Source: a virus. From it: a DNA stretch of 38,431 nt. A model generated the notes under the pieces. It ran no database searches. It had not been told where the DNA came from and saw nothing but the letters and a program-made list of their open reading frames with translations. Below, piece after piece: positions 1-38,431 of this stretch. Numbering within the stretch: the first letter of the stretch is position 1; each line of letters starts with the position of its first letter. A program made the position numbers and the translations under genes. Location of the stretch: positions 1 to 38,431 of the IMG/VR virus record IMGVR_UViG_3300027985_000625; one strand, written 5' to 3'.

Positions 1-107
1 GAGAAGGCGATCTCTCGATCATGTACTCTATAACATCAGGAGGGGCCCTGTCGTACATCGAATATATAAAGGAAAACATGCTCAAACCTTGGAGAAGGTG
101 GGAGTAA
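1..107 (+). CDS. Head-tail connector (gp6-like), 3' end; continues from the right end of the window
   Basis: This is the last 35 codons and stop (TAA at 105-107) of the gp6-like connector gene described at 37777-38394, repeated here by circular closure. It should not be counted as a second gene. Confidence 0.9.
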   Translation, partial: EGDLSIMYSITSGGALSYIEYIKENMLKPWRRWE

Positions 108-144
108 TGGCAACCAACGGAGCCTACACAAAAGAGCGCGACAA
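1..144. repeat. Terminal direct repeat, left copy (circular genome closure)
   Basis: Bases 1-144 are identical to 38288-38431. The gene at 37777-38394 runs through the right copy, and its last 107 bases are the first 107 bases of the window. This means the contig is a closed circle (or a circularly permuted unit) of 38,287 bases cut at an arbitrary point inside a gene. A repeat of this length inside coding sequence is better explained by assembly overlap than by a biological terminal repeat. Confidence 0.93.
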
Positions 145-610
145 AGGCTTCCGGCACATACTGAAGCAGCTTAAAATAGCAGAAGGCGCTCGCGTTACAA
201 TCGGCGTGCGTGGTGACAAGAAGCACCAGGACGGGGAAGCTCGTCTCGTAGATATCGCAGTATGGAATGAGTTCGGGACTAAGACGATACCTGCCCGACC
301 ATTCATCGGCGGCAACCACGATGAGAAAAAACAGCAATACCGCAGAGATCTTCAAAAGAGGTTTGCGGCGATTCTTGCAGGCAGTACAGTTGAGCAGGAA
401 CTGGCTGAATTCGGAGAGCTTGTAGTTGGAGATGTGAAGCTGTATATGACAACTCTCGACACTCCACCGAATGCTGCTGCAACTGTGCTGATGAAGGGCG
501 TAGACAACCCTCTTATCGACACCGGAACACTCCGCAATGCAATCAAAAAGAAAGTGGAGCTTGGAAAATCAACTGTAGGGCAGCAGCTCGGTAAGGTGGG
601 CAAAGAATGA
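107..610 (+). CDS. HK97 gp10-like neck/tail-completion protein
   Basis: The 167-aa product has the signature NEFGT followed by IPARPFI at about residues 45-60, which is characteristic of HK97 gp10-like head-tail joining proteins. The rest is charged and predicted soluble. I chose ATG 107 because it overlaps the stop of the upstream connector gene (TAATG) and has a GGTGGGAG Shine-Dalgarno. A TTG six codons upstream (position 89) is in frame but less likely. The place directly after the gp6-like connector and before two more neck genes fits a role at the head-tail interface. The family name rests on the motif and gene order. Confidence 0.72.
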   Translation: MATNGAYTKERDKGFRHILKQLKIAEGARVTIGVRGDKKHQDGEARLVDIAVWNEFGTKTIPARPFIGGNHDEKKQQYRRDLQKRFAAILAGSTVEQELAEFGELVVGDVKLYMTTLDTPPNAAATVLMKGVDNPLIDTGTLRNAIKKKVELGKSTVGQQLGKVGKE

Positions 611-924
611 GCCTCTTCAAAACATTGACGCTCACATTCACACCCACAGGCGGAGGGTCATGGTCTGGCGGCGAGTACACTGCCGCCGGAACACCGTATA
701 TCGCAAAAGGGACGCTACAGCCTGTTTCCGGGCGTGACCTCAACAACGACCCATCAGGTCAATACACCACGGATACGCGGAAATTCTACACGTCAACTGC
801 GGTTGCGGTCAACGACACTACGGTCCACTTAGGCACCACATACGTCGTAAAATCATCTATCCCGTACCAGTCCGACATCATTTCCCACTACAAAGTGATG
901 CTGAACAAAGTGGAGGCATCATGA
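607..924 (+). CDS. Probable head closure / head-tail joining protein
   Basis: This 105-aa protein starts at an ATG that overlaps the previous stop (ATGA) behind a GGTGGG ribosome binding site. It is rich in Thr, Ser and Tyr, as expected for a small beta-rich joining protein. Its C-terminal half (Gly-Thr-Thr-Tyr-Val-Val, then a Tyr/Ser/His-rich stretch ending in Lys-Val-Met-Leu) resembles the end of stopper-type head closure proteins. The gene lies between the gp10-like protein and the neck terminator, where a head closure gene is normally found. Function is inferred mainly from position. Confidence 0.5.
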   Translation: MSLFKTLTLTFTPTGGGSWSGGEYTAAGTPYIAKGTLQPVSGRDLNNDPSGQYTTDTRKFYTSTAVAVNDTTVHLGTTYVVKSSIPYQSDIISHYKVMLNKVEAS

Positions 925-1451
925 CATACGACACCGAAAAGAGCGTGATAGAGCTTCTGGAAGCAAAAACAGGGCTGACATGGATACGATATGCCGACTC
1001 TACGGCTCCAGAGGCCCCAAGGCCCGCAACGCCGTACGGGACAATCCGCTTCCAGTCCGATACGGAGACATCAAAAATCAGGCTTATCGGATACGACGCT
1101 GAGGACAAACCTGAGTACAGGGTGAACAAAAACGTTACGCTCGTTATTCAGGTAATCGGCGGCGGCGAGCCTATGCTGAATATTATACGAGCTGGGGCTG
1201 CGCTCAGAGACAGCAGGACAGCCCTAAAGGATGCTGGTCTGGTATATCTAGACAGGCTGGCAGCGACCGATATCCCGCAGTTTATGAACGCGCACCACGA
1301 GCGCCGGGCACAGGCAGACCTGCTTTTCGGGTACACATACGAGTTCACAGGATCGGAAGCGGAAGATATGCTCACAGAAGTGCGGTATAATTTGAAAGAG
1401 AACATTGACGGCGGCGCAACGGCGTATGAAGTCGATGTGACAATACCATAA
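921..1451 (+). CDS. Phage neck terminator (gp12-like / LIC_12616-type) protein
   Basis: The 176-aa product begins at an ATG overlapping the previous stop, 4 bases after GGAGG. Its length, the conserved aromatic and proline-rich N-terminal third (about residues 20-45) and the long C-terminal Ala/Glu helical region resemble the LIC_12616-type tail or neck terminator family of contractile-tailed phages. It sits immediately before the sheath gene, where the terminator that caps tube and sheath is usually encoded. The assignment combines weak sequence resemblance with strong context. Confidence 0.6.
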   Translation: MTYDTEKSVIELLEAKTGLTWIRYADSTAPEAPRPATPYGTIRFQSDTETSKIRLIGYDAEDKPEYRVNKNVTLVIQVIGGGEPMLNIIRAGAALRDSRTALKDAGLVYLDRLAATDIPQFMNAHHERRAQADLLFGYTYEFTGSEAEDMLTEVRYNLKENIDGGATAYEVDVTIP

Positions 1452-1461
1452 AGGAGAAGAC

Positions 1462-2796
1462 ATGGGTATCCCAATTTCTAGCGTCGTTGCGATTGCTGTC
1501 ACATTGACGGGGACGAAGTTCCCGCAGGCATCATTCGGTATCGGGGCCATTTTGTCAAACAGCGTAGGGTTCACGGCCAGATCGATCGCAGTGACAGCGG
1601 CATCGGAGCTTACGGAATACGGGTATAGCACGACCTCTGACGAGTACCTGGCCGCACAGCTCTATTTTGGCCAGTCAGTCAAACCTCAGCAGCTCAAAAT
1701 TCTGCGCAGGCAGATCGACAATGTGCCTGTATCGATAACGACTGTCGCGAATGCCACAGATTACACATGTACGATCAACGGCACGGAGTTCAGCTTTACG
1801 TCAGATGCTGACGCTACAGCCGAAGAGATCGCCGCCGGACTCGTTGCCGCAATCAACCTCGGCAGCGAGCCGGTAACTGCTACTGACAACCTCGACGGAA
1901 CCTACGATCTTGACGCCGATGTGGCTGGAACCGCATTCACTGTCGAGGTTGACAGCGGACAGACTATCGGAACGCTTACCCCAGCAGGGACAGTAGCCGA
2001 CGACATGGACGCCATCGATGACGAGGATAGCGGGTGGTACTGCCTAATCCAGATCAAGCCGCTGCTTGCAGACGCCACAGCAGCCGCCGCATGGATCGCA
2101 TCGGCCAACCTTAAAACGCATACGGTATGGGATGACAGCGCGACGACGTACGACGCTGCTGAGATCGGAGGGACGTTCGCCGCAAACAACTACCAGCGCT
2201 CGGTCGTCGAATACCACAGTGCATCGAATCTTTCGGCGGCCCACGCTGGGTACTACCTGCCGCAGACTCCAGGCTCCGCATCGTTCCAATACAACGAGCT
2301 GTATGGCATTGCGGCCGACGAGCTGAACACGTCAACACGCAACGCAATGACAGCGGCGAACGTGACGACGCTCCAGGAGCTGGCGACCCGCACGGTAACA
2401 ATCGGGTCGAAGTTCGCCGACGGGACACCTGTATTCGTCATCAACGGAGCCGACAAGTTTGTCTACTACCTGCAGCAGCGCATCGTCCAGCAGATGATCG
2501 ACCTGCCGAAGTTCCCGATGACGGTCGAGGGCAGGGCGCGGCTTGTTTCACTGATCGAACAGCAGCTTAAAGAAGGCATCGACGACGGATTCATCAGGCC
2601 GAACCCGGACAACCCGAACCAGGCGCTAAGCCTAGACCCGATCACCGGAGAAATCGTCAACCCGGTATACGTCCCGCACCCGGATGACCTGCCGACGGCA
2701 GACAAGGCAAACGGCGTGTGGTCCGGCATCACGATCACGTTCAACTACGCGCAGGAGACGACCAGGGTCGAAATCTCCGCGAATCTGCAGGTCTAA
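1462..2796 (+). CDS. Contractile tail sheath protein (DUF3383 family)
   Basis: The 444-aa protein resembles DUF3383 sheath proteins. The N-terminus carries an ordered set of hydrophobic beta strands, followed by a YGYSTTSDEYLAAQLYF stretch (about residues 53-69) and a QPxxLKILRR-like segment, both typical of the family. The C-terminus ends with an ITITFNYAQ segment and a VEISANLQV tail that would form the handshake strands joining sheath subunits. Residues about 95-170 form an inserted domain that is also found in the fibre gene at 10482-11624 and is not part of the usual sheath core. A strong AAGGAGAAGAC site precedes the ATG. The next gene is the tube protein. Confidence 0.85.
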   Translation: MGIPISSVVAIAVTLTGTKFPQASFGIGAILSNSVGFTARSIAVTAASELTEYGYSTTSDEYLAAQLYFGQSVKPQQLKILRRQIDNVPVSITTVANATDYTCTINGTEFSFTSDADATAEEIAAGLVAAINLGSEPVTATDNLDGTYDLDADVAGTAFTVEVDSGQTIGTLTPAGTVADDMDAIDDEDSGWYCLIQIKPLLADATAAAAWIASANLKTHTVWDDSATTYDAAEIGGTFAANNYQRSVVEYHSASNLSAAHAGYYLPQTPGSASFQYNELYGIAADELNTSTRNAMTAANVTTLQELATRTVTIGSKFADGTPVFVINGADKFVYYLQQRIVQQMIDLPKFPMTVEGRARLVSLIEQQLKEGIDDGFIRPNPDNPNQALSLDPITGEIVNPVYVPHPDDLPTADKANGVWSGITITFNYAQETTRVEISANLQV

Positions 2797-2807
2797 GGAG
2801 GTAGCAG

Positions 2808-3221
2808 ATGGATCAATTCACTTTTCAAGGGACCTATGACCCGTCGCAGGTGTCAATGATCGTAGGTGGCATTCGGATTATCGGGTGGGAGACAATCACA
2901 TTCGCCGACTCCGAAGCCCGTGTAACCCCCCGCAGAAGCGCCGACGGGCAGCACAGCCGGTCGGTGAAGCGCAACGTGCTGAAAACGTGCGAAATTGTAC
3001 TAAACCAGCAGAGCGAAGGGGTAGCAATCCTCGACGCCCTAGCCCTGTCTAGCGCTATCGTTCCTGTCGTTTTCAACGACGGCTCAGGAATCACAACCGT
3101 GGCCACGGCCGAAGCCGACGTGATGCAGCAGGGAACAATGGCGTTCGGGCAGGAGGCCGGGGACGTGACATACACGCTCAACCTCTACAACGCCAACTCA
3201 CTCCAGGGAGGTAACAGCTGA
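2808..3221 (+). CDS. Tail tube protein (DUF3277 / KPP10 ORF10-like)
   Basis: The 137-aa product follows the sheath gene, behind a perfect TAAGGAGGT site. It matches the KPP10 ORF10-like (DUF3277) tube family in length and pattern: a short N-terminal segment, a strand with Arg-Ile-Ile-Gly-Trp-Glu, a central Arg-rich loop with SADGQHSRSVKRN, and a C-terminal strand with GDVTYTLNLYNANS. The sheath-tube-chaperone-tape order supports the call. The stop overlaps the start of the chaperone gene (TGATG), so translation is probably coupled. Confidence 0.82.
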   Translation: MDQFTFQGTYDPSQVSMIVGGIRIIGWETITFADSEARVTPRRSADGQHSRSVKRNVLKTCEIVLNQQSEGVAILDALALSSAIVPVVFNDGSGITTVATAEADVMQQGTMAFGQEAGDVTYTLNLYNANSLQGGNS

Positions 3222-3682
3222 TGGCGCTTGCTAAAAACGAAGTGTCGGTATCTGTTGACGGAGCCGAGTACGTCATCAGAAAATACACCGGTTTCGACGC
3301 ACTCCGCATGTTTAAGGACGTGACGGCCGTACTCGCCCCGGCGCTGTCAAAGATGGTTTCAGGCGGGTCAGCTTCCGAGATCATGGGCAAGGGCATCGAC
3401 GCAGACATCGACTTCACAGAGGCCGTGCTTATGCTTCTTGACGGGCCGCGCGGGGAGAAGACACTCGAAGTCATGGAGAAGCTGATCGAGTCGTGCCTGC
3501 ACAAAGGCATTCCGATTACAAGGGCTACGTGGGGCGGCGCTTTCAGTGACGAGACGTTCACGCCGATCAAGCTGTCCGTTGAAGTTATCAAGGCTAACTG
3601 GGGCGGCAAGGTGCAGGAGCTTTTCACCACAGCAGCGGGAAAGCTTCAAAAAAGCGCCGGCCAGGATGGTGGCGAGAAGTAG
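3221..3682 (+). CDS. Tail assembly chaperone (short form)
   Basis: The 153-aa soluble protein lies between tube and tape measure, the standard place for a tail assembly chaperone that binds the tape measure during tail assembly. It is acidic with helical segments, and its C-terminal stretch is Lys- and Gln-rich. The start overlaps the tube stop and follows AGGAGGT. Near the 3' end there is a run of six A residues (3648-3653) followed by a long open -1 frame, which suggests a frameshifted long form as in lambda G/GT. Family assignment rests on position and the frameshift architecture. Confidence 0.72.
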   Translation: MALAKNEVSVSVDGAEYVIRKYTGFDALRMFKDVTAVLAPALSKMVSGGSASEIMGKGIDADIDFTEAVLMLLDGPRGEKTLEVMEKLIESCLHKGIPITRATWGGAFSDETFTPIKLSVEVIKANWGGKVQELFTTAAGKLQKSAGQDGGEK

Positions 3683-3834
3683 AGTCGGAGTGGCTTGTAT
3701 GGCGCCTTGTCATAGAGGGTGTTGATAGTCTGGAAGCCATCGACGGATACTACACATTCGAGCTGCTTTTGAGGGCAAACAGAGCCCTCGACATGAAGCA
3801 GATTCTACAGCAGGAGGCACGCGATGATCATTAG
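3648..3834 (+). CDS. Tail assembly chaperone, probable -1 frameshift extension
   Basis: After the stop of the short chaperone at 3682, the -1 frame stays open from the A-run (3648-3653) to TAG 3832-3834 and overlaps the tape measure start at 3824. The encoded 60-residue extension contains EWLVWRLVIEG, YYTFELLLRAN and DMKQILQQEA, which look like a normal helical protein and like the T part of GT-type chaperones. I see no ATG or GTG placed to start it independently. Slippage on AAA AAA would give a protein of about 204 residues. The exact slip site and its efficiency are inferred. Confidence 0.65.
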
Positions 3835-5365
3835 AGAACTTCTAACCGTCTGGGGATTTGACGTTGACGAAAAGCCGATCAAAAAGCTGGAAGCCTCCAT
3901 CTCCACTGTCAATAAAGCAATAAAGGCCACCGCAGCCATCGGCGTAACGGCTGCAACTACCCTATTCGGCCTCGCAAAATCAGCATCAGCAACCGGCGAC
4001 CAGATCGCAAAGACTGCGGATAAAATCGGTTTTTCAACCGACGCGCTCCAAGAGCTTAGATACGCCGCGCAAAACGCCACAGACCTAGGCGTAAACGCCG
4101 TAGACATGGCGCTACAGCGCTTCTCGCGCAGGGCTGCTGAGGCGGCAAATGGAACAGGTGAGGCGAAGGATGCGCTTGCTGAACTCGGTGTGCAGCTTAC
4201 AGACGGTGCAGGCAGGATGCGGGACGCTGATGCACTACTGATGGACGTCGCCGACTCGATGGCGAACGTCAAGGGCGAGCAGGATCGCCTGCGACTTGCT
4301 TTCAAGCTGTTTGACAGCGAGGGCGCCGGGTTCGTCAACCTCCTTAAAAACGGATCGGCAGAGATTGCGAAGATGCGGAAAGAGGCGCATGACCTCGGAG
4401 GCGTACTTGGCGAGGACCAGGTGCGGGCATCCGAGGCGTTTGAGGATGCGATGCTGCGTGCCACAACATCGGTGAAGGGTGTGGCTCTCAATATCGGCGC
4501 AGAGCTCATGCCAGAGATACAGGCGCTTATCGACAGCATGACGGAGTGGATTCGCAACAACCGCGAGCTTCTGAACCAGCGCATCTCTACGTTTATAAAT
4601 GTCCTCAAAATGACTGTTTCAGCGACAGCAGATGTGTTTCGGTATATCGTCTCTGCCGTATCTGCATTCATTGACGCTCTAGGAGGTGCTGAGAAGGCGG
4701 CGCGTTTTGTCGGGCTAGCTCTGCTCTATATGGCGTCCATGTCAATCGTCGCGGCGATCGGAGGCCTGCTGGGAACAGTCGTCAAGTTGGCAGCAGCGGT
4801 CAGGACAGTAGGGTTTGCGGCGATCTTCACCAGTGCTGTATTCAAACGCACAATACTTGGAGCAATCTTCACGGCCGCGCTACTCCTCGGGGAGGAGCTA
4901 TACCTATGGTTTACCGGCAAGGGCAAAACCATGCTCGGGGAATGGCTCGGGTCGTGGGACGAGGTCAAAGCGAAGTTCACGACAATCATCGACACGGTAA
5001 AAGGGGCATGGGATCGGTTCACAACGTTCATGAGCGAATCGTTCGAGCGCGGCGCCGAGAACATCATGCAGATTGCAAAGTGGCTTCTCGATTCGATATC
5101 GGCACCGTTCGAGTGGATGAGCGGCCTGTTTTCCAGCGTGTCTCCGACCGCTGTCCAACCTGCATCCGCTCCTATCGGTGGAGGTGTTAGCTCTATGCAG
5201 AACATCAACGCAAACGTGACGGTAAACGCTCGATCGGGCATGTCAGAGAGCGACATCGCTCTTGTGCGAAGACAGGCGGAGCTTGGCATTGGAGACAGCC
5301 TGTCAAGGGCCGCAAGCAGGCTCGCTATAAATCAACCGGGGTATCTATACAATGGCGCTGATTGA
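3824..5365 (+). CDS. Tape measure protein
   Basis: The 513-aa protein follows the chaperone and starts 6 bases after GGAGG. It has an alpha-helical N-terminal part with Ala-rich coiled segments, two hydrophobic stretches around residues 295-365 (MASMSIVAAIGGLLG and TILGAIFTAALLLGEELYLW) and a C-terminal Gln/Asn/Ser-rich region. This arrangement is typical of phage tail length tape measures that fill the tube lumen. At about 1.5 angstrom per residue it predicts a short tail of roughly 75-80 nm, a family rule of thumb rather than a measurement. A long open frame on the opposite strand is a composition artefact. Confidence 0.85.
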   Translation: MIIRELLTVWGFDVDEKPIKKLEASISTVNKAIKATAAIGVTAATTLFGLAKSASATGDQIAKTADKIGFSTDALQELRYAAQNATDLGVNAVDMALQRFSRRAAEAANGTGEAKDALAELGVQLTDGAGRMRDADALLMDVADSMANVKGEQDRLRLAFKLFDSEGAGFVNLLKNGSAEIAKMRKEAHDLGGVLGEDQVRASEAFEDAMLRATTSVKGVALNIGAELMPEIQALIDSMTEWIRNNRELLNQRISTFINVLKMTVSATADVFRYIVSAVSAFIDALGGAEKAARFVGLALLYMASMSIVAAIGGLLGTVVKLAAAVRTVGFAAIFTSAVFKRTILGAIFTAALLLGEELYLWFTGKGKTMLGEWLGSWDEVKAKFTTIIDTVKGAWDRFTTFMSESFERGAENIMQIAKWLLDSISAPFEWMSGLFSSVSPTAVQPASAPIGGGVSSMQNINANVTVNARSGMSESDIALVRRQAELGIGDSLSRAASRLAINQPGYLYNGAD

Positions 5366-5930
5366 CGACATCTTCAGAAACGACACCAACCTGATCTTTC
5401 AGTCTGACACGATCCAGATAGAGGTGGACCTGCTGATGTCTGCAGGGCACGCACGTGCGGCATCAATCCCGGAAGATCCGGTAGAGACAGGAACGGTAAC
5501 TGACCAGATCATCAACGGGCAGCGCATCGTATCGGTCCAGGGGTTCGTGACGAATCACCCTGTCGTGCTCGGCGGGGAGTCTGCGATACCAAACAGGGTA
5601 CAGGATGTGTTCGATAAGCTAGATGAGCTATACGATTCCAGAGAGCCGTTTGCTGTTTTAACGCGGAGGAAAGTGTACGAGAACATGGCGTTTGAATCGC
5701 TGGCCCTTCCTGAGTCTGTCGATGAGGGGACAGACTCGATGATGTTCACAGCAACACTGAAGCAGATAACGATCCAGACCGCGGTATCCGTTGCGATACC
5801 TGCCGACATTCTGGCCGAAGAGGACCGTGGAGCGCTCCAGTCTCAAACAGATGCTGGGCGGCAACCAACAAAGCAGGCGACTGAATCAGAGGGGGGGAGG
5901 GCATCGCTGCTCTTCGGACTATTCAATTGA
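5352..5930 (+). CDS. Dit-like baseplate / tail protein
   Basis: The 192-aa product overlaps the tape measure end by 14 bases. The first 130 residues resemble the Dit-like N-terminal domain of phage tail proteins. They include an EDPVETG motif in which acidic and Pro residues precede a strand, then a QGFVTNHP strand, NRVQDVFDKLDELYDSREPF, and LTRRKVYENMAFESL. The last 45 residues are low-complexity Gln/Thr/Glu-rich with a hydrophobic tip (SLLFGLFN). Such proteins form the ring linking the tail tube to the baseplate hub, and the neighbours agree. Confidence 0.7.
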   Translation: MALIDDIFRNDTNLIFQSDTIQIEVDLLMSAGHARAASIPEDPVETGTVTDQIINGQRIVSVQGFVTNHPVVLGGESAIPNRVQDVFDKLDELYDSREPFAVLTRRKVYENMAFESLALPESVDEGTDSMMFTATLKQITIQTAVSVAIPADILAEEDRGALQSQTDAGRQPTKQATESEGGRASLLFGLFN

Positions 5931-6259
5931 AAAAGCTCACGATTTTATCAAACGCCCCCGACCAGATCCAGAGAGTAAACGTCTACAACTGGTCAGGATA
6001 TTTCCGCTTCGTCTGGAACGATATCGGCGAGCACTGGACTATGGACATCATGGACGAAGACAAGGTGCTTATCATCGGAACTATCAAGCTTGTCCCTGGG
6101 GTTCCGCTACTGCATCAGTACGTTAGTGCCGATTTGCCGGATGGCAACATGGTTCTGCTCGACACCGAGGGGACGAACGATGCTCCTACTCTCGACAACC
6201 TGAGCACTCGATACGTCCTTATTGTAGCGCCGCAGGAAGAGATAGATGCGGCTGTTTAA
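5927..6259 (+). CDS. Baseplate plug protein (gp5-like OB/plug family)
   Basis: This 110-aa protein starts with TTG at 5927, overlapping the previous TGA. Its central WSGYFRFVWND..EHWTMDIMDED segment (about residues 22-47) and VLIIGTIKLVPGVPLLHQY (about 49-67) are the hallmarks of the small baseplate plug protein found between Dit-like and hub genes in myophages of this type. It would sit at the centre of the baseplate, closing the tube. No signal peptide or membrane segment is present. Confidence 0.7.
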   Translation: MKKLTILSNAPDQIQRVNVYNWSGYFRFVWNDIGEHWTMDIMDEDKVLIIGTIKLVPGVPLLHQYVSADLPDGNMVLLDTEGTNDAPTLDNLSTRYVLIVAPQEEIDAAV

Positions 6260-7058
6260 CCGAGCGGTATCGCTGACGATTGGACCATCAGGCCAAGACG
6301 ATATCGACCTATCCGGCTTTCGCATTGCGTTCGAGGTGACGAAGGACGACCGCGGACGACCGGCAAACTCTGCAACCATCGCAGTATACGGCTTGTCTCG
6401 AGACACGCGCAACAGGATCGAGCAGGGCCACAGAGTTACACTTGGGGCCGGGCATGACGGAATAGCCAGGACGATATTCGTCGGCGACGTCACGAAGATC
6501 GACGGCACGAGGGATGCGATAAAGATCGAGGCTGATGACAGCGCCGTGTCTATTTCGCGCATCAACGTAGCGAAAACGTATGATGCAGGAACACCAGCCG
6601 GTGACATGATCGCGGACATAGCTGCAGCTATGGGGTTCGACGGCGTAAACATTTCGGATGTTGAGGGCACGCTGAATGCAGGGTTCGCTGCTATCGGGCC
6701 TGCTGCTGAGGCCATAACCAACCTGACGGACCGGTTCGGGCTTGTGTGGACGGCACAGGACTATGAACTGTTTGTCACCCAGAAAAATGAGCCGATATCG
6801 ACAGACATGCTCCTGCTGACATACGACACAGGGCTCCTTGACACACCTCAGCGCATCACCCAGGACAATTACCGCACGGTCACGACGAAGCCGATGTATC
6901 GAATCAAGGCTAGGCTGATCGGGCATTTTAACCCCGGCAGGATTGTTCAGATCGACACGGACGATCTGAAGGGTATTTTCCGAATCCAGAAGCTTAAGCA
7001 CCATGGCGACACGCGCGGCCAGGCGTGGTATTCAGAACTGGAGGTAATCGAGAGATGA
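6246..7058 (+). CDS. Baseplate hub protein (gp27/gpD-like)
   Basis: The 270-aa product begins inside the end of the plug gene and ends in an ATGA overlap with the spike gene. It shows the fold pattern of hub proteins: a beta-rich N-terminal barrel (FRIAFEVTKDD..RPANSATIAVYGLS), a second barrel with VFVGDV-like strands (here TIFVGDVTKIDG), and a C-terminal barrel ending GIFRIQKLKHHGD followed by AWYSELEVIER. The HxGD..G.WxSELEV ending is typical of this family. It forms the trimeric hub that carries the spike. Confidence 0.78.
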   Translation: MRLFNRAVSLTIGPSGQDDIDLSGFRIAFEVTKDDRGRPANSATIAVYGLSRDTRNRIEQGHRVTLGAGHDGIARTIFVGDVTKIDGTRDAIKIEADDSAVSISRINVAKTYDAGTPAGDMIADIAAAMGFDGVNISDVEGTLNAGFAAIGPAAEAITNLTDRFGLVWTAQDYELFVTQKNEPISTDMLLLTYDTGLLDTPQRITQDNYRTVTTKPMYRIKARLIGHFNPGRIVQIDTDDLKGIFRIQKLKHHGDTRGQAWYSELEVIER

Positions 7059-7699
7059 GCGATATCGTAAAGTCCATCATCGATGCGATGAACTACCAGT
7101 TTGCGACGCGGCACTTTTCACGCCCCGGTAGAATAGAAACGTTCGACAGCGCCACAGGGAAAGCCGGCGTCAAACCTCTTATACAGTTTCCAGTCAAAGA
7201 TCGTGACACTGGCGTCGTCACAACTCTCGAGCTGCCTGTTATTAACGATGTCCCGATAGCTGTCATGCAGGGAGGCGGTGGCAGGCTTACGTTCCCGATC
7301 TCGGCAGGGGACCCATGCATGCTGATTTTTTCAGAGGTGTCTCTGGACGAATGGCTCGAAAGCGGGGGTGACCCTGACCCGCTCGATTTTCGGCGCAACC
7401 AGTTGAGCGACGCAATGGCTATCGTCGGGATACAGTCGTTCGCTGACTGGCAAGAGCCGTTGGCGGGCAAAACAGCACTACAGTTCGGAACCGGGGAAAT
7501 ATCGATAGACGAATCTGGTAAAATAGCAATAGGTAACAGTGCTGGGGAGCTGATCGACCTGCTGAGCCAGACACTCGGAGAGCTGGCATCGACAACAGTT
7601 GACACAACGACCAGCAACCCGGTTCAGCCTATCAACAACGCGGCGGCGTTCACGGCACTCAAAGCCATTGTAGACCAGCTTAAAGGAGCGCTCGGATGA
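7055..7699 (+). CDS. Baseplate spike protein (Gp138 N-terminal domain, gpV-like)
   Basis: The 214-aa product starts at ATG 7055, overlapping the hub stop (ATGA). A GTG 30 bases upstream is less likely. Residues about 25-110 resemble the Gp138 N-terminal OB-fold of puncturing spikes, with IETFDSATGKAGVKPLIQFP, PVINDVPIAVMQGGGGRLTFP and GDPCMLIFSEVSLDEWL. The C-terminal half is a short beta-helix-like tail (ISIDESGKIAIGNSAGE) and a helical end. The protein caps the hub and contacts the outer membrane or cell surface on contraction. Confidence 0.8.
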   Translation: MSDIVKSIIDAMNYQFATRHFSRPGRIETFDSATGKAGVKPLIQFPVKDRDTGVVTTLELPVINDVPIAVMQGGGGRLTFPISAGDPCMLIFSEVSLDEWLESGGDPDPLDFRRNQLSDAMAIVGIQSFADWQEPLAGKTALQFGTGEISIDESGKIAIGNSAGELIDLLSQTLGELASTTVDTTTSNPVQPINNAAAFTALKAIVDQLKGALG

Positions 7700-8043
7700 T
7701 CGACATTGACGGATATGATGACATTGTTTTCGACGGCACTGATATTCTCGTGATCGACAACGAAGACGCTCTTCGGCAGCGTGTCAAGCGCAGGCTGCTC
7801 ACGTTTTACGGCGAGTGGTTTTTGAACAGAAAAAAAGGTGTTGATTACTTCGGGAAAGTGCTTGGAGTGCAGCCGCAGCCGCTTGTCGTGTATGCCGAAT
7901 TCCGCAGGGTTCTGCAGGACGATGACGAGGTGGCAGGTATCAAGTCTCTGAACATTGACCTTGATAACGACGTTATGACCGTTTCCGCTGAACTCAATTC
8001 GGTGTACGGAATCATACGAATAGAGGAGGTGGCCGGTGGCTGA
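7696..8043 (+). CDS. Baseplate wedge protein (GPW/gp25 family)
   Basis: The 115-aa product overlaps the spike gene by four bases. It has the gp25-family pattern: an N-terminal NEDALRQRVKRRLLTFYGEWFLN segment where conserved Arg and Glu residues surround GEWFLN, then GVDYFGKVLG, and a C-terminal half with two beta strands. gp25-like proteins belong to the inner baseplate wedge, with a lysozyme-independent structural role. The next gene is the J-like wedge partner, as expected. Confidence 0.85.
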   Translation: MIDIDGYDDIVFDGTDILVIDNEDALRQRVKRRLLTFYGEWFLNRKKGVDYFGKVLGVQPQPLVVYAEFRRVLQDDDEVAGIKSLNIDLDNDVMTVSAELNSVYGIIRIEEVAGG

Positions 8044-8908
8044 TGAATTTACGCGGAGACGCACCGAAGAGATCCTGGAAGCCATGCTGTCGAACGCTCG
8101 TGCAAAGTTCGGCGCGTCGCTAAACGATACCGAAAGCGGGATCATGTACCAGCTCTTCGCTGTCACGGCGGAGCAGATCGCGGCGGCAGAGGCGGCGGCA
8201 GAGATCGGATACCTTGCGTTCGACGCTTCGGCGGTAGAGGGAACCCTGATGGATCGGCTCTATGCTCTCAACGGCCTTCCCAGACAGGATGGAGAGTCCG
8301 ATACAAACTACCGGGAGCGCAGGCAGCTAACACTCGAAACTGCGGGGAACGGAACGGTGGAGTCCATCAGGGCGGCTATTATCAACGACGTAGCCGATGT
8401 GACGCAGGTGATCGTGTACGAGAACAAAGAGGCCACCACGTCGCCGGAAGGGATATCGCCGTACGCCATCCTTGCCGTTGTCCTGGGCGGAACGAATGAA
8501 GACATCGCGGAGAAGATTTTTGAAGAGATATGCGCAGGGACACCGACGGACGGGGACATTACGGTCCCAGTGGAGGACTCGCAGGGCATCTCGCACGATA
8601 TCAGCTTCTCGAGGCCGACAGACGTTGACATCTACGTCGAAGTGAATATCGTAATCGACAGCAACTTCCCTCCTGATGGAGCAACGCAGATCCGGGATGC
8701 GCTTGTAGCATTCGGAGGCGAGCTTACGATCGGAGAAGACGTGCTTTATTCTCGGCTGTTCACGCCCGTAAACTCAGTACCTGGGCACTATGTCAGTAGC
8801 CTGCTAGTCGATATCGTTGACCCACCAGTCGGAACATCGAACATCACGATCGACATCAACGAGCTCGCAGCGTTCGCCGGAGAGAGGATTACAGTAAATG
8901 CTACCTGA
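8036..8908 (+). CDS. Baseplate J-like wedge protein
   Basis: The 290-aa protein begins with GTG at 8036 inside the end of the gp25-like gene, preceded by GAGGAGGT. The N-terminal helical region, the GTLMDRLYALNGLPRQDGES segment (about residues 70-89), a YRERRQL helix and the central VIVYENKEATTSPEGI and AILAVVLGG strands fit the baseplate J family (P2 gpJ, T4 gp6). It dimerises to form the wedge ring that triggers sheath contraction. Confidence 0.85.
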   Translation: MADEFTRRRTEEILEAMLSNARAKFGASLNDTESGIMYQLFAVTAEQIAAAEAAAEIGYLAFDASAVEGTLMDRLYALNGLPRQDGESDTNYRERRQLTLETAGNGTVESIRAAIINDVADVTQVIVYENKEATTSPEGISPYAILAVVLGGTNEDIAEKIFEEICAGTPTDGDITVPVEDSQGISHDISFSRPTDVDIYVEVNIVIDSNFPPDGATQIRDALVAFGGELTIGEDVLYSRLFTPVNSVPGHYVSSLLVDIVDPPVGTSNITIDINELAAFAGERITVNAT

Positions 8909-9701
8909 TCGTGACTCGGTAACGCTCGCAAAAAACAGGATTCTGTCGCAGGACAAATATAGCCAGAACCTGAACTCGATATTGGAGATTATGGCCGGAG
9001 AGGTATCGAGCCTATATGATCGCATTCAGGCGTACACAAACGGACGATATATCGAGGCCGCAACAGGTCAAATGCTTGACACGCTAGCACTTCTGCCGTA
9101 TCTGTACAGACCATCACTTGGGAATACCGACAGCTCCGGGTATTTCGGTTTCAACGACGACCCAAGCGCAGACGGGTATAACTATTTTGACGAGTCCGGA
9201 GTTTTGAACACATTCACATTGACGGGCGGGGTATGGCAGGAAATAGCCCCATCACGTTATTCTGTGGACGGAGGCTATTTCGGATTCTCTGATGATCCGG
9301 ACGCATTGGGGTGGGGCGGCGATGGGGAGTACGAAACGCAGCTATATCTACACGACCTGGACGAAGACGGATATCTTTCAATCACGGAAAGCTTTCGACC
9401 TGCTACTGACGAAGAGTTCAGGGCATTCATCTACGCGAAAGCGCGGGCGAACCGGTCAGCAGTGACAACTCCGGACTATATCGATATAATATCATTAGCG
9501 AGCATGGGACTTCCGGTGTACGTAAACCGGAAGCTGAGAGAGCTTGAAGTCGTTATCGGTGATCCGAGCCTGTCAACGCTCAGAAAAAACGCGATAGAGT
9601 ACGCTACACCGTCGCCGGCAGGAGTGAAAATCACGTTCCTTGGGACTGTCGACCCAGGGGGGACGTGGGATTTCGGCGGGACAGGGATAAACCCATGGTA
9701 A
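8898..9701 (+). CDS. DUF2612-like baseplate protein (gpI position)
   Basis: The 267-aa product overlaps the J-like gene and starts 10 bases after GAGG. Its N-terminal helical part ends in an ATGQMLDTLALLPYLYRP stretch, and the middle has two copies of a short motif, GYFGFNDDP and GYFGFSDDP, which is the hallmark of DUF2612 proteins. The C-terminal half (EFRAFIYAKARANRS, then VVIGDPSLS) is conserved in the family. Located after gpJ and before the fibres, it probably links the wedge to the fibres. Confidence 0.75.
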   Translation: MLPDRDSVTLAKNRILSQDKYSQNLNSILEIMAGEVSSLYDRIQAYTNGRYIEAATGQMLDTLALLPYLYRPSLGNTDSSGYFGFNDDPSADGYNYFDESGVLNTFTLTGGVWQEIAPSRYSVDGGYFGFSDDPDALGWGGDGEYETQLYLHDLDEDGYLSITESFRPATDEEFRAFIYAKARANRSAVTTPDYIDIISLASMGLPVYVNRKLRELEVVIGDPSLSTLRKNAIEYATPSPAGVKITFLGTVDPGGTWDFGGTGINPW

Positions 9702-9710
9702 GGAGATGCA

Positions 9711-10472
9711 ATGGCAATACATGACGTTCCCGAGCTTCCGCGCTGGGCAACCGGCGCGACGGCTACAGTGATAGAGCCCGACGAGTCGATTAAAGATGCA
9801 GGGTACAATTCAACGTTCAAGCCTGTGCGTGAGTTCGACAACTGGCTTACAAAGTACACGTACTACGCAATCAAACACGTTCTGGAGTCCGGCATTACCG
9901 GATACAACGATGAGCTCGAATTTAAAAAAGGCGCAGTGTGCGTCGGCCGCGACTGGAAACTGTATCAGTCTCAGCAGGACGAGAATATCAATAATGACCC
10001 TGAAACGGACGACGGGACATGGTGGAAGGCTCCGAACTTCCCCGATGCGACCGAGGCCGGGCATGCGATTACAAAAGGCCAGCTCGAAGCGGGCTACATC
10101 ACATCGGAAGGCGCTACCGTAGCCTTTTTGGCGAAAGCATCGAATCTGTCGGACCTTTCTAGCAAGCCTGCTGCAAGGACAAACCTCGGCGTGTACGGAA
10201 AATCAGAAGTATTCACGAAGGCCGAGACAAATGCAGAAATAGATGCCAAGCTGAAGGCTGGGTCCGGCGTATCAACAAGCGACTCCGAAGAGAATTTTTA
10301 TTTTGAATCTCCGTTCGCAACTGATTGTATATCTGTCGTGACCCAGAGGAACACCGCCAACGGGGAACAAATTCTTCCAGTGGTATCATGCAATAAGTAC
10401 GGATTTATAATCGACCGCGACAGTTCTTTTGACGGAAACCACCCGTTTACGTATATAGCAGTCGGGTACTAA
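9711..10472 (+). CDS. Tail fibre protein 1
   Basis: The 253-aa product starts 6 bases after AAGGAG. The first 60 residues contain LPRWATG..., a segment that recurs in the next gene and probably attaches the fibre to the baseplate. Residues about 140-180 hold KASNLSDLSSKPAARTNLG and YGKSEVFTKAETNAEID, a repeat type frequent in phage fibre shafts. The C-terminus ends HPFTYIAVGY, a fold-tip motif also frequent in fibres. It is likely one of two receptor-contact proteins. Start and family are secure, but the receptor is unknown. Confidence 0.78.
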   Translation: MAIHDVPELPRWATGATATVIEPDESIKDAGYNSTFKPVREFDNWLTKYTYYAIKHVLESGITGYNDELEFKKGAVCVGRDWKLYQSQQDENINNDPETDDGTWWKAPNFPDATEAGHAITKGQLEAGYITSEGATVAFLAKASNLSDLSSKPAARTNLGVYGKSEVFTKAETNAEIDAKLKAGSGVSTSDSEENFYFESPFATDCISVVTQRNTANGEQILPVVSCNKYGFIIDRDSSFDGNHPFTYIAVGY

Positions 10473-10481
10473 GGAGATGCT

Positions 10482-11624
10482 ATGGCAACACTAAAAGCAG
10501 ACCTGCCCCGCTGGGCAACAGGAGGAGCAGGCGGAACCCCGACCGTAACGGAACCGTCCGGAGATAACAAGGACCTTGGATGGGACGAGGCGACGAACCC
10601 GATCAGGGCACATGCGAACTGGAAAGACCTGAGCACATATGAAGCTCTTTTGGACCTGTTCCAAAGCGGGATTGCACAGTGGGCGAGCGACATCGACTAC
10701 CCTGAAAACGGAGCGGCCAATGTTCCCGGAGTTGGCCCTGTTGTATGCGTGAATGCTGCGGGATCAGTAGGGGATGAACCAGAACTTGACGACGGGACTA
10801 ATTGGGTGAACATGATACCAATTCACGTCGTGGCATCAACATCGCAGGCATACGGCATCCCGCTTAAAAAAGGTACTATTATTGTCTCGACCAGCACGCT
10901 GTCCAGGTATATAGCAAGCGCTGTGCTCCCTGCATCAAATAGCGTGCTATCGGGAGATGTCGTAGAGATCACGAGCCCACTCAGCGAGATCACGACAACA
11001 GCGAACACATGGACGGCTCCTCAACGAGCAGCCATCAAAAACATTCCATTTGCATCAAGTATCTCGCTCGATCTCGCATCTAGCCAAAATTTCCGCATCA
11101 CCGTCGACAGCTCTGGAGCATGGAGCATTGCAAACCCATTTTGCGACACCATTACCGTTACCGTCGATGAGGTCGCAGACAGCACTCTGTACACTACTTC
11201 GATCAACGGCACCGACTTCAGCCACACAACCGCTGCATCTGGAGCTACAGCTCTCACTATTGCGGCAGCACTCGTGTCGGCGATTAATGCCGGTTCAGAG
11301 CCGGTTACAGCGTCCGATAATGGAGACGGAACCTACGATCTTACGGCAGACATATCCGGTACGCTATTTACTCTGACGCAGGACATCCGCCAGCGTAACA
11401 GTATTGAGGGGCAAAGCGGTGATATCTACATCATATTTGAGGATGCAGCGGCATCGGCTCCATCATGGCCGGACCCTGCTACAACTGGGGTGATTAGTTT
11501 CGGAGATGAGGGCATCCCCAGTGCCACGACGGGCAGAGTAGTTGCGAACTACAGGGTAGAGCGGTTGGACATCGCCCGGGGTACATTACCTCCAGGTGTC
11601 ATATTGACGTGGGGGGAACAGTAA
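10482..11624 (+). CDS. Tail fibre protein 2 (paralogue, with a sheath-like inserted domain)
   Basis: The 380-aa product shares its N-terminal domain with tail fibre 1 (LPRWATGG, NW at about 46-47, then FQSGI) and has an almost identical leader (TAAGGAGATGCT before ATG). Residues about 224-303 resemble residues 95-170 of the tail sheath. Both contain T.SINGT-F, a helix AA.LVSAIN-GSEPVTA and D.GDGTYDL-AD. The remainder is Ser/Thr/Ile-rich and ends with a beta-rich stretch. It overlaps the next gene by one base (TAATG). It is probably a receptor-binding fibre or an adaptor. Confidence 0.72.
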   Translation: MATLKADLPRWATGGAGGTPTVTEPSGDNKDLGWDEATNPIRAHANWKDLSTYEALLDLFQSGIAQWASDIDYPENGAANVPGVGPVVCVNAAGSVGDEPELDDGTNWVNMIPIHVVASTSQAYGIPLKKGTIIVSTSTLSRYIASAVLPASNSVLSGDVVEITSPLSEITTTANTWTAPQRAAIKNIPFASSISLDLASSQNFRITVDSSGAWSIANPFCDTITVTVDEVADSTLYTTSINGTDFSHTTAASGATALTIAAALVSAINAGSEPVTASDNGDGTYDLTADISGTLFTLTQDIRQRNSIEGQSGDIYIIFEDAAASAPSWPDPATTGVISFGDEGIPSATTGRVVANYRVERLDIARGTLPPGVILTWGEQ

Positions 11625-12469
11625 TGCTGTGGCCGCCCCCATTCCAACAATCTCAACAAGGGTGGGATCTATCAGATTTTTCATACAACGGGATTAGTAA
11701 ATACGTCGGTGCGGATAACTACGGGCCAACTTCGGTTAGATTTTCACCCGATGGGCTGCGTATGTTTATCCTGGGTGCATCCAAAATTTGTCAGTACATT
11801 TTGACGGAAGCTAAGAACGTTAGCACTGCGGTATTAGACTATACCTATGCACTAAGCGGGAGTACGGGATATGACTATTCGTTCTGTTTCAACAGCACAG
11901 GAACCGCTATTTTAGTAGCCGGTGGCGGGGCATCAACTACTAGATATGTGTGGTTGCATACGTTAACAACTGCATATGAATTAAGGTCTGCATCATATAC
12001 CGCAGTATCACCGGATTTGCAATCTACATTTTCGATAGATATTTTGGGTATCCAGATGCATGCAAATGACCTAAAAATGTATTTGACATCATATGTATCA
12101 ACAACGACGATATCGCTCAAAGAATTTACATTTACAACCGAATTGGATATCACGACTGCATCACTGACAAATACCTACAGCGTCCTGACATCAACATCAA
12201 ATATGACAGCAATTGATTTTGCAATAGAGCAAGACGGGTCGTCAATTGCACTGTTTTATACGTCCTCAAGCGCATGGTATATAAGTCAAATTGATTTTGG
12301 CTCACAATGGGATTTTACGGCTCCTACGCAACGCAGCAATGTGGACGTTACAAGCCTGATAATCACCACTAATTGCTATGGTTTCGATGTGGACTACGAC
12401 GGTTTGTACGCATATACCTGCGACTATGCAACAGACACGGTCGTACAACTTACATCAATAGGAGCTTAA
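11624..12469 (+). CDS. Beta-propeller-like tail-tip / receptor-binding protein
   Basis: The 281-aa product starts at ATG 11624, which overlaps the previous stop, with GGGGGGA upstream. It contains repeated blades of the type VRFSPDGLRMFILG, FCFNSTGTAILVAG, IQMHANDLKMYLTS, FAIEQDGSSIALFY and FDVDYDGLYAYTC, spaced about 45-60 residues apart. These suggest a five- or six-bladed propeller as seen in many phage tail-tip proteins. By eye the gene is AT-rich (a 60-base line at 12121 is 37 % GC) compared with its neighbours, suggesting recent acquisition. It likely contributes to host recognition. Confidence 0.65.
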   Translation: MLWPPPFQQSQQGWDLSDFSYNGISKYVGADNYGPTSVRFSPDGLRMFILGASKICQYILTEAKNVSTAVLDYTYALSGSTGYDYSFCFNSTGTAILVAGGGASTTRYVWLHTLTTAYELRSASYTAVSPDLQSTFSIDILGIQMHANDLKMYLTSYVSTTTISLKEFTFTTELDITTASLTNTYSVLTSTSNMTAIDFAIEQDGSSIALFYTSSSAWYISQIDFGSQWDFTAPTQRSNVDVTSLIITTNCYGFDVDYDGLYAYTCDYATDTVVQLTSIGA

Positions 12470-12470
12470 G

Positions 12471-13028
12471 ATGTTTTATTGGATAAAAACTGATACTGGG
12501 ATAGAACGGTTTAAGCATGGGATGGTCGTAGGCGGATTAGTGCGACCCAAAGGATGGCCCGAATCGCTGACGTCGGAAGAGCGTGCTAGATACGGCATAC
12601 TGCTCGAAGTGAGTGAGACGCCGCTGCCGCTGGGAACCGATGAGAAATATGGGCCGGAGGAACGCACCGAGGCCGGAGGGGAGCTTCGCATTACGCGGCC
12701 TGTCGTGCAGATGGCGGCGGAGGAGACCGCCGCGCGAACCGCGGCTAAAGCAGAGGCCGAATTCCGCGCCGCCATTGCTTCCATAAAATCCGGGTACACG
12801 GACGACGAACGCGAAACATGGGACCAGCAGAAGAGCGAAGCGCAGGCGCTGGTGCTCGATGAATCCGCCGCGACCCCAATGATCGACGGTATGGCCGAAG
12901 AGCGCGGCGTCGCCAGGCGCGACATCGCGGAACGTATTCTGGCCAAGGCCGACGTCTACGACCGCGCCGCAGGGCGGGCGCTCGGGAGGATGCAGAGGAT
13001 CAAAGACGATCTTGGGGGGCAATCGTAA
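12471..13028 (+). CDS. Tail fibre assembly-like protein
   Basis: The 185-aa product starts after a TAGGAGC site. The first 60 residues form a small folded part starting FYWIKTDTG. The rest is long amphipathic helix (EETAARTAAKAEAEFRAAI, then GYTDDERETWDQQ), a pattern common in fibre assembly chaperones encoded right after fibre genes. Its neighbours (fibres upstream, holin downstream) support this. No catalytic motif is visible. The call is a family-style inference. Confidence 0.5.
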   Translation: MFYWIKTDTGIERFKHGMVVGGLVRPKGWPESLTSEERARYGILLEVSETPLPLGTDEKYGPEERTEAGGELRITRPVVQMAAEETAARTAAKAEAEFRAAIASIKSGYTDDERETWDQQKSEAQALVLDESAATPMIDGMAEERGVARRDIAERILAKADVYDRAAGRALGRMQRIKDDLGGQS

Positions 13029-13354
13029 TGCAAAACGATCCCAGCAACTACCCAAATGGATACTCTCTCATCACATATGTGTGGGTTATTATGCTCGCAA
13101 TATGGGGCGGGATAACTCACAATATCAGAAAAATACGCAGCGGGGAATTACATAGATTCAGCATGGCCGAAATGATTGGCGATGTCACGATCAGCGGATT
13201 CATCGGAGTTCTGACATTTTGGCTATGCGAGTACACGAAAATCGATCCTCTTCTTGGGGCAGTGATGATCGGCGTATCTTCGCACATGGGGGCCAGGGCG
13301 ATTCTCCCGATGGAGAAATTGTTTGGTGTTTGGCTCGAAAAATTCTCAAAATAG
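13028..13354 (+). CDS. Holin (LydA-like, three membrane segments)
   Basis: The 108-aa product starts at an ATG overlapping the previous stop (TAATG). It has hydrophobic segments at about residues 13-30 (LITYVWVIMLAIWGGI), 52-70 (ISGFIGVLTFWLC) and 75-95 (LLGAVMIGVSSHMGARAI), with a charged linker SGELHRFSMAEMIGD between the first and second. This linker-plus-helix pattern is typical of LydA-type phage holins, which form membrane pores for release of endolysin. It lies directly upstream of another membrane protein and the endolysin. Confidence 0.78.
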   Translation: MQNDPSNYPNGYSLITYVWVIMLAIWGGITHNIRKIRSGELHRFSMAEMIGDVTISGFIGVLTFWLCEYTKIDPLLGAVMIGVSSHMGARAILPMEKLFGVWLEKFSK

Positions 13355-13366
13355 AGGAGAAAAAAG

Positions 13367-13918
13367 ATGCTTGATCAAATCGTAGGGTACTTCAAGGATA
13401 ACGGGCTTGGTCTTCTTGGTTCCGTAGCCGCTTCCGTGGCAACCGGGAACCCGGCTCCGCTGATCGCAAAAGTAGCGGGAACGCTTGGCACAGACCATAC
13501 CGAAGAAGCGGTAGCGCGGAAGCTGGCCGAGGGGGACCCACAGACGCTGGTGAAGCTCCGCGAGCTGGAGTCTACCGAGCGGGTCGTACTGGAGCGCATG
13601 CAACTGGAGCACAGCCGCGGCGTGATGCAGGACGAGCACGCGGACCGGGCGGACGCACGCGAACTTTACAGGCATGACAGCGGGCAACAGAAGACCCTAG
13701 TGCGGCATGCGATGGTACAGTTCTATTTCGTCGTTATCTTCGGTTCGCTCGGGTATGTGATGATTGCGGAATATATCGACGACAAAGGTCTGGCCATGGC
13801 GATGTCAAGCTTCATTGCGTCGGCTCTGACCATGGTGACGAACCGGATGATGACGATAGATAACTTTTTTTTCGGCTCCTCGTCAGGGTCAAAGCTGAAA
13901 TCAGCAAAAGGGGCATGA
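13367..13918 (+). CDS. Second holin-like membrane protein (3TM type)
   Basis: The 183-aa product has a hydrophobic N-terminal segment (LGLLGSVAASVATGNPAPLI) and two C-terminal membrane segments at about residues 124-142 (VQFYFVVIFGSLGYVMIAEY) and 148-163 (LAMAMSSFIASALTMV). It ends with the motif IDNFFFGSSSGSKLK, which is typical of holins in the 3TM/gene-transfer-release family. Between them is a long charged helix. A GAGGAGAAAAAAG ribosome binding site precedes ATG. It probably acts as a second holin, an antiholin or a pore regulator. Confidence 0.65.
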   Translation: MLDQIVGYFKDNGLGLLGSVAASVATGNPAPLIAKVAGTLGTDHTEEAVARKLAEGDPQTLVKLRELESTERVVLERMQLEHSRGVMQDEHADRADARELYRHDSGQQKTLVRHAMVQFYFVVIFGSLGYVMIAEYIDDKGLAMAMSSFIASALTMVTNRMMTIDNFFFGSSSGSKLKSAKGA

Positions 13919-13919
13919 G

Positions 13920-14384
13920 ATGGTTACGATGTACGGATGGATTGAAAATCTCGAAGGCCAGGCGAAGGCGATATGCGACTGCCTCGGGCATGGGGCGCAC
14001 GGGACGGCGGCAGAGATGATTATCGAAACGGCAGCTGCCGAAACGGGCATTGGCAAGATTAAGGACACGACGGTAGGGGCAGGAATGGGGCTTACCCAGT
14101 TCGACAAGATGCCGTTTGAAGACATCAAAGCTCGGTCGATGTCCCAGCGCGACAAGATCATCGACCGGCTGAAGATCGACATTGAACTTGTCGAATGGAC
14201 AGACCTCCGCTACAACCCGTTCCTGGCGCTGCTTTTCACGCGGCTGCACTATCGCCTACGGCCTGAGCCTATGCCAAAGTCGCGTCTGGAACGTGCCGCG
14301 TATTGGAAAAAATGGTATAACACCGAAGCAGGAAAAGGAACAGAAGGGCACTACCTACAAATGTGCGATTTGTACTTGCCCTAA
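13920..14384 (+). CDS. Endolysin, lysozyme/transglycosylase-like
   Basis: The 154-aa product follows two holin-like genes. Residues about 38-70 contain AAAETGIGKIKD followed by GMGLTQFDKMP. The Glu in AAAET and the GxGLTQFD helix fit a lysozyme-like muramidase or lytic transglycosylase core. The C-terminal third ends with AAYWKKWYNTEAGKGT, a motif I associate with this endolysin group. No signal peptide is present, so it needs a holin for release. It ends in a tail-to-tail 4-base overlap with the minus-strand operon at 14381-14384. Confidence 0.65.
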   Translation: MVTMYGWIENLEGQAKAICDCLGHGAHGTAAEMIIETAAAETGIGKIKDTTVGAGMGLTQFDKMPFEDIKARSMSQRDKIIDRLKIDIELVEWTDLRYNPFLALLFTRLHYRLRPEPMPKSRLERAAYWKKWYNTEAGKGTEGHYLQMCDLYLP

Positions 14385-14737
14385 TCCTTTCTCACCACAA
14401 TTATTTCGTACTCAGCATCAACATCGAACGAATCGACATCGATGAGACCGACCTTATTGTCACCTTTGTAGACGTTAAGGAATGTGCAGCGTTCGCCTGC
14501 CGTCCCGATGCAGTCATACTGCGCCACAATGTCGTCGGACTCGATCCTGACGCCAGTGAAGTCGAACTCATCGGAACGTAGAAGAATCTCTGCCGCCTTC
14601 TTGACGGTCTCGGAGTCCTTTTCGATCTGGTCGAACAACTCATCAATAACAGCGAAAACCCGCAGCATATGGTCTGAATGCTCAAGCCCTTTCGCAAGGT
14701 TCCAGATGGCTTTCTGCTTCGCTTCCTCGCGCGTCAT
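14381..14737 (-). CDS. Hypothetical protein, last gene of the minus-strand operon
   Basis: The 118-aa product starts at an ATG overlapping the stop of the upstream ASCH-like gene (ATGA). The N-terminal half is helical with Lys/Glu/Leu pattern (MTREEAKQKAIWNLAKGLEHSD), and the C-terminal half is acidic and beta-like, ending EYEIIVVRKD. No domain can be named. Its stop codon interlocks with the endolysin stop on the other strand, so the two convergent transcripts meet here with no visible terminator between them. Confidence 0.75.
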   Translation of the reverse strand: MTREEAKQKAIWNLAKGLEHSDHMLRVFAVIDELFDQIEKDSETVKKAAEILLRSDEFDFTGVRIESDDIVAQYDCIGTAGERCTFLNVYKGDNKVGLIDVDSFDVDAEYEIIVVRKD

Positions 14738-15288
14738 GCGTTTTCCTTCAAGGTGCTCTCGCCATATCCGTAAAACTCATACACCCACACCCACGGGTTG
14801 CCGTCCCAATCGAGCGGTGGTTTGTACGGCAGGTTTCTCCATACCGCGGTTTCAAATGCGTCTTTGTGTGATGAAAAATATCCATCTTTTTCAGGGTCAA
14901 CAACGTATCCAATCACATGCCTTGATCGAGACGTGGGTGCACTCTTGACAGATTTGATAATCCCCTCCGCAATCGCATCCTCTTCGCTGATATCCTGCAA
15001 CCGCTCCGCACGGACACTTTTGATGCGGTCGCGGGCGAACCCGTTGCCATCTTCGTCGGTGAGTGAAACTTCCTCACCTATTACATAGGGTGAATACCCA
15101 TCTTCAACTATCAATTTGAATAATTCATCATATGAGTAATGGATAAGAAGACCGTATTCTGATACCCATGTAAAATACCCGCTGTCTTCATCCATTGGTT
15201 GCGGCTTCATAGGCCGCCGCGTCATCGTCTTTCGCTTTGCGAGGTAGGCTTCCTTGCCTTGCTGGCTAAGCTTGATTGTCTGCATCAT
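14734..15288 (-). CDS. ASCH-like phage protein of unknown function
   Basis: The 184-aa product has the pattern of ASCH-like phage proteins: TMTRRPMKPQP near residue 22-32, a GEEVSLTDEDG strand, the conserved VRAERLQDISEEDAIAEGI segment around residues 95-113, and WVWVYEFYG at the C-terminus. ASCH domains fold like PUA domains and are expected to bind RNA or modified nucleotides, but the role in phages is unknown. Two adjacent ATGs (15288 and 15285) are both possible starts after AAAGGTGG. Confidence 0.62.
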   Translation of the reverse strand: MMQTIKLSQQGKEAYLAKRKTMTRRPMKPQPMDEDSGYFTWVSEYGLLIHYSYDELFKLIVEDGYSPYVIGEEVSLTDEDGNGFARDRIKSVRAERLQDISEEDAIAEGIIKSVKSAPTSRSRHVIGYVVDPEKDGYFSSHKDAFETAVWRNLPYKPPLDWDGNPWVWVYEFYGYGESTLKENA

Positions 15289-15298
15289 GTGCCACCTT

Positions 15299-15784
15299 TC
15301 AACTTGTAAGCGCCGCGGCTATGCGCTGCACTACATCAACCTGGTTCCCCTCCACGAATATCGTGATCGAGGCCCCGCCGTCTTCGCGCCTGTCAACCTG
15401 GATGCGATGCACCCGTACCGGGGCGCCTGGCTCCAGCTTCGTGTGCGGCCCCTTGCTCCGCGCCAGCTCTTCGACCGACTTCCGCGAGTAGACCCCGCGC
15501 CCGTACTTCCTGACCTGCTTCGCCCAGTACGCCCTGAAGGTGTCCATTGTGACCCCGAGGATCTTCGCCGCTTCTTCGCTGCGGATCTCGTCTTCCGGGT
15601 TGTGGAACGACGTCGCCCATGGTTCCTGTTCCGTGCCCCCGTCTATCTGATACTTGATCATGAGGAGATCGTGGTTGGAGTAGGCCTCGGCGTCGGGATC
15701 GATATTCCCGAGAGCTTCACAGGCCCTGCAGAACTTGAACGGGTCAACGTCGAGCCGGATTAGGGCCTCCGTTTTGGAGATCAT
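15299..15784 (-). CDS. HTH (excisionase-like) DNA-binding protein
   Basis: The 161-aa product contains a helix-turn-helix at about residues 66-105: EDEIRSEEAAKILGVTMDTF followed by RAYWAKQVRKYGRGVYSRKS. The EAAKILGV...RAY pattern and the YSRKSVEEL wing resemble excisionase or MerR-type domains. The N-terminal half contains a FKFCRACEALG segment with two Cys. The gene has a good GGAGGTGTGAG site and sits in the recombination operon. A regulatory or DNA-architectural role is likely. Confidence 0.6.
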   Translation of the reverse strand: MISKTEALIRLDVDPFKFCRACEALGNIDPDAEAYSNHDLLMIKYQIDGGTEQEPWATSFHNPEDEIRSEEAAKILGVTMDTFRAYWAKQVRKYGRGVYSRKSVEELARSKGPHTKLEPGAPVRVHRIQVDRREDGGASITIFVEGNQVDVVQRIAAALTS

Positions 15785-15785
15785 C

Positions 15786-16166
15786 TCACACCTCCCGGAA
15801 CACGTACTCCGGGTAGCGTTTGAGAAAGAGTTTTTTCTTGATCACGTAGACCTTGTCCTTCGCAGTGGCCTCGGACTTCACGTCTTCGACAACTGTGTGG
15901 CCGCTGTCGTCGGTGTAGCTGAAGTCAGCGTGGTACGTGATCCGCTTGTGGGTCTTGCCCTCGCGATCGACGAACGCGTCCTGGAGGGTGAACACCGGCT
16001 GCAGCATCAGCTTCGTGATCTTCTTGGCACGGGCCAGAAGCTTCAACTCGAGATACCGGCCGCCCTCCTTCTTAGAGTCGAAGTTGTAGCCGTCGATCTC
16101 TACCTTCTGGTTGCCGTATTTACGCCGATGGCCCGGTAGCTCTCTACTCAGTTTCGCCGATTTCAT
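15786..16166 (-). CDS. DUF1064 nuclease-fold protein
   Basis: The 126-aa product closely follows the DUF1064 pattern: KYGNQKVEIDGYNFDSKKEG (residues about 17-36), RYLELKLL, LQPVFTLQDAF, a YHADFSYTD core with catalytic-type Asp, and VVEDVKS followed by KDKVYVIKKKLFLKRYP. The D-x-E/VxK arrangement resembles a restriction-endonuclease or Vsr/T7 endonuclease I-like fold. It may act as a Holliday-junction or mismatch nuclease, consistent with the RecE-like and annealing genes upstream. Ribosome binding site GGAGGTG is strong. Confidence 0.78.
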   Translation of the reverse strand: MKSAKLSRELPGHRRKYGNQKVEIDGYNFDSKKEGGRYLELKLLARAKKITKLMLQPVFTLQDAFVDREGKTHKRITYHADFSYTDDSGHTVVEDVKSEATAKDKVYVIKKKLFLKRYPEYVFREV

Positions 16167-16178
16167 GTAACACCTCCA

Positions 16179-16622
16179 TCAATGAAACTGCAGATTTTCT
16201 TTAGCCTCTGCAGCAGACCTAAGACCTTTGACAAACTGCTCAGTATTGTTCTTGTGTGGCTCTACGAGCATTGGAAGCAGTTCTTCAAGAGCACCGGCTA
16301 TTGCCGCGCAGTTTTCGTGTGGAATTTCCCCTTCACAATCACTGTGATAGAGAAGTTCATGAAGCGCTGACGGCTTCAAGCAGTCCCATTTGATAGGCAG
16401 GGTCTTGTCCAACATGATTAAGGTGTGCCCAGCTATTTCGTCTTCCGGCCCGTAGTAGAGTGTAGGGATTCCAAAAGCAGGTCTGCGATTAACAAGAGGG
16501 CTGTAGAATCCTTCCATAAGATCAAGAGGTGGGAGACCAGCAGCGGATGCAATCTCCCTGCGCCATGCCATAAAACTTCCGTATGGGCCATGCCATGCAT
16601 CGTGTGAACAATCGAGTCCCAT
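16179..16622 (-). CDS. Conserved phage protein of unknown function
   Basis: The 147-aa product begins MGLDCSHDAWHG, a motif with paired Cys/His that I associate with a widespread phage family of unknown function. It also has HTLIMLDKTLPIKWDCLKP and a LHELLYHSDCEGEIPHENC segment with clustered Cys and His that could bind a metal. The start follows GGAGAGGAGT. The gene lies in the recombination operon between the annealing and DUF1064 genes, but no function can be assigned. Confidence 0.65.
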   Translation of the reverse strand: MGLDCSHDAWHGPYGSFMAWRREIASAAGLPPLDLMEGFYSPLVNRRPAFGIPTLYYGPEDEIAGHTLIMLDKTLPIKWDCLKPSALHELLYHSDCEGEIPHENCAAIAGALEELLPMLVEPHKNNTEQFVKGLRSAAEAKENLQFH

Positions 16623-16625
16623 GGC

Positions 16626-17966
16626 CTACTCCTCTCCGCCGAATGCGTAGAAGTTCTCGATCGCTGCCTGGATACCGGCAGGGTCTCCCATGAATGCATC
16701 GATGTTCTCGACCGTCAGCCCCATCTCCGTTACGAACCGGTTCAGGTCCTGGCGCTTTACCCCGAGCTGGATCAGCCTCGGATAAGCATTTGCCACGGAC
16801 AAGCTCACCTCGTTGTTAAACGCTGCGACCCTTTGCCCGGGCGTACTCGTCGCGGTCGAGCTCTTTCCCGTCTGGCCCCCGAACAGGTCGGATGCCCCTC
16901 CGTCGTCAATTACCTCGCCGGTCAGCGTGTTGTGCGTTGGCGGATTCTCGTCTTCCGGCCATACCTCACCATCTTCTTCTGCGGCTTTAGCTTTAGCCTC
17001 CGCCTGCTCCCTGCCAATCTCCGCCTTCCGGTCCTCAATCTTTTTGAGCAGCGAGTGATAGGTGATGTCGGAGCGGAACTTCACGCCGATCGTTTCGGCT
17101 TCTGTCTTGAGGGCTTCAAGCTTTTCGTCTACCTTGGGCTCAGGCTCATTAGTTTTTACACTCCCCATGTTGTTGAGTGCTTCCTTGAGGTCGTCCGACT
17201 CTTCAAACCAGTCCTCAACCGAGCTCATTCCGTCACGCAGCGAGGAGTAGATTTTCCGAAGTGACAGCACATGCGCCGGACGGATCGTATCGATGCGCCG
17301 CTGGATGCGTTTCTCAAGCTGTTTTTTTGTAACCCCAATAGCCTCAAAAGCCGTAACAATCTTCTGGATCGCTGCCGGCGAGGTGTCGGCGTTGGCCGTC
17401 AGTGTGACCTCACACTGGTTTACCGCCGATTCGATTACATCCCCTGGAATAACGGACAGTATGCAGGCTCTGAGGCGACGGGCGCCATTGTTTGCAACCA
17501 TCTCGTAGACATCGCGGGGGTCTTCGATCCTGTTCCGGCCCTTACGGGTGTGGCGAACGTGTGGCACCTGGAAGACGATCTCCTTGCGAGTGTTCGTCTC
17601 AACGTCCCATGCGTATGCCATTACCGTCGATTCGCCGCCGCTCTGGTCGAGCTCGCGCATTCCGAACTGGATATTTCCCCACTGCTGGGCGACGGCCTCC
17701 GCCAGCCGGATTGACGGCCCGGTGATCTCAGTACCGCCCCTGGCGTATGAATAGAGTGCCGATTCAGCCAAAGTCGGCCGGGTGCACGCGTTGAGAATGC
17801 GGTCCATCGCCGCCACCTGATCGCGCGGGTTTGACTTCGCCAGGATCATGGCGGCCTGGACTTCTGCAATTTGCCGATGTTGGTCGCTGGCGGCAAGCGC
17901 ACCGCCGGCTGGTGCCGGGGTCATGTTTTGCTGAAACGGATTAGATACCGTAATGCTGCTCTGCAT
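16626..17966 (-). CDS. Probable single-strand annealing recombinase
   Basis: The 446-aa product lies directly downstream of a RecE-like exonuclease gene, separated by 11 bases, the standard context for a RecT-like annealing protein. The first 30 residues are flexible. Residues about 40-190 form a conserved domain with AAMDRILNACTRPTLAESAL, YARGGTEITGPSIRLAEAVA, AWDVETNTRKEIVFQVPHVR and YEMVANNGARRLRACILSVI. The middle is helical and the C-terminus acidic. The family label annealing protein is inferred from the gene pair and not from a recognised catalytic motif. Confidence 0.62.
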   Translation of the reverse strand: MQSSITVSNPFQQNMTPAPAGGALAASDQHRQIAEVQAAMILAKSNPRDQVAAMDRILNACTRPTLAESALYSYARGGTEITGPSIRLAEAVAQQWGNIQFGMRELDQSGGESTVMAYAWDVETNTRKEIVFQVPHVRHTRKGRNRIEDPRDVYEMVANNGARRLRACILSVIPGDVIESAVNQCEVTLTANADTSPAAIQKIVTAFEAIGVTKKQLEKRIQRRIDTIRPAHVLSLRKIYSSLRDGMSSVEDWFEESDDLKEALNNMGSVKTNEPEPKVDEKLEALKTEAETIGVKFRSDITYHSLLKKIEDRKAEIGREQAEAKAKAAEEDGEVWPEDENPPTHNTLTGEVIDDGGASDLFGGQTGKSSTATSTPGQRVAAFNNEVSLSVANAYPRLIQLGVKRQDLNRFVTEMGLTVENIDAFMGDPAGIQAAIENFYAFGGEE

Positions 17967-17977
17967 AGAATCTCCTT

Positions 17978-18769
17978 TTACGCTGATGCATTTTTCTTGT
18001 AGAACACGTAGCTTGGCAGCTCGATTGTCTGCACTACGTCACCGTTGGCCGTGTCAACATAAAGAGGGCGCCTATAGTTGTCGATCTCGCGCAGGATGCG
18101 GAACGCCCTGCGATATTCGTCACGCCCGAAATCCCGTGCGACATGATCAAGCTCGTAGATTCCGACCATGTACGGAGGCTTCTTTTCCACTGCGATGAAA
18201 ATGAACCTAGAAACCCGCTTCCCGGACGCTCGCATGACGTCGCAGTAGAACGGATCCTGAATGTAGTATCCGAAGTTTGCCACGGCCTTGGCGAATCCGT
18301 CAGGGCTGGCGTCCTCTGTGCTCTTAATATCGACGACGATGCCGTCTCGCTCCCGGTAGTAGTCCGGTCTGCATTTGCACGCGATCCCGTCAAGATCCGC
18401 AAAGTGTGACGATTCAGCGACACCATCGGAAAGCAAGAATTGCGCTTCTGGATGCGACAGCACGGAATCTGCTGCCCCCTTGGCGGTTTCGTAATCTTTT
18501 GCAGCCAGGACTGTCTTTCCGACGGAAGCGTCTACGAATTCGGCCCACGCCTCTTTACCAGCCTTGGTGCGACGATCAACAGCTGGTGCAACTGCAAACT
18601 CTTTTTCAAAATCGTGCGGCTCCAGGGTCAGCTTGTGGATCGCTGAGCCGATATCGAGGTTCTCTCCAGATATCTCCTGCGGATGCAGATAGCCGTAAGG
18701 GTTTTTAAGCAGGGTTTTTACCAAGCTGCTTCCAAGCGCTGAATGCGCGTGATACTCTGTATTCGTCAT
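17978..18769 (-). CDS. RecE-like exonuclease (DUF3799, PD-(D/E)XK fold)
   Basis: The 263-aa product has the RecE/DUF3799 pattern: YHAHSALGSSLVKTLLKNPY near the N-terminus, DIGSAIHKLTLEPHDF (about residues 42-57), then a nuclease core with CKCRPDYY..DGIVVDIKSTEDASPDGF (Asp, Asp and Lys of PD-(D/E)XK) and FGYYIQDPFYCDV with a conserved Gln/Tyr. Such enzymes degrade one strand of linear DNA to produce overhangs. The gene is upstream of the annealing protein and preceded by GGAGACGG. Confidence 0.8.
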   Translation of the reverse strand: MTNTEYHAHSALGSSLVKTLLKNPYGYLHPQEISGENLDIGSAIHKLTLEPHDFEKEFAVAPAVDRRTKAGKEAWAEFVDASVGKTVLAAKDYETAKGAADSVLSHPEAQFLLSDGVAESSHFADLDGIACKCRPDYYRERDGIVVDIKSTEDASPDGFAKAVANFGYYIQDPFYCDVMRASGKRVSRFIFIAVEKKPPYMVGIYELDHVARDFGRDEYRRAFRILREIDNYRRPLYVDTANGDVVQTIELPSYVFYKKNASA

Positions 18770-18903
18770 CTTCCGTCTCCTTTATACCAGCGCCTGGCCT
18801 TGTCCCAGCGCTTCTCACGGGTGCGGTAGAGGTAGACGTCAGCCGCAACCCAGCCAATGGCCATTCCGCCAACAATGCAACCCGCTATTACGATCCAGTT
18901 CAT
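18766..18903 (-). CDS. Small membrane protein, 45 aa
   Basis: A 45-codon gene starts at ATG 18903 and ends with TGA in an ATGA overlap with the RecE-like start. Its start overlaps the stop of the next upstream gene (TGATG). Residues 4-24 (IVIAGCIVGGMAIGWVAADV) form one transmembrane helix, followed by a basic tail rich in Arg, Lys and Trp. The double overlap with neighbours and hydrophobic/basic pattern make it a real gene. Function is unknown. Confidence 0.72.
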   Translation of the reverse strand: MNWIVIAGCIVGGMAIGWVAADVYLYRTREKRWDKARRWYKGDGR

Positions 18904-19070
18904 CACAAAATCCTTTCGGCCAGTTCGGCCAGTTTATGTTCGATGTTGTCTAGCCATTTGTTGAGGCAGTTAAGACAGTTCTTCATGATTTTTCCCAGAT
19001 GGGTAACAACCAATCTGGCGACCTCCTCATTCGCTCCCATTGCTTTTGCATAGTCAATATACTGCATCAT
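18903..19070 (-). CDS. Small helical protein, 55 aa
   Basis: The chosen start is the ATG ATG pair at 19070 behind AGGAAGG, giving 55 residues beginning MMQYIDYAKAMG. A longer reading frame from 19097 lacks support. The protein is mostly helical with a CLNCLNKW segment and an acidic C-terminal helix (IEHKLAELAERIL). It overlaps both neighbours. No function is known. Confidence 0.62.
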   Translation of the reverse strand: MMQYIDYAKAMGANEEVARLVVTHLGKIMKNCLNCLNKWLDNIEHKLAELAERIL

Positions 19071-19299
19071 TCCAACCTTCCTGGTTCGTAGTCCCACTCC
19101 CAGCTCCCCCCTCGGTAGAGGAGGTCGTTGGTGACGTCGGAGAGCTTGTGCTTGATTCTGAGCCCTCTTCTTTCATCAGGGCTGACAACTCTTCCTTCGC
19201 TTCTCTGGGCTGCTTGTTGTGAGCCCTGTTTCTTTCCGCGTGGCCGATCGGATATTCGCCCTTGATCGCGGCCGTTACTATTCTTGATGCATGGCACAT
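19054..19299 (-). CDS. Hypothetical protein with an ambiguous reading frame
   Basis: The ATG at 19299 follows AGGAG by five bases and gives 81 residues. The N-terminal half (MCHASRIVTAAIKGEYPIGH, then AERNRAHNKQ) looks protein-like, but the C-terminal part is a Ser/Thr/Pro-rich tail. The -1-related frame from GTG 19297 to TGA 19067 gives a much more protein-like C-terminal end, IKHKLSDVTNDLLYRGGSWE followed by WDYEPGRLE, with GC-rich third positions. Either the gene is frameshifted by design or by mutation, or two overlapping genes share this DNA. Confidence 0.5.
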   Translation of the reverse strand: MCHASRIVTAAIKGEYPIGHAERNRAHNKQPREAKEELSALMKEEGSESSTSSPTSPTTSSTEGGAGSGTTNQEGWNDAVY

Positions 19300-19300
19300 T

Positions 19301-19423
19301 TCATCTCCTAACCAGCATGGCCTTACCGCCTTCAGCATGGATTTTGCAGAACAATCTCTGCGCCTCTTTCCTGTTTGTTGTCTGAGTTGTTGAGCCGTTT
19401 TGCTCATAGACTGTGTAGATCAT
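19301..19423 (-). CDS. Short leader gene of the minus operon, 40 aa
   Basis: A 40-codon reading frame starts at ATG 19423 (AGAGGAAAAGCA upstream) and ends at TGA 19301-19303, one base before the next ATG region. The product begins MIYTVYEQNGSTTQTTNRKE and continues AQRLFCKIHAEGG, a compact soluble pattern. It is the first gene after the divergent control region, so it would be the first product of the early minus transcript. Function unknown. Confidence 0.65.
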   Translation of the reverse strand: MIYTVYEQNGSTTQTTNRKEAQRLFCKIHAEGGKAMLVRR

Positions 19424-19687
19424 TGCTTTTCCTCTCTTCAATTCCAAAACAATGCGCGTCGCCCCGTTTCATCTCTGCGTGCGACCGATGATCAGTGTCC
19501 CGCTGTATTCCGCATTGCTTGGATGGACCCGGCCGATTGCTCAACCAGTAAAACCATTGTACGCCAACAATCCTTAGACAAATATTAAAAGTTACACGAA
19601 ACAGTAAATAAGTTTTTCATAATGATTAAGCTATTATTTATTTTGTAAATCGTACAATTTGAGAACAGAACATTAAAGGGGGTATCT
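19424..19687. promoter_or_regulatory. Divergent early control region
   Basis: These 264 bases separate the minus operon (first ATG 19423) from the plus early genes (first start 19688). The half from about 19565 to 19680 is AT-rich. It contains an 8-base inverted pair, ATTGTACG at 19556-19563 and CGTACAAT at 19651-19658, 87 bases apart. Each copy contains a TACAAT -10-like box oriented outward, one on each strand. I do not see convincing -35 boxes at standard spacing. It is most likely a divergent promoter/operator region for the HTH protein at 19688. Confidence 0.55.
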
Positions 19688-19876
19688 GTGGTACATCTGG
19701 AAGAGAAGAGAGAAGACATTATCAAGTTCTATAATATGGGAATGTCTATCAATAAACTGGCGAAGCATTTCAAGTGCTCGTCTCCTACCATGTCGAAGCA
19801 TCTTGCAGCGTGGGGAGTTCGTGAAATTCAGAGAGTTAACAACATGATTAAAGAATGTGAGGAGACGGAAAAATGA
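19688..19876 (+). CDS. Small HTH transcriptional regulator
   Basis: The 62-aa product starts with GTG after AAAGGGGGT. Residues about 12-46 form a homeodomain/resolvase-like helix-turn-helix: IIKFYNMGMSINKLAKHF followed by KCSSPTMSKHLAAWGV. It is the first plus-strand early gene, next to the divergent control region with its inverted CGTACAAT sites, so it probably regulates one or both early operons. There is no dimerisation domain of the CI type, so it resembles a Cro-sized regulator. Confidence 0.7.
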   Translation: MVHLEEKREDIIKFYNMGMSINKLAKHFKCSSPTMSKHLAAWGVREIQRVNNMIKECEETEK

Positions 19877-20430
19877 CAACGACACTGAACAAAATAAAAG
19901 AACACTCCCCATGCAAAGAAGGCTGGGAAACCCTACTTCGGTCTCTCGGGAAGACAAAAGCGGATGACGAACCACTGAAAATCTCACACATCGTTGAATC
20001 CAACGGGGTACAAGACGCTACCTGGTGCCTGAGGGCCGTAGAAGGCCACGACCGCGAAATAAGACTTTTCGCTGTTTGGTGTGCAAGACAGGTGCAGCAT
20101 CTCATGACAGATAAAAGGAGCCTCGAAGCGCTGGCTGTTGCGGAGAGGTTCGCTGACGGCGCCGCTACCGAAGCGGAGCTCTATGACGCACAGGCCGCAG
20201 CACAGGCCGCAGTACGGGACGCAGCACAGGCCGCAGTACGGGACGCAGCATGGAGCGCAGCGGACGCAGCATGGAGCGCAGCACGGAGCGCAGCACGGAG
20301 CGCAGCGGACGCAGCATGGAGCGCAGCACGGAGCGCAGCACGGAGCGCAGCGGACGCAGCATGGGACGCAGCATGGGACGCACAAAAGCGAAAGCTGCTT
20401 GAAATTTGTGAGGAGGCGGTGAGAGCATGA
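19873..20430 (+). CDS. Imm5-like protein with Ala-rich helical repeats
   Basis: The 185-aa product overlaps the previous gene (ATGA) and follows GGAG. The N-terminal 95 residues, including DATWCLRAVEGHDREIRLFA followed by VWCARQVQHLM and ALAVAERFADG, resemble the Imm5-like putative immunity protein family seen in phages. Residues about 100-175 are an Ala/Trp/Arg/Ser/Asp repeat helix made of units such as DAAWSAARSAARSA. The C-terminus is basic and acidic mixed. Despite the family label, the phage role is unknown. Downstream overlap (ATGA) couples it to the PAPS-reductase-like gene. Confidence 0.6.
   Translation: MTTTLNKIKEHSPCKEGWETLLRSLGKTKADDEPLKISHIVESNGVQDATWCLRAVEGHDREIRLFAVWCARQVQHLMTDKRSLEALAVAERFADGAATEAELYDAQAAAQAAVRDAAQAAVRDAAWSAADAAWSAARSAARSAADAAWSAARSAARSAADAAWDAAWDAQKRKLLEICEEAVRA
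20197..20385 (+). repeat. Coding tandem repeat of 12/9-base units
   Basis: The DNA is built from units such as GCAGCATGGAGC, GCAGCACGGAGC, GCAGTACGGGAC and the shorter GCAGCGGAC. A higher-order block (GCGGAC, one GCAGCATGGAGC and two GCAGCACGGAGC) occurs twice in tandem. The repeat is in frame and encodes the Ala-rich helix of the gene at 19873-20430. Short-read assemblies may miscount the units. Confidence 0.88.
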
Positions 20431-21233
20431 AGCGCGTCTATCTAGTCAGCGTTTCAGGCGGCAAGGACTCGGCTGTGACATGGGCATGGATGGAGAAGCA
20501 CTACGCAAACAAGGGTGAAATCGTCCCCTACTTCGCCGATACCGGGTGGGAACATCCGCTGACATACGACTATCTCGACTACCTCGAAGAGTTTTTCGGC
20601 AAGAAGATTCGCCGGATCAAGAGCGAGCAATACGTCGGGTTCGAGGACATGTGCATCAAAAAGAAAATGATCCCGAACCGGGTAAAGCGTTTCTGTACCC
20701 AAAAACTGAAACTACTTCCATCTCAGGCGTTTATAAAAAGCTGGTTTGCCAAAGGTTACACGGTTGTAAATGTGACAGGGGTTAGAAGGGATGAGAGTGC
20801 GAAACGAAGCGGTGAGCAGCGCTGGAAATTTTCTTTTTTCTCCGGCGCGTCAGATGTTACAAAAACCAACATCAAAAACGGTATTGGCTGCATCGTGTTC
20901 CAGCCGATTGTCTACTGGTCGGTGCATGACGTCTACGCCTACGCGGATCAGGTAGGAGTCAAGCTCAACCCGCTCTACTACATGGGCTTCTCCCGCGTAG
21001 GATGCTACCCATGCATCAACGCCAACGTCGGCGAGATTGGCCTTCTCGACGCCGAGCGCGTGCAGCGCATCAAAGAGCTCGAAGATGCGGTCAGTGATGC
21101 GTCTGGGAAAAAAGTTGTTTTTTGGCATCAAAGCGGAACGCCGGTCAGCATTGAAAAACATCAAAAAAAATACGCCTACAACACCCTGGGCCTAGACCTT
21201 GGGTGTATCAATCACTTAGGAAAATGCGAATGA
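20427..21233 (+). CDS. PAPS-reductase-like PP-loop enzyme
   Basis: The 268-aa product has the PP-loop motif SGGKDS at residues 10-15 and the downstream ADTGWEHPLTYDYLDYL segment, which together define phosphoadenosine phosphosulfate (PAPS) reductase-like enzymes. A GCYPC motif at residues 192-196 and a further CINHLGKC at the C-terminus could bind a metal or cluster. Family members activate substrates by adenylation, and relatives include DndC. No other dnd-type gene is next to it. It may alter DNA, a cofactor or a host small molecule. Confidence 0.78.
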   Translation: MKRVYLVSVSGGKDSAVTWAWMEKHYANKGEIVPYFADTGWEHPLTYDYLDYLEEFFGKKIRRIKSEQYVGFEDMCIKKKMIPNRVKRFCTQKLKLLPSQAFIKSWFAKGYTVVNVTGVRRDESAKRSGEQRWKFSFFSGASDVTKTNIKNGIGCIVFQPIVYWSVHDVYAYADQVGVKLNPLYYMGFSRVGCYPCINANVGEIGLLDAERVQRIKELEDAVSDASGKKVVFWHQSGTPVSIEKHQKKYAYNTLGLDLGCINHLGKCE

Positions 21234-21325
21234 CTCGGCAGCCAATAAAAGCCTCCGAAATCATGGAGATCATCATCGAGCGGCACCAGGTGAGAATTAT
21301 GAGCCACCGGTTCCGACTTGGTTAA
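21230..21325 (+). CDS. Short reading frame, 31 aa
   Basis: The ATG overlaps the stop of the PAPS-reductase-like gene (ATGA) and the frame ends at TAA 21323-21325. The product (MTRQPIKASEIMEIIIERHQ onward) is a basic peptide with one amphipathic helix. Only the overlap and the absence of another gene in the gap support it. Confidence 0.4.
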   Translation: MTRQPIKASEIMEIIIERHQVRIMSHRFRLG

Positions 21326-21349
21326 TATTATCAAAGCTGAGGAGCAGCA

Positions 21350-21562
21350 ATGAAACTCAAAGACGTAAAACCAGGGGAAGAAGTATTCGTAACCACATGC
21401 TCACGCTTAGCTCCTCCTGAAGCCAGTGCACTTGTCGGCCACTGCTGTAAAGTATTGAGCATTTACGGCCATGTTGTTGTTTTGGAAGCCCCCGACAAAA
21501 GTGGGGAGTGGGGCTTTCTTGCAAGCGACCTTGAAGAGCTTCGATATCCGAAGGAGTGGTAA
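21350..21562 (+). CDS. Small SH3/KOW-like protein
   Basis: The 70-aa product has a compact beta pattern: VKPGEEVFVTTC, ALVGHCCKVLSIYGHVVVLE, SGEWGFLASDLEEL. It looks like a small barrel, but no family can be named. It starts after GAGGAGCAGC and overlaps the next gene (TAATG). Confidence 0.55.
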   Translation: MKLKDVKPGEEVFVTTCSRLAPPEASALVGHCCKVLSIYGHVVVLEAPDKSGEWGFLASDLEELRYPKEW

Positions 21563-21708
21563 TGACATTTGCAGAAATAGGTAAAGTTCTCGGCATTACC
21601 GCGACAAGAGTTAAGCAGATCGAAAAGTCCGCTATGGAGAAGATCCGCATGACTATGAAAGAGCGCGGGTTGACTTTTGATTATTGGGAGGTTGATTATG
21701 ACTTATGA
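21562..21708 (+). CDS. Mini sigma-region-4-like HTH protein
   Basis: This 48-codon gene overlaps the previous stop (TAATG) and ends inside the start of the helicase gene. Its product contains TFAEIGKVLGITATRVKQIE followed by KSAMEKIRMTM, a close match to the helix-turn-helix of sigma70 region 4.2 (the consensus contains EIGxxLGVTxxRVRQIExxALxKLR). Nothing resembling region 2 is present. It could bind -35 elements or compete with host sigma factors. Confidence 0.6.
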   Translation: MTFAEIGKVLGITATRVKQIEKSAMEKIRMTMKERGLTFDYWEVDYDL

Positions 21709-23053
21709 TGAATTCATACAAAGAAAAAGGCACGAAAGTGCTGAATTCGGATTTAGCCCCGTTTTTATCCCGGATTGCTCTTTTGATTTTCAACAGCATA
21801 TCATAGATAATGCAGTCAGAAAAGGTCGCATGGGCATATTTGCAGATACAGGACTTGGAAAAACACTTATTCAAATTTCAATCGCTCAAAACATGATTCA
21901 GAAAACAAATGGGAAGGTTCTTATTTTGACACCTCTTGCAGTTGCTTTTCAATTTATCGACGAAGCAGAAAAAATAGGTGTAGATGATATTGAATATTCC
22001 AAAGATGGAAAGCATTCAAAAAAGATTGTCATTTGTAATTATGAGCGTTTGCATCATTTTGATAGTAAAGACTTTCAATGTGTTATTCTGGACGAAAGTT
22101 CAATTTTGAAAAACTTCAATGGGCAAATCAAAAATAAGATTACATCGTTTATCAAAAAAGTTCCATATCGATATCTTGCAACCGCTACACCTTCGCCTAA
22201 TGATTTTATCGAATTAGGTACGAGTAGCGAGGCATTGGGGTATATGGGATACACGGATATGCTGACAAAGTTTTTCCGAAATAACCAGAATAGCGTTGAT
22301 AATAATAACCGTAACATCGGTGAAAAATTCTATCTCAAACCGCATGCGGAACAAGCATTTTTCCAATGGGTTAATACATGGTCAATGATGATCAAAAAAC
22401 CTTCTGATATTGGCTTTTCAGACGAAAGATATGCTTTGCCTGAACTTATTACTAATAGCCATGTGGTAAAAAACAATTCGCTTTTCGGTAATGGAAAATT
22501 ATTTATTACGGAAGCAAAAACAATGCCTGAAATACGGGAAGAACAGAAGCAGACCGAAAAGGAAAGATGCGAAGAAGCTGTTTCACTTGCAAGCGGAAAG
22601 ACGTCCGTATACTGGTGTAATACAAACAATGAAAGTTCATTGCTCAAAGAAATGGATTGCGATGCGGTAGAAATCATTGGCAGCCAAAGCATAGAGCAGA
22701 AGGAGGAAACATTACGAGCATTCGCTCATGGGGATATTAAAAGAATCATCACAAAGGCAAAGATGACAGGGATGGGCCTGAATTGGCAACACTGCAACCA
22801 CTCCGTATTTTTTCCGACATGGAGTTACGAACAATACTATCAAGCAGTAAGACGCTTTTGGCGTTTCGGTCAGACAAAAGACGTGACGATTGATCTTGTT
22901 ATTTCGGAAGGGCAAACAAGGGTGATGAAAGCCCTGCAAGAGAAAACACAAAAGGCACAGGAACTATACGCAAATCTTGTTAAAAATGTGAATTGTGAAT
23001 ATATAGAAACAAAAAATTCCGATCTTAAAAAGATCGAATTGCCAAAATTCTAA
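21698..23053 (+). CDS. Snf2-type DEAD/DEAH helicase (AT-rich cargo)
   Basis: I chose ATG 21698 after GGGAGG, giving 451 residues. An in-frame ATG at 21677 is less supported. Walker A (DTGLGKT, residues about 49-55), LDESS (motif II, about 131), TATPSPND (motif III) and motif VI QAVRRFWRFGQTKDV (about 381-395) define an SNF2-like helicase or translocase. Codons are AT-rich (about 37 % GC by eye) versus neighbours near 53 %, so the gene is probably a recent acquisition. It is paired with the methyltransferase downstream. Confidence 0.85.
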   Translation: MTYDEFIQRKRHESAEFGFSPVFIPDCSFDFQQHIIDNAVRKGRMGIFADTGLGKTLIQISIAQNMIQKTNGKVLILTPLAVAFQFIDEAEKIGVDDIEYSKDGKHSKKIVICNYERLHHFDSKDFQCVILDESSILKNFNGQIKNKITSFIKKVPYRYLATATPSPNDFIELGTSSEALGYMGYTDMLTKFFRNNQNSVDNNNRNIGEKFYLKPHAEQAFFQWVNTWSMMIKKPSDIGFSDERYALPELITNSHVVKNNSLFGNGKLFITEAKTMPEIREEQKQTEKERCEEAVSLASGKTSVYWCNTNNESSLLKEMDCDAVEIIGSQSIEQKEETLRAFAHGDIKRIITKAKMTGMGLNWQHCNHSVFFPTWSYEQYYQAVRRFWRFGQTKDVTIDLVISEGQTRVMKALQEKTQKAQELYANLVKNVNCEYIETKNSDLKKIELPKF

Positions 23054-23063
23054 GGAAATGAAA

Positions 23064-24074
23064 ATGACAAAAGTGAAAAATCAAGTTCTGACGGATAGAT
23101 ATGCAATTTATAATGATGATTGCATGAACGTTATCACGCAATTGGAAGATAGAATCATTGATCTATCAGTGTACTCTCCCCCATTTGCCGGGCTTTACAA
23201 TTACAGTTCTGATCCGAGAGACTTTTCAAACTGCGAAAGCAAAGAACAGTTTTTGGAACAATACGAATTTCTCATCAAAGAAATGGCAAGGATTACAAAG
23301 CCTGGGCGCATCAATGCAGTTCATTGCACAGATGTTTTTGATAATACTTGCCGCCTTTGGGACTTTCCTCACGAGATAATAAAACTGCACGAAAAATACG
23401 GTTTTGAATATCGTAATCGTATTACCATTTGGAAAGAGCCGCTGAAAGTCAGAATGCGAACTATGGTCCAAAGCCTAATGCATAAATTCATTGTTGAGGA
23501 CAGCACGAAATGCTTTACCGCAATGCCTGACTATATGCTTATTTTTACGCGCAAAGGAGAAAATGAAGTTCCTGTAACGCACCCATTCGGTATCAATGAA
23601 TACGCAGGAGAAATCCCTATCCTACCAAACATTCTACGCGCATGGAATAATGCAAATGGTACGGACTTCAATGCGGATGAGCTTTGGGATCATCTTAATA
23701 AAACAAACGATGATGAGAAAATCACGAAACTGAACCACTACATTTGGCAACGGTATGCCTCTGCCGTATGGGATGATATCCGTATAGACAATGTACTTCC
23801 ATTCAGAGACGCAAAAGAAGAGGACGATGAAAAGCATGTTCATCCGTTGCAACTTGACGTTATCGACCGTATCGTCGAGCTGTATAGTAACCCTGATGAG
23901 GTTGTATTCACTCCGTTCATGGGTGTTGGAAGCGAAGTATTCAGCCCGGTATCGATGGGACGTAAAGCTATTGGTATTGAATTGAAAGATAGCTACTTTA
24001 AGCAAGCTATAATTAATATGAAAGAGGCCGAAAAACGTTACGAAAAAAAATATGTTCAGCCAAGTCTATTTTAG
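23064..24074 (+). CDS. Site-specific DNA methyltransferase, beta class
   Basis: I chose ATG 23064 because AAGGA lies at a sensible distance, while ATG 23058 is too close. The catalytic SPPF motif is at about residues 38-41 and the SAM-binding TPFMGVGSE motif at about 282-290. This order (catalytic motif first) marks the beta class of N4-cytosine or N6-adenine methyltransferases. The gene is AT-rich like the helicase and immediately follows it. The pair may methylate phage DNA to escape restriction, or be a split helicase-methylase similar in concept to P1 DarB. Confidence 0.85.
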   Translation: MTKVKNQVLTDRYAIYNDDCMNVITQLEDRIIDLSVYSPPFAGLYNYSSDPRDFSNCESKEQFLEQYEFLIKEMARITKPGRINAVHCTDVFDNTCRLWDFPHEIIKLHEKYGFEYRNRITIWKEPLKVRMRTMVQSLMHKFIVEDSTKCFTAMPDYMLIFTRKGENEVPVTHPFGINEYAGEIPILPNILRAWNNANGTDFNADELWDHLNKTNDDEKITKLNHYIWQRYASAVWDDIRIDNVLPFRDAKEEDDEKHVHPLQLDVIDRIVELYSNPDEVVFTPFMGVGSEVFSPVSMGRKAIGIELKDSYFKQAIINMKEAEKRYEKKYVQPSLF

Positions 24075-24083
24075 ACTCGACCT

Positions 24084-24104
24084 GCCGGCGCTGATAGCGC
24101 TGGC
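24084..24104 (+). other. Hairpin after the AT-rich module
   Basis: GCCGGCGCT and AGCGCTGGC flank a 3-base loop (GAT) with 8 of 9 positions pairing, forming a GC-rich hairpin just 10 bases after the methyltransferase stop. No T-run follows, so it is not a classical terminator. It could be an RNA stabiliser, pause site or scar at the edge of the acquired segment. Confidence 0.5.
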
Positions 24105-24137
24105 CGCAACAATTTGCATGAAAGTGAGAAAAGCCAT

Positions 24138-24362
24138 ATGGGCTACCCGGAAATTTACGAACACGATGACACCGAGCAAGTCGGCTACAGCAATCACCCA
24201 CAGAATGGCGGATACATCAACCGTGAATGGGAAGGCCTAGGTGGCTGGATTGTCAAGGAAGCGGACGACCTATTCGTCGCGTATTACATGGGCGAGGAGA
24301 TCGGAAGCGCGAACACGTTCGACCTGGCTAAGATGCTGATCGAGAATGAGGCTGGATGGTGA
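24138..24362 (+). CDS. Hypothetical protein, about 74 aa
   Basis: The product contains YPEIYEHDDTEQVGY, GGYINREWEGLGGWIVKEAD and FVAYYMGEEIGSANTFDLAK. It is acidic and probably beta/alpha. A TTG at 24114 would add eight residues. ATG 24138 is chosen but has only a weak GTGAG upstream. The GC-rich codon use resumes here, marking the end of the AT-rich module. Function unknown. Confidence 0.5.
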   Translation: MGYPEIYEHDDTEQVGYSNHPQNGGYINREWEGLGGWIVKEADDLFVAYYMGEEIGSANTFDLAKMLIENEAGW

Positions 24363-24363
24363 C

Positions 24364-24708
24364 ATGAGAGTCCTGACACAGAAAGAGAAGGCCGTCTTCG
24401 AGGCTGCCTTCACAAGCATCATGCGCGTCGCATCCGTCGAAGCCGATATCGTCATGGATATCGTCGCAGTGGGCCAGAAGCTGCCGCAGGCGTACGTAGA
24501 CCTTATGTTCGAGCTTGGAGGCATGGCGACAATGCAGAACCTATTCTGCCCGCTCTACAAGGAAAAGGCGATGGGGTGGTTGATTGAATACTGCTTCCGG
24601 CTCAGACTGCAGCCACGTGCTTTTGAGTTCAGGGGGATGCTGGCGATCAACAGGCGGCCGATCCCTGCCGAAGAGCACACGTATATGCAACATTCGCAGG
24701 AAACATGA
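24364..24708 (+). CDS. Hypothetical helical protein
   Basis: The 114-aa product starts at ATG 24364, two bases after the previous stop. An upstream in-frame ATG at 24346 is possible. It is helical with EKAVFEAAFTSIMRVA, VDLMFELGGMATMQNLF and AMGWLIEYCFRLRLQP. The stop overlaps the extended -10 promoter of the RNA candidate. No function is recognised. Confidence 0.55.
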   Translation: MRVLTQKEKAVFEAAFTSIMRVASVEADIVMDIVAVGQKLPQAYVDLMFELGGMATMQNLFCPLYKEKAMGWLIEYCFRLRLQPRAFEFRGMLAINRRPIPAEEHTYMQHSQET

Positions 24709-24714
24709 TATAAT
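24706..24714 (+). promoter_or_regulatory. Extended -10 promoter for the RNA candidate
   Basis: The sequence TGATATAAT is a perfect extended -10 element (TGnTATAAT). The -35 position about 17 bases upstream reads TGCAAC, which is weak, but extended -10 promoters do not need a good -35. Transcription would start near 24721, exactly at the 5' end of the structured region. Confidence 0.68.
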
Positions 24715-24720
24715 CGTAAT

Positions 24721-24841
24721 CTCGCCCGGCAGTGCCGACCGCTGGGCATTAAGTCTTAATAAGCAGCTCCGATGCGCCATCCCGGCCCCGCTACGAGCTG
24801 CCTATTAAGCCTTAAAGTTGGGCCGGGAATCCCTTCTTTTT
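24721..24841 (+). ncRNA. Candidate structured small RNA or leader switch
   Basis: No protein frame spans this interval. The arm at 24755-24769 pairs with 24795-24809 at 14 of 15 positions, and five more pairs (24749-24753 with 24811-24815) extend the stem. CCCGGCCC at 24781-24788 is fully complementary to GGGCCGGG at 24820-24827, while CCCGGC at 24725-24730 competes for the same bases. TTCTTTTT at 24834-24841 follows as a terminator tract. It lies between a perfect extended -10 and the gene at 24866. It may be a free phage RNA or a leader with alternative folds. Confidence 0.58.
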
Positions 24842-24865
24842 GGCTAATTCAAACAAAGGATTAGC

Positions 24866-25057
24866 TTGAAACTCACCGCAAAATCATTTGAAGCGAAAGC
24901 AAAAAAGGCAATTTTGTCTAACGGTTCCTCACGCTATGACCTCAACGTGCTAGTTAACAAAGCCGTACATCAACTTAGAACATCAAAAGAGCACGATCCT
25001 GAACTCGCACATCAGGTGACGATTGCGAAAGAGCTTTTGAGATTGGAGCTGGTGTAG
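24866..25057 (+). CDS. Small helical protein before the replication gene
   Basis: The 63-aa product starts with TTG, with AAAGGA six bases upstream. It has a basic N-terminus (FEAKAKKAILSNGSS) and a helical C-terminus (LAHQVTIAKELLRLELV). Its TAG overlaps the GTG start of the replication protein, so translation is probably coupled. Function unknown. Confidence 0.55.
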   Translation: MKLTAKSFEAKAKKAILSNGSSRYDLNVLVNKAVHQLRTSKEHDPELAHQVTIAKELLRLELV

Positions 25058-25920
25058 TGGCACGGATCAGAACGGTAAAGCCTGACCTATTCAGGCACGA
25101 AGAGCTCTTTGAAGCCGAGCGCGTTAGTGGTCTACCGCTGCGCCTGGCGTTCATCGGACTCTTCACGGTAGCCGATCGAGATGGTAGATTCAAGTGGCGC
25201 CCGCGGCAGCTGAAGCTCGACGTGCTCCCATATGACGATATCGACTTTTCACGCGTGCTTGACGCGTTAGCCACGCGTGGCTTTATCGTGAAGTACACCA
25301 AAGATGGGGAGCATTTCGGGTTCATACCGACATTCACGACCCACCAGGTCATCAACAACAGGGAAAAAGAGTCAGAACTCCCACCTTACGAGGATTCAGA
25401 GACAGAAGAGCCCGAAAATACGGAGAATGATCAACGCGTGGACGACGCGTGCCAGACGCGTCACGTTCCTGCACAAGGGGAAAGGGAAGGGAAGGGAAGG
25501 GAAAAGGAAGGGGAAGATAATACATGTCGCGACTCTGGCGAGCTCGACGAAGCGAAAGAGGTAGCCTACCATCTCCTCGGAAGAATTGTGAATCACAAGC
25601 CGAATTTCAAGAAGCCGTCCGACAAAGCATTCGATGGATGGGTGAACGATATCGGGAAATCACTGCGTATTGACGGCAGAACGAAGCAGGAGCTCTTCGG
25701 CTGCATCGAGTGGATATACACTACGAAGGACGGAGAGTTCTGGATACCTAACATCCTGAGCGGAAAGAAGCTCAGGGAGAAGTTCGACACGATGGAAGCG
25801 AAGATGATGAACAGCAGGGAATACCGTAATGCTAAGACAATCAAGGAGTGGGAGCCGACGAACCCGATGACTGGAAAACCATACACGGAGGAAGAAAATG
25901 CTTACGAAATCTCTTTTTGA
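25057..25920 (+). CDS. Replication initiator / replisome organiser (lambda O-like role)
   Basis: The 287-aa protein starts with GTG overlapping the previous stop. The N-terminal 105 residues form a winged-helix domain typical of phage replisome organisers (MARIRTVKPDLFRHEELFEA, then LRLAFIGLFTVADRDGRFKW). A charged low-complexity linker (about residues 110-165) follows, then a helical C-terminal domain (DKAFDGWVNDIG, WIYTTKDGEFWIPNILSG). It would bind the origin and load helicase. Two ACGCGT triplets and a purine tract lie within the gene. The next gene is a DUF6475-type protein, comparable to a helicase loader. Confidence 0.75.
   Translation: MARIRTVKPDLFRHEELFEAERVSGLPLRLAFIGLFTVADRDGRFKWRPRQLKLDVLPYDDIDFSRVLDALATRGFIVKYTKDGEHFGFIPTFTTHQVINNREKESELPPYEDSETEEPENTENDQRVDDACQTRHVPAQGEREGKGREKEGEDNTCRDSGELDEAKEVAYHLLGRIVNHKPNFKKPSDKAFDGWVNDIGKSLRIDGRTKQELFGCIEWIYTTKDGEFWIPNILSGKKLREKFDTMEAKMMNSREYRNAKTIKEWEPTNPMTGKPYTEEENAYEISF
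25251..25461 (+). repeat. Iteron-like ACGCGT clusters; candidate replication origin
   Basis: ACGCGT occurs at 25251, 25262 and 25273, and again at 25434, 25445 and 25456. Each triplet has exactly 11-base spacing, about one turn of the helix. The second triplet lies in the low-complexity linker of the initiator, where a protein reason for it is weak. Its placement inside a lambda O-like gene resembles lambda ori. A 43-base purine tract follows 14 bases later. Confidence 0.65.
25475..25517 (+). repeat. Purine tract with five- and four-G runs
   Basis: A 43-base stretch contains only A and G, with six runs of three or four G: 25477-25480, 25484-25486, 25489-25491, 25494-25496, 25499-25501 and 25510-25513. 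The central AAGGG unit repeats at 5-base spacing. It could form a G-quadruplex or triplex and may be the melting or helicase-loading part of the origin. It encodes the Glu/Gly/Lys-rich linker of the replication protein. Confidence 0.7.
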
Positions 25921-26512
25921 CGAGATGATGTTCATGATGTGCGAGATTTACAATCGTGAAGCAAAGAAGCTTCTGCTCAACGGCTATTGGATGATTCTGA
26001 AGCACATGAGCGACGACGACTTCAAGGCCGCAATTTTGTCGTTACTGGCAACGAGACAGTCACCAGCAATGCCGAAGCCTGCCGAGATCATGGAATTTAT
26101 TCGACCTGACCTCGAAGCAATCGCAACGCTTGCCGTTATCGACATTGAGAACGCGGTTAGCCGGCACGGAGTCTACTCCAGCGTATCGTTCGACGACCCA
26201 GTCGTAAACAGCATCGTCGATCACCTCGGCGGATGGATAGCAGTATGCAGAATGGACCTCAACGACTGGAAGTTTGCGAAGAAAGAAATTCCTAGGCTGT
26301 ACGGGGTCTATGCCAGGAGGGAACGACACCCGGAGCACCTGGTAGGAATGCATGAGAGGTCGAACGGATTTGTTCAGGAGGTGCGCACGGTCGGCGCAGG
26401 GTACCGCCTGCCGAACGTCAGGACCGTTCATGCGCTTAACCCGCAGCCGAAAAAAGACATGGCGGTGGTATCGATGCTGGCGGAATCAAAAAAAGTGAAG
26501 GAGAACGCATGA
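25898..26512 (+). CDS. DUF6475-like protein (possible helicase loader)
   Basis: The 204-aa protein overlaps the replication gene end by 23 bases and starts after GGAGG. Helical N-terminus (FDEMMFMMCEIYNREAKKLL, then LNGYWMILKHMSDDDFKAAI) and a RQSPAMPKPAEIMEFIRP segment fit DUF6475 proteins, which usually sit after replication initiators. The position matches lambda P or a DnaC-like loader, but it lacks a Walker A motif. Function is inferred from context. Confidence 0.6.
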   Translation: MLTKSLFDEMMFMMCEIYNREAKKLLLNGYWMILKHMSDDDFKAAILSLLATRQSPAMPKPAEIMEFIRPDLEAIATLAVIDIENAVSRHGVYSSVSFDDPVVNSIVDHLGGWIAVCRMDLNDWKFAKKEIPRLYGVYARRERHPEHLVGMHERSNGFVQEVRTVGAGYRLPNVRTVHALNPQPKKDMAVVSMLAESKKVKENA

Positions 26513-26742
26513 GACGATACGAACGCAGGAGAAACAGGGGGCTGATGGTGCCGACCATGTTCCTGACGATGGAGATGGTCGCGTCCGCCGAGATAATTGC
26601 GATAATGGCATCGATTTTCGGAATTCAAAGCATCATCACCATTTTCGTTTTGATCAGCTCAGGATTCTTTATCGTGCTATCATCAGTGAAGAGATACTTC
26701 TATGTGCTCGAAAGACAGAAGCGTTATGCGCGCTCTCGATAA
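26509..26742 (+). CDS. Small membrane protein, 77 aa
   Basis: The ATG overlaps the previous stop (ATGA) after GGAG. A basic N-terminus (MRRYERRRNRG) precedes two hydrophobic segments (TMFLTMEMVASAEIIAIMA, and IITIFVLISSGFFIVLSSV). The C-terminus is basic. It may be an early membrane protein, for example an exclusion or host-takeover factor, but nothing specific can be said. Confidence 0.6.
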   Translation: MRRYERRRNRGLMVPTMFLTMEMVASAEIIAIMASIFGIQSIITIFVLISSGFFIVLSSVKRYFYVLERQKRYARSR

Positions 26743-26864
26743 CGCTGATGGTCCAAAAACGAACGATATATTAAAAAACGATGTCAGGTATAGGTTTGGA
26801 TGTAAAATGACGTGTAATCGAAATATAGGTGATTTTGGAAAGTTTATCACTGAGGGGCTATTTG

Positions 26865-27419
26865 ATGGCAAGACCAAGTAAGTACGACTGGGACAAAATC
26901 GAAGCAGATTTTAAGGCAGGGGTTCCGAAGGACGAGATCCGCAGAAGATACCGGGTCCCCAGAAATACGTTAGACAATCGGATACGTGACCAGAAACTAA
27001 CCGTATCGGAGGACGCGAGAGCCGTAATGCAGGGTTTCGGGGCAGTTTCGGGGCATTTAGGGGCAGTTGAGGCAAAAAACCCCGAAATACTCCCATCGCT
27101 ATACGATCGCATAGCAACTGAAACTGACTTCGATATACGAGCCGGGCGCATTGTGATCAAGGCTATGCAGAAGATTGAAACCATCGTAGAGAAGGGGACG
27201 AAGCTCGAAAAGGTGAATGTTGGCATGGGGATTCAGAATTTTGAAGAAGTCGGCATGGGGCCTGGCGATTACAAAGATGCTATGGATGCGGTATACCGTG
27301 GCAAGGAGGTCCTAAAGGGCAAAGAGGCCGCGACGCAGGTTAACGTACAGCAAAACAACGACGGAGAAGGCAGCAGATCGGTCACGTTCTACATTCCAGA
27401 GAATGGTAGAGACGACTGA
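26865..27419 (+). CDS. Terminase small subunit
   Basis: The 184-aa product starts at ATG 26865 after GAGGGG. The N-terminal helix-turn-helix (KAGVPKDEIRRRYRVPRNTL, residues about 17-36) recognises packaging sites in this family. The middle is helical, and the C-terminus ends in a basic/acidic segment. It lies directly before the large terminase gene. The preceding 122 bases (26743-26864) are AT-rich without an obvious gene and may hold a late promoter. Confidence 0.78.
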   Translation: MARPSKYDWDKIEADFKAGVPKDEIRRRYRVPRNTLDNRIRDQKLTVSEDARAVMQGFGAVSGHLGAVEAKNPEILPSLYDRIATETDFDIRAGRIVIKAMQKIETIVEKGTKLEKVNVGMGIQNFEEVGMGPGDYKDAMDAVYRGKEVLKGKEAATQVNVQQNNDGEGSRSVTFYIPENGRDD

Positions 27420-27420
27420 T

Positions 27421-28803
27421 ATGTCTTCGAACCCAGACCTGAAGCAGAAGATAATAAAGCCCCAGGCCGGACCGCAAGAGAAGTTTCTATCTACTCCCGC
27501 CGACATTGCAATATACGGAGGTAGTGCCGGCGGGGGGAAAACTTTTGCACTCCTGATGGAGCCGCTGCGCCACATATCAAACGCGAATTTCGGGGCCGTA
27601 GTATTCCGCCGGGAGTCAACCCAGATCACAAACGAGGGCGGACTGTGGGATACGTCGGAGGAGTTGTATTCGCAGCTGGGGGCTGAACCACGGCAGACGC
27701 CTCATCACGAATGGACGTTTGTGAGCGGGGCGAAAGTATCGTTCCGACACCTGCAGCACGATAAACACGTACACGGATGGCAGGGGAGTCAGATACCGCT
27801 GCTGTGTTTCGACGAGCTCACGCACTTTTCCGAAAAGCAGTTCTGGTACATGCTGTCCCGCAACCGGTCTACATGCGGGGTAAGGCCATACGTCAGGGCA
27901 TCGACGAACCCAGATCCGGATAGCTGGGTCGCAAAACTGATAGACTGGTGGATCGGGGACGACGGATATCCTATCATGGAGCGATCAGGTGTAATCAGGT
28001 GGTTCACTAGGATTAGCGGCGAGATTATCTGGGGCAGCACGCGCGATGAGGTAGTCGGGCTGCTGAAGCTGCACGGCGACGAGATGGAAGAGGGAACGGA
28101 GCCGAAGAGCATCACATTCATTCCGGCTCGCCTTGAGGACAACAAGATCCTGATGGAGAAAGATCCCGGGTATAAAGCGAACCTGATGGCCCTTACCAAG
28201 GTGGAGCGCGATCGGTTGTATGGCGGCAACTGGAAAGTACGGGAGACGGCAGGGGCCGTGTTTGACCGCTCCAAAATGGTCGTTGTAGATTATGCGCCTG
28301 AGCTTGTACGAGCATGCAGGGGTTGGGACCTTGCCGCTACCGCAGGGGGAGGAGACTGGACAGCTGGGGTGAAGATCGGTCTCGGATCAGACGGCCTATA
28401 CTACGTCCTGCACGTGTCGAGGTTCCGCGTTTCCCCCGGGGAGGTGAAAAAGTCAATCAGGGATCACGCAGAACAGGACGGCCGTGATGTCGAGGTATTT
28501 ATTCCTCAGGACCCAGGCCAGGCAGGGAAGGCTCAGCGTGAAGACTTCGCCGCAAACATGGCAGGGTTTATCACGAATTTCCGTGTACCATCCGGAGCGA
28601 AGCTGGTGCGGGCGATGCCGTTCGCTTCAGCCGTAGAAAACGATCTCGTGCGGATTGTCAGGGGATTGTGGAACGATGCATTCATCGACGAGGCCCATGC
28701 ATTCACGGGTGGTGGAGGATTGGAGGTTGACGATCAGATCGATGCGGCCGGGGATGCCTTCGTTACGTTGACCAGCAAGCGGTCGGTTTTTGATGTCTTC
28801 TAA
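27421..28803 (+). CDS. Terminase large subunit
   Basis: I chose ATG 27421, two bases after the small-subunit stop. ATG 27403 is an in-frame alternative. Residues about 33-41 contain GGSAGGGKT (Walker A), and LLCFDELTHF (about 127) is Walker B. The RNase H-like nuclease domain begins at GWDLAATAGGGDWTAGVKIG (about residue 301) and ends with a conserved VDDQIDAAGDAF (about 436). It cuts concatemeric DNA and pumps it into proheads. The roughly 460-aa length is normal. Confidence 0.9.
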   Translation: MSSNPDLKQKIIKPQAGPQEKFLSTPADIAIYGGSAGGGKTFALLMEPLRHISNANFGAVVFRRESTQITNEGGLWDTSEELYSQLGAEPRQTPHHEWTFVSGAKVSFRHLQHDKHVHGWQGSQIPLLCFDELTHFSEKQFWYMLSRNRSTCGVRPYVRASTNPDPDSWVAKLIDWWIGDDGYPIMERSGVIRWFTRISGEIIWGSTRDEVVGLLKLHGDEMEEGTEPKSITFIPARLEDNKILMEKDPGYKANLMALTKVERDRLYGGNWKVRETAGAVFDRSKMVVVDYAPELVRACRGWDLAATAGGGDWTAGVKIGLGSDGLYYVLHVSRFRVSPGEVKKSIRDHAEQDGRDVEVFIPQDPGQAGKAQREDFAANMAGFITNFRVPSGAKLVRAMPFASAVENDLVRIVRGLWNDAFIDEAHAFTGGGGLEVDDQIDAAGDAFVTLTSKRSVFDVF

Positions 28804-28838
28804 AAGCTAGCAAATTCTGAAATTTAAACGAAATACAC

Positions 28839-28868
28839 TTGACATGTTAACCGAAATACGGTTATAAT
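28839..28868 (+). promoter_or_regulatory. Consensus sigma70 promoter
   Basis: TTGACA at 28839-28844 and TATAAT at 28863-28868 match the -35 and -10 consensus exactly, with an 18-base spacer. The octamer CGAAATAC occurs at 28829-28836 and again inside the spacer at 28852-28859, 23 bases apart, which may be operator half-sites. The next gene starts at 28899 after an AAAGGA site. Confidence 0.85.
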
Positions 28869-28898
28869 ATGACATACCAAGAGAGAAAAGGATAGAAG

Positions 28899-29282
28899 AT
28901 GAACATTAACGATCTTACGATTGGACAAGCTAAGGAACTGGCCGCTATGTTTGGCAATACACAAACTTCAAATGATAACGGGCTCTGCTCCATGATTGGC
29001 AAAAAAGTTATCATTCGGACATACTCTGCCGGTGTATGGTTCGGAGAGCTCGCGCAAAAAGCTGGGAAAGAAGTTATTCTAAAAAACGGACGCCGCATGT
29101 ACCAGTGGTGGGCGGCTGAGTCCATTAGCCTTAGTGGGGTTGCTCTTTACGGAGTTAAGAACGAAAAATCAAAAATTGTAGAAGCTGTTCCTGAGATCTG
29201 GCTGGAAGCTATTGAGATTTTGCCGTGTTCAGAAACTGCAATCAAGTCACTTGAAAGTGCCCCAAATGTCAAAGCTCAGTAA
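28899..29282 (+). CDS. Small beta-rich phage protein
   Basis: The 127-aa product has DLTIGQAKELAAMFGN at the N-terminus and two beta-rich blocks (GKKVIIRTYSAGVWFGEL, and KEVILKNGRRMYQWWAAES). The C-terminus ends TAIKSLESAPNVKAQ. The pattern resembles the DUF6948-type phage proteins that often precede glycine-rich repeat genes. It is expressed from the consensus promoter at 28839. Function unknown. Confidence 0.55.
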   Translation: MNINDLTIGQAKELAAMFGNTQTSNDNGLCSMIGKKVIIRTYSAGVWFGELAQKAGKEVILKNGRRMYQWWAAESISLSGVALYGVKNEKSKIVEAVPEIWLEAIEILPCSETAIKSLESAPNVKAQ

Positions 29283-29574
29283 ACCAATAGAAAACGGCGA
29301 CAGCGGCTACGGCTACGGCAACGGCAACGGCAACGGAGACGGCAACGGCTACGGCTACGGCAACGGCAACGGCAACGGAGACGGCAACGGCTACGGCTAC
29401 GGCAACGGCAACGGCAACGGCGACGGCTACGGCTACGGCAACGGCAACGGCTACGGCAACGGCGACGGCTACGGCAACGGCAACGGCAACGGCAGCGGCA
29501 ACGGCTATGGCTATGGCGACGGCAAAGGCTACGGCAACGGCGACGGCTACGGCAACGGCGGCGGAAATGACTGA
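29266..29574 (+). CDS. Glycine-rich GYGNGNG repeat protein
   Basis: The 102-aa product starts at ATG 29266 inside the end of the previous gene. After a 13-residue head, it consists of glycine alternating with Tyr, Asn and Asp. The unit GYGYGNGNGNGDGN (14 residues) occurs in tandem at the start, then degenerate copies follow to a GGND end. Alternating GX repeats of this type may be an intrinsically disordered or phase-separating protein, or a structural adhesin, but nothing is proved. It overlaps the next gene by eight bases. Confidence 0.6.
   Translation: MSKLSKPIENGDSGYGYGNGNGNGDGNGYGYGNGNGNGDGNGYGYGNGNGNGDGYGYGNGNGYGNGDGYGNGNGNGSGNGYGYGDGKGYGNGDGYGNGGGND
29305..29430 (+). repeat. 42-base in-frame tandem repeat
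   Basis: Three copies of a 42-base unit (29305-29346, 29347-29388, 29389-29430) made of hexamers GGCTAC, GGCAAC and GGAGAC or GGCGAC. The third copy differs at the end. The hexamer pattern continues imperfectly to about 29565. Opposite-strand frames through it are artefacts. Confidence 0.88.
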
Positions 29575-29713
29575 CCACAAACTACACCTAAAAATCAAGG
29601 AGCGCTTCGGCGTTCCGCTGAGCACGCTCCAGGACTGGCAGAAGCGCGACGCCGACAACTGGAGGAAGCGCATGTACGACCATCTCGTCGAAAAAATCAA
29701 GGAGAATCAATGA
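29567..29713 (+). CDS. Small HTH-like protein, 48 aa
   Basis: The start is ATG 29567 within the end of the repeat gene. The product contains LKIKERFGVPLSTLQDWQKR followed by DADNWRKRMYDHLVEKI, which looks like a helix-turn-helix with an LSTLQDW recognition region. It probably binds DNA and may control this local operon. Upstream in-frame starts lie in the repeat and are unlikely. Confidence 0.58.
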   Translation: MTDHKLHLKIKERFGVPLSTLQDWQKRDADNWRKRMYDHLVEKIKENQ

Positions 29714-29892
29714 CACTATATAAACGAGAAGAAGGCGATATCATCGTAAGTGTCGCTGAAGAGGAAGAAAGCGGCCTGTACTGCATCAAAGTGTGGAAAT
29801 CCGGAGAGTTCAAAGGATCGAAGAAGCTGACGCAACTGGAAGAGGCGGAGAAGCTTGCCGACATGATCGCAGATGGGGAATGTGATGTGTAG
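29710..29892 (+). CDS. Small acidic protein, 60 aa
   Basis: The ATG overlaps the previous stop (ATGA) after GGAG. The product contains YKREEGDIIVSVAEEEESGL, YCIKVWKSGEFKG and an acidic tail. It has no recognised domain and lies in the small-gene cluster between terminase and portal. Confidence 0.55.
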   Translation: MTLYKREEGDIIVSVAEEEESGLYCIKVWKSGEFKGSKKLTQLEEAEKLADMIADGECDV

Positions 29893-30406
29893 CATCTCTC
29901 CTATGCAAAAAGCCATCATTTACGGTTCAGTGATGGGAAGCATTCTGAATGAATATTCCCACAAAGAACAAACAAAAGCCATTAACCAGATCCGCGCCGA
30001 CATTCGCAAAATGATGTCCTCCCGGAGCCGTACAAATTACAAAGAGCTCCACGGCGCCATCATGATAGCAGACAGGGCATGGAAGCGTGCAATAGACCAT
30101 TTCGCAGCGAAGAACATCTCAATCGAGGCTATCAGGACGACGGCAAACCTATATGCAGCTGCGCCTGAAGAACTGAAACGATTCGCAAATATCACTCAAA
30201 AGAAGATTGATGCGCTGGAGCGGTCAGCAGACCATTCGACAAGCCTCGACGTCGAGATGAGCTCCCACGAAGTATCTGACTATATTATCGGAGCTGTGAA
30301 CGAAGCAATTGGCGCAGGCAAGAAAGAATCAAAGCTTTCCGGGATGAAACGCAAAGCTGAAACGATGGCAAACTTGAAACGAATGGAAGCGGAGTGCGGG
30401 CTATGA
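29885..30406 (+). CDS. Hypothetical helical protein
   Basis: I chose ATG 29885 after GGGGA. ATG 29873 is an alternative adding four residues. The 173-aa product is helical: MQKAIIYGSVMGSILNEY, KEQTKAINQIRADIRKMM, then MIADRAWKRAIDHFAAK, and a Lys/Arg-rich C-terminus (KLSGMKRKAETMANLKRMEA). Its function is unknown. Confidence 0.55.
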   Translation: MCSISPMQKAIIYGSVMGSILNEYSHKEQTKAINQIRADIRKMMSSRSRTNYKELHGAIMIADRAWKRAIDHFAAKNISIEAIRTTANLYAAAPEELKRFANITQKKIDALERSADHSTSLDVEMSSHEVSDYIIGAVNEAIGAGKKESKLSGMKRKAETMANLKRMEAECGL

Positions 30407-30679
30407 GGCCAAAAGCAATCCAAATGAAATAACCATCCGGGCAACATCCCCACGCTGCTCCCGGTGCAACTGCACGGAAGCAGGAGCGGGACGCAAAACT
30501 GGTCATGGAACGGTGACACCGAGAAGCCGACACTGAAACCGAGCGTCCTCCTGGGACCGACAATGTATGGCGACACGCTGTACCGCAGCCATTCGTTCAT
30601 CAACGACGGCGATGTCAGATACCTGGACGACTGCTCGCACGAGCTTCGCGGGCAGACGGTTCCACTGAAGGAGGTGTAG
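30403..30679 (+). pseudogene. Broken DUF6527-like gene
   Basis: The ATG at 30403 overlaps the previous stop and starts MRPKAIQMK, then hits TAA. The +1 frame beyond it encodes WSWNGDTEKPTLKPSVLLG, then HSFINDGDVRYLDDCSHELR and GQTVPLKEV, which match the conserved core of DUF6527 proteins. The CPGC-like part that normally links the two is missing or scrambled (HPGNIPTLLPVQ remains). The gene is therefore probably inactivated by a deletion and frameshift. A GTG at 30464 could give a short remnant. Confidence 0.6.
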
Positions 30680-30785
30680 ATGTCACACCGAAGAAAACGC
30701 ACCGCCTCACGCCGGCGCAGAAGAAGTTGATGCTCCACCCCATCAACGAAGTGGTTTTGCGCTCGCGTTTCGATAATTCAAAAAA

Positions 30786-30794
30786 TGCTATACT
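30786..30794 (+). promoter_or_regulatory. Extended -10 promoter for the 410-aa protein
   Basis: TGCTATACT is an extended -10 element (TGn then TATACT). ATACT and AGTAT flank AGC at 30790-30802, a 5-base inverted repeat overlapping the start region that may be an operator. The gene start at 30816 follows an AAGGAAG site. The bases 30680-30785 show no clear gene. Confidence 0.6.
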
Positions 30795-30815
30795 AGCAGT
30801 ATCGAAAGGAAGTGC

Positions 30816-32048
30816 ATGCCTGGAGCCGGTCAGTTTAATCCCAACATTGCTACGATACCAAACCACTCCGATCGTGCGGGCAATTTCCCGTTTGTTAGCA
30901 TGTTTGGAGATCTTGTTTCAGGTCAACGAACAGATGAAATTATCGTATCTTTTCAGTTCGGAATATCAGCATACGACGTGATTTACGATGCCAATACGAC
31001 CAGCGACCTATCACATGCTGGAGGAAAAGCGGTGCTCTCGTCAGGCAGCGACACGGACCCTGCGAGAATGGTGTCTCGTCTCCCCCTGCGATACCCTGCA
31101 GGCCATATGGCGTATGCGCTTTTTTCCGCTTCGTGGCAAAACTACGGCTCAGGATCTGCGTATGCCGGTCCGCTATGCTACGATGGAGGGTTTTTCGTCG
31201 GGTTCCACGATGGAGACTTCGTGGTTGGTAGGCGAAAAGATGGCGCCGACGAACTAATCTACGAGGACGGCATGGACTACAAGATAATCTCCGACGATCC
31301 GTATCTCGACTTCTCCCTCATCCCAGGAAATAATAACCTGTTCTGCGTCACCTACGGCGATATGGCTGCGGCCCCGGCCACATTCTGGGTTTTGACGAAT
31401 GTAGGGTGGATACCGTTTCACACGATCAGGCAGGAGAACGGGTCTCCAGATGTCCCGGTAGGCAATCCGTCCGTACCCATCATGTTTGAGGTAAGAGGCC
31501 CTGGGATATCAATTTCAACGAGGGCATTTTCGGGCGGGTTTGTCGGGCACGATACAGCCGTGAACGCGCGCCCACACGGATACAAGAGAACTGGCGTATC
31601 GGTAGCAGGAGGGGCCACGGAAACAATCGTGGTTTTCAGGATCCCAGACACGTTCAAAGGAGCGCCAAACTGCACTATTTCAGAGCTCATAAACTACCTG
31701 TTTTATGTTGATGCCCCGGCGCTTGGATCCGGGACAGTCGAATTTGAGATACTGGCAAACCCTACTATTACCGTAGAGGGAGATTTCGCACCGGTAGAAG
31801 CGACAGAGTCCCCGATAGAATACAGCATCAACACAACGATTAATCAGAGCACAGGAATGATGAGGGCATACGGTCCGGTACATTTCGCATCTCAGGGAAA
31901 TGTGTCTGCAACCGCTCCCGGAAATTTCGACGCCATGGCCGCCGGACTCGTGGGGGCAAGGGGCGACGTATTCGCTCTTATCGCGAGGAACACATCAACA
32001 ACTACAGTTACGGTAAGAACAGCACTTTTTTGGAGGGACAGAATATGA
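30816..32048 (+). CDS. 410-aa protein of unknown function, possible virion or accessory protein
   Basis: The 410-aa product begins MPGAGQFNPNIATIPNHSDR. It is beta-rich with Gly, Ser and aromatic residues (YDGGFFVGFHDGDFVVGRRK, then a FDPD-free middle), ending in a compact IARNTSTTTVTVRTALFW segment. No family is recognised. It is placed between terminase and portal and has its own extended -10 promoter. Its stop overlaps the portal start (ATGA), so it also couples to head genes. It may be a head fibre, decoration or a moron. Confidence 0.6.
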   Translation: MPGAGQFNPNIATIPNHSDRAGNFPFVSMFGDLVSGQRTDEIIVSFQFGISAYDVIYDANTTSDLSHAGGKAVLSSGSDTDPARMVSRLPLRYPAGHMAYALFSASWQNYGSGSAYAGPLCYDGGFFVGFHDGDFVVGRRKDGADELIYEDGMDYKIISDDPYLDFSLIPGNNNLFCVTYGDMAAAPATFWVLTNVGWIPFHTIRQENGSPDVPVGNPSVPIMFEVRGPGISISTRAFSGGFVGHDTAVNARPHGYKRTGVSVAGGATETIVVFRIPDTFKGAPNCTISELINYLFYVDAPALGSGTVEFEILANPTITVEGDFAPVEATESPIEYSINTTINQSTGMMRAYGPVHFASQGNVSATAPGNFDAMAAGLVGARGDVFALIARNTSTTTVTVRTALFWRDRI

Positions 32049-34045
32049 TCGAGATCCTGCACAATTCGCGGACAGGAACGAAACGACGTCCCCCTGAGCA
32101 GGGGACGATGGAAAATCTGGAGGCGTACGCAAATACGCCGATGTATTACTCGGCCCTGTCGCTAATTTCGGAATCCGTGGCATCGTCAGAATGGCAACTC
32201 TACGGGGTGCAGAACGAGCGCGGGAAATTCTATAGGCCGAAAGACATCCAGCGCGGAAAGGATCATGCGCGGCGCCTGAAAATGATCAAGCAGGCATCCG
32301 GGGAGCTACTGCAGGACACCCACCCCATGTACGACCTGCTTGATAATCCGAACCGTTACCTAGTAGGTCATGCCGCCATGCAGGTGTTCCAGCTCCACAT
32401 TGACGCGGTTGGGGAGGGGTATCTTATAAAGCAGCGCAATGGGATGGGAACTCCTATCGCGCTTTGGCCTATCCCCCCATCGTGGGTGATCGATATCCCA
32501 GGACCTTCCCAGGACAGCTTCAAATTCAGAATCGACTCTTCCGAAAAAGAGATTCCGATGTCTGAGGTCGTGTGGGCAAAGAAGCCGAATCCCGCCGACC
32601 CATACGGGCGCGGAACAGGGGTGGGGCGTGCCATCGCTGACGAGATCGACACAGACGAGTACGCTGCTAAGTTCCTGAAAGAGTTTTTCTACAACGATGC
32701 TACCCCTCCGATCCTTGTCACAGCGGCAGGGGCAAGCCCTGAGGATATCAAGAGGGTTGAAAATAAATGGATGTCCAAGCTGCGCGGATTCGGGAAGAAG
32801 TTCGCCCCGTTCTTCGCATCGTGGGACGCGAAGGTTGAGAAGATTGGGTACAGCCTCGACCAGCTGAAAATGGTCGATCTCAGGAAGTTTGAGCAGGACA
32901 TGATCCGAAACACGCTGCGCATTCCGCCGGAGAAGCTAGGGATTATCGAAAATTCGAATCGCTCCACTATAGAGGCCGCAGACCACATCTTTACAACGAA
33001 TGTCTTGCTCCCTCGCCTCGAATTCCTGCGCAACGTTTTCCAGGAGCAGCTGGCGCCAGACTTCGACGACAGGATAATCGTTGATTTCGTCTCCCCGGTC
33101 AAGGAAGACCGCGACTTCAGACTGCTCGTCATGCAGGCGCGGCCGCAGTCGTTCAGCGACAATGAGGTCCGGCAGCTAGCAGGGTTCGAGCCTGAGCCAT
33201 GGGGTGATGAACGGTGGGCACCGTTTACCATCGCCCCCCTTCCGGCGAAGAGTGTGAAGAGGCTGATCAAGCGGACAAAAGAGCTCGACCAGTCACACAT
33301 CATCGAAAACGTCCTCCAGGCAGTTACAGGTCCGGAGATGGCTTCCGTACTTGAGCAGAGCGCATATCGATCTATCAGCGTTTTTGGACGTCGCACGATG
33401 TCGCTCGCAGACCTGTCTCCTGACGACTTTATCGAAGAGTCGCCGGAGGTAGTGCACTATGCCAACGCTGAGACAGCAAGCCGCGTTACCGGGATCATTG
33501 ACAAGACGACGCGCGATTCTCTGCGGGCACAGCTCGTCGAAGGGTTCGAGGCCGGTGAGAACATAGAGGCTATAGCGGACCGGGTGCAGAGCGTGTTCGA
33601 CGACGCATCGCGCCGCAGGGCGATCACGATAGCCAGGACAGAAACGGTTAGATCGTCGAACTTCGGATCGATGGAGGCTATGCGGCAGGCGGGCATCGGC
33701 GAAAAGATGTGGCTGTCGTCGCGTGACGATCGCGTGAGGGAGGCCCACATGCTTCTAGACGGCGTTACAATCCCGACGAACGGTCAGTTCACAAGCCCGA
33801 TAACTGGCGCGTTTGCAGTACATCCTGGGGCGTTCGGCGATGCCGAAGATGATATCAACTGCCGGTGCACTGTCATCCCGGTATCTACAGGGACACGCGG
33901 TGCCGACGCTACAGTAAGGAAGGGAATCTGGAAAGCGGCAGAGGCGGACCGCAGGCCGATCGAAACACAGACCGCCAAGGTCGTTAAGGCGGCGTTTGAA
34001 GCACAGAAAGCAAGGGCAATCGAGGCCCTGAAAGGAGCGGTGTGA
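32045..34045 (+). CDS. Portal protein fused to MuF-type head morphogenesis domain
   Basis: The 666-aa product starts at ATG 32045, overlapping the previous stop. Residues 1 to about 390 match HK97-type portals: MYDLLDNPNRY, YGRGTGVGRAIADEI, FFYNDATPP and LRIPPEKLGII. Residues about 430-615 match the SPP1 gp7/Mu gpF morphogenesis domain: ARTETVRSSNFGSMEAM, WLSSRDDRVREAH, HPGAFGDAEDDINCRCTVIP. Two proteins that are usually separate are joined here. It forms the head vertex, and the MuF part may be ejected or modify the capsid. Confidence 0.85.
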   Translation: MIEILHNSRTGTKRRPPEQGTMENLEAYANTPMYYSALSLISESVASSEWQLYGVQNERGKFYRPKDIQRGKDHARRLKMIKQASGELLQDTHPMYDLLDNPNRYLVGHAAMQVFQLHIDAVGEGYLIKQRNGMGTPIALWPIPPSWVIDIPGPSQDSFKFRIDSSEKEIPMSEVVWAKKPNPADPYGRGTGVGRAIADEIDTDEYAAKFLKEFFYNDATPPILVTAAGASPEDIKRVENKWMSKLRGFGKKFAPFFASWDAKVEKIGYSLDQLKMVDLRKFEQDMIRNTLRIPPEKLGIIENSNRSTIEAADHIFTTNVLLPRLEFLRNVFQEQLAPDFDDRIIVDFVSPVKEDRDFRLLVMQARPQSFSDNEVRQLAGFEPEPWGDERWAPFTIAPLPAKSVKRLIKRTKELDQSHIIENVLQAVTGPEMASVLEQSAYRSISVFGRRTMSLADLSPDDFIEESPEVVHYANAETASRVTGIIDKTTRDSLRAQLVEGFEAGENIEAIADRVQSVFDDASRRRAITIARTETVRSSNFGSMEAMRQAGIGEKMWLSSRDDRVREAHMLLDGVTIPTNGQFTSPITGAFAVHPGAFGDAEDDINCRCTVIPVSTGTRGADATVRKGIWKAAEADRRPIETQTAKVVKAAFEAQKARAIEALKGAV

Positions 34046-34317
34046 TGCCTATTCCATTTTGGGGAAGAGCGAGGAGCAGAGAGATTATGAGAAGTGGCAC
34101 TGTATGGGTCGTAGGGAAGTCGCTGCATAATAGGCACGAGGACGCATGGGAGCTTGTCGGAGTGTTCACGTCCGAAAAGTTGGCTATCGATGCATGCGGA
34201 GGGCACTGGGACTATTTCGTCGGACCTGTTATAATTAACAAGGCGTTTCCAGACGGACCAACGAAATGGGATGGTGCGTACTACCCAGCCTATATCAAAG
34301 CAAAGGAGAGTGAATGA
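34045..34317 (+). CDS. Small hypothetical protein
   Basis: The 90-aa product (start ATG 34045, or GTG 34042) has VWVVGKSL, ELVGVFTSEKLAIDAC and DYFVGPVIINKAF, a pattern resembling DUF7336-type proteins. It is placed between portal and protease, and overlaps both (TGATG and ATGA). Function unknown. Confidence 0.55.
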   Translation: MPIPFWGRARSREIMRSGTVWVVGKSLHNRHEDAWELVGVFTSEKLAIDACGGHWDYFVGPVIINKAFPDGPTKWDGAYYPAYIKAKESE

Positions 34318-35828
34318 GGCAGTACATCGGCAGGGACCAGTTCCTCAAAAACGGAGGCGGCGACCTGCGAAAAGGCGTTACCGCGCAGATCGTCAAGGAG
34401 ATCGTCGGCGACACGACGAAAATGTCGGCAGTAATCAGCACATCCTCTCTCGACCGAGACGGCGACACGATCAGGGCCGACGGGTGGGACCTCGACAACT
34501 ACAAGGCGAACCCCGTTATCCTGTTCGCCCATAAATCGCACGAACTCCCTGTTGCGCGGTCTGCCGACGTGTTCGTCCGGGCCGAGAAGCTCCATCAGCA
34601 GCATCTCGACTTCACCCCGCGCGAGGTGTACGAGTTCGGCTACACGGTCGGAAAGATGCTGGAGCTCGGGTATCTAAATGCGTTCTCAGTCGGGTTCAGC
34701 CCGATCGAGTGGACAGAACGGAGCGACGGAAGCGGAATCGACTTTCACCGGCAGGAGCTCCTGGAAAACTCTATCGTCCCGGTCCCTGCAAATCCGCAGG
34801 CACTCATCGAGGCAAAGGCGAAGCTCGACACGCGTTCCGTGAAGGCCATGCGCGACTGGATGGAGCTCGCCCTAGATACATGGGAAGAAACGGACGGGCT
34901 GCTTATTCCTAAGAGCAATCTCGAACAGGCATATAAGGTGTGCACCGGGGCAGGATGCACGATCACACAACCGAAAGGAGAAAAGATGAGCAAGAAATTC
35001 AAAGCGCTGACATTCGCGGAGACGATGCGCGACATGGAACTGTCAGATGCATTCTGGGAAGCGTACCGCGTCCTTGACAACACGATCTGGGACAACATGG
35101 AGGCGGTCAGAAACAACGAAATCGACCCAGAATCTCTGGCAATGAACATCGCCGACGCCGCGGCAGCTTTTGCCGACTCGCTGAAAGCTGACATTGAAGA
35201 AGAGATGCAGGAAGGGGCAGAGCCGGAGCAGAATCAGAATGCGGAAGGCGACGTGAAAAAAGCTGCTATCTCATATGACGACGCTCATCCTGACGGAACT
35301 CCGAAAGCGCCGGAGGGCGAAGAGTGGGACGGTCCTGCTGAAGTGGCGGCGGCAGAAGTAGAGGACCTGAAGGTCATGTGCGCATGGGTGGACGAAGAGG
35401 CCGAAGACGTCAAGCAGGGCTATAAACTGCCTCACCACAAAGCCGACGGCGAACACACTCTTGTATGGCGCGGCGTCACTGGAGCCATGGGTGCACTGCT
35501 CGGAGCACGCGGCGGCGTTCAAATTCCGGAGTCTGACCGCCAGGGAGTCTACGATCACCTGTCCCGCCACTATTCCGACTTCGATCGTGAGGCCCCGGAG
35601 TTCAGAATGCTCGAGGAGGGGGAGGAGTTCGACTTTGAAACCGGACTTGTGGTAAAATCACAGGAGACAGCGGTGATGAAGGAGCTCAAGGCACTTCGGA
35701 CTGAGGTCGAAACTCTGAAGGCGGTGGCCGGGGCAAAACCCCAGAAGTCCTCCGACGATGAAATCGCGGCTTATGTCAAAGAGGTGACCGTTGAGGTCCT
35801 GAAAGAAATCACAGGCAAACTCGATTAA
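34314..35828 (+). CDS. Prohead protease with C-terminal scaffold domain
   Basis: The 504-aa protein has an HK97-type (S78) protease: SSLDRDGDTIRADGWDLDNY, FAHKSHELP (His at residue 73), FGYTVGKMLELGYLNAFSVG (Ser at 125) and ELLENSIVPVPANPQALIEA. The middle has an acidic region. Residues about 315-425 contain AHPDGTPKAPEGEEWDGPAE, KLPHHKADGEHTLVWRGV and GARGGVQIPESDRQGVYDHL, a module often attached to phage proteases. The C-terminal coiled region should scaffold the capsid. An internal start makes a shorter scaffold form. Confidence 0.85.
   Translation: MRQYIGRDQFLKNGGGDLRKGVTAQIVKEIVGDTTKMSAVISTSSLDRDGDTIRADGWDLDNYKANPVILFAHKSHELPVARSADVFVRAEKLHQQHLDFTPREVYEFGYTVGKMLELGYLNAFSVGFSPIEWTERSDGSGIDFHRQELLENSIVPVPANPQALIEAKAKLDTRSVKAMRDWMELALDTWEETDGLLIPKSNLEQAYKVCTGAGCTITQPKGEKMSKKFKALTFAETMRDMELSDAFWEAYRVLDNTIWDNMEAVRNNEIDPESLAMNIADAAAAFADSLKADIEEEMQEGAEPEQNQNAEGDVKKAAISYDDAHPDGTPKAPEGEEWDGPAEVAAAEVEDLKVMCAWVDEEAEDVKQGYKLPHHKADGEHTLVWRGVTGAMGALLGARGGVQIPESDRQGVYDHLSRHYSDFDREAPEFRMLEEGEEFDFETGLVVKSQETAVMKELKALRTEVETLKAVAGAKPQKSSDDEIAAYVKEVTVEVLKEITGKLD
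34986..35828 (+). CDS. Nested scaffold protein by internal in-frame start
   Basis: ATG 34986 lies in the same frame as the protease gene and is preceded by a perfect AAAGGAG at 34974-34980, five bases away. The 280-aa product begins MSKKFKALTFAETMRDMELS and would lack the protease active site. This is the lambda C/Nu3 arrangement. The protein would act as a scaffold during capsid assembly and be digested later. Its expression is inferred. Confidence 0.68.
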   Translation: MSKKFKALTFAETMRDMELSDAFWEAYRVLDNTIWDNMEAVRNNEIDPESLAMNIADAAAAFADSLKADIEEEMQEGAEPEQNQNAEGDVKKAAISYDDAHPDGTPKAPEGEEWDGPAEVAAAEVEDLKVMCAWVDEEAEDVKQGYKLPHHKADGEHTLVWRGVTGAMGALLGARGGVQIPESDRQGVYDHLSRHYSDFDREAPEFRMLEEGEEFDFETGLVVKSQETAVMKELKALRTEVETLKAVAGAKPQKSSDDEIAAYVKEVTVEVLKEITGKLD

Positions 35829-35840
35829 AAAGGAGAGACG

Positions 35841-37016
35841 ATGCTGACACAAGAACAGAAAGACGCGATCCGCGGCGAGGTTACATCCGCCATCAAGGAC
35901 GCTCTCAAGGGCGGGGGAACTCCTCCGATCACTACACCGCAGGTAAGCGTATCCGGACCGACACAGGACCAGGTAAAGCGCTTTAAGATGGGTTCTATGA
36001 TCCACGCCGTAACGATGGCGAAGCACATGGGCCTGCCGGTCAAACAGTACGTTAAAGAGAACTTTAACGACTTCCAGAAAGGCATTTTCTACGCGAAGAC
36101 CCCGACGGCGATGAACTCTACCGAGTTTACTTACGGCGGCGCGTTCATTCAGGGAGACATGGGCGAAGACATCATCCCGGCGCTTACGGCCGCGGCGGTC
36201 GTTCGCGGTTCCAACCCGCAGATGGTCCCGATGCCGTCAGGCTCCTATACGCAGCGCAAACTTACGCAGGGTTCAACGGCGCAGTACATCGGCGAAAACG
36301 AAGCGGGTAGTACCAGCCGGCCGACAACTGGTATCATCCAGCTGACAGCTAAAAAACTGATCACCACTGTGCCGTTCAGCAACTCGCTGATTCGCCGGGC
36401 CGATACGATGTCGTTTGAAATGATCGGAAACCAGATGATGCGCGATGCGGCGGCCCGCGAAGACCTGGCGTTTATCCGGGGCCTCGGAACTGCGAATACA
36501 CCGAAGGGTTTCCGCTACATCGCCCCGACAGCGAACGTGCTGACGATGACAGGCTCCGTGTCAGCCACTACCGTGCAGACCGACATCAGTCGTATGGTAA
36601 CAGCAATCTACGGTCAAAACGTCCTACCGGTACGTCCGACGTGGATCATGCCGCTGCGCGTGCGTGAATATCTGTCAAATCTCAAGGACAACGGCCAGAA
36701 GGTTTACCCGTCCATCGACGAGACGAACACTCTGAAAGGCCACCCGATCCGCGTGTCCAATCAGATCCCGACCACGCTCGGAGGCGGTACGAACGAAACT
36801 GAGGTCTACCTGGTAGACATGGGCTACGTCCTGATCGGCGATACCTACGACTACACCCTCGACACATTCGACGGTGCGACGTACACGGACGGTTCCAACA
36901 CGGTCTACGCAGTGCAGCAGGATGAGAGCGTTGTTCGCCTGATCGGTGAACACGATATGGGCATGCAGTACGACGAGGCTGTCGCGGTTCTTACCGGAGT
37001 AACCTGGGGCGCGTAA
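35841..37016 (+). CDS. Major capsid protein (HK97 fold)
   Basis: The 391-aa protein starts after AAAAAGGAGAGACG. The first 90-100 residues form a helical delta-domain-like part. Then come GGAFIQGDMGEDIIPALTAA, AQYIGENEAG, IQLTAKKLITTVPFSNSLIR, FEMIGNQMMRDAAAREDLAF, which are typical of HK97-like capsids. The C-terminus ends GEHDMGMQYDEAVAVLTGVTW. It is the shell protein, processed by the upstream protease. Confidence 0.9.
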   Translation: MLTQEQKDAIRGEVTSAIKDALKGGGTPPITTPQVSVSGPTQDQVKRFKMGSMIHAVTMAKHMGLPVKQYVKENFNDFQKGIFYAKTPTAMNSTEFTYGGAFIQGDMGEDIIPALTAAAVVRGSNPQMVPMPSGSYTQRKLTQGSTAQYIGENEAGSTSRPTTGIIQLTAKKLITTVPFSNSLIRRADTMSFEMIGNQMMRDAAAREDLAFIRGLGTANTPKGFRYIAPTANVLTMTGSVSATTVQTDISRMVTAIYGQNVLPVRPTWIMPLRVREYLSNLKDNGQKVYPSIDETNTLKGHPIRVSNQIPTTLGGGTNETEVYLVDMGYVLIGDTYDYTLDTFDGATYTDGSNTVYAVQQDESVVRLIGEHDMGMQYDEAVAVLTGVTWGA

Positions 37017-37043
37017 GCGTCTCAGTGATTGGAAGGAGAAGAG

Positions 37044-37502
37044 ATGAACTACTCTACACAACATGATATCGGCTCCATCGTCGAGGGCAAGTTTGCCCTT
37101 ATCCCGAACGTAGTCACTGCAGGAGCTGCAGGCGACGGTACGGAACAAGACGGCGCATGGATTGACCGCGACGACCGCAATAGTGTGACGGTAGTGGTAC
37201 CGTACAGCGCCACACTCGCACAGGGCGCAACGCTGATACTGGCCGCTAACATTCAGGATGCCACTGCATCGGACGGTACAGGGGCATCAGACTTCGGTGA
37301 TGCATACGCCGCCGCAGTTGTTGCAACAGGAGATACAGGCGGATCAACTGAGACCGGGGAGATAGAGCTGAACATCGACCTTGGTCCGGCAAATCGCTAC
37401 ATCCGCGTGCAAGTAACGCCGACGCTTTCCGCAGCCGACACCGATACGGTTGCGCTTGCAGGGGTTGCGGTGCTTTCTGGCGCTCGCACCTACCCTATCT
37501 AG
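37044..37502 (+). CDS. Head decoration-like protein
   Basis: The 152-aa product starts at ATG 37044 after AAGGAG. It has a beta-rich Gly/Thr/Ala pattern: VTVVVPYSATLAQGATLILA, ELNIDLGPANRYIRVQVTPT, and ends VLSGARTYPI. It follows the capsid gene, where decoration or head-stabilising proteins are usually encoded. The assignment is by position. Confidence 0.55.
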   Translation: MNYSTQHDIGSIVEGKFALIPNVVTAGAAGDGTEQDGAWIDRDDRNSVTVVVPYSATLAQGATLILAANIQDATASDGTGASDFGDAYAAAVVATGDTGGSTETGEIELNIDLGPANRYIRVQVTPTLSAADTDTVALAGVAVLSGARTYPI

Positions 37503-37515
37503 GTGGGGGTGATGC

Positions 37516-37758
37516 ATGAAGCCAGTTAAAGCGATTAAGCCCATGCCCCCGTTCAATTCTGGTGAGGTATTTGGCCTTCCTGACGATCTGGCCGAAAAGG
37601 CTGTGAAAAAAGGCGATGCTGTTTTTGTCGATAAGAAGGGCAACCCGATCAAAATTGAAGAACCGGAACCGGAACAGACTGAAGAACCGGAACCGGAGCA
37701 AAAAGGGAGAGGCCGTGGAAGATCAAGAAAAGAAAGCCCCGAAACGCCGGACCTTTAA
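37516..37758 (+). CDS. Small acidic/basic linker protein
   Basis: The 80-aa product starts MKPVKAIKPMPPFNSGEVFG and has an EEPEPEQTEEPEPEQK repeat near residues 49-64, followed by a basic RGRGRSRKE end. Position between decoration and connector genes suggests a head-neck role, but none can be assigned. Confidence 0.55.
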   Translation: MKPVKAIKPMPPFNSGEVFGLPDDLAEKAVKKGDAVFVDKKGNPIKIEEPEPEQTEEPEPEQKGRGRGRSRKESPETPDL

Positions 37759-37776
37759 ACAGAAGATGGTTAAAAA

Positions 37777-38394
37777 ATGATTGAGATTGTCACAGCTCCG
37801 ACCGGGCACTATACCGACCTTGCAACCGTAAAAGCCCGCCTTGGAATCGATGGGACCGACTACGACGCGATGCTTACATCGATGATTGCATCGGCCACGT
37901 CATTCATCAATGGCTACTGCCGGCGCGAGATGCGGGAGCAGGTCGTTATTGAGACCGTGCCCGGGTCAGGAGAGGTGACGCTCAATCTTCAGGAGTTCCC
38001 CGTGACTTCTGTGGAGTACGTCAAGGTAAACGAATCGGAGACCGAGGAGTACAGCCTCGATACTGGTTCCGGCGTTCTACACAGAGATTACGGAGTATGG
38101 CCTATGGACCGGCTAGGGTCCGGAGGGGCTGCGCCTGATCCGGTTGGCAGAACCGGAAGGCTTAATGTTGAGGTCAAATACACCAGCGGGTATTCTGAAA
38201 TCCCGTATGACATCTCGGAGGCAGCCATTATGTATGTGACGGGTATGTTCCATGGGTCAGGGAGCGATATTGGCATCACGCAAAAAAGAGAAGGCGATCT
38301 CTCGATCATGTACTCTATAACATCAGGAGGGGCCCTGTCGTACATCGAATATATAAAGGAAAACATGCTCAAACCTTGGAGAAGGTGGGAGTAA
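37777..38394 (+). CDS. Head-tail connector (phage gp6-like)
   Basis: The 205-aa product starts TAPTGHYTDLATVKARLGID and contains LTSMIASATSFINGYCRREM and YPVTSVEYV-like strands (here EFPVTSVEYVKV), with a helix DISEAAIMYVTGMFHGSG. These match gp6-like (HK97/YqbG) connectors that attach to the portal. The ribosome binding site is weak. The gene runs into the right terminal repeat and ends at 38394, the same stop that appears at 105-107. Confidence 0.85.
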   Translation: MIEIVTAPTGHYTDLATVKARLGIDGTDYDAMLTSMIASATSFINGYCRREMREQVVIETVPGSGEVTLNLQEFPVTSVEYVKVNESETEEYSLDTGSGVLHRDYGVWPMDRLGSGGAAPDPVGRTGRLNVEVKYTSGYSEIPYDISEAAIMYVTGMFHGSGSDIGITQKREGDLSIMYSITSGGALSYIEYIKENMLKPWRRWE

Positions 38395-38431
38395 TGGCAA
38401 CCAACGGAGCCTACACAAAAGAGCGCGACAA
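38288..38431. repeat. Terminal direct repeat, right copy
   Basis: Identical to 1-144, as described for the left copy. It covers the end of the connector gene and the first 38 bases of the gp10-like gene. Confidence 0.93.
38394..38431 (+). CDS. Start of the gp10-like gene (duplicate of 107-144)
   Basis: The first 12 codons of the gp10-like gene, cut by the window end. The complete copy is at 107-610. Confidence 0.9.
   Translation, partial: MATNGAYTKERD

Follow-up and report, generated by a model that had tools for sequence, protein, structure and literature searches.

The locus examined here raises the question of why the stretch just ahead of a set of phage replication genes should carry a promoter, a long hairpin and, below that hairpin, a sequence complementary to the hairpin's own loop. 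The window, that is, the whole stretch of DNA that was analysed, is a virus record and comprises 38,431 bases; its element region (24706-24841) was read directly. An original prediction, made from the sequence alone, had seen here a phage small RNA or RNA switch preceding replication genes, and the location is as described, with a gene for a replication initiation protein of PHROG 16167 in the downstream operon. The features to which the argument refers are the following.

24706-24714, plus strand: extended -10 promoter TGATATAAT, read from the sequence
24724-24747, plus strand: hairpin H1 (GCCCGGC/GCTGGGC), from folding
24749-24769, plus strand: 5' arm of the H2 stem, from folding and complementarity
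24770-24794, plus strand: H2 loop
24780-24788, plus strand: putative antisense segment TCCCGGCCC inside the H2 loop, from complementarity to the target
24795-24815, plus strand: 3' arm of the H2 stem, from folding and complementarity
24820-24828, plus strand: target GGGCCGGGA, complementary at 9 of 9 positions to the loop segment TCCCGGCCC
24834-24841, plus strand: T-tract TTCTTTTT, read from the sequence and not conserved in relatives
24855-24860, plus strand: ribosome-binding site AAAGGA of the first gene, by inspection
24866-25057, plus strand: gene of 63 aa with a TTG start, homologue in phage L027 (32-34% identity, E 5e-6)
25057-25920, plus strand: replication initiation protein, PHROG 16167 (E 2.6e-46)
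25898-26512, plus strand: DUF6475-domain protein, the next gene of the operon

Direct reading bore out the perfect TGnTATAAT at 24706-24714; TGNTATAAT occurs twice in the 38 kb window, where 0.6 occurrences are expected, and one copy is the element's promoter, from which RNA would be expected to start near 24719-24722, as placed by inference from the -10 element. The predicted stem is also present, with an inner part of 15 positions and one mismatch (24755-24769 with 24795-24809) and an outer part in which a second mismatch is followed by five pairs (24749-24753 with 24811-24815), so that the 21-nt arms of H2 have two mismatches and 90% complementarity overall. The complementarity between loop and downstream sequence, proposed for 24781-24788 and 24820-24827, turned out to be one position longer. 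The motif CCCGGC at 24725-24730, which had been put forward as a competitor for the same target, can indeed pair with it, but the minimum-energy fold places it in the separate hairpin H1. The leader fold of the window is more stable than those of dinucleotide shuffles (z -2.9; 3/200 shuffles), and only one of 20,000 shuffles of 24691-24880 reproduced both a stem of at least 17 of 20 pairs and a loop/downstream complementarity of at least 9 nt. The plus strand of the window has just two copies of the 8-mer GGGCCGGG, one at the target and the other within a gene, at 6445.

About 38 nt separate the target from the start codon of the first gene downstream; this gene has a good ribosome-binding site, and its 63-aa product has no Pfam match. 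Two short reading frames lie in the leader, one at 24772 (30 aa) without Shine-Dalgarno support and one at 24840 (9 aa) with a poorly spaced Shine-Dalgarno sequence and a stop overlapping the start at 24866, and to regard either as a gene would be speculation. No terminator or processing site able to release a short RNA was identified. The replication-gene relatives of the window phage point to several groups, Campylobacterota included. Elsewhere in the window, an AT-rich cassette of a helicase and a DNA methyltransferase (21750-24050; 38-40% GC against about 53%) is about 72% identical in DNA to cassettes of Flavobacterium and Rhodobacteraceae phages and is probably a shared module acquired recently. 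A protein with a long AAWSAARSAAD-like repeated stretch lies at 19873-20430, a perfect TTGACA-18-TATAAT promoter at 28839-28868 between the terminase gene and a DUF6948 gene, and a frame with a long G-Y/N/D-G tandem repeat (GYGNGNGNGDG...) at 29212-29574, 3' of the terminase gene.

Searches by letters gave little. A DNA search of phage and plasmid collections returned no match to the element, and an Rfam search gave none for it under either strict or permissive settings, C4 not being among the permissive matches of the window region. Exact 15-mers scanned against viral contigs matched only unrelated sequences, those inspected having neither common flanking sequence nor common structure, and were discarded.

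The closest relative of the window phage, found via its terminase (70% identical), is the 38-kb phage L027, which carries the homologue of the 63-aa gene and, in the leader of the preceding gene, an element with the order TGGTACAAT, short hairpin, long hairpin and downstream target. The gene behind this element 1 is an AntA/KilAC antirepressor located just before the homologue. Its long hairpin repeats the pattern of the window's (7 pairs, mismatch, 7 pairs, mismatch, 4 pairs), and its loop segment TGGCGGGGTCG is complementary at 11 of 11 positions to the downstream CGACCCCGCCA; in both phages some 38-60 nt lie between the target and the start codon that follows. Of the stem sequence the two have no more in common than a short core, TTTAAT/ATTAAG against CTTAAT/ATTAAG, and loop and target consist of wholly different letters with the pairing kept. 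Homologous positions thus preserve the pairing in changed sequence, so that the loss of pairing which the original prediction had named as its own refutation did not occur, and the expectation of an RNA element before replication genes is well supported. A second L027 element emerged from a descriptor scan, with a loop complementary at 13 of 13 positions to the ribosome-binding site of a short gene before the DnaB helicase.

The descriptor scan found the arrangement in 17 elements from 15 phage records, with about 0.5 matches expected by chance, a count to be read with the fact that thresholds were set after the first examples had been seen, for which shuffling and a negative set drawn from other phages compensate only in part. 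Among the carriers are records with relatives of the L027 DnaB helicase (L132, L135, L138, L139, L140, L143 and L144-L149) and the Sulfurimonas phage SNW-1, which has been published as a prophage of S. indica (PMC11290706). SNW-1 has two elements, one before the CII gene with a loop/target match of 6 nt and one, with a match of 11 nt, in front of a short gene that lacks annotation and precedes dnaB, and one of them is recognized at E 3e-8 by a covariance model built from L144-L149. That model (R2) gave only weak scores, of at most 24 bits and treated as noise, against 397 genomes; a two-sequence model (R1) was too weak to recover even its own source sequences. When these loci (160 kb) and the window were scanned strictly, 14 sense-strand matches were obtained, 13 of which are leader elements, and 12 shuffles gave 0-2 matches (mean 0.5). 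Elements targeting a Shine-Dalgarno sequence gave 13 matches in the lineage against 0-1 in shuffles. Other phage sequence (2.6 Mb searched, both strands counted) gave 12 against 5-9, without clear enrichment, and the arrangement is therefore not a general phage feature. Two further strong descriptor matches, in L095 and L110, lay within open coding frames and were set aside as chance finds.

All elements have their target downstream, and positions before initiator or helicase operons occur among them. The target covers the ribosome-binding site in L027 element 2, SNW-1, L138-L140 and L143-L149; it lies upstream of that site in the window, L027 element 1 and L135, the last preceding a KilA-N protein gene. 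Only L027 element 1 closely matches the window element in structure, most of the others being Shine-Dalgarno-targeting and from more distant phages. Finding the same design, in other letters, before early or replication genes elsewhere makes this look like a little-described family of phage control RNAs. A gene of about 43-48 aa lies between the RNA element and dnaB in three phages (L216 3367-3499, L027 1742-1888, L132 3362-3492); the three are alike by eye, and this short gene is unannotated in SNW-1 and without a Pfam match. Just upstream of H1, a second conserved hairpin with the loop core TTTGGCGA/TTGGCGG occurs in L144-L149, L132, L135 and SNW-1 (L216 3180-3225).

Comparison among relatives separates what is kept from what changes. 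Across six alignable sequences, every stem cell is paired and three pairs have changed on both sides, while sliding the partner by one base reduces pairing to below 47%; over 15 elements most stem positions show at least three pair types. The short hairpin precedes the long one in L027 as well, and within L144-L149 identity is 97% in the H1 region, 89-90% in the stem arms and 86% at the coding start, but 54% in the loop and 56% in the target, which nevertheless remain complementary over 7-10 nt. What is directly seen in these phages is thus the architecture and its position, both kept while the letters change, and a loop and target that diverge together. In 12 elements the loop matches its own target over 7-13 nt and the targets of others over a mean of 5.2. 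The L146 loop can pair with the targets of L144 and L149 as well, and the L149 loop matches the L145 target over 10 nt and its own over 7. The L149 case counts against an antisense reading, although it also suggests that specificity has changed or been exchanged between relatives; cross-fits would be expected if specificity types are shared or exchanged. Joint divergence of loop and target on a conserved scaffold is as expected of an allele-specific antisense RNA.

The reading that best accommodates these observations, with a probability of roughly 0.55, is that the element is the leader RNA of an early operon, with a loop that pairs as antisense, probably in trans, and thereby silences that operon. 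Transcription from 24706-24714 would yield H1 and then the long H2 hairpin, the loop of which would display UCCCGGCCC; this segment would pair with GGGCCGGGA in transcripts of the same operon, which would stay off. We infer that the leader is transcribed and represses its operon, and that it, or an H1-H2 RNA processed from it, may act in trans as immunity or copy control.

Whether the pairing takes place within or between molecules depends largely on geometry and on the divergence pattern. The linker from the stem base to the target measures 0-10 nt beside stems of 17-21 bp (18 in L135, where the stem was cut short by the script), and 0-21 nt separate the antisense segment from the stem top; in the window the two distances are, by inspection, 4 and 6 nt. 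Because these linkers are short beside the stems, an intact hairpin could hardly reach its own target in several elements, although partial opening of H2 would permit it. H2 exceeds the loop/target helix in stability in those elements for which both were computed as full hairpins, so that the default state would leave the loop free for another molecule. Divergence pattern and geometry together lead us to favour intermolecular pairing over a purely internal switch. The original prediction had taken the pairings to be mutually exclusive within one molecule, which the short linkers do suggest, but pairing between molecules is at least as likely.

A switch acting in cis, with intact H2 leaving the target free and the operon on, and opened H2 letting the loop pair with the target and turn the gene off, is nevertheless a serious if rather unlikely alternative. 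Opening might be brought about by a protein, by temperature or by a stalled ribosome; alternatively, a pseudoknot could form once H2 is partly open. Both pairings lie closely spaced within one molecule, and the stability ranking of H2, with a target partly unpaired in the folded leader, is what a default-on switch would need. Such a switch has difficulty with the same few-nucleotide linkers, and it explains poorly why loop and target diverge so fast beside a stem about 90% identical.

The original prediction had also leaned towards a terminator or antiterminator, in which the loop/target helix and the T-tract would form an intrinsic terminator and H2 the antiterminator. The window does have a GC-rich 9-bp helix and the T-tract, but the tract begins five bases past the helix, away from the canonical terminator position, and a terminator scan calls nothing there. 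As a T-tract does not directly follow the target in L027 element 1 or 2, L132, SNW-1 or the other Shine-Dalgarno-targeting elements inspected, this attenuator is improbable and the T-tract of the window is probably incidental. It is more improbable still that the arms matter as DNA: each contains the palindrome TTAAGnCTTAA (24749-24759, 24805-24815), which could form an operator pair or part of an origin, and these are its only exact copies in the window, yet it is absent from the related loci examined, and L027 retains the RNA-type pairing without it.

For antisense silencing by the leader loop, the weakest step in the window is the route of repression. In the Shine-Dalgarno-targeting relatives the pairing would cover the ribosome-binding site; where the target lies upstream of it (window, L027 element 1, L135), the route must differ, candidates being translational coupling or, by analogy with P4, transcription termination, and in the window and L027 element 1 the block would fall on coupling or on transcript elongation. 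In the window phage and the L027 phage, the search turned up neither a tyrosine integrase nor an HTH_3 repressor, whereas integrases are carried by five relatives and SNW-1, so that lysogenic immunity through the element is plausible for the relatives only.

With somewhat less than even odds, these elements may represent an undescribed class of immunity RNA, consisting of one hairpin with a loop antisense either to the leader or to the first ribosome-binding site of an early or replication operon. On this tentative reading, loop and target would diversify together into many mutually blind specificity types, and the class would, equally tentatively, be at home in the window's phage as well as in Sulfurimonas phages and their relatives. 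To our knowledge, detailed accounts of RNA-based self-control in phage early operons come mainly from a small number of enterobacterial systems (P4, P1/P7, Gifsy-1). If the reading is true, antisense self-control of early operons is more widespread, in a family absent from Rfam that is conserved in structure and diverse in sequence; loop and target would be readable specificity pairs predicting which phages exclude each other, and SNW-1 offers a named host for the family.

Among known systems, leaders of plasmid replication genes (ColIb-P9, IncB) also have a hairpin loop complementary to sequence before the rep gene, forming loop/SD-region pseudoknots, but their antisense RNA is counter-transcribed and a leader peptide is involved, whereas the promoter scan here lists no opposite-strand promoter near the window element. 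We know of no sequence relation between the elements described here and P4 CI RNA. The latter comes from the untranslated leader of a phage replication operon, is antisense to that same leader and represses the replication genes by premature transcription termination, with target sites on either side (seqA, seqC) (PMC4825925). A putative antisense RNA in a replication-operon leader is likewise what is seen here, with the difference that only a downstream target was found, in relatives mostly the ribosome-binding site. IsrK of prophage Gifsy-1 is both the 5' part of the mRNA isrK-orf45-anrP and a small RNA acting on it (PMC4825925), a comparable double role for a leader, but translation is activated by IsrK, which also carries a terminator of its own, and neither feature is seen here. 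C4 of P1/P7 (RF01695) shares a transcript with its target, which follows it closely and lies near the ribosome-binding site; C4 is processed by RNase P to about 77 nt and acts in trans. Its loops vary on a conserved scaffold (PMC5320573). The elements resemble C4 in having a target that follows on the one transcript, close to the ribosome-binding site (in the window about 38 nt before the start), in the variable loops and conserved scaffold of L144-L149, and in the antirepressor downstream, ant in P1 and AntA/KilAC in L027, which together with the KilA-N gene of L135 recalls the P1 ant/kilA region. On the other hand, C4 has three stems and two antisense loops (a', b') in place of H1 and one long hairpin with a single antisense loop, and the RF01695 model gives no hit at E<=10 in six records. 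In function the element is thus probably most like P4 CI RNA, by its replication operon, and P1 C4 RNA, by its target near the ribosome-binding site and its antirepressor, while the lack of a C4 model match, of the C4 layout of three stems and two loops and of a P4-type upstream target points to a self-targeting phage antisense RNA outside both families.

What the first reader, a model, noticed from the sequence alone, without database searches (positions are those of the whole stretch)
25251..25461. Two phased ACGCGT triplets inside the replication gene look like origin iterons
ACGCGT is found at 25251, 25262, 25273 and at 25434, 25445, 25456. The spacing is exactly 11 bases within each triplet, and the triplets are 183 bases apart. 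An 11-base period places sites on one helix face, as expected for binding by a replisome organiser. The second triplet lies in the low-complexity linker of the initiator, where protein constraint is weak. Both triplets are in the same codon phase, so an RVxDAxxTR peptide appears twice. That leaves duplication of a short segment as an alternative. Lambda ori is likewise inside gene O.
Basis: partly seen in the sequence, partly recalled or inferred. Interest (0 to 1): 0.8.

Follow-up and report, generated by a model that had tools for sequence, protein, structure and literature searches.

The report
Phage replication origin inside initiator gene
The two ACGCGT clusters are very probably the phage's DNA-replication start site, written inside the gene for the protein that should read it; the same layout, followed by a purine-only DNA stretch, recurs in a great many uncharacterised phages, so a hidden class of origins becomes testable.

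Summary

In relatives chosen only by the protein's first ~60 residues, 49/57 non-redundant genes carry ACGCGT pairs at exactly 11 bp, and ACGCGT ranks first among all hexamers repeating at 11 bp. A more distant subfamily has arrays at 10-11 bp, one helical turn. Array I shows strong synonymous-site constraint. Array II lies in the disordered linker in all three codon phases across relatives, so DNA, not peptide, is conserved.

Tracts like it are near-universal in relatives, with codon usage showing nucleotide-level selection; no AT-rich unwinding element is found there. Relatives lacking ACGCGT often have CACGTG sites instead and keep the tract. A scan meant as a control found another initiator-like family with TGCGCA arrays plus a purine tract.

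Best reading: a lambda-like intragenic iteron origin of a distinct, widespread, apparently undescribed type: palindromic hexamers, helical-turn period, polypurine tract in place of the AT-rich element. Binding, unwinding and initiation were not tested.

The parts
25057..25920 (+). Replication initiator gene (287 aa, GTG start): winged-helix domain (res 1-110), disordered linker (about 121-158), helical C-terminal part
   Evidence: phrog_16167 replication initiation protein E=2.6e-46; phrog_2514 DnaD-like helicase loader E=6.5e-18 and phrog_391 O-like E=1.5e-12 on residues 109-267; AF2 model
25251..25278 (.). Iteron array I: ACGCGT x3 at 11 bp, inside the codons of helix 64-73 of the winged-helix domain
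   Evidence: synonymous-site constraint in relatives; fixed codon phase 2 in 45/47 relatives
25279..25433 (.). Spacer between the arrays (155 bp, GC 0.48)
   Evidence: array I to array II start distance 146-216 bp in relatives
25434..25461 (.). Iteron array II: ACGCGT x3 at 11 bp, in the disordered linker
   Evidence: conserved in relatives in all three codon phases
25475..25517 (+). Homopurine tract AAGGGGAAAGGGAAGGGAAGGGAAGGGAAAAGGAAGGGGAAGA, candidate opening or strand-capture element (G3+ quadruplex motif at 25477-25501)
   Evidence: tract, codon and quadruplex tests; downstream of the array in 45/48 and 54/54 relatives
25898..26512 (+). Neighbouring DUF6475 gene, in the place where several relatives have a helicase loader or DnaB gene; proposed replication partner
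   Evidence: PF20081 E=1.9e-13; synteny of relatives

Best explanation
The region is the phage's own replication origin, embedded in the initiator gene. The winged-helix domain of the 25057-25920 protein is proposed to bind each palindromic ACGCGT, probably as a dimer. Sites one helical turn apart would build a same-face nucleoprotein array at array II, with array I, 183 bp upstream, available for bending, looping or titration. Assembly at array II is proposed to open the adjacent polypurine tract or capture one of its strands, in place of the AT-rich unwinding element of lambda; the DnaD/O-like C-terminal part and possibly the neighbouring gene product would then bring in the replicative helicase. 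Shown: position, phasing, nucleotide-level constraint of both arrays and of the tract, their fixed order, and conservation in many phages. Inferred: binding by this protein, dimer mode, opening at the tract, helicase loading.
For: An exact DNA-pattern scan of viral contigs put 103 of 120 loci inside this initiator family. In protein-selected relatives 49/57 (subfamily A) have 11-bp pairs, and subfamily B has 10/11-bp pairs. Synonymous constraint at seven codons of array I, p from 1e-6 to 1e-30. Array II in codon phases 1/0/2 in 21/19/7 genes. Polypurine tract next to array II with purine-only codon choice, Arg AGR 57/68 inside against 255/1352 outside. Members without ACGCGT often have CACGTG sites at the same place and keep the tract. 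Helicase loader or DnaB gene follows the initiator in several relatives. Winged-helix model, with array II and tract in the disordered linker.
Against: No binding, replication or origin-mapping data for any member that I found. GC skew gives no support. No AT-rich element near the arrays. The gene next to the initiator in the window is DUF6475, not a recognised loader. Some Vibrio phages carry extra ACGCGT pairs elsewhere in the genome, so the sites may serve other roles too. Structural matches are generic winged helices.
Confidence: 0.85

Rival explanations
1. The arrays are operator or partition (centromere-like) sites: the winged-helix protein or another phage regulator binds them for autoregulation or segregation, not to start replication.
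For: Structural matches include plasmid segregation winged helices such as TubR and AspA. VvAW1-like phages carry extra phased pairs outside the initiator gene, one of them in the gap between gp20 and the single-strand-binding-protein gene.
Against: The arrays lie mid-gene, not at a promoter, and adjoin a tract in fixed order. The protein has a DnaD/O-like C-terminal part, and helicase loader or DnaB genes follow it in several relatives.
Confidence: 0.08
2. A repeated RVxDAxxTR peptide, or duplication of a short segment, produces the hexamers; there is no DNA function.
For: In the window both triplets are in the same codon phase and encode a similar peptide.
Against: Synonymous constraint at array I; array II in three codon phases in relatives; the spacers of the two triplets are dissimilar; subfamily B has the linker array without the array I peptide.
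Confidence: 0.02
3. A host protein, or a phage or host DNA methyltransferase, recognises ACGCGT here (ACGCGT is also the MluI site).
For: A phage DNA methyltransferase gene lies 1 kb upstream (23058-24074).
Against: The motif occurs with this initiator in elements of alpha-, beta- and gammaproteobacteria and in contigs labelled Acidobacteria and Phycisphaerales, so it tracks the phage initiator and not one host. Related initiators carry a different hexamer in the same place.
Confidence: 0.05

Closest known systems
Bacteriophage lambda ori inside gene O (and Stx phage relatives)
   Same: Origin in the middle of the initiator gene; several initiator sites next to an opening tract; lambda iterons are inverted repeats bound by O dimers, and the lambda AT-rich tract has almost all purines on one strand (PMC7466680; PMC5043065).
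   Different: Here 6-bp palindromes at 10-11 bp, two separate arrays about 150-215 bp apart, a G+A homopurine tract that is not AT-rich, and no Pfam match for the initiator.
Bacillus phage SPP1 oriL inside gene 38
   Same: Direct repeats bound by the origin-binding protein, positioned within its own gene, followed in the pathway by a helicase loader and a DnaB-type helicase (PMC6316719).
   Different: SPP1 uses an AT-rich unwinding element and has a second origin oriR; here the tract is polypurine.
Iteron plasmid origins (P1, pSC101, RK2)
   [quoted passage not shown] here they are palindromic, one turn apart and intragenic.
DnaA-trio / DnaD recognition element of Bacillus subtilis oriC
   Same: Short-period tandem elements next to double-strand initiator sites, read as single strands (PMC10201434).
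   Different: Period 4-6 nt and all purine here; the TnnT core of the DnaD element is not created by TTCCC repeats.

Membership tests
Lambda-type intragenic iteron origin | Initiator sites lie inside the initiator gene | tested here: met
Lambda-type intragenic iteron origin | Several symmetric repeats in an ordered array | tested here: met
   Palindromic hexamers at 11 bp
Lambda-type intragenic iteron origin | Adjacent AT-rich unwinding region | tested here: not met
   AT fraction 0.47 over the 40 bp from tract start in both subfamilies, no AT-rich peak nearby; window tract region GC 0.53
Lambda-type intragenic iteron origin | Strand-asymmetric purine tract beside the iterons | tested here: met
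   43-nt purine run in the window; runs of 18 nt or more in 49/57 and 61/66 relatives
Lambda-type intragenic iteron origin | Initiator binds the repeats and opens the tract | not testable with these tools
   No binding or unwinding assay available
Lambda-type intragenic iteron origin | Helicase loader gene follows the initiator | tested here: inconclusive
   Loader or DnaB gene in several relatives; DUF6475 in the window
PHROG 16167 replication initiation protein | Profile match to the N-terminal domain | tested here: met
   E=2.6e-46 over residues 1-141
Iteron plasmid origin | Long direct-repeat iterons outside the coding sequence (from my knowledge) | tested here: not met
   6-bp palindromes at 11 bp inside the coding frame

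The most novel reading that the evidence does not exclude
A general class of phage origins has gone unrecognised: palindromic hexamers one helical turn apart, written into the initiator gene (one array inside the codons of the presumed recognition helix), followed by a polypurine tandem tract that replaces the AT-rich unwinding element. Several initiator families that did not match one another in my profile search use this layout with different hexamers (ACGCGT, CACGTG, TGCGCA), so the tract would be a shared opening or helicase-loading signal and the hexamer an exchangeable address.
Probability: 0.55. Interest if true: 0.85.

Novelty: new variant of a known kind. Interest (0 to 1): 0.76.

Why it matters
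Origins are unmapped for most environmental phages. Here origin position, initiator specificity and a candidate opening element can be read from sequence across well over a hundred contigs, and any member can be tested with a small plasmid. It also shows a coding sequence, including a presumed DNA-recognition helix, shaped by the DNA site it carries. Full-text searches combining this motif with phage and iteron or origin terms found no prior description by title or abstract (only open-licence papers are held).

Tried and rejected
Peptide or duplication origin: rejected. GC skew as origin evidence: uninformative. Specific genome-wide avoidance of ACGCGT: 3 copies outside the arrays against about 10 expected resembles the under-representation of many other palindromes in the window, and relatives vary. 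AT-rich unwinding element: none found. TnnT-type DnaD recognition element on the pyrimidine strand: by eye TTCCC repeats do not create TnnT; not pursued. PDB sequence search: no relatives of the initiator and only weak, implausible hits for the DUF6475 protein. Foldseek gave no match at E <= 0.001. The TGCGCA scan was meant as a negative control and instead found another initiator-like family with the same layout, so it is not a clean control; only 1 of its 44 loci has an ORF matching this initiator profile. Helical phasing between array I and array II: distances cluster in 11-12-bp steps, but gain or loss of array units could explain that.

Full report
Observation. They make up 6 of only 9 copies in the 38,431-bp record, and the expected number of 11-bp-phased triplets by composition is about 6e-7. 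Shuffling synonymous codons 20,000 times never gave six copies in the gene. The ORF 25057-25920 is a phage replication initiator (phrog_16167, E=2.6e-46) with a DnaD/O-like C-terminal part.

Starting from DNA, the pattern finds this gene family. Many have two arrays, mostly 157-216 bp apart. In bacterial genome contigs 37 of 117 loci are in this family; the others are mostly single stretches in unrelated places, many in high-GC genomes.

Starting from protein, the gene family has the pattern. Using only the N-terminal ~60 residues, which end before array I, I fetched two sets of relatives. In the window's subfamily (A), 49 of 57 non-redundant genes carry ACGCGT pairs at exactly 11 bp, and ACGCGT is the most frequent of all hexamers that recur at 11 bp. 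In the more distant subfamily B, 38 of 66 have 11-bp pairs and 26 have 10-bp pairs, with almost no other short spacing. A 10/11-bp mixture is what a one-helical-turn rule predicts. The samples are the best 80 hits each, so they describe the nearer relatives.

DNA, not peptide, is conserved. Array I is at a fixed place (codon phase 2 in 45 of 47). Where the amino acids would allow other codons, they are spelled to make the hexamer: Ser ending in A 39/41 (background 0.19), Arg CGC 43/44 (0.31), Asp GAC 37/40 (0.57), Ala GCG 45/47 (0.31), Leu TTR 44/49 (0.25), Thr ACG 40/41 (0.39), Arg CGT 41/42 (0.18), with p from 1e-6 to 1e-30. The sequences are related, so these p-values overstate independence, but the effect is very large after relatives above 80% identity are removed. 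Array II falls in codon phases 1, 0 and 2 in 21, 19 and 7 genes. Subfamily B lacks the array I peptide and generally has its array only in the linker.

A third element. In nearly every relative array II is followed by a long homopurine run of GGGAA/GGAA repeats: a run of 18 nt or more in the linker region of 49/57 (A) and 61/66 (B) genes, and never in the first 280 nt. It is downstream of the array in 45/48 and 54/54. In the window it is 25475-25517. To avoid circularity I defined Gly/Lys/Arg/Glu-rich peptide windows and asked about codons: Arg is AGR in 57/68 inside against 255/1352 outside (A) and in 87/104 against 174/1361 (B); Gly is GGR in 224/228 against 433/994 (A). So the nucleotides are selected, or generated, as a purine repeat. 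One member, L382, has the tract as a pyrimidine run on the sense strand. No AT-rich element is found near the arrays in the family average. A G3+ quadruplex motif exists in 32/57 and 25/66 genes, so quadruplex formation is possible but not general.

Structure. The AF2 model (41-sequence alignment) gives a confident winged-helix domain for residues 1-110, a disordered linker, and a less certain helical C-terminal part. Array I encodes the helix 64-73 that precedes the wing hairpin, by analogy with winged helices the recognition helix (inference). Array II and the tract encode the disordered linker. [quoted passage not shown] they show a fold, not a function.

Hexamer swapping. Five of seven subfamily-A genes without ACGCGT pairs have two or three CACGTG sites in the linker (mean over the seven 1.71 against 0.12), several directly abutting the purine tract. 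A scan for TGCGCA triplets, intended as a control, found a further initiator-like family (MSWIKVRTHLATHPKVVRIACALCAHP...) with TGCGCA arrays, in most members at nt 49 and nt 328 of the gene with a 23-48-nt purine tract after the second; one member (L459) has arrays at 67 and 358 and only an 11-nt run. That these proteins are initiators is inferred from the layout and the sequence style; they do not match the window's profile. Two DUF1376 proteins have ACGCGT triplets, one followed by an AGGAC repeat. More distant named phages (JBD44, IME307, F10) carry TGATTC tandem repeats in the same linker, and Gordonia phage Matteo carries GGAACAGG repeats. This points to a shared layout of specificity array plus short-tandem tract.

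Named carriers. Vibrio phage VvAW1 (array II pair and a 45-nt tract; array I partly decayed), Vibrio phage 1.131.O, podovirus ct4oC223, and plasmids of Bradyrhizobium ISRA432 and Endozoicomonas gorgoniicola. The initiator is followed by a helicase loader or DnaB gene in several relatives; in the window and the Endozoicomonas plasmid the neighbour is DUF6475.

Mechanism. By analogy with lambda, whose iterons are inverted repeats bound by O dimers next to an AT-rich tract with almost all purines on one strand (PMC5043065; PMC7466680), the most likely mechanism is dimer binding at each palindrome, a same-face array, and opening or strand capture at the polypurine tract. Binding, opening and loading are inferred. 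The lambda definition fails on the AT-rich element, so I describe this as working like lambda ori but of a distinct type. SPP1 oriL within gene 38 is a second precedent (PMC6316719).

Limits. No experiment exists for any member that I found. GC skew shows no switch at 25.4 kb and appears to follow gene direction. Literature searches covered open-licence papers only.

Noticed in passing
L424, L436, L462 (TGCGCA arrays at nt 49 and 328 of the gene), L459 (67 and 358), L463 (493): A scan meant as a negative control (TGCGCA x3 at 11 bp) found another initiator-like family (M[SN]WIKVRTHLATHPKVVRIACALCAHP...) with two phased TGCGCA arrays inside the gene and, in L424, L436, L462 and L463, a 23-48-nt purine tract after the second.
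   Followed up: partly
L044, L092 (DUF1376 ORFs); L032, L107 (ORF MAWIEAHQGLAQHPKTKRMARMLGIS...): ACGCGT triplets at 11 bp also lie inside ORFs of other probable phage replication proteins; L092 has an AGGAC tandem repeat right after them and L032/L107 a run of AACATAAC/AGAAC-like repeats.
   Followed up: partly
NC_020488.1 (VvAW1) 6961, 20084, 25522; records of L255, L259 and L267: VvAW1-like Vibrio phages carry several further ACGCGT pairs at exactly 11 bp outside the initiator gene, partly shared between records: in the DarB-like gene, in the portal gene, and between gp20 and the ssb gene. Role unknown.
   Followed up: partly
L277, L281, L288, L304, L312: Members of the same initiator family without ACGCGT pairs have two or three CACGTG sites, in most of them ending directly at the GGGGAAGGG tract.
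   Followed up: partly
L382, gene nt 430-448: The purine tract is inverted: TTCCTTTCCTTTCCTTTCC on the sense strand after the ACGCGT arrays.
   Followed up: no
L407 (JBD44), L411 (IME307), L406 (F10), L415 (Acinetobacter SR), L419 (Hafnia yong1), L418 (Gordonia Matteo): More distant relatives have other short tandem repeats in the linker of the same gene: TGATTC-type repeats, and GGAACAGG x5 in Matteo; possibly the same kind of element.
   Followed up: no
window 21677-24074: Helicase-like (DEAD/SNF2) and N4/N6 DNA methyltransferase genes in tandem, in a low-GC stretch (0.38-0.40), upstream of the initiator.
   Followed up: no
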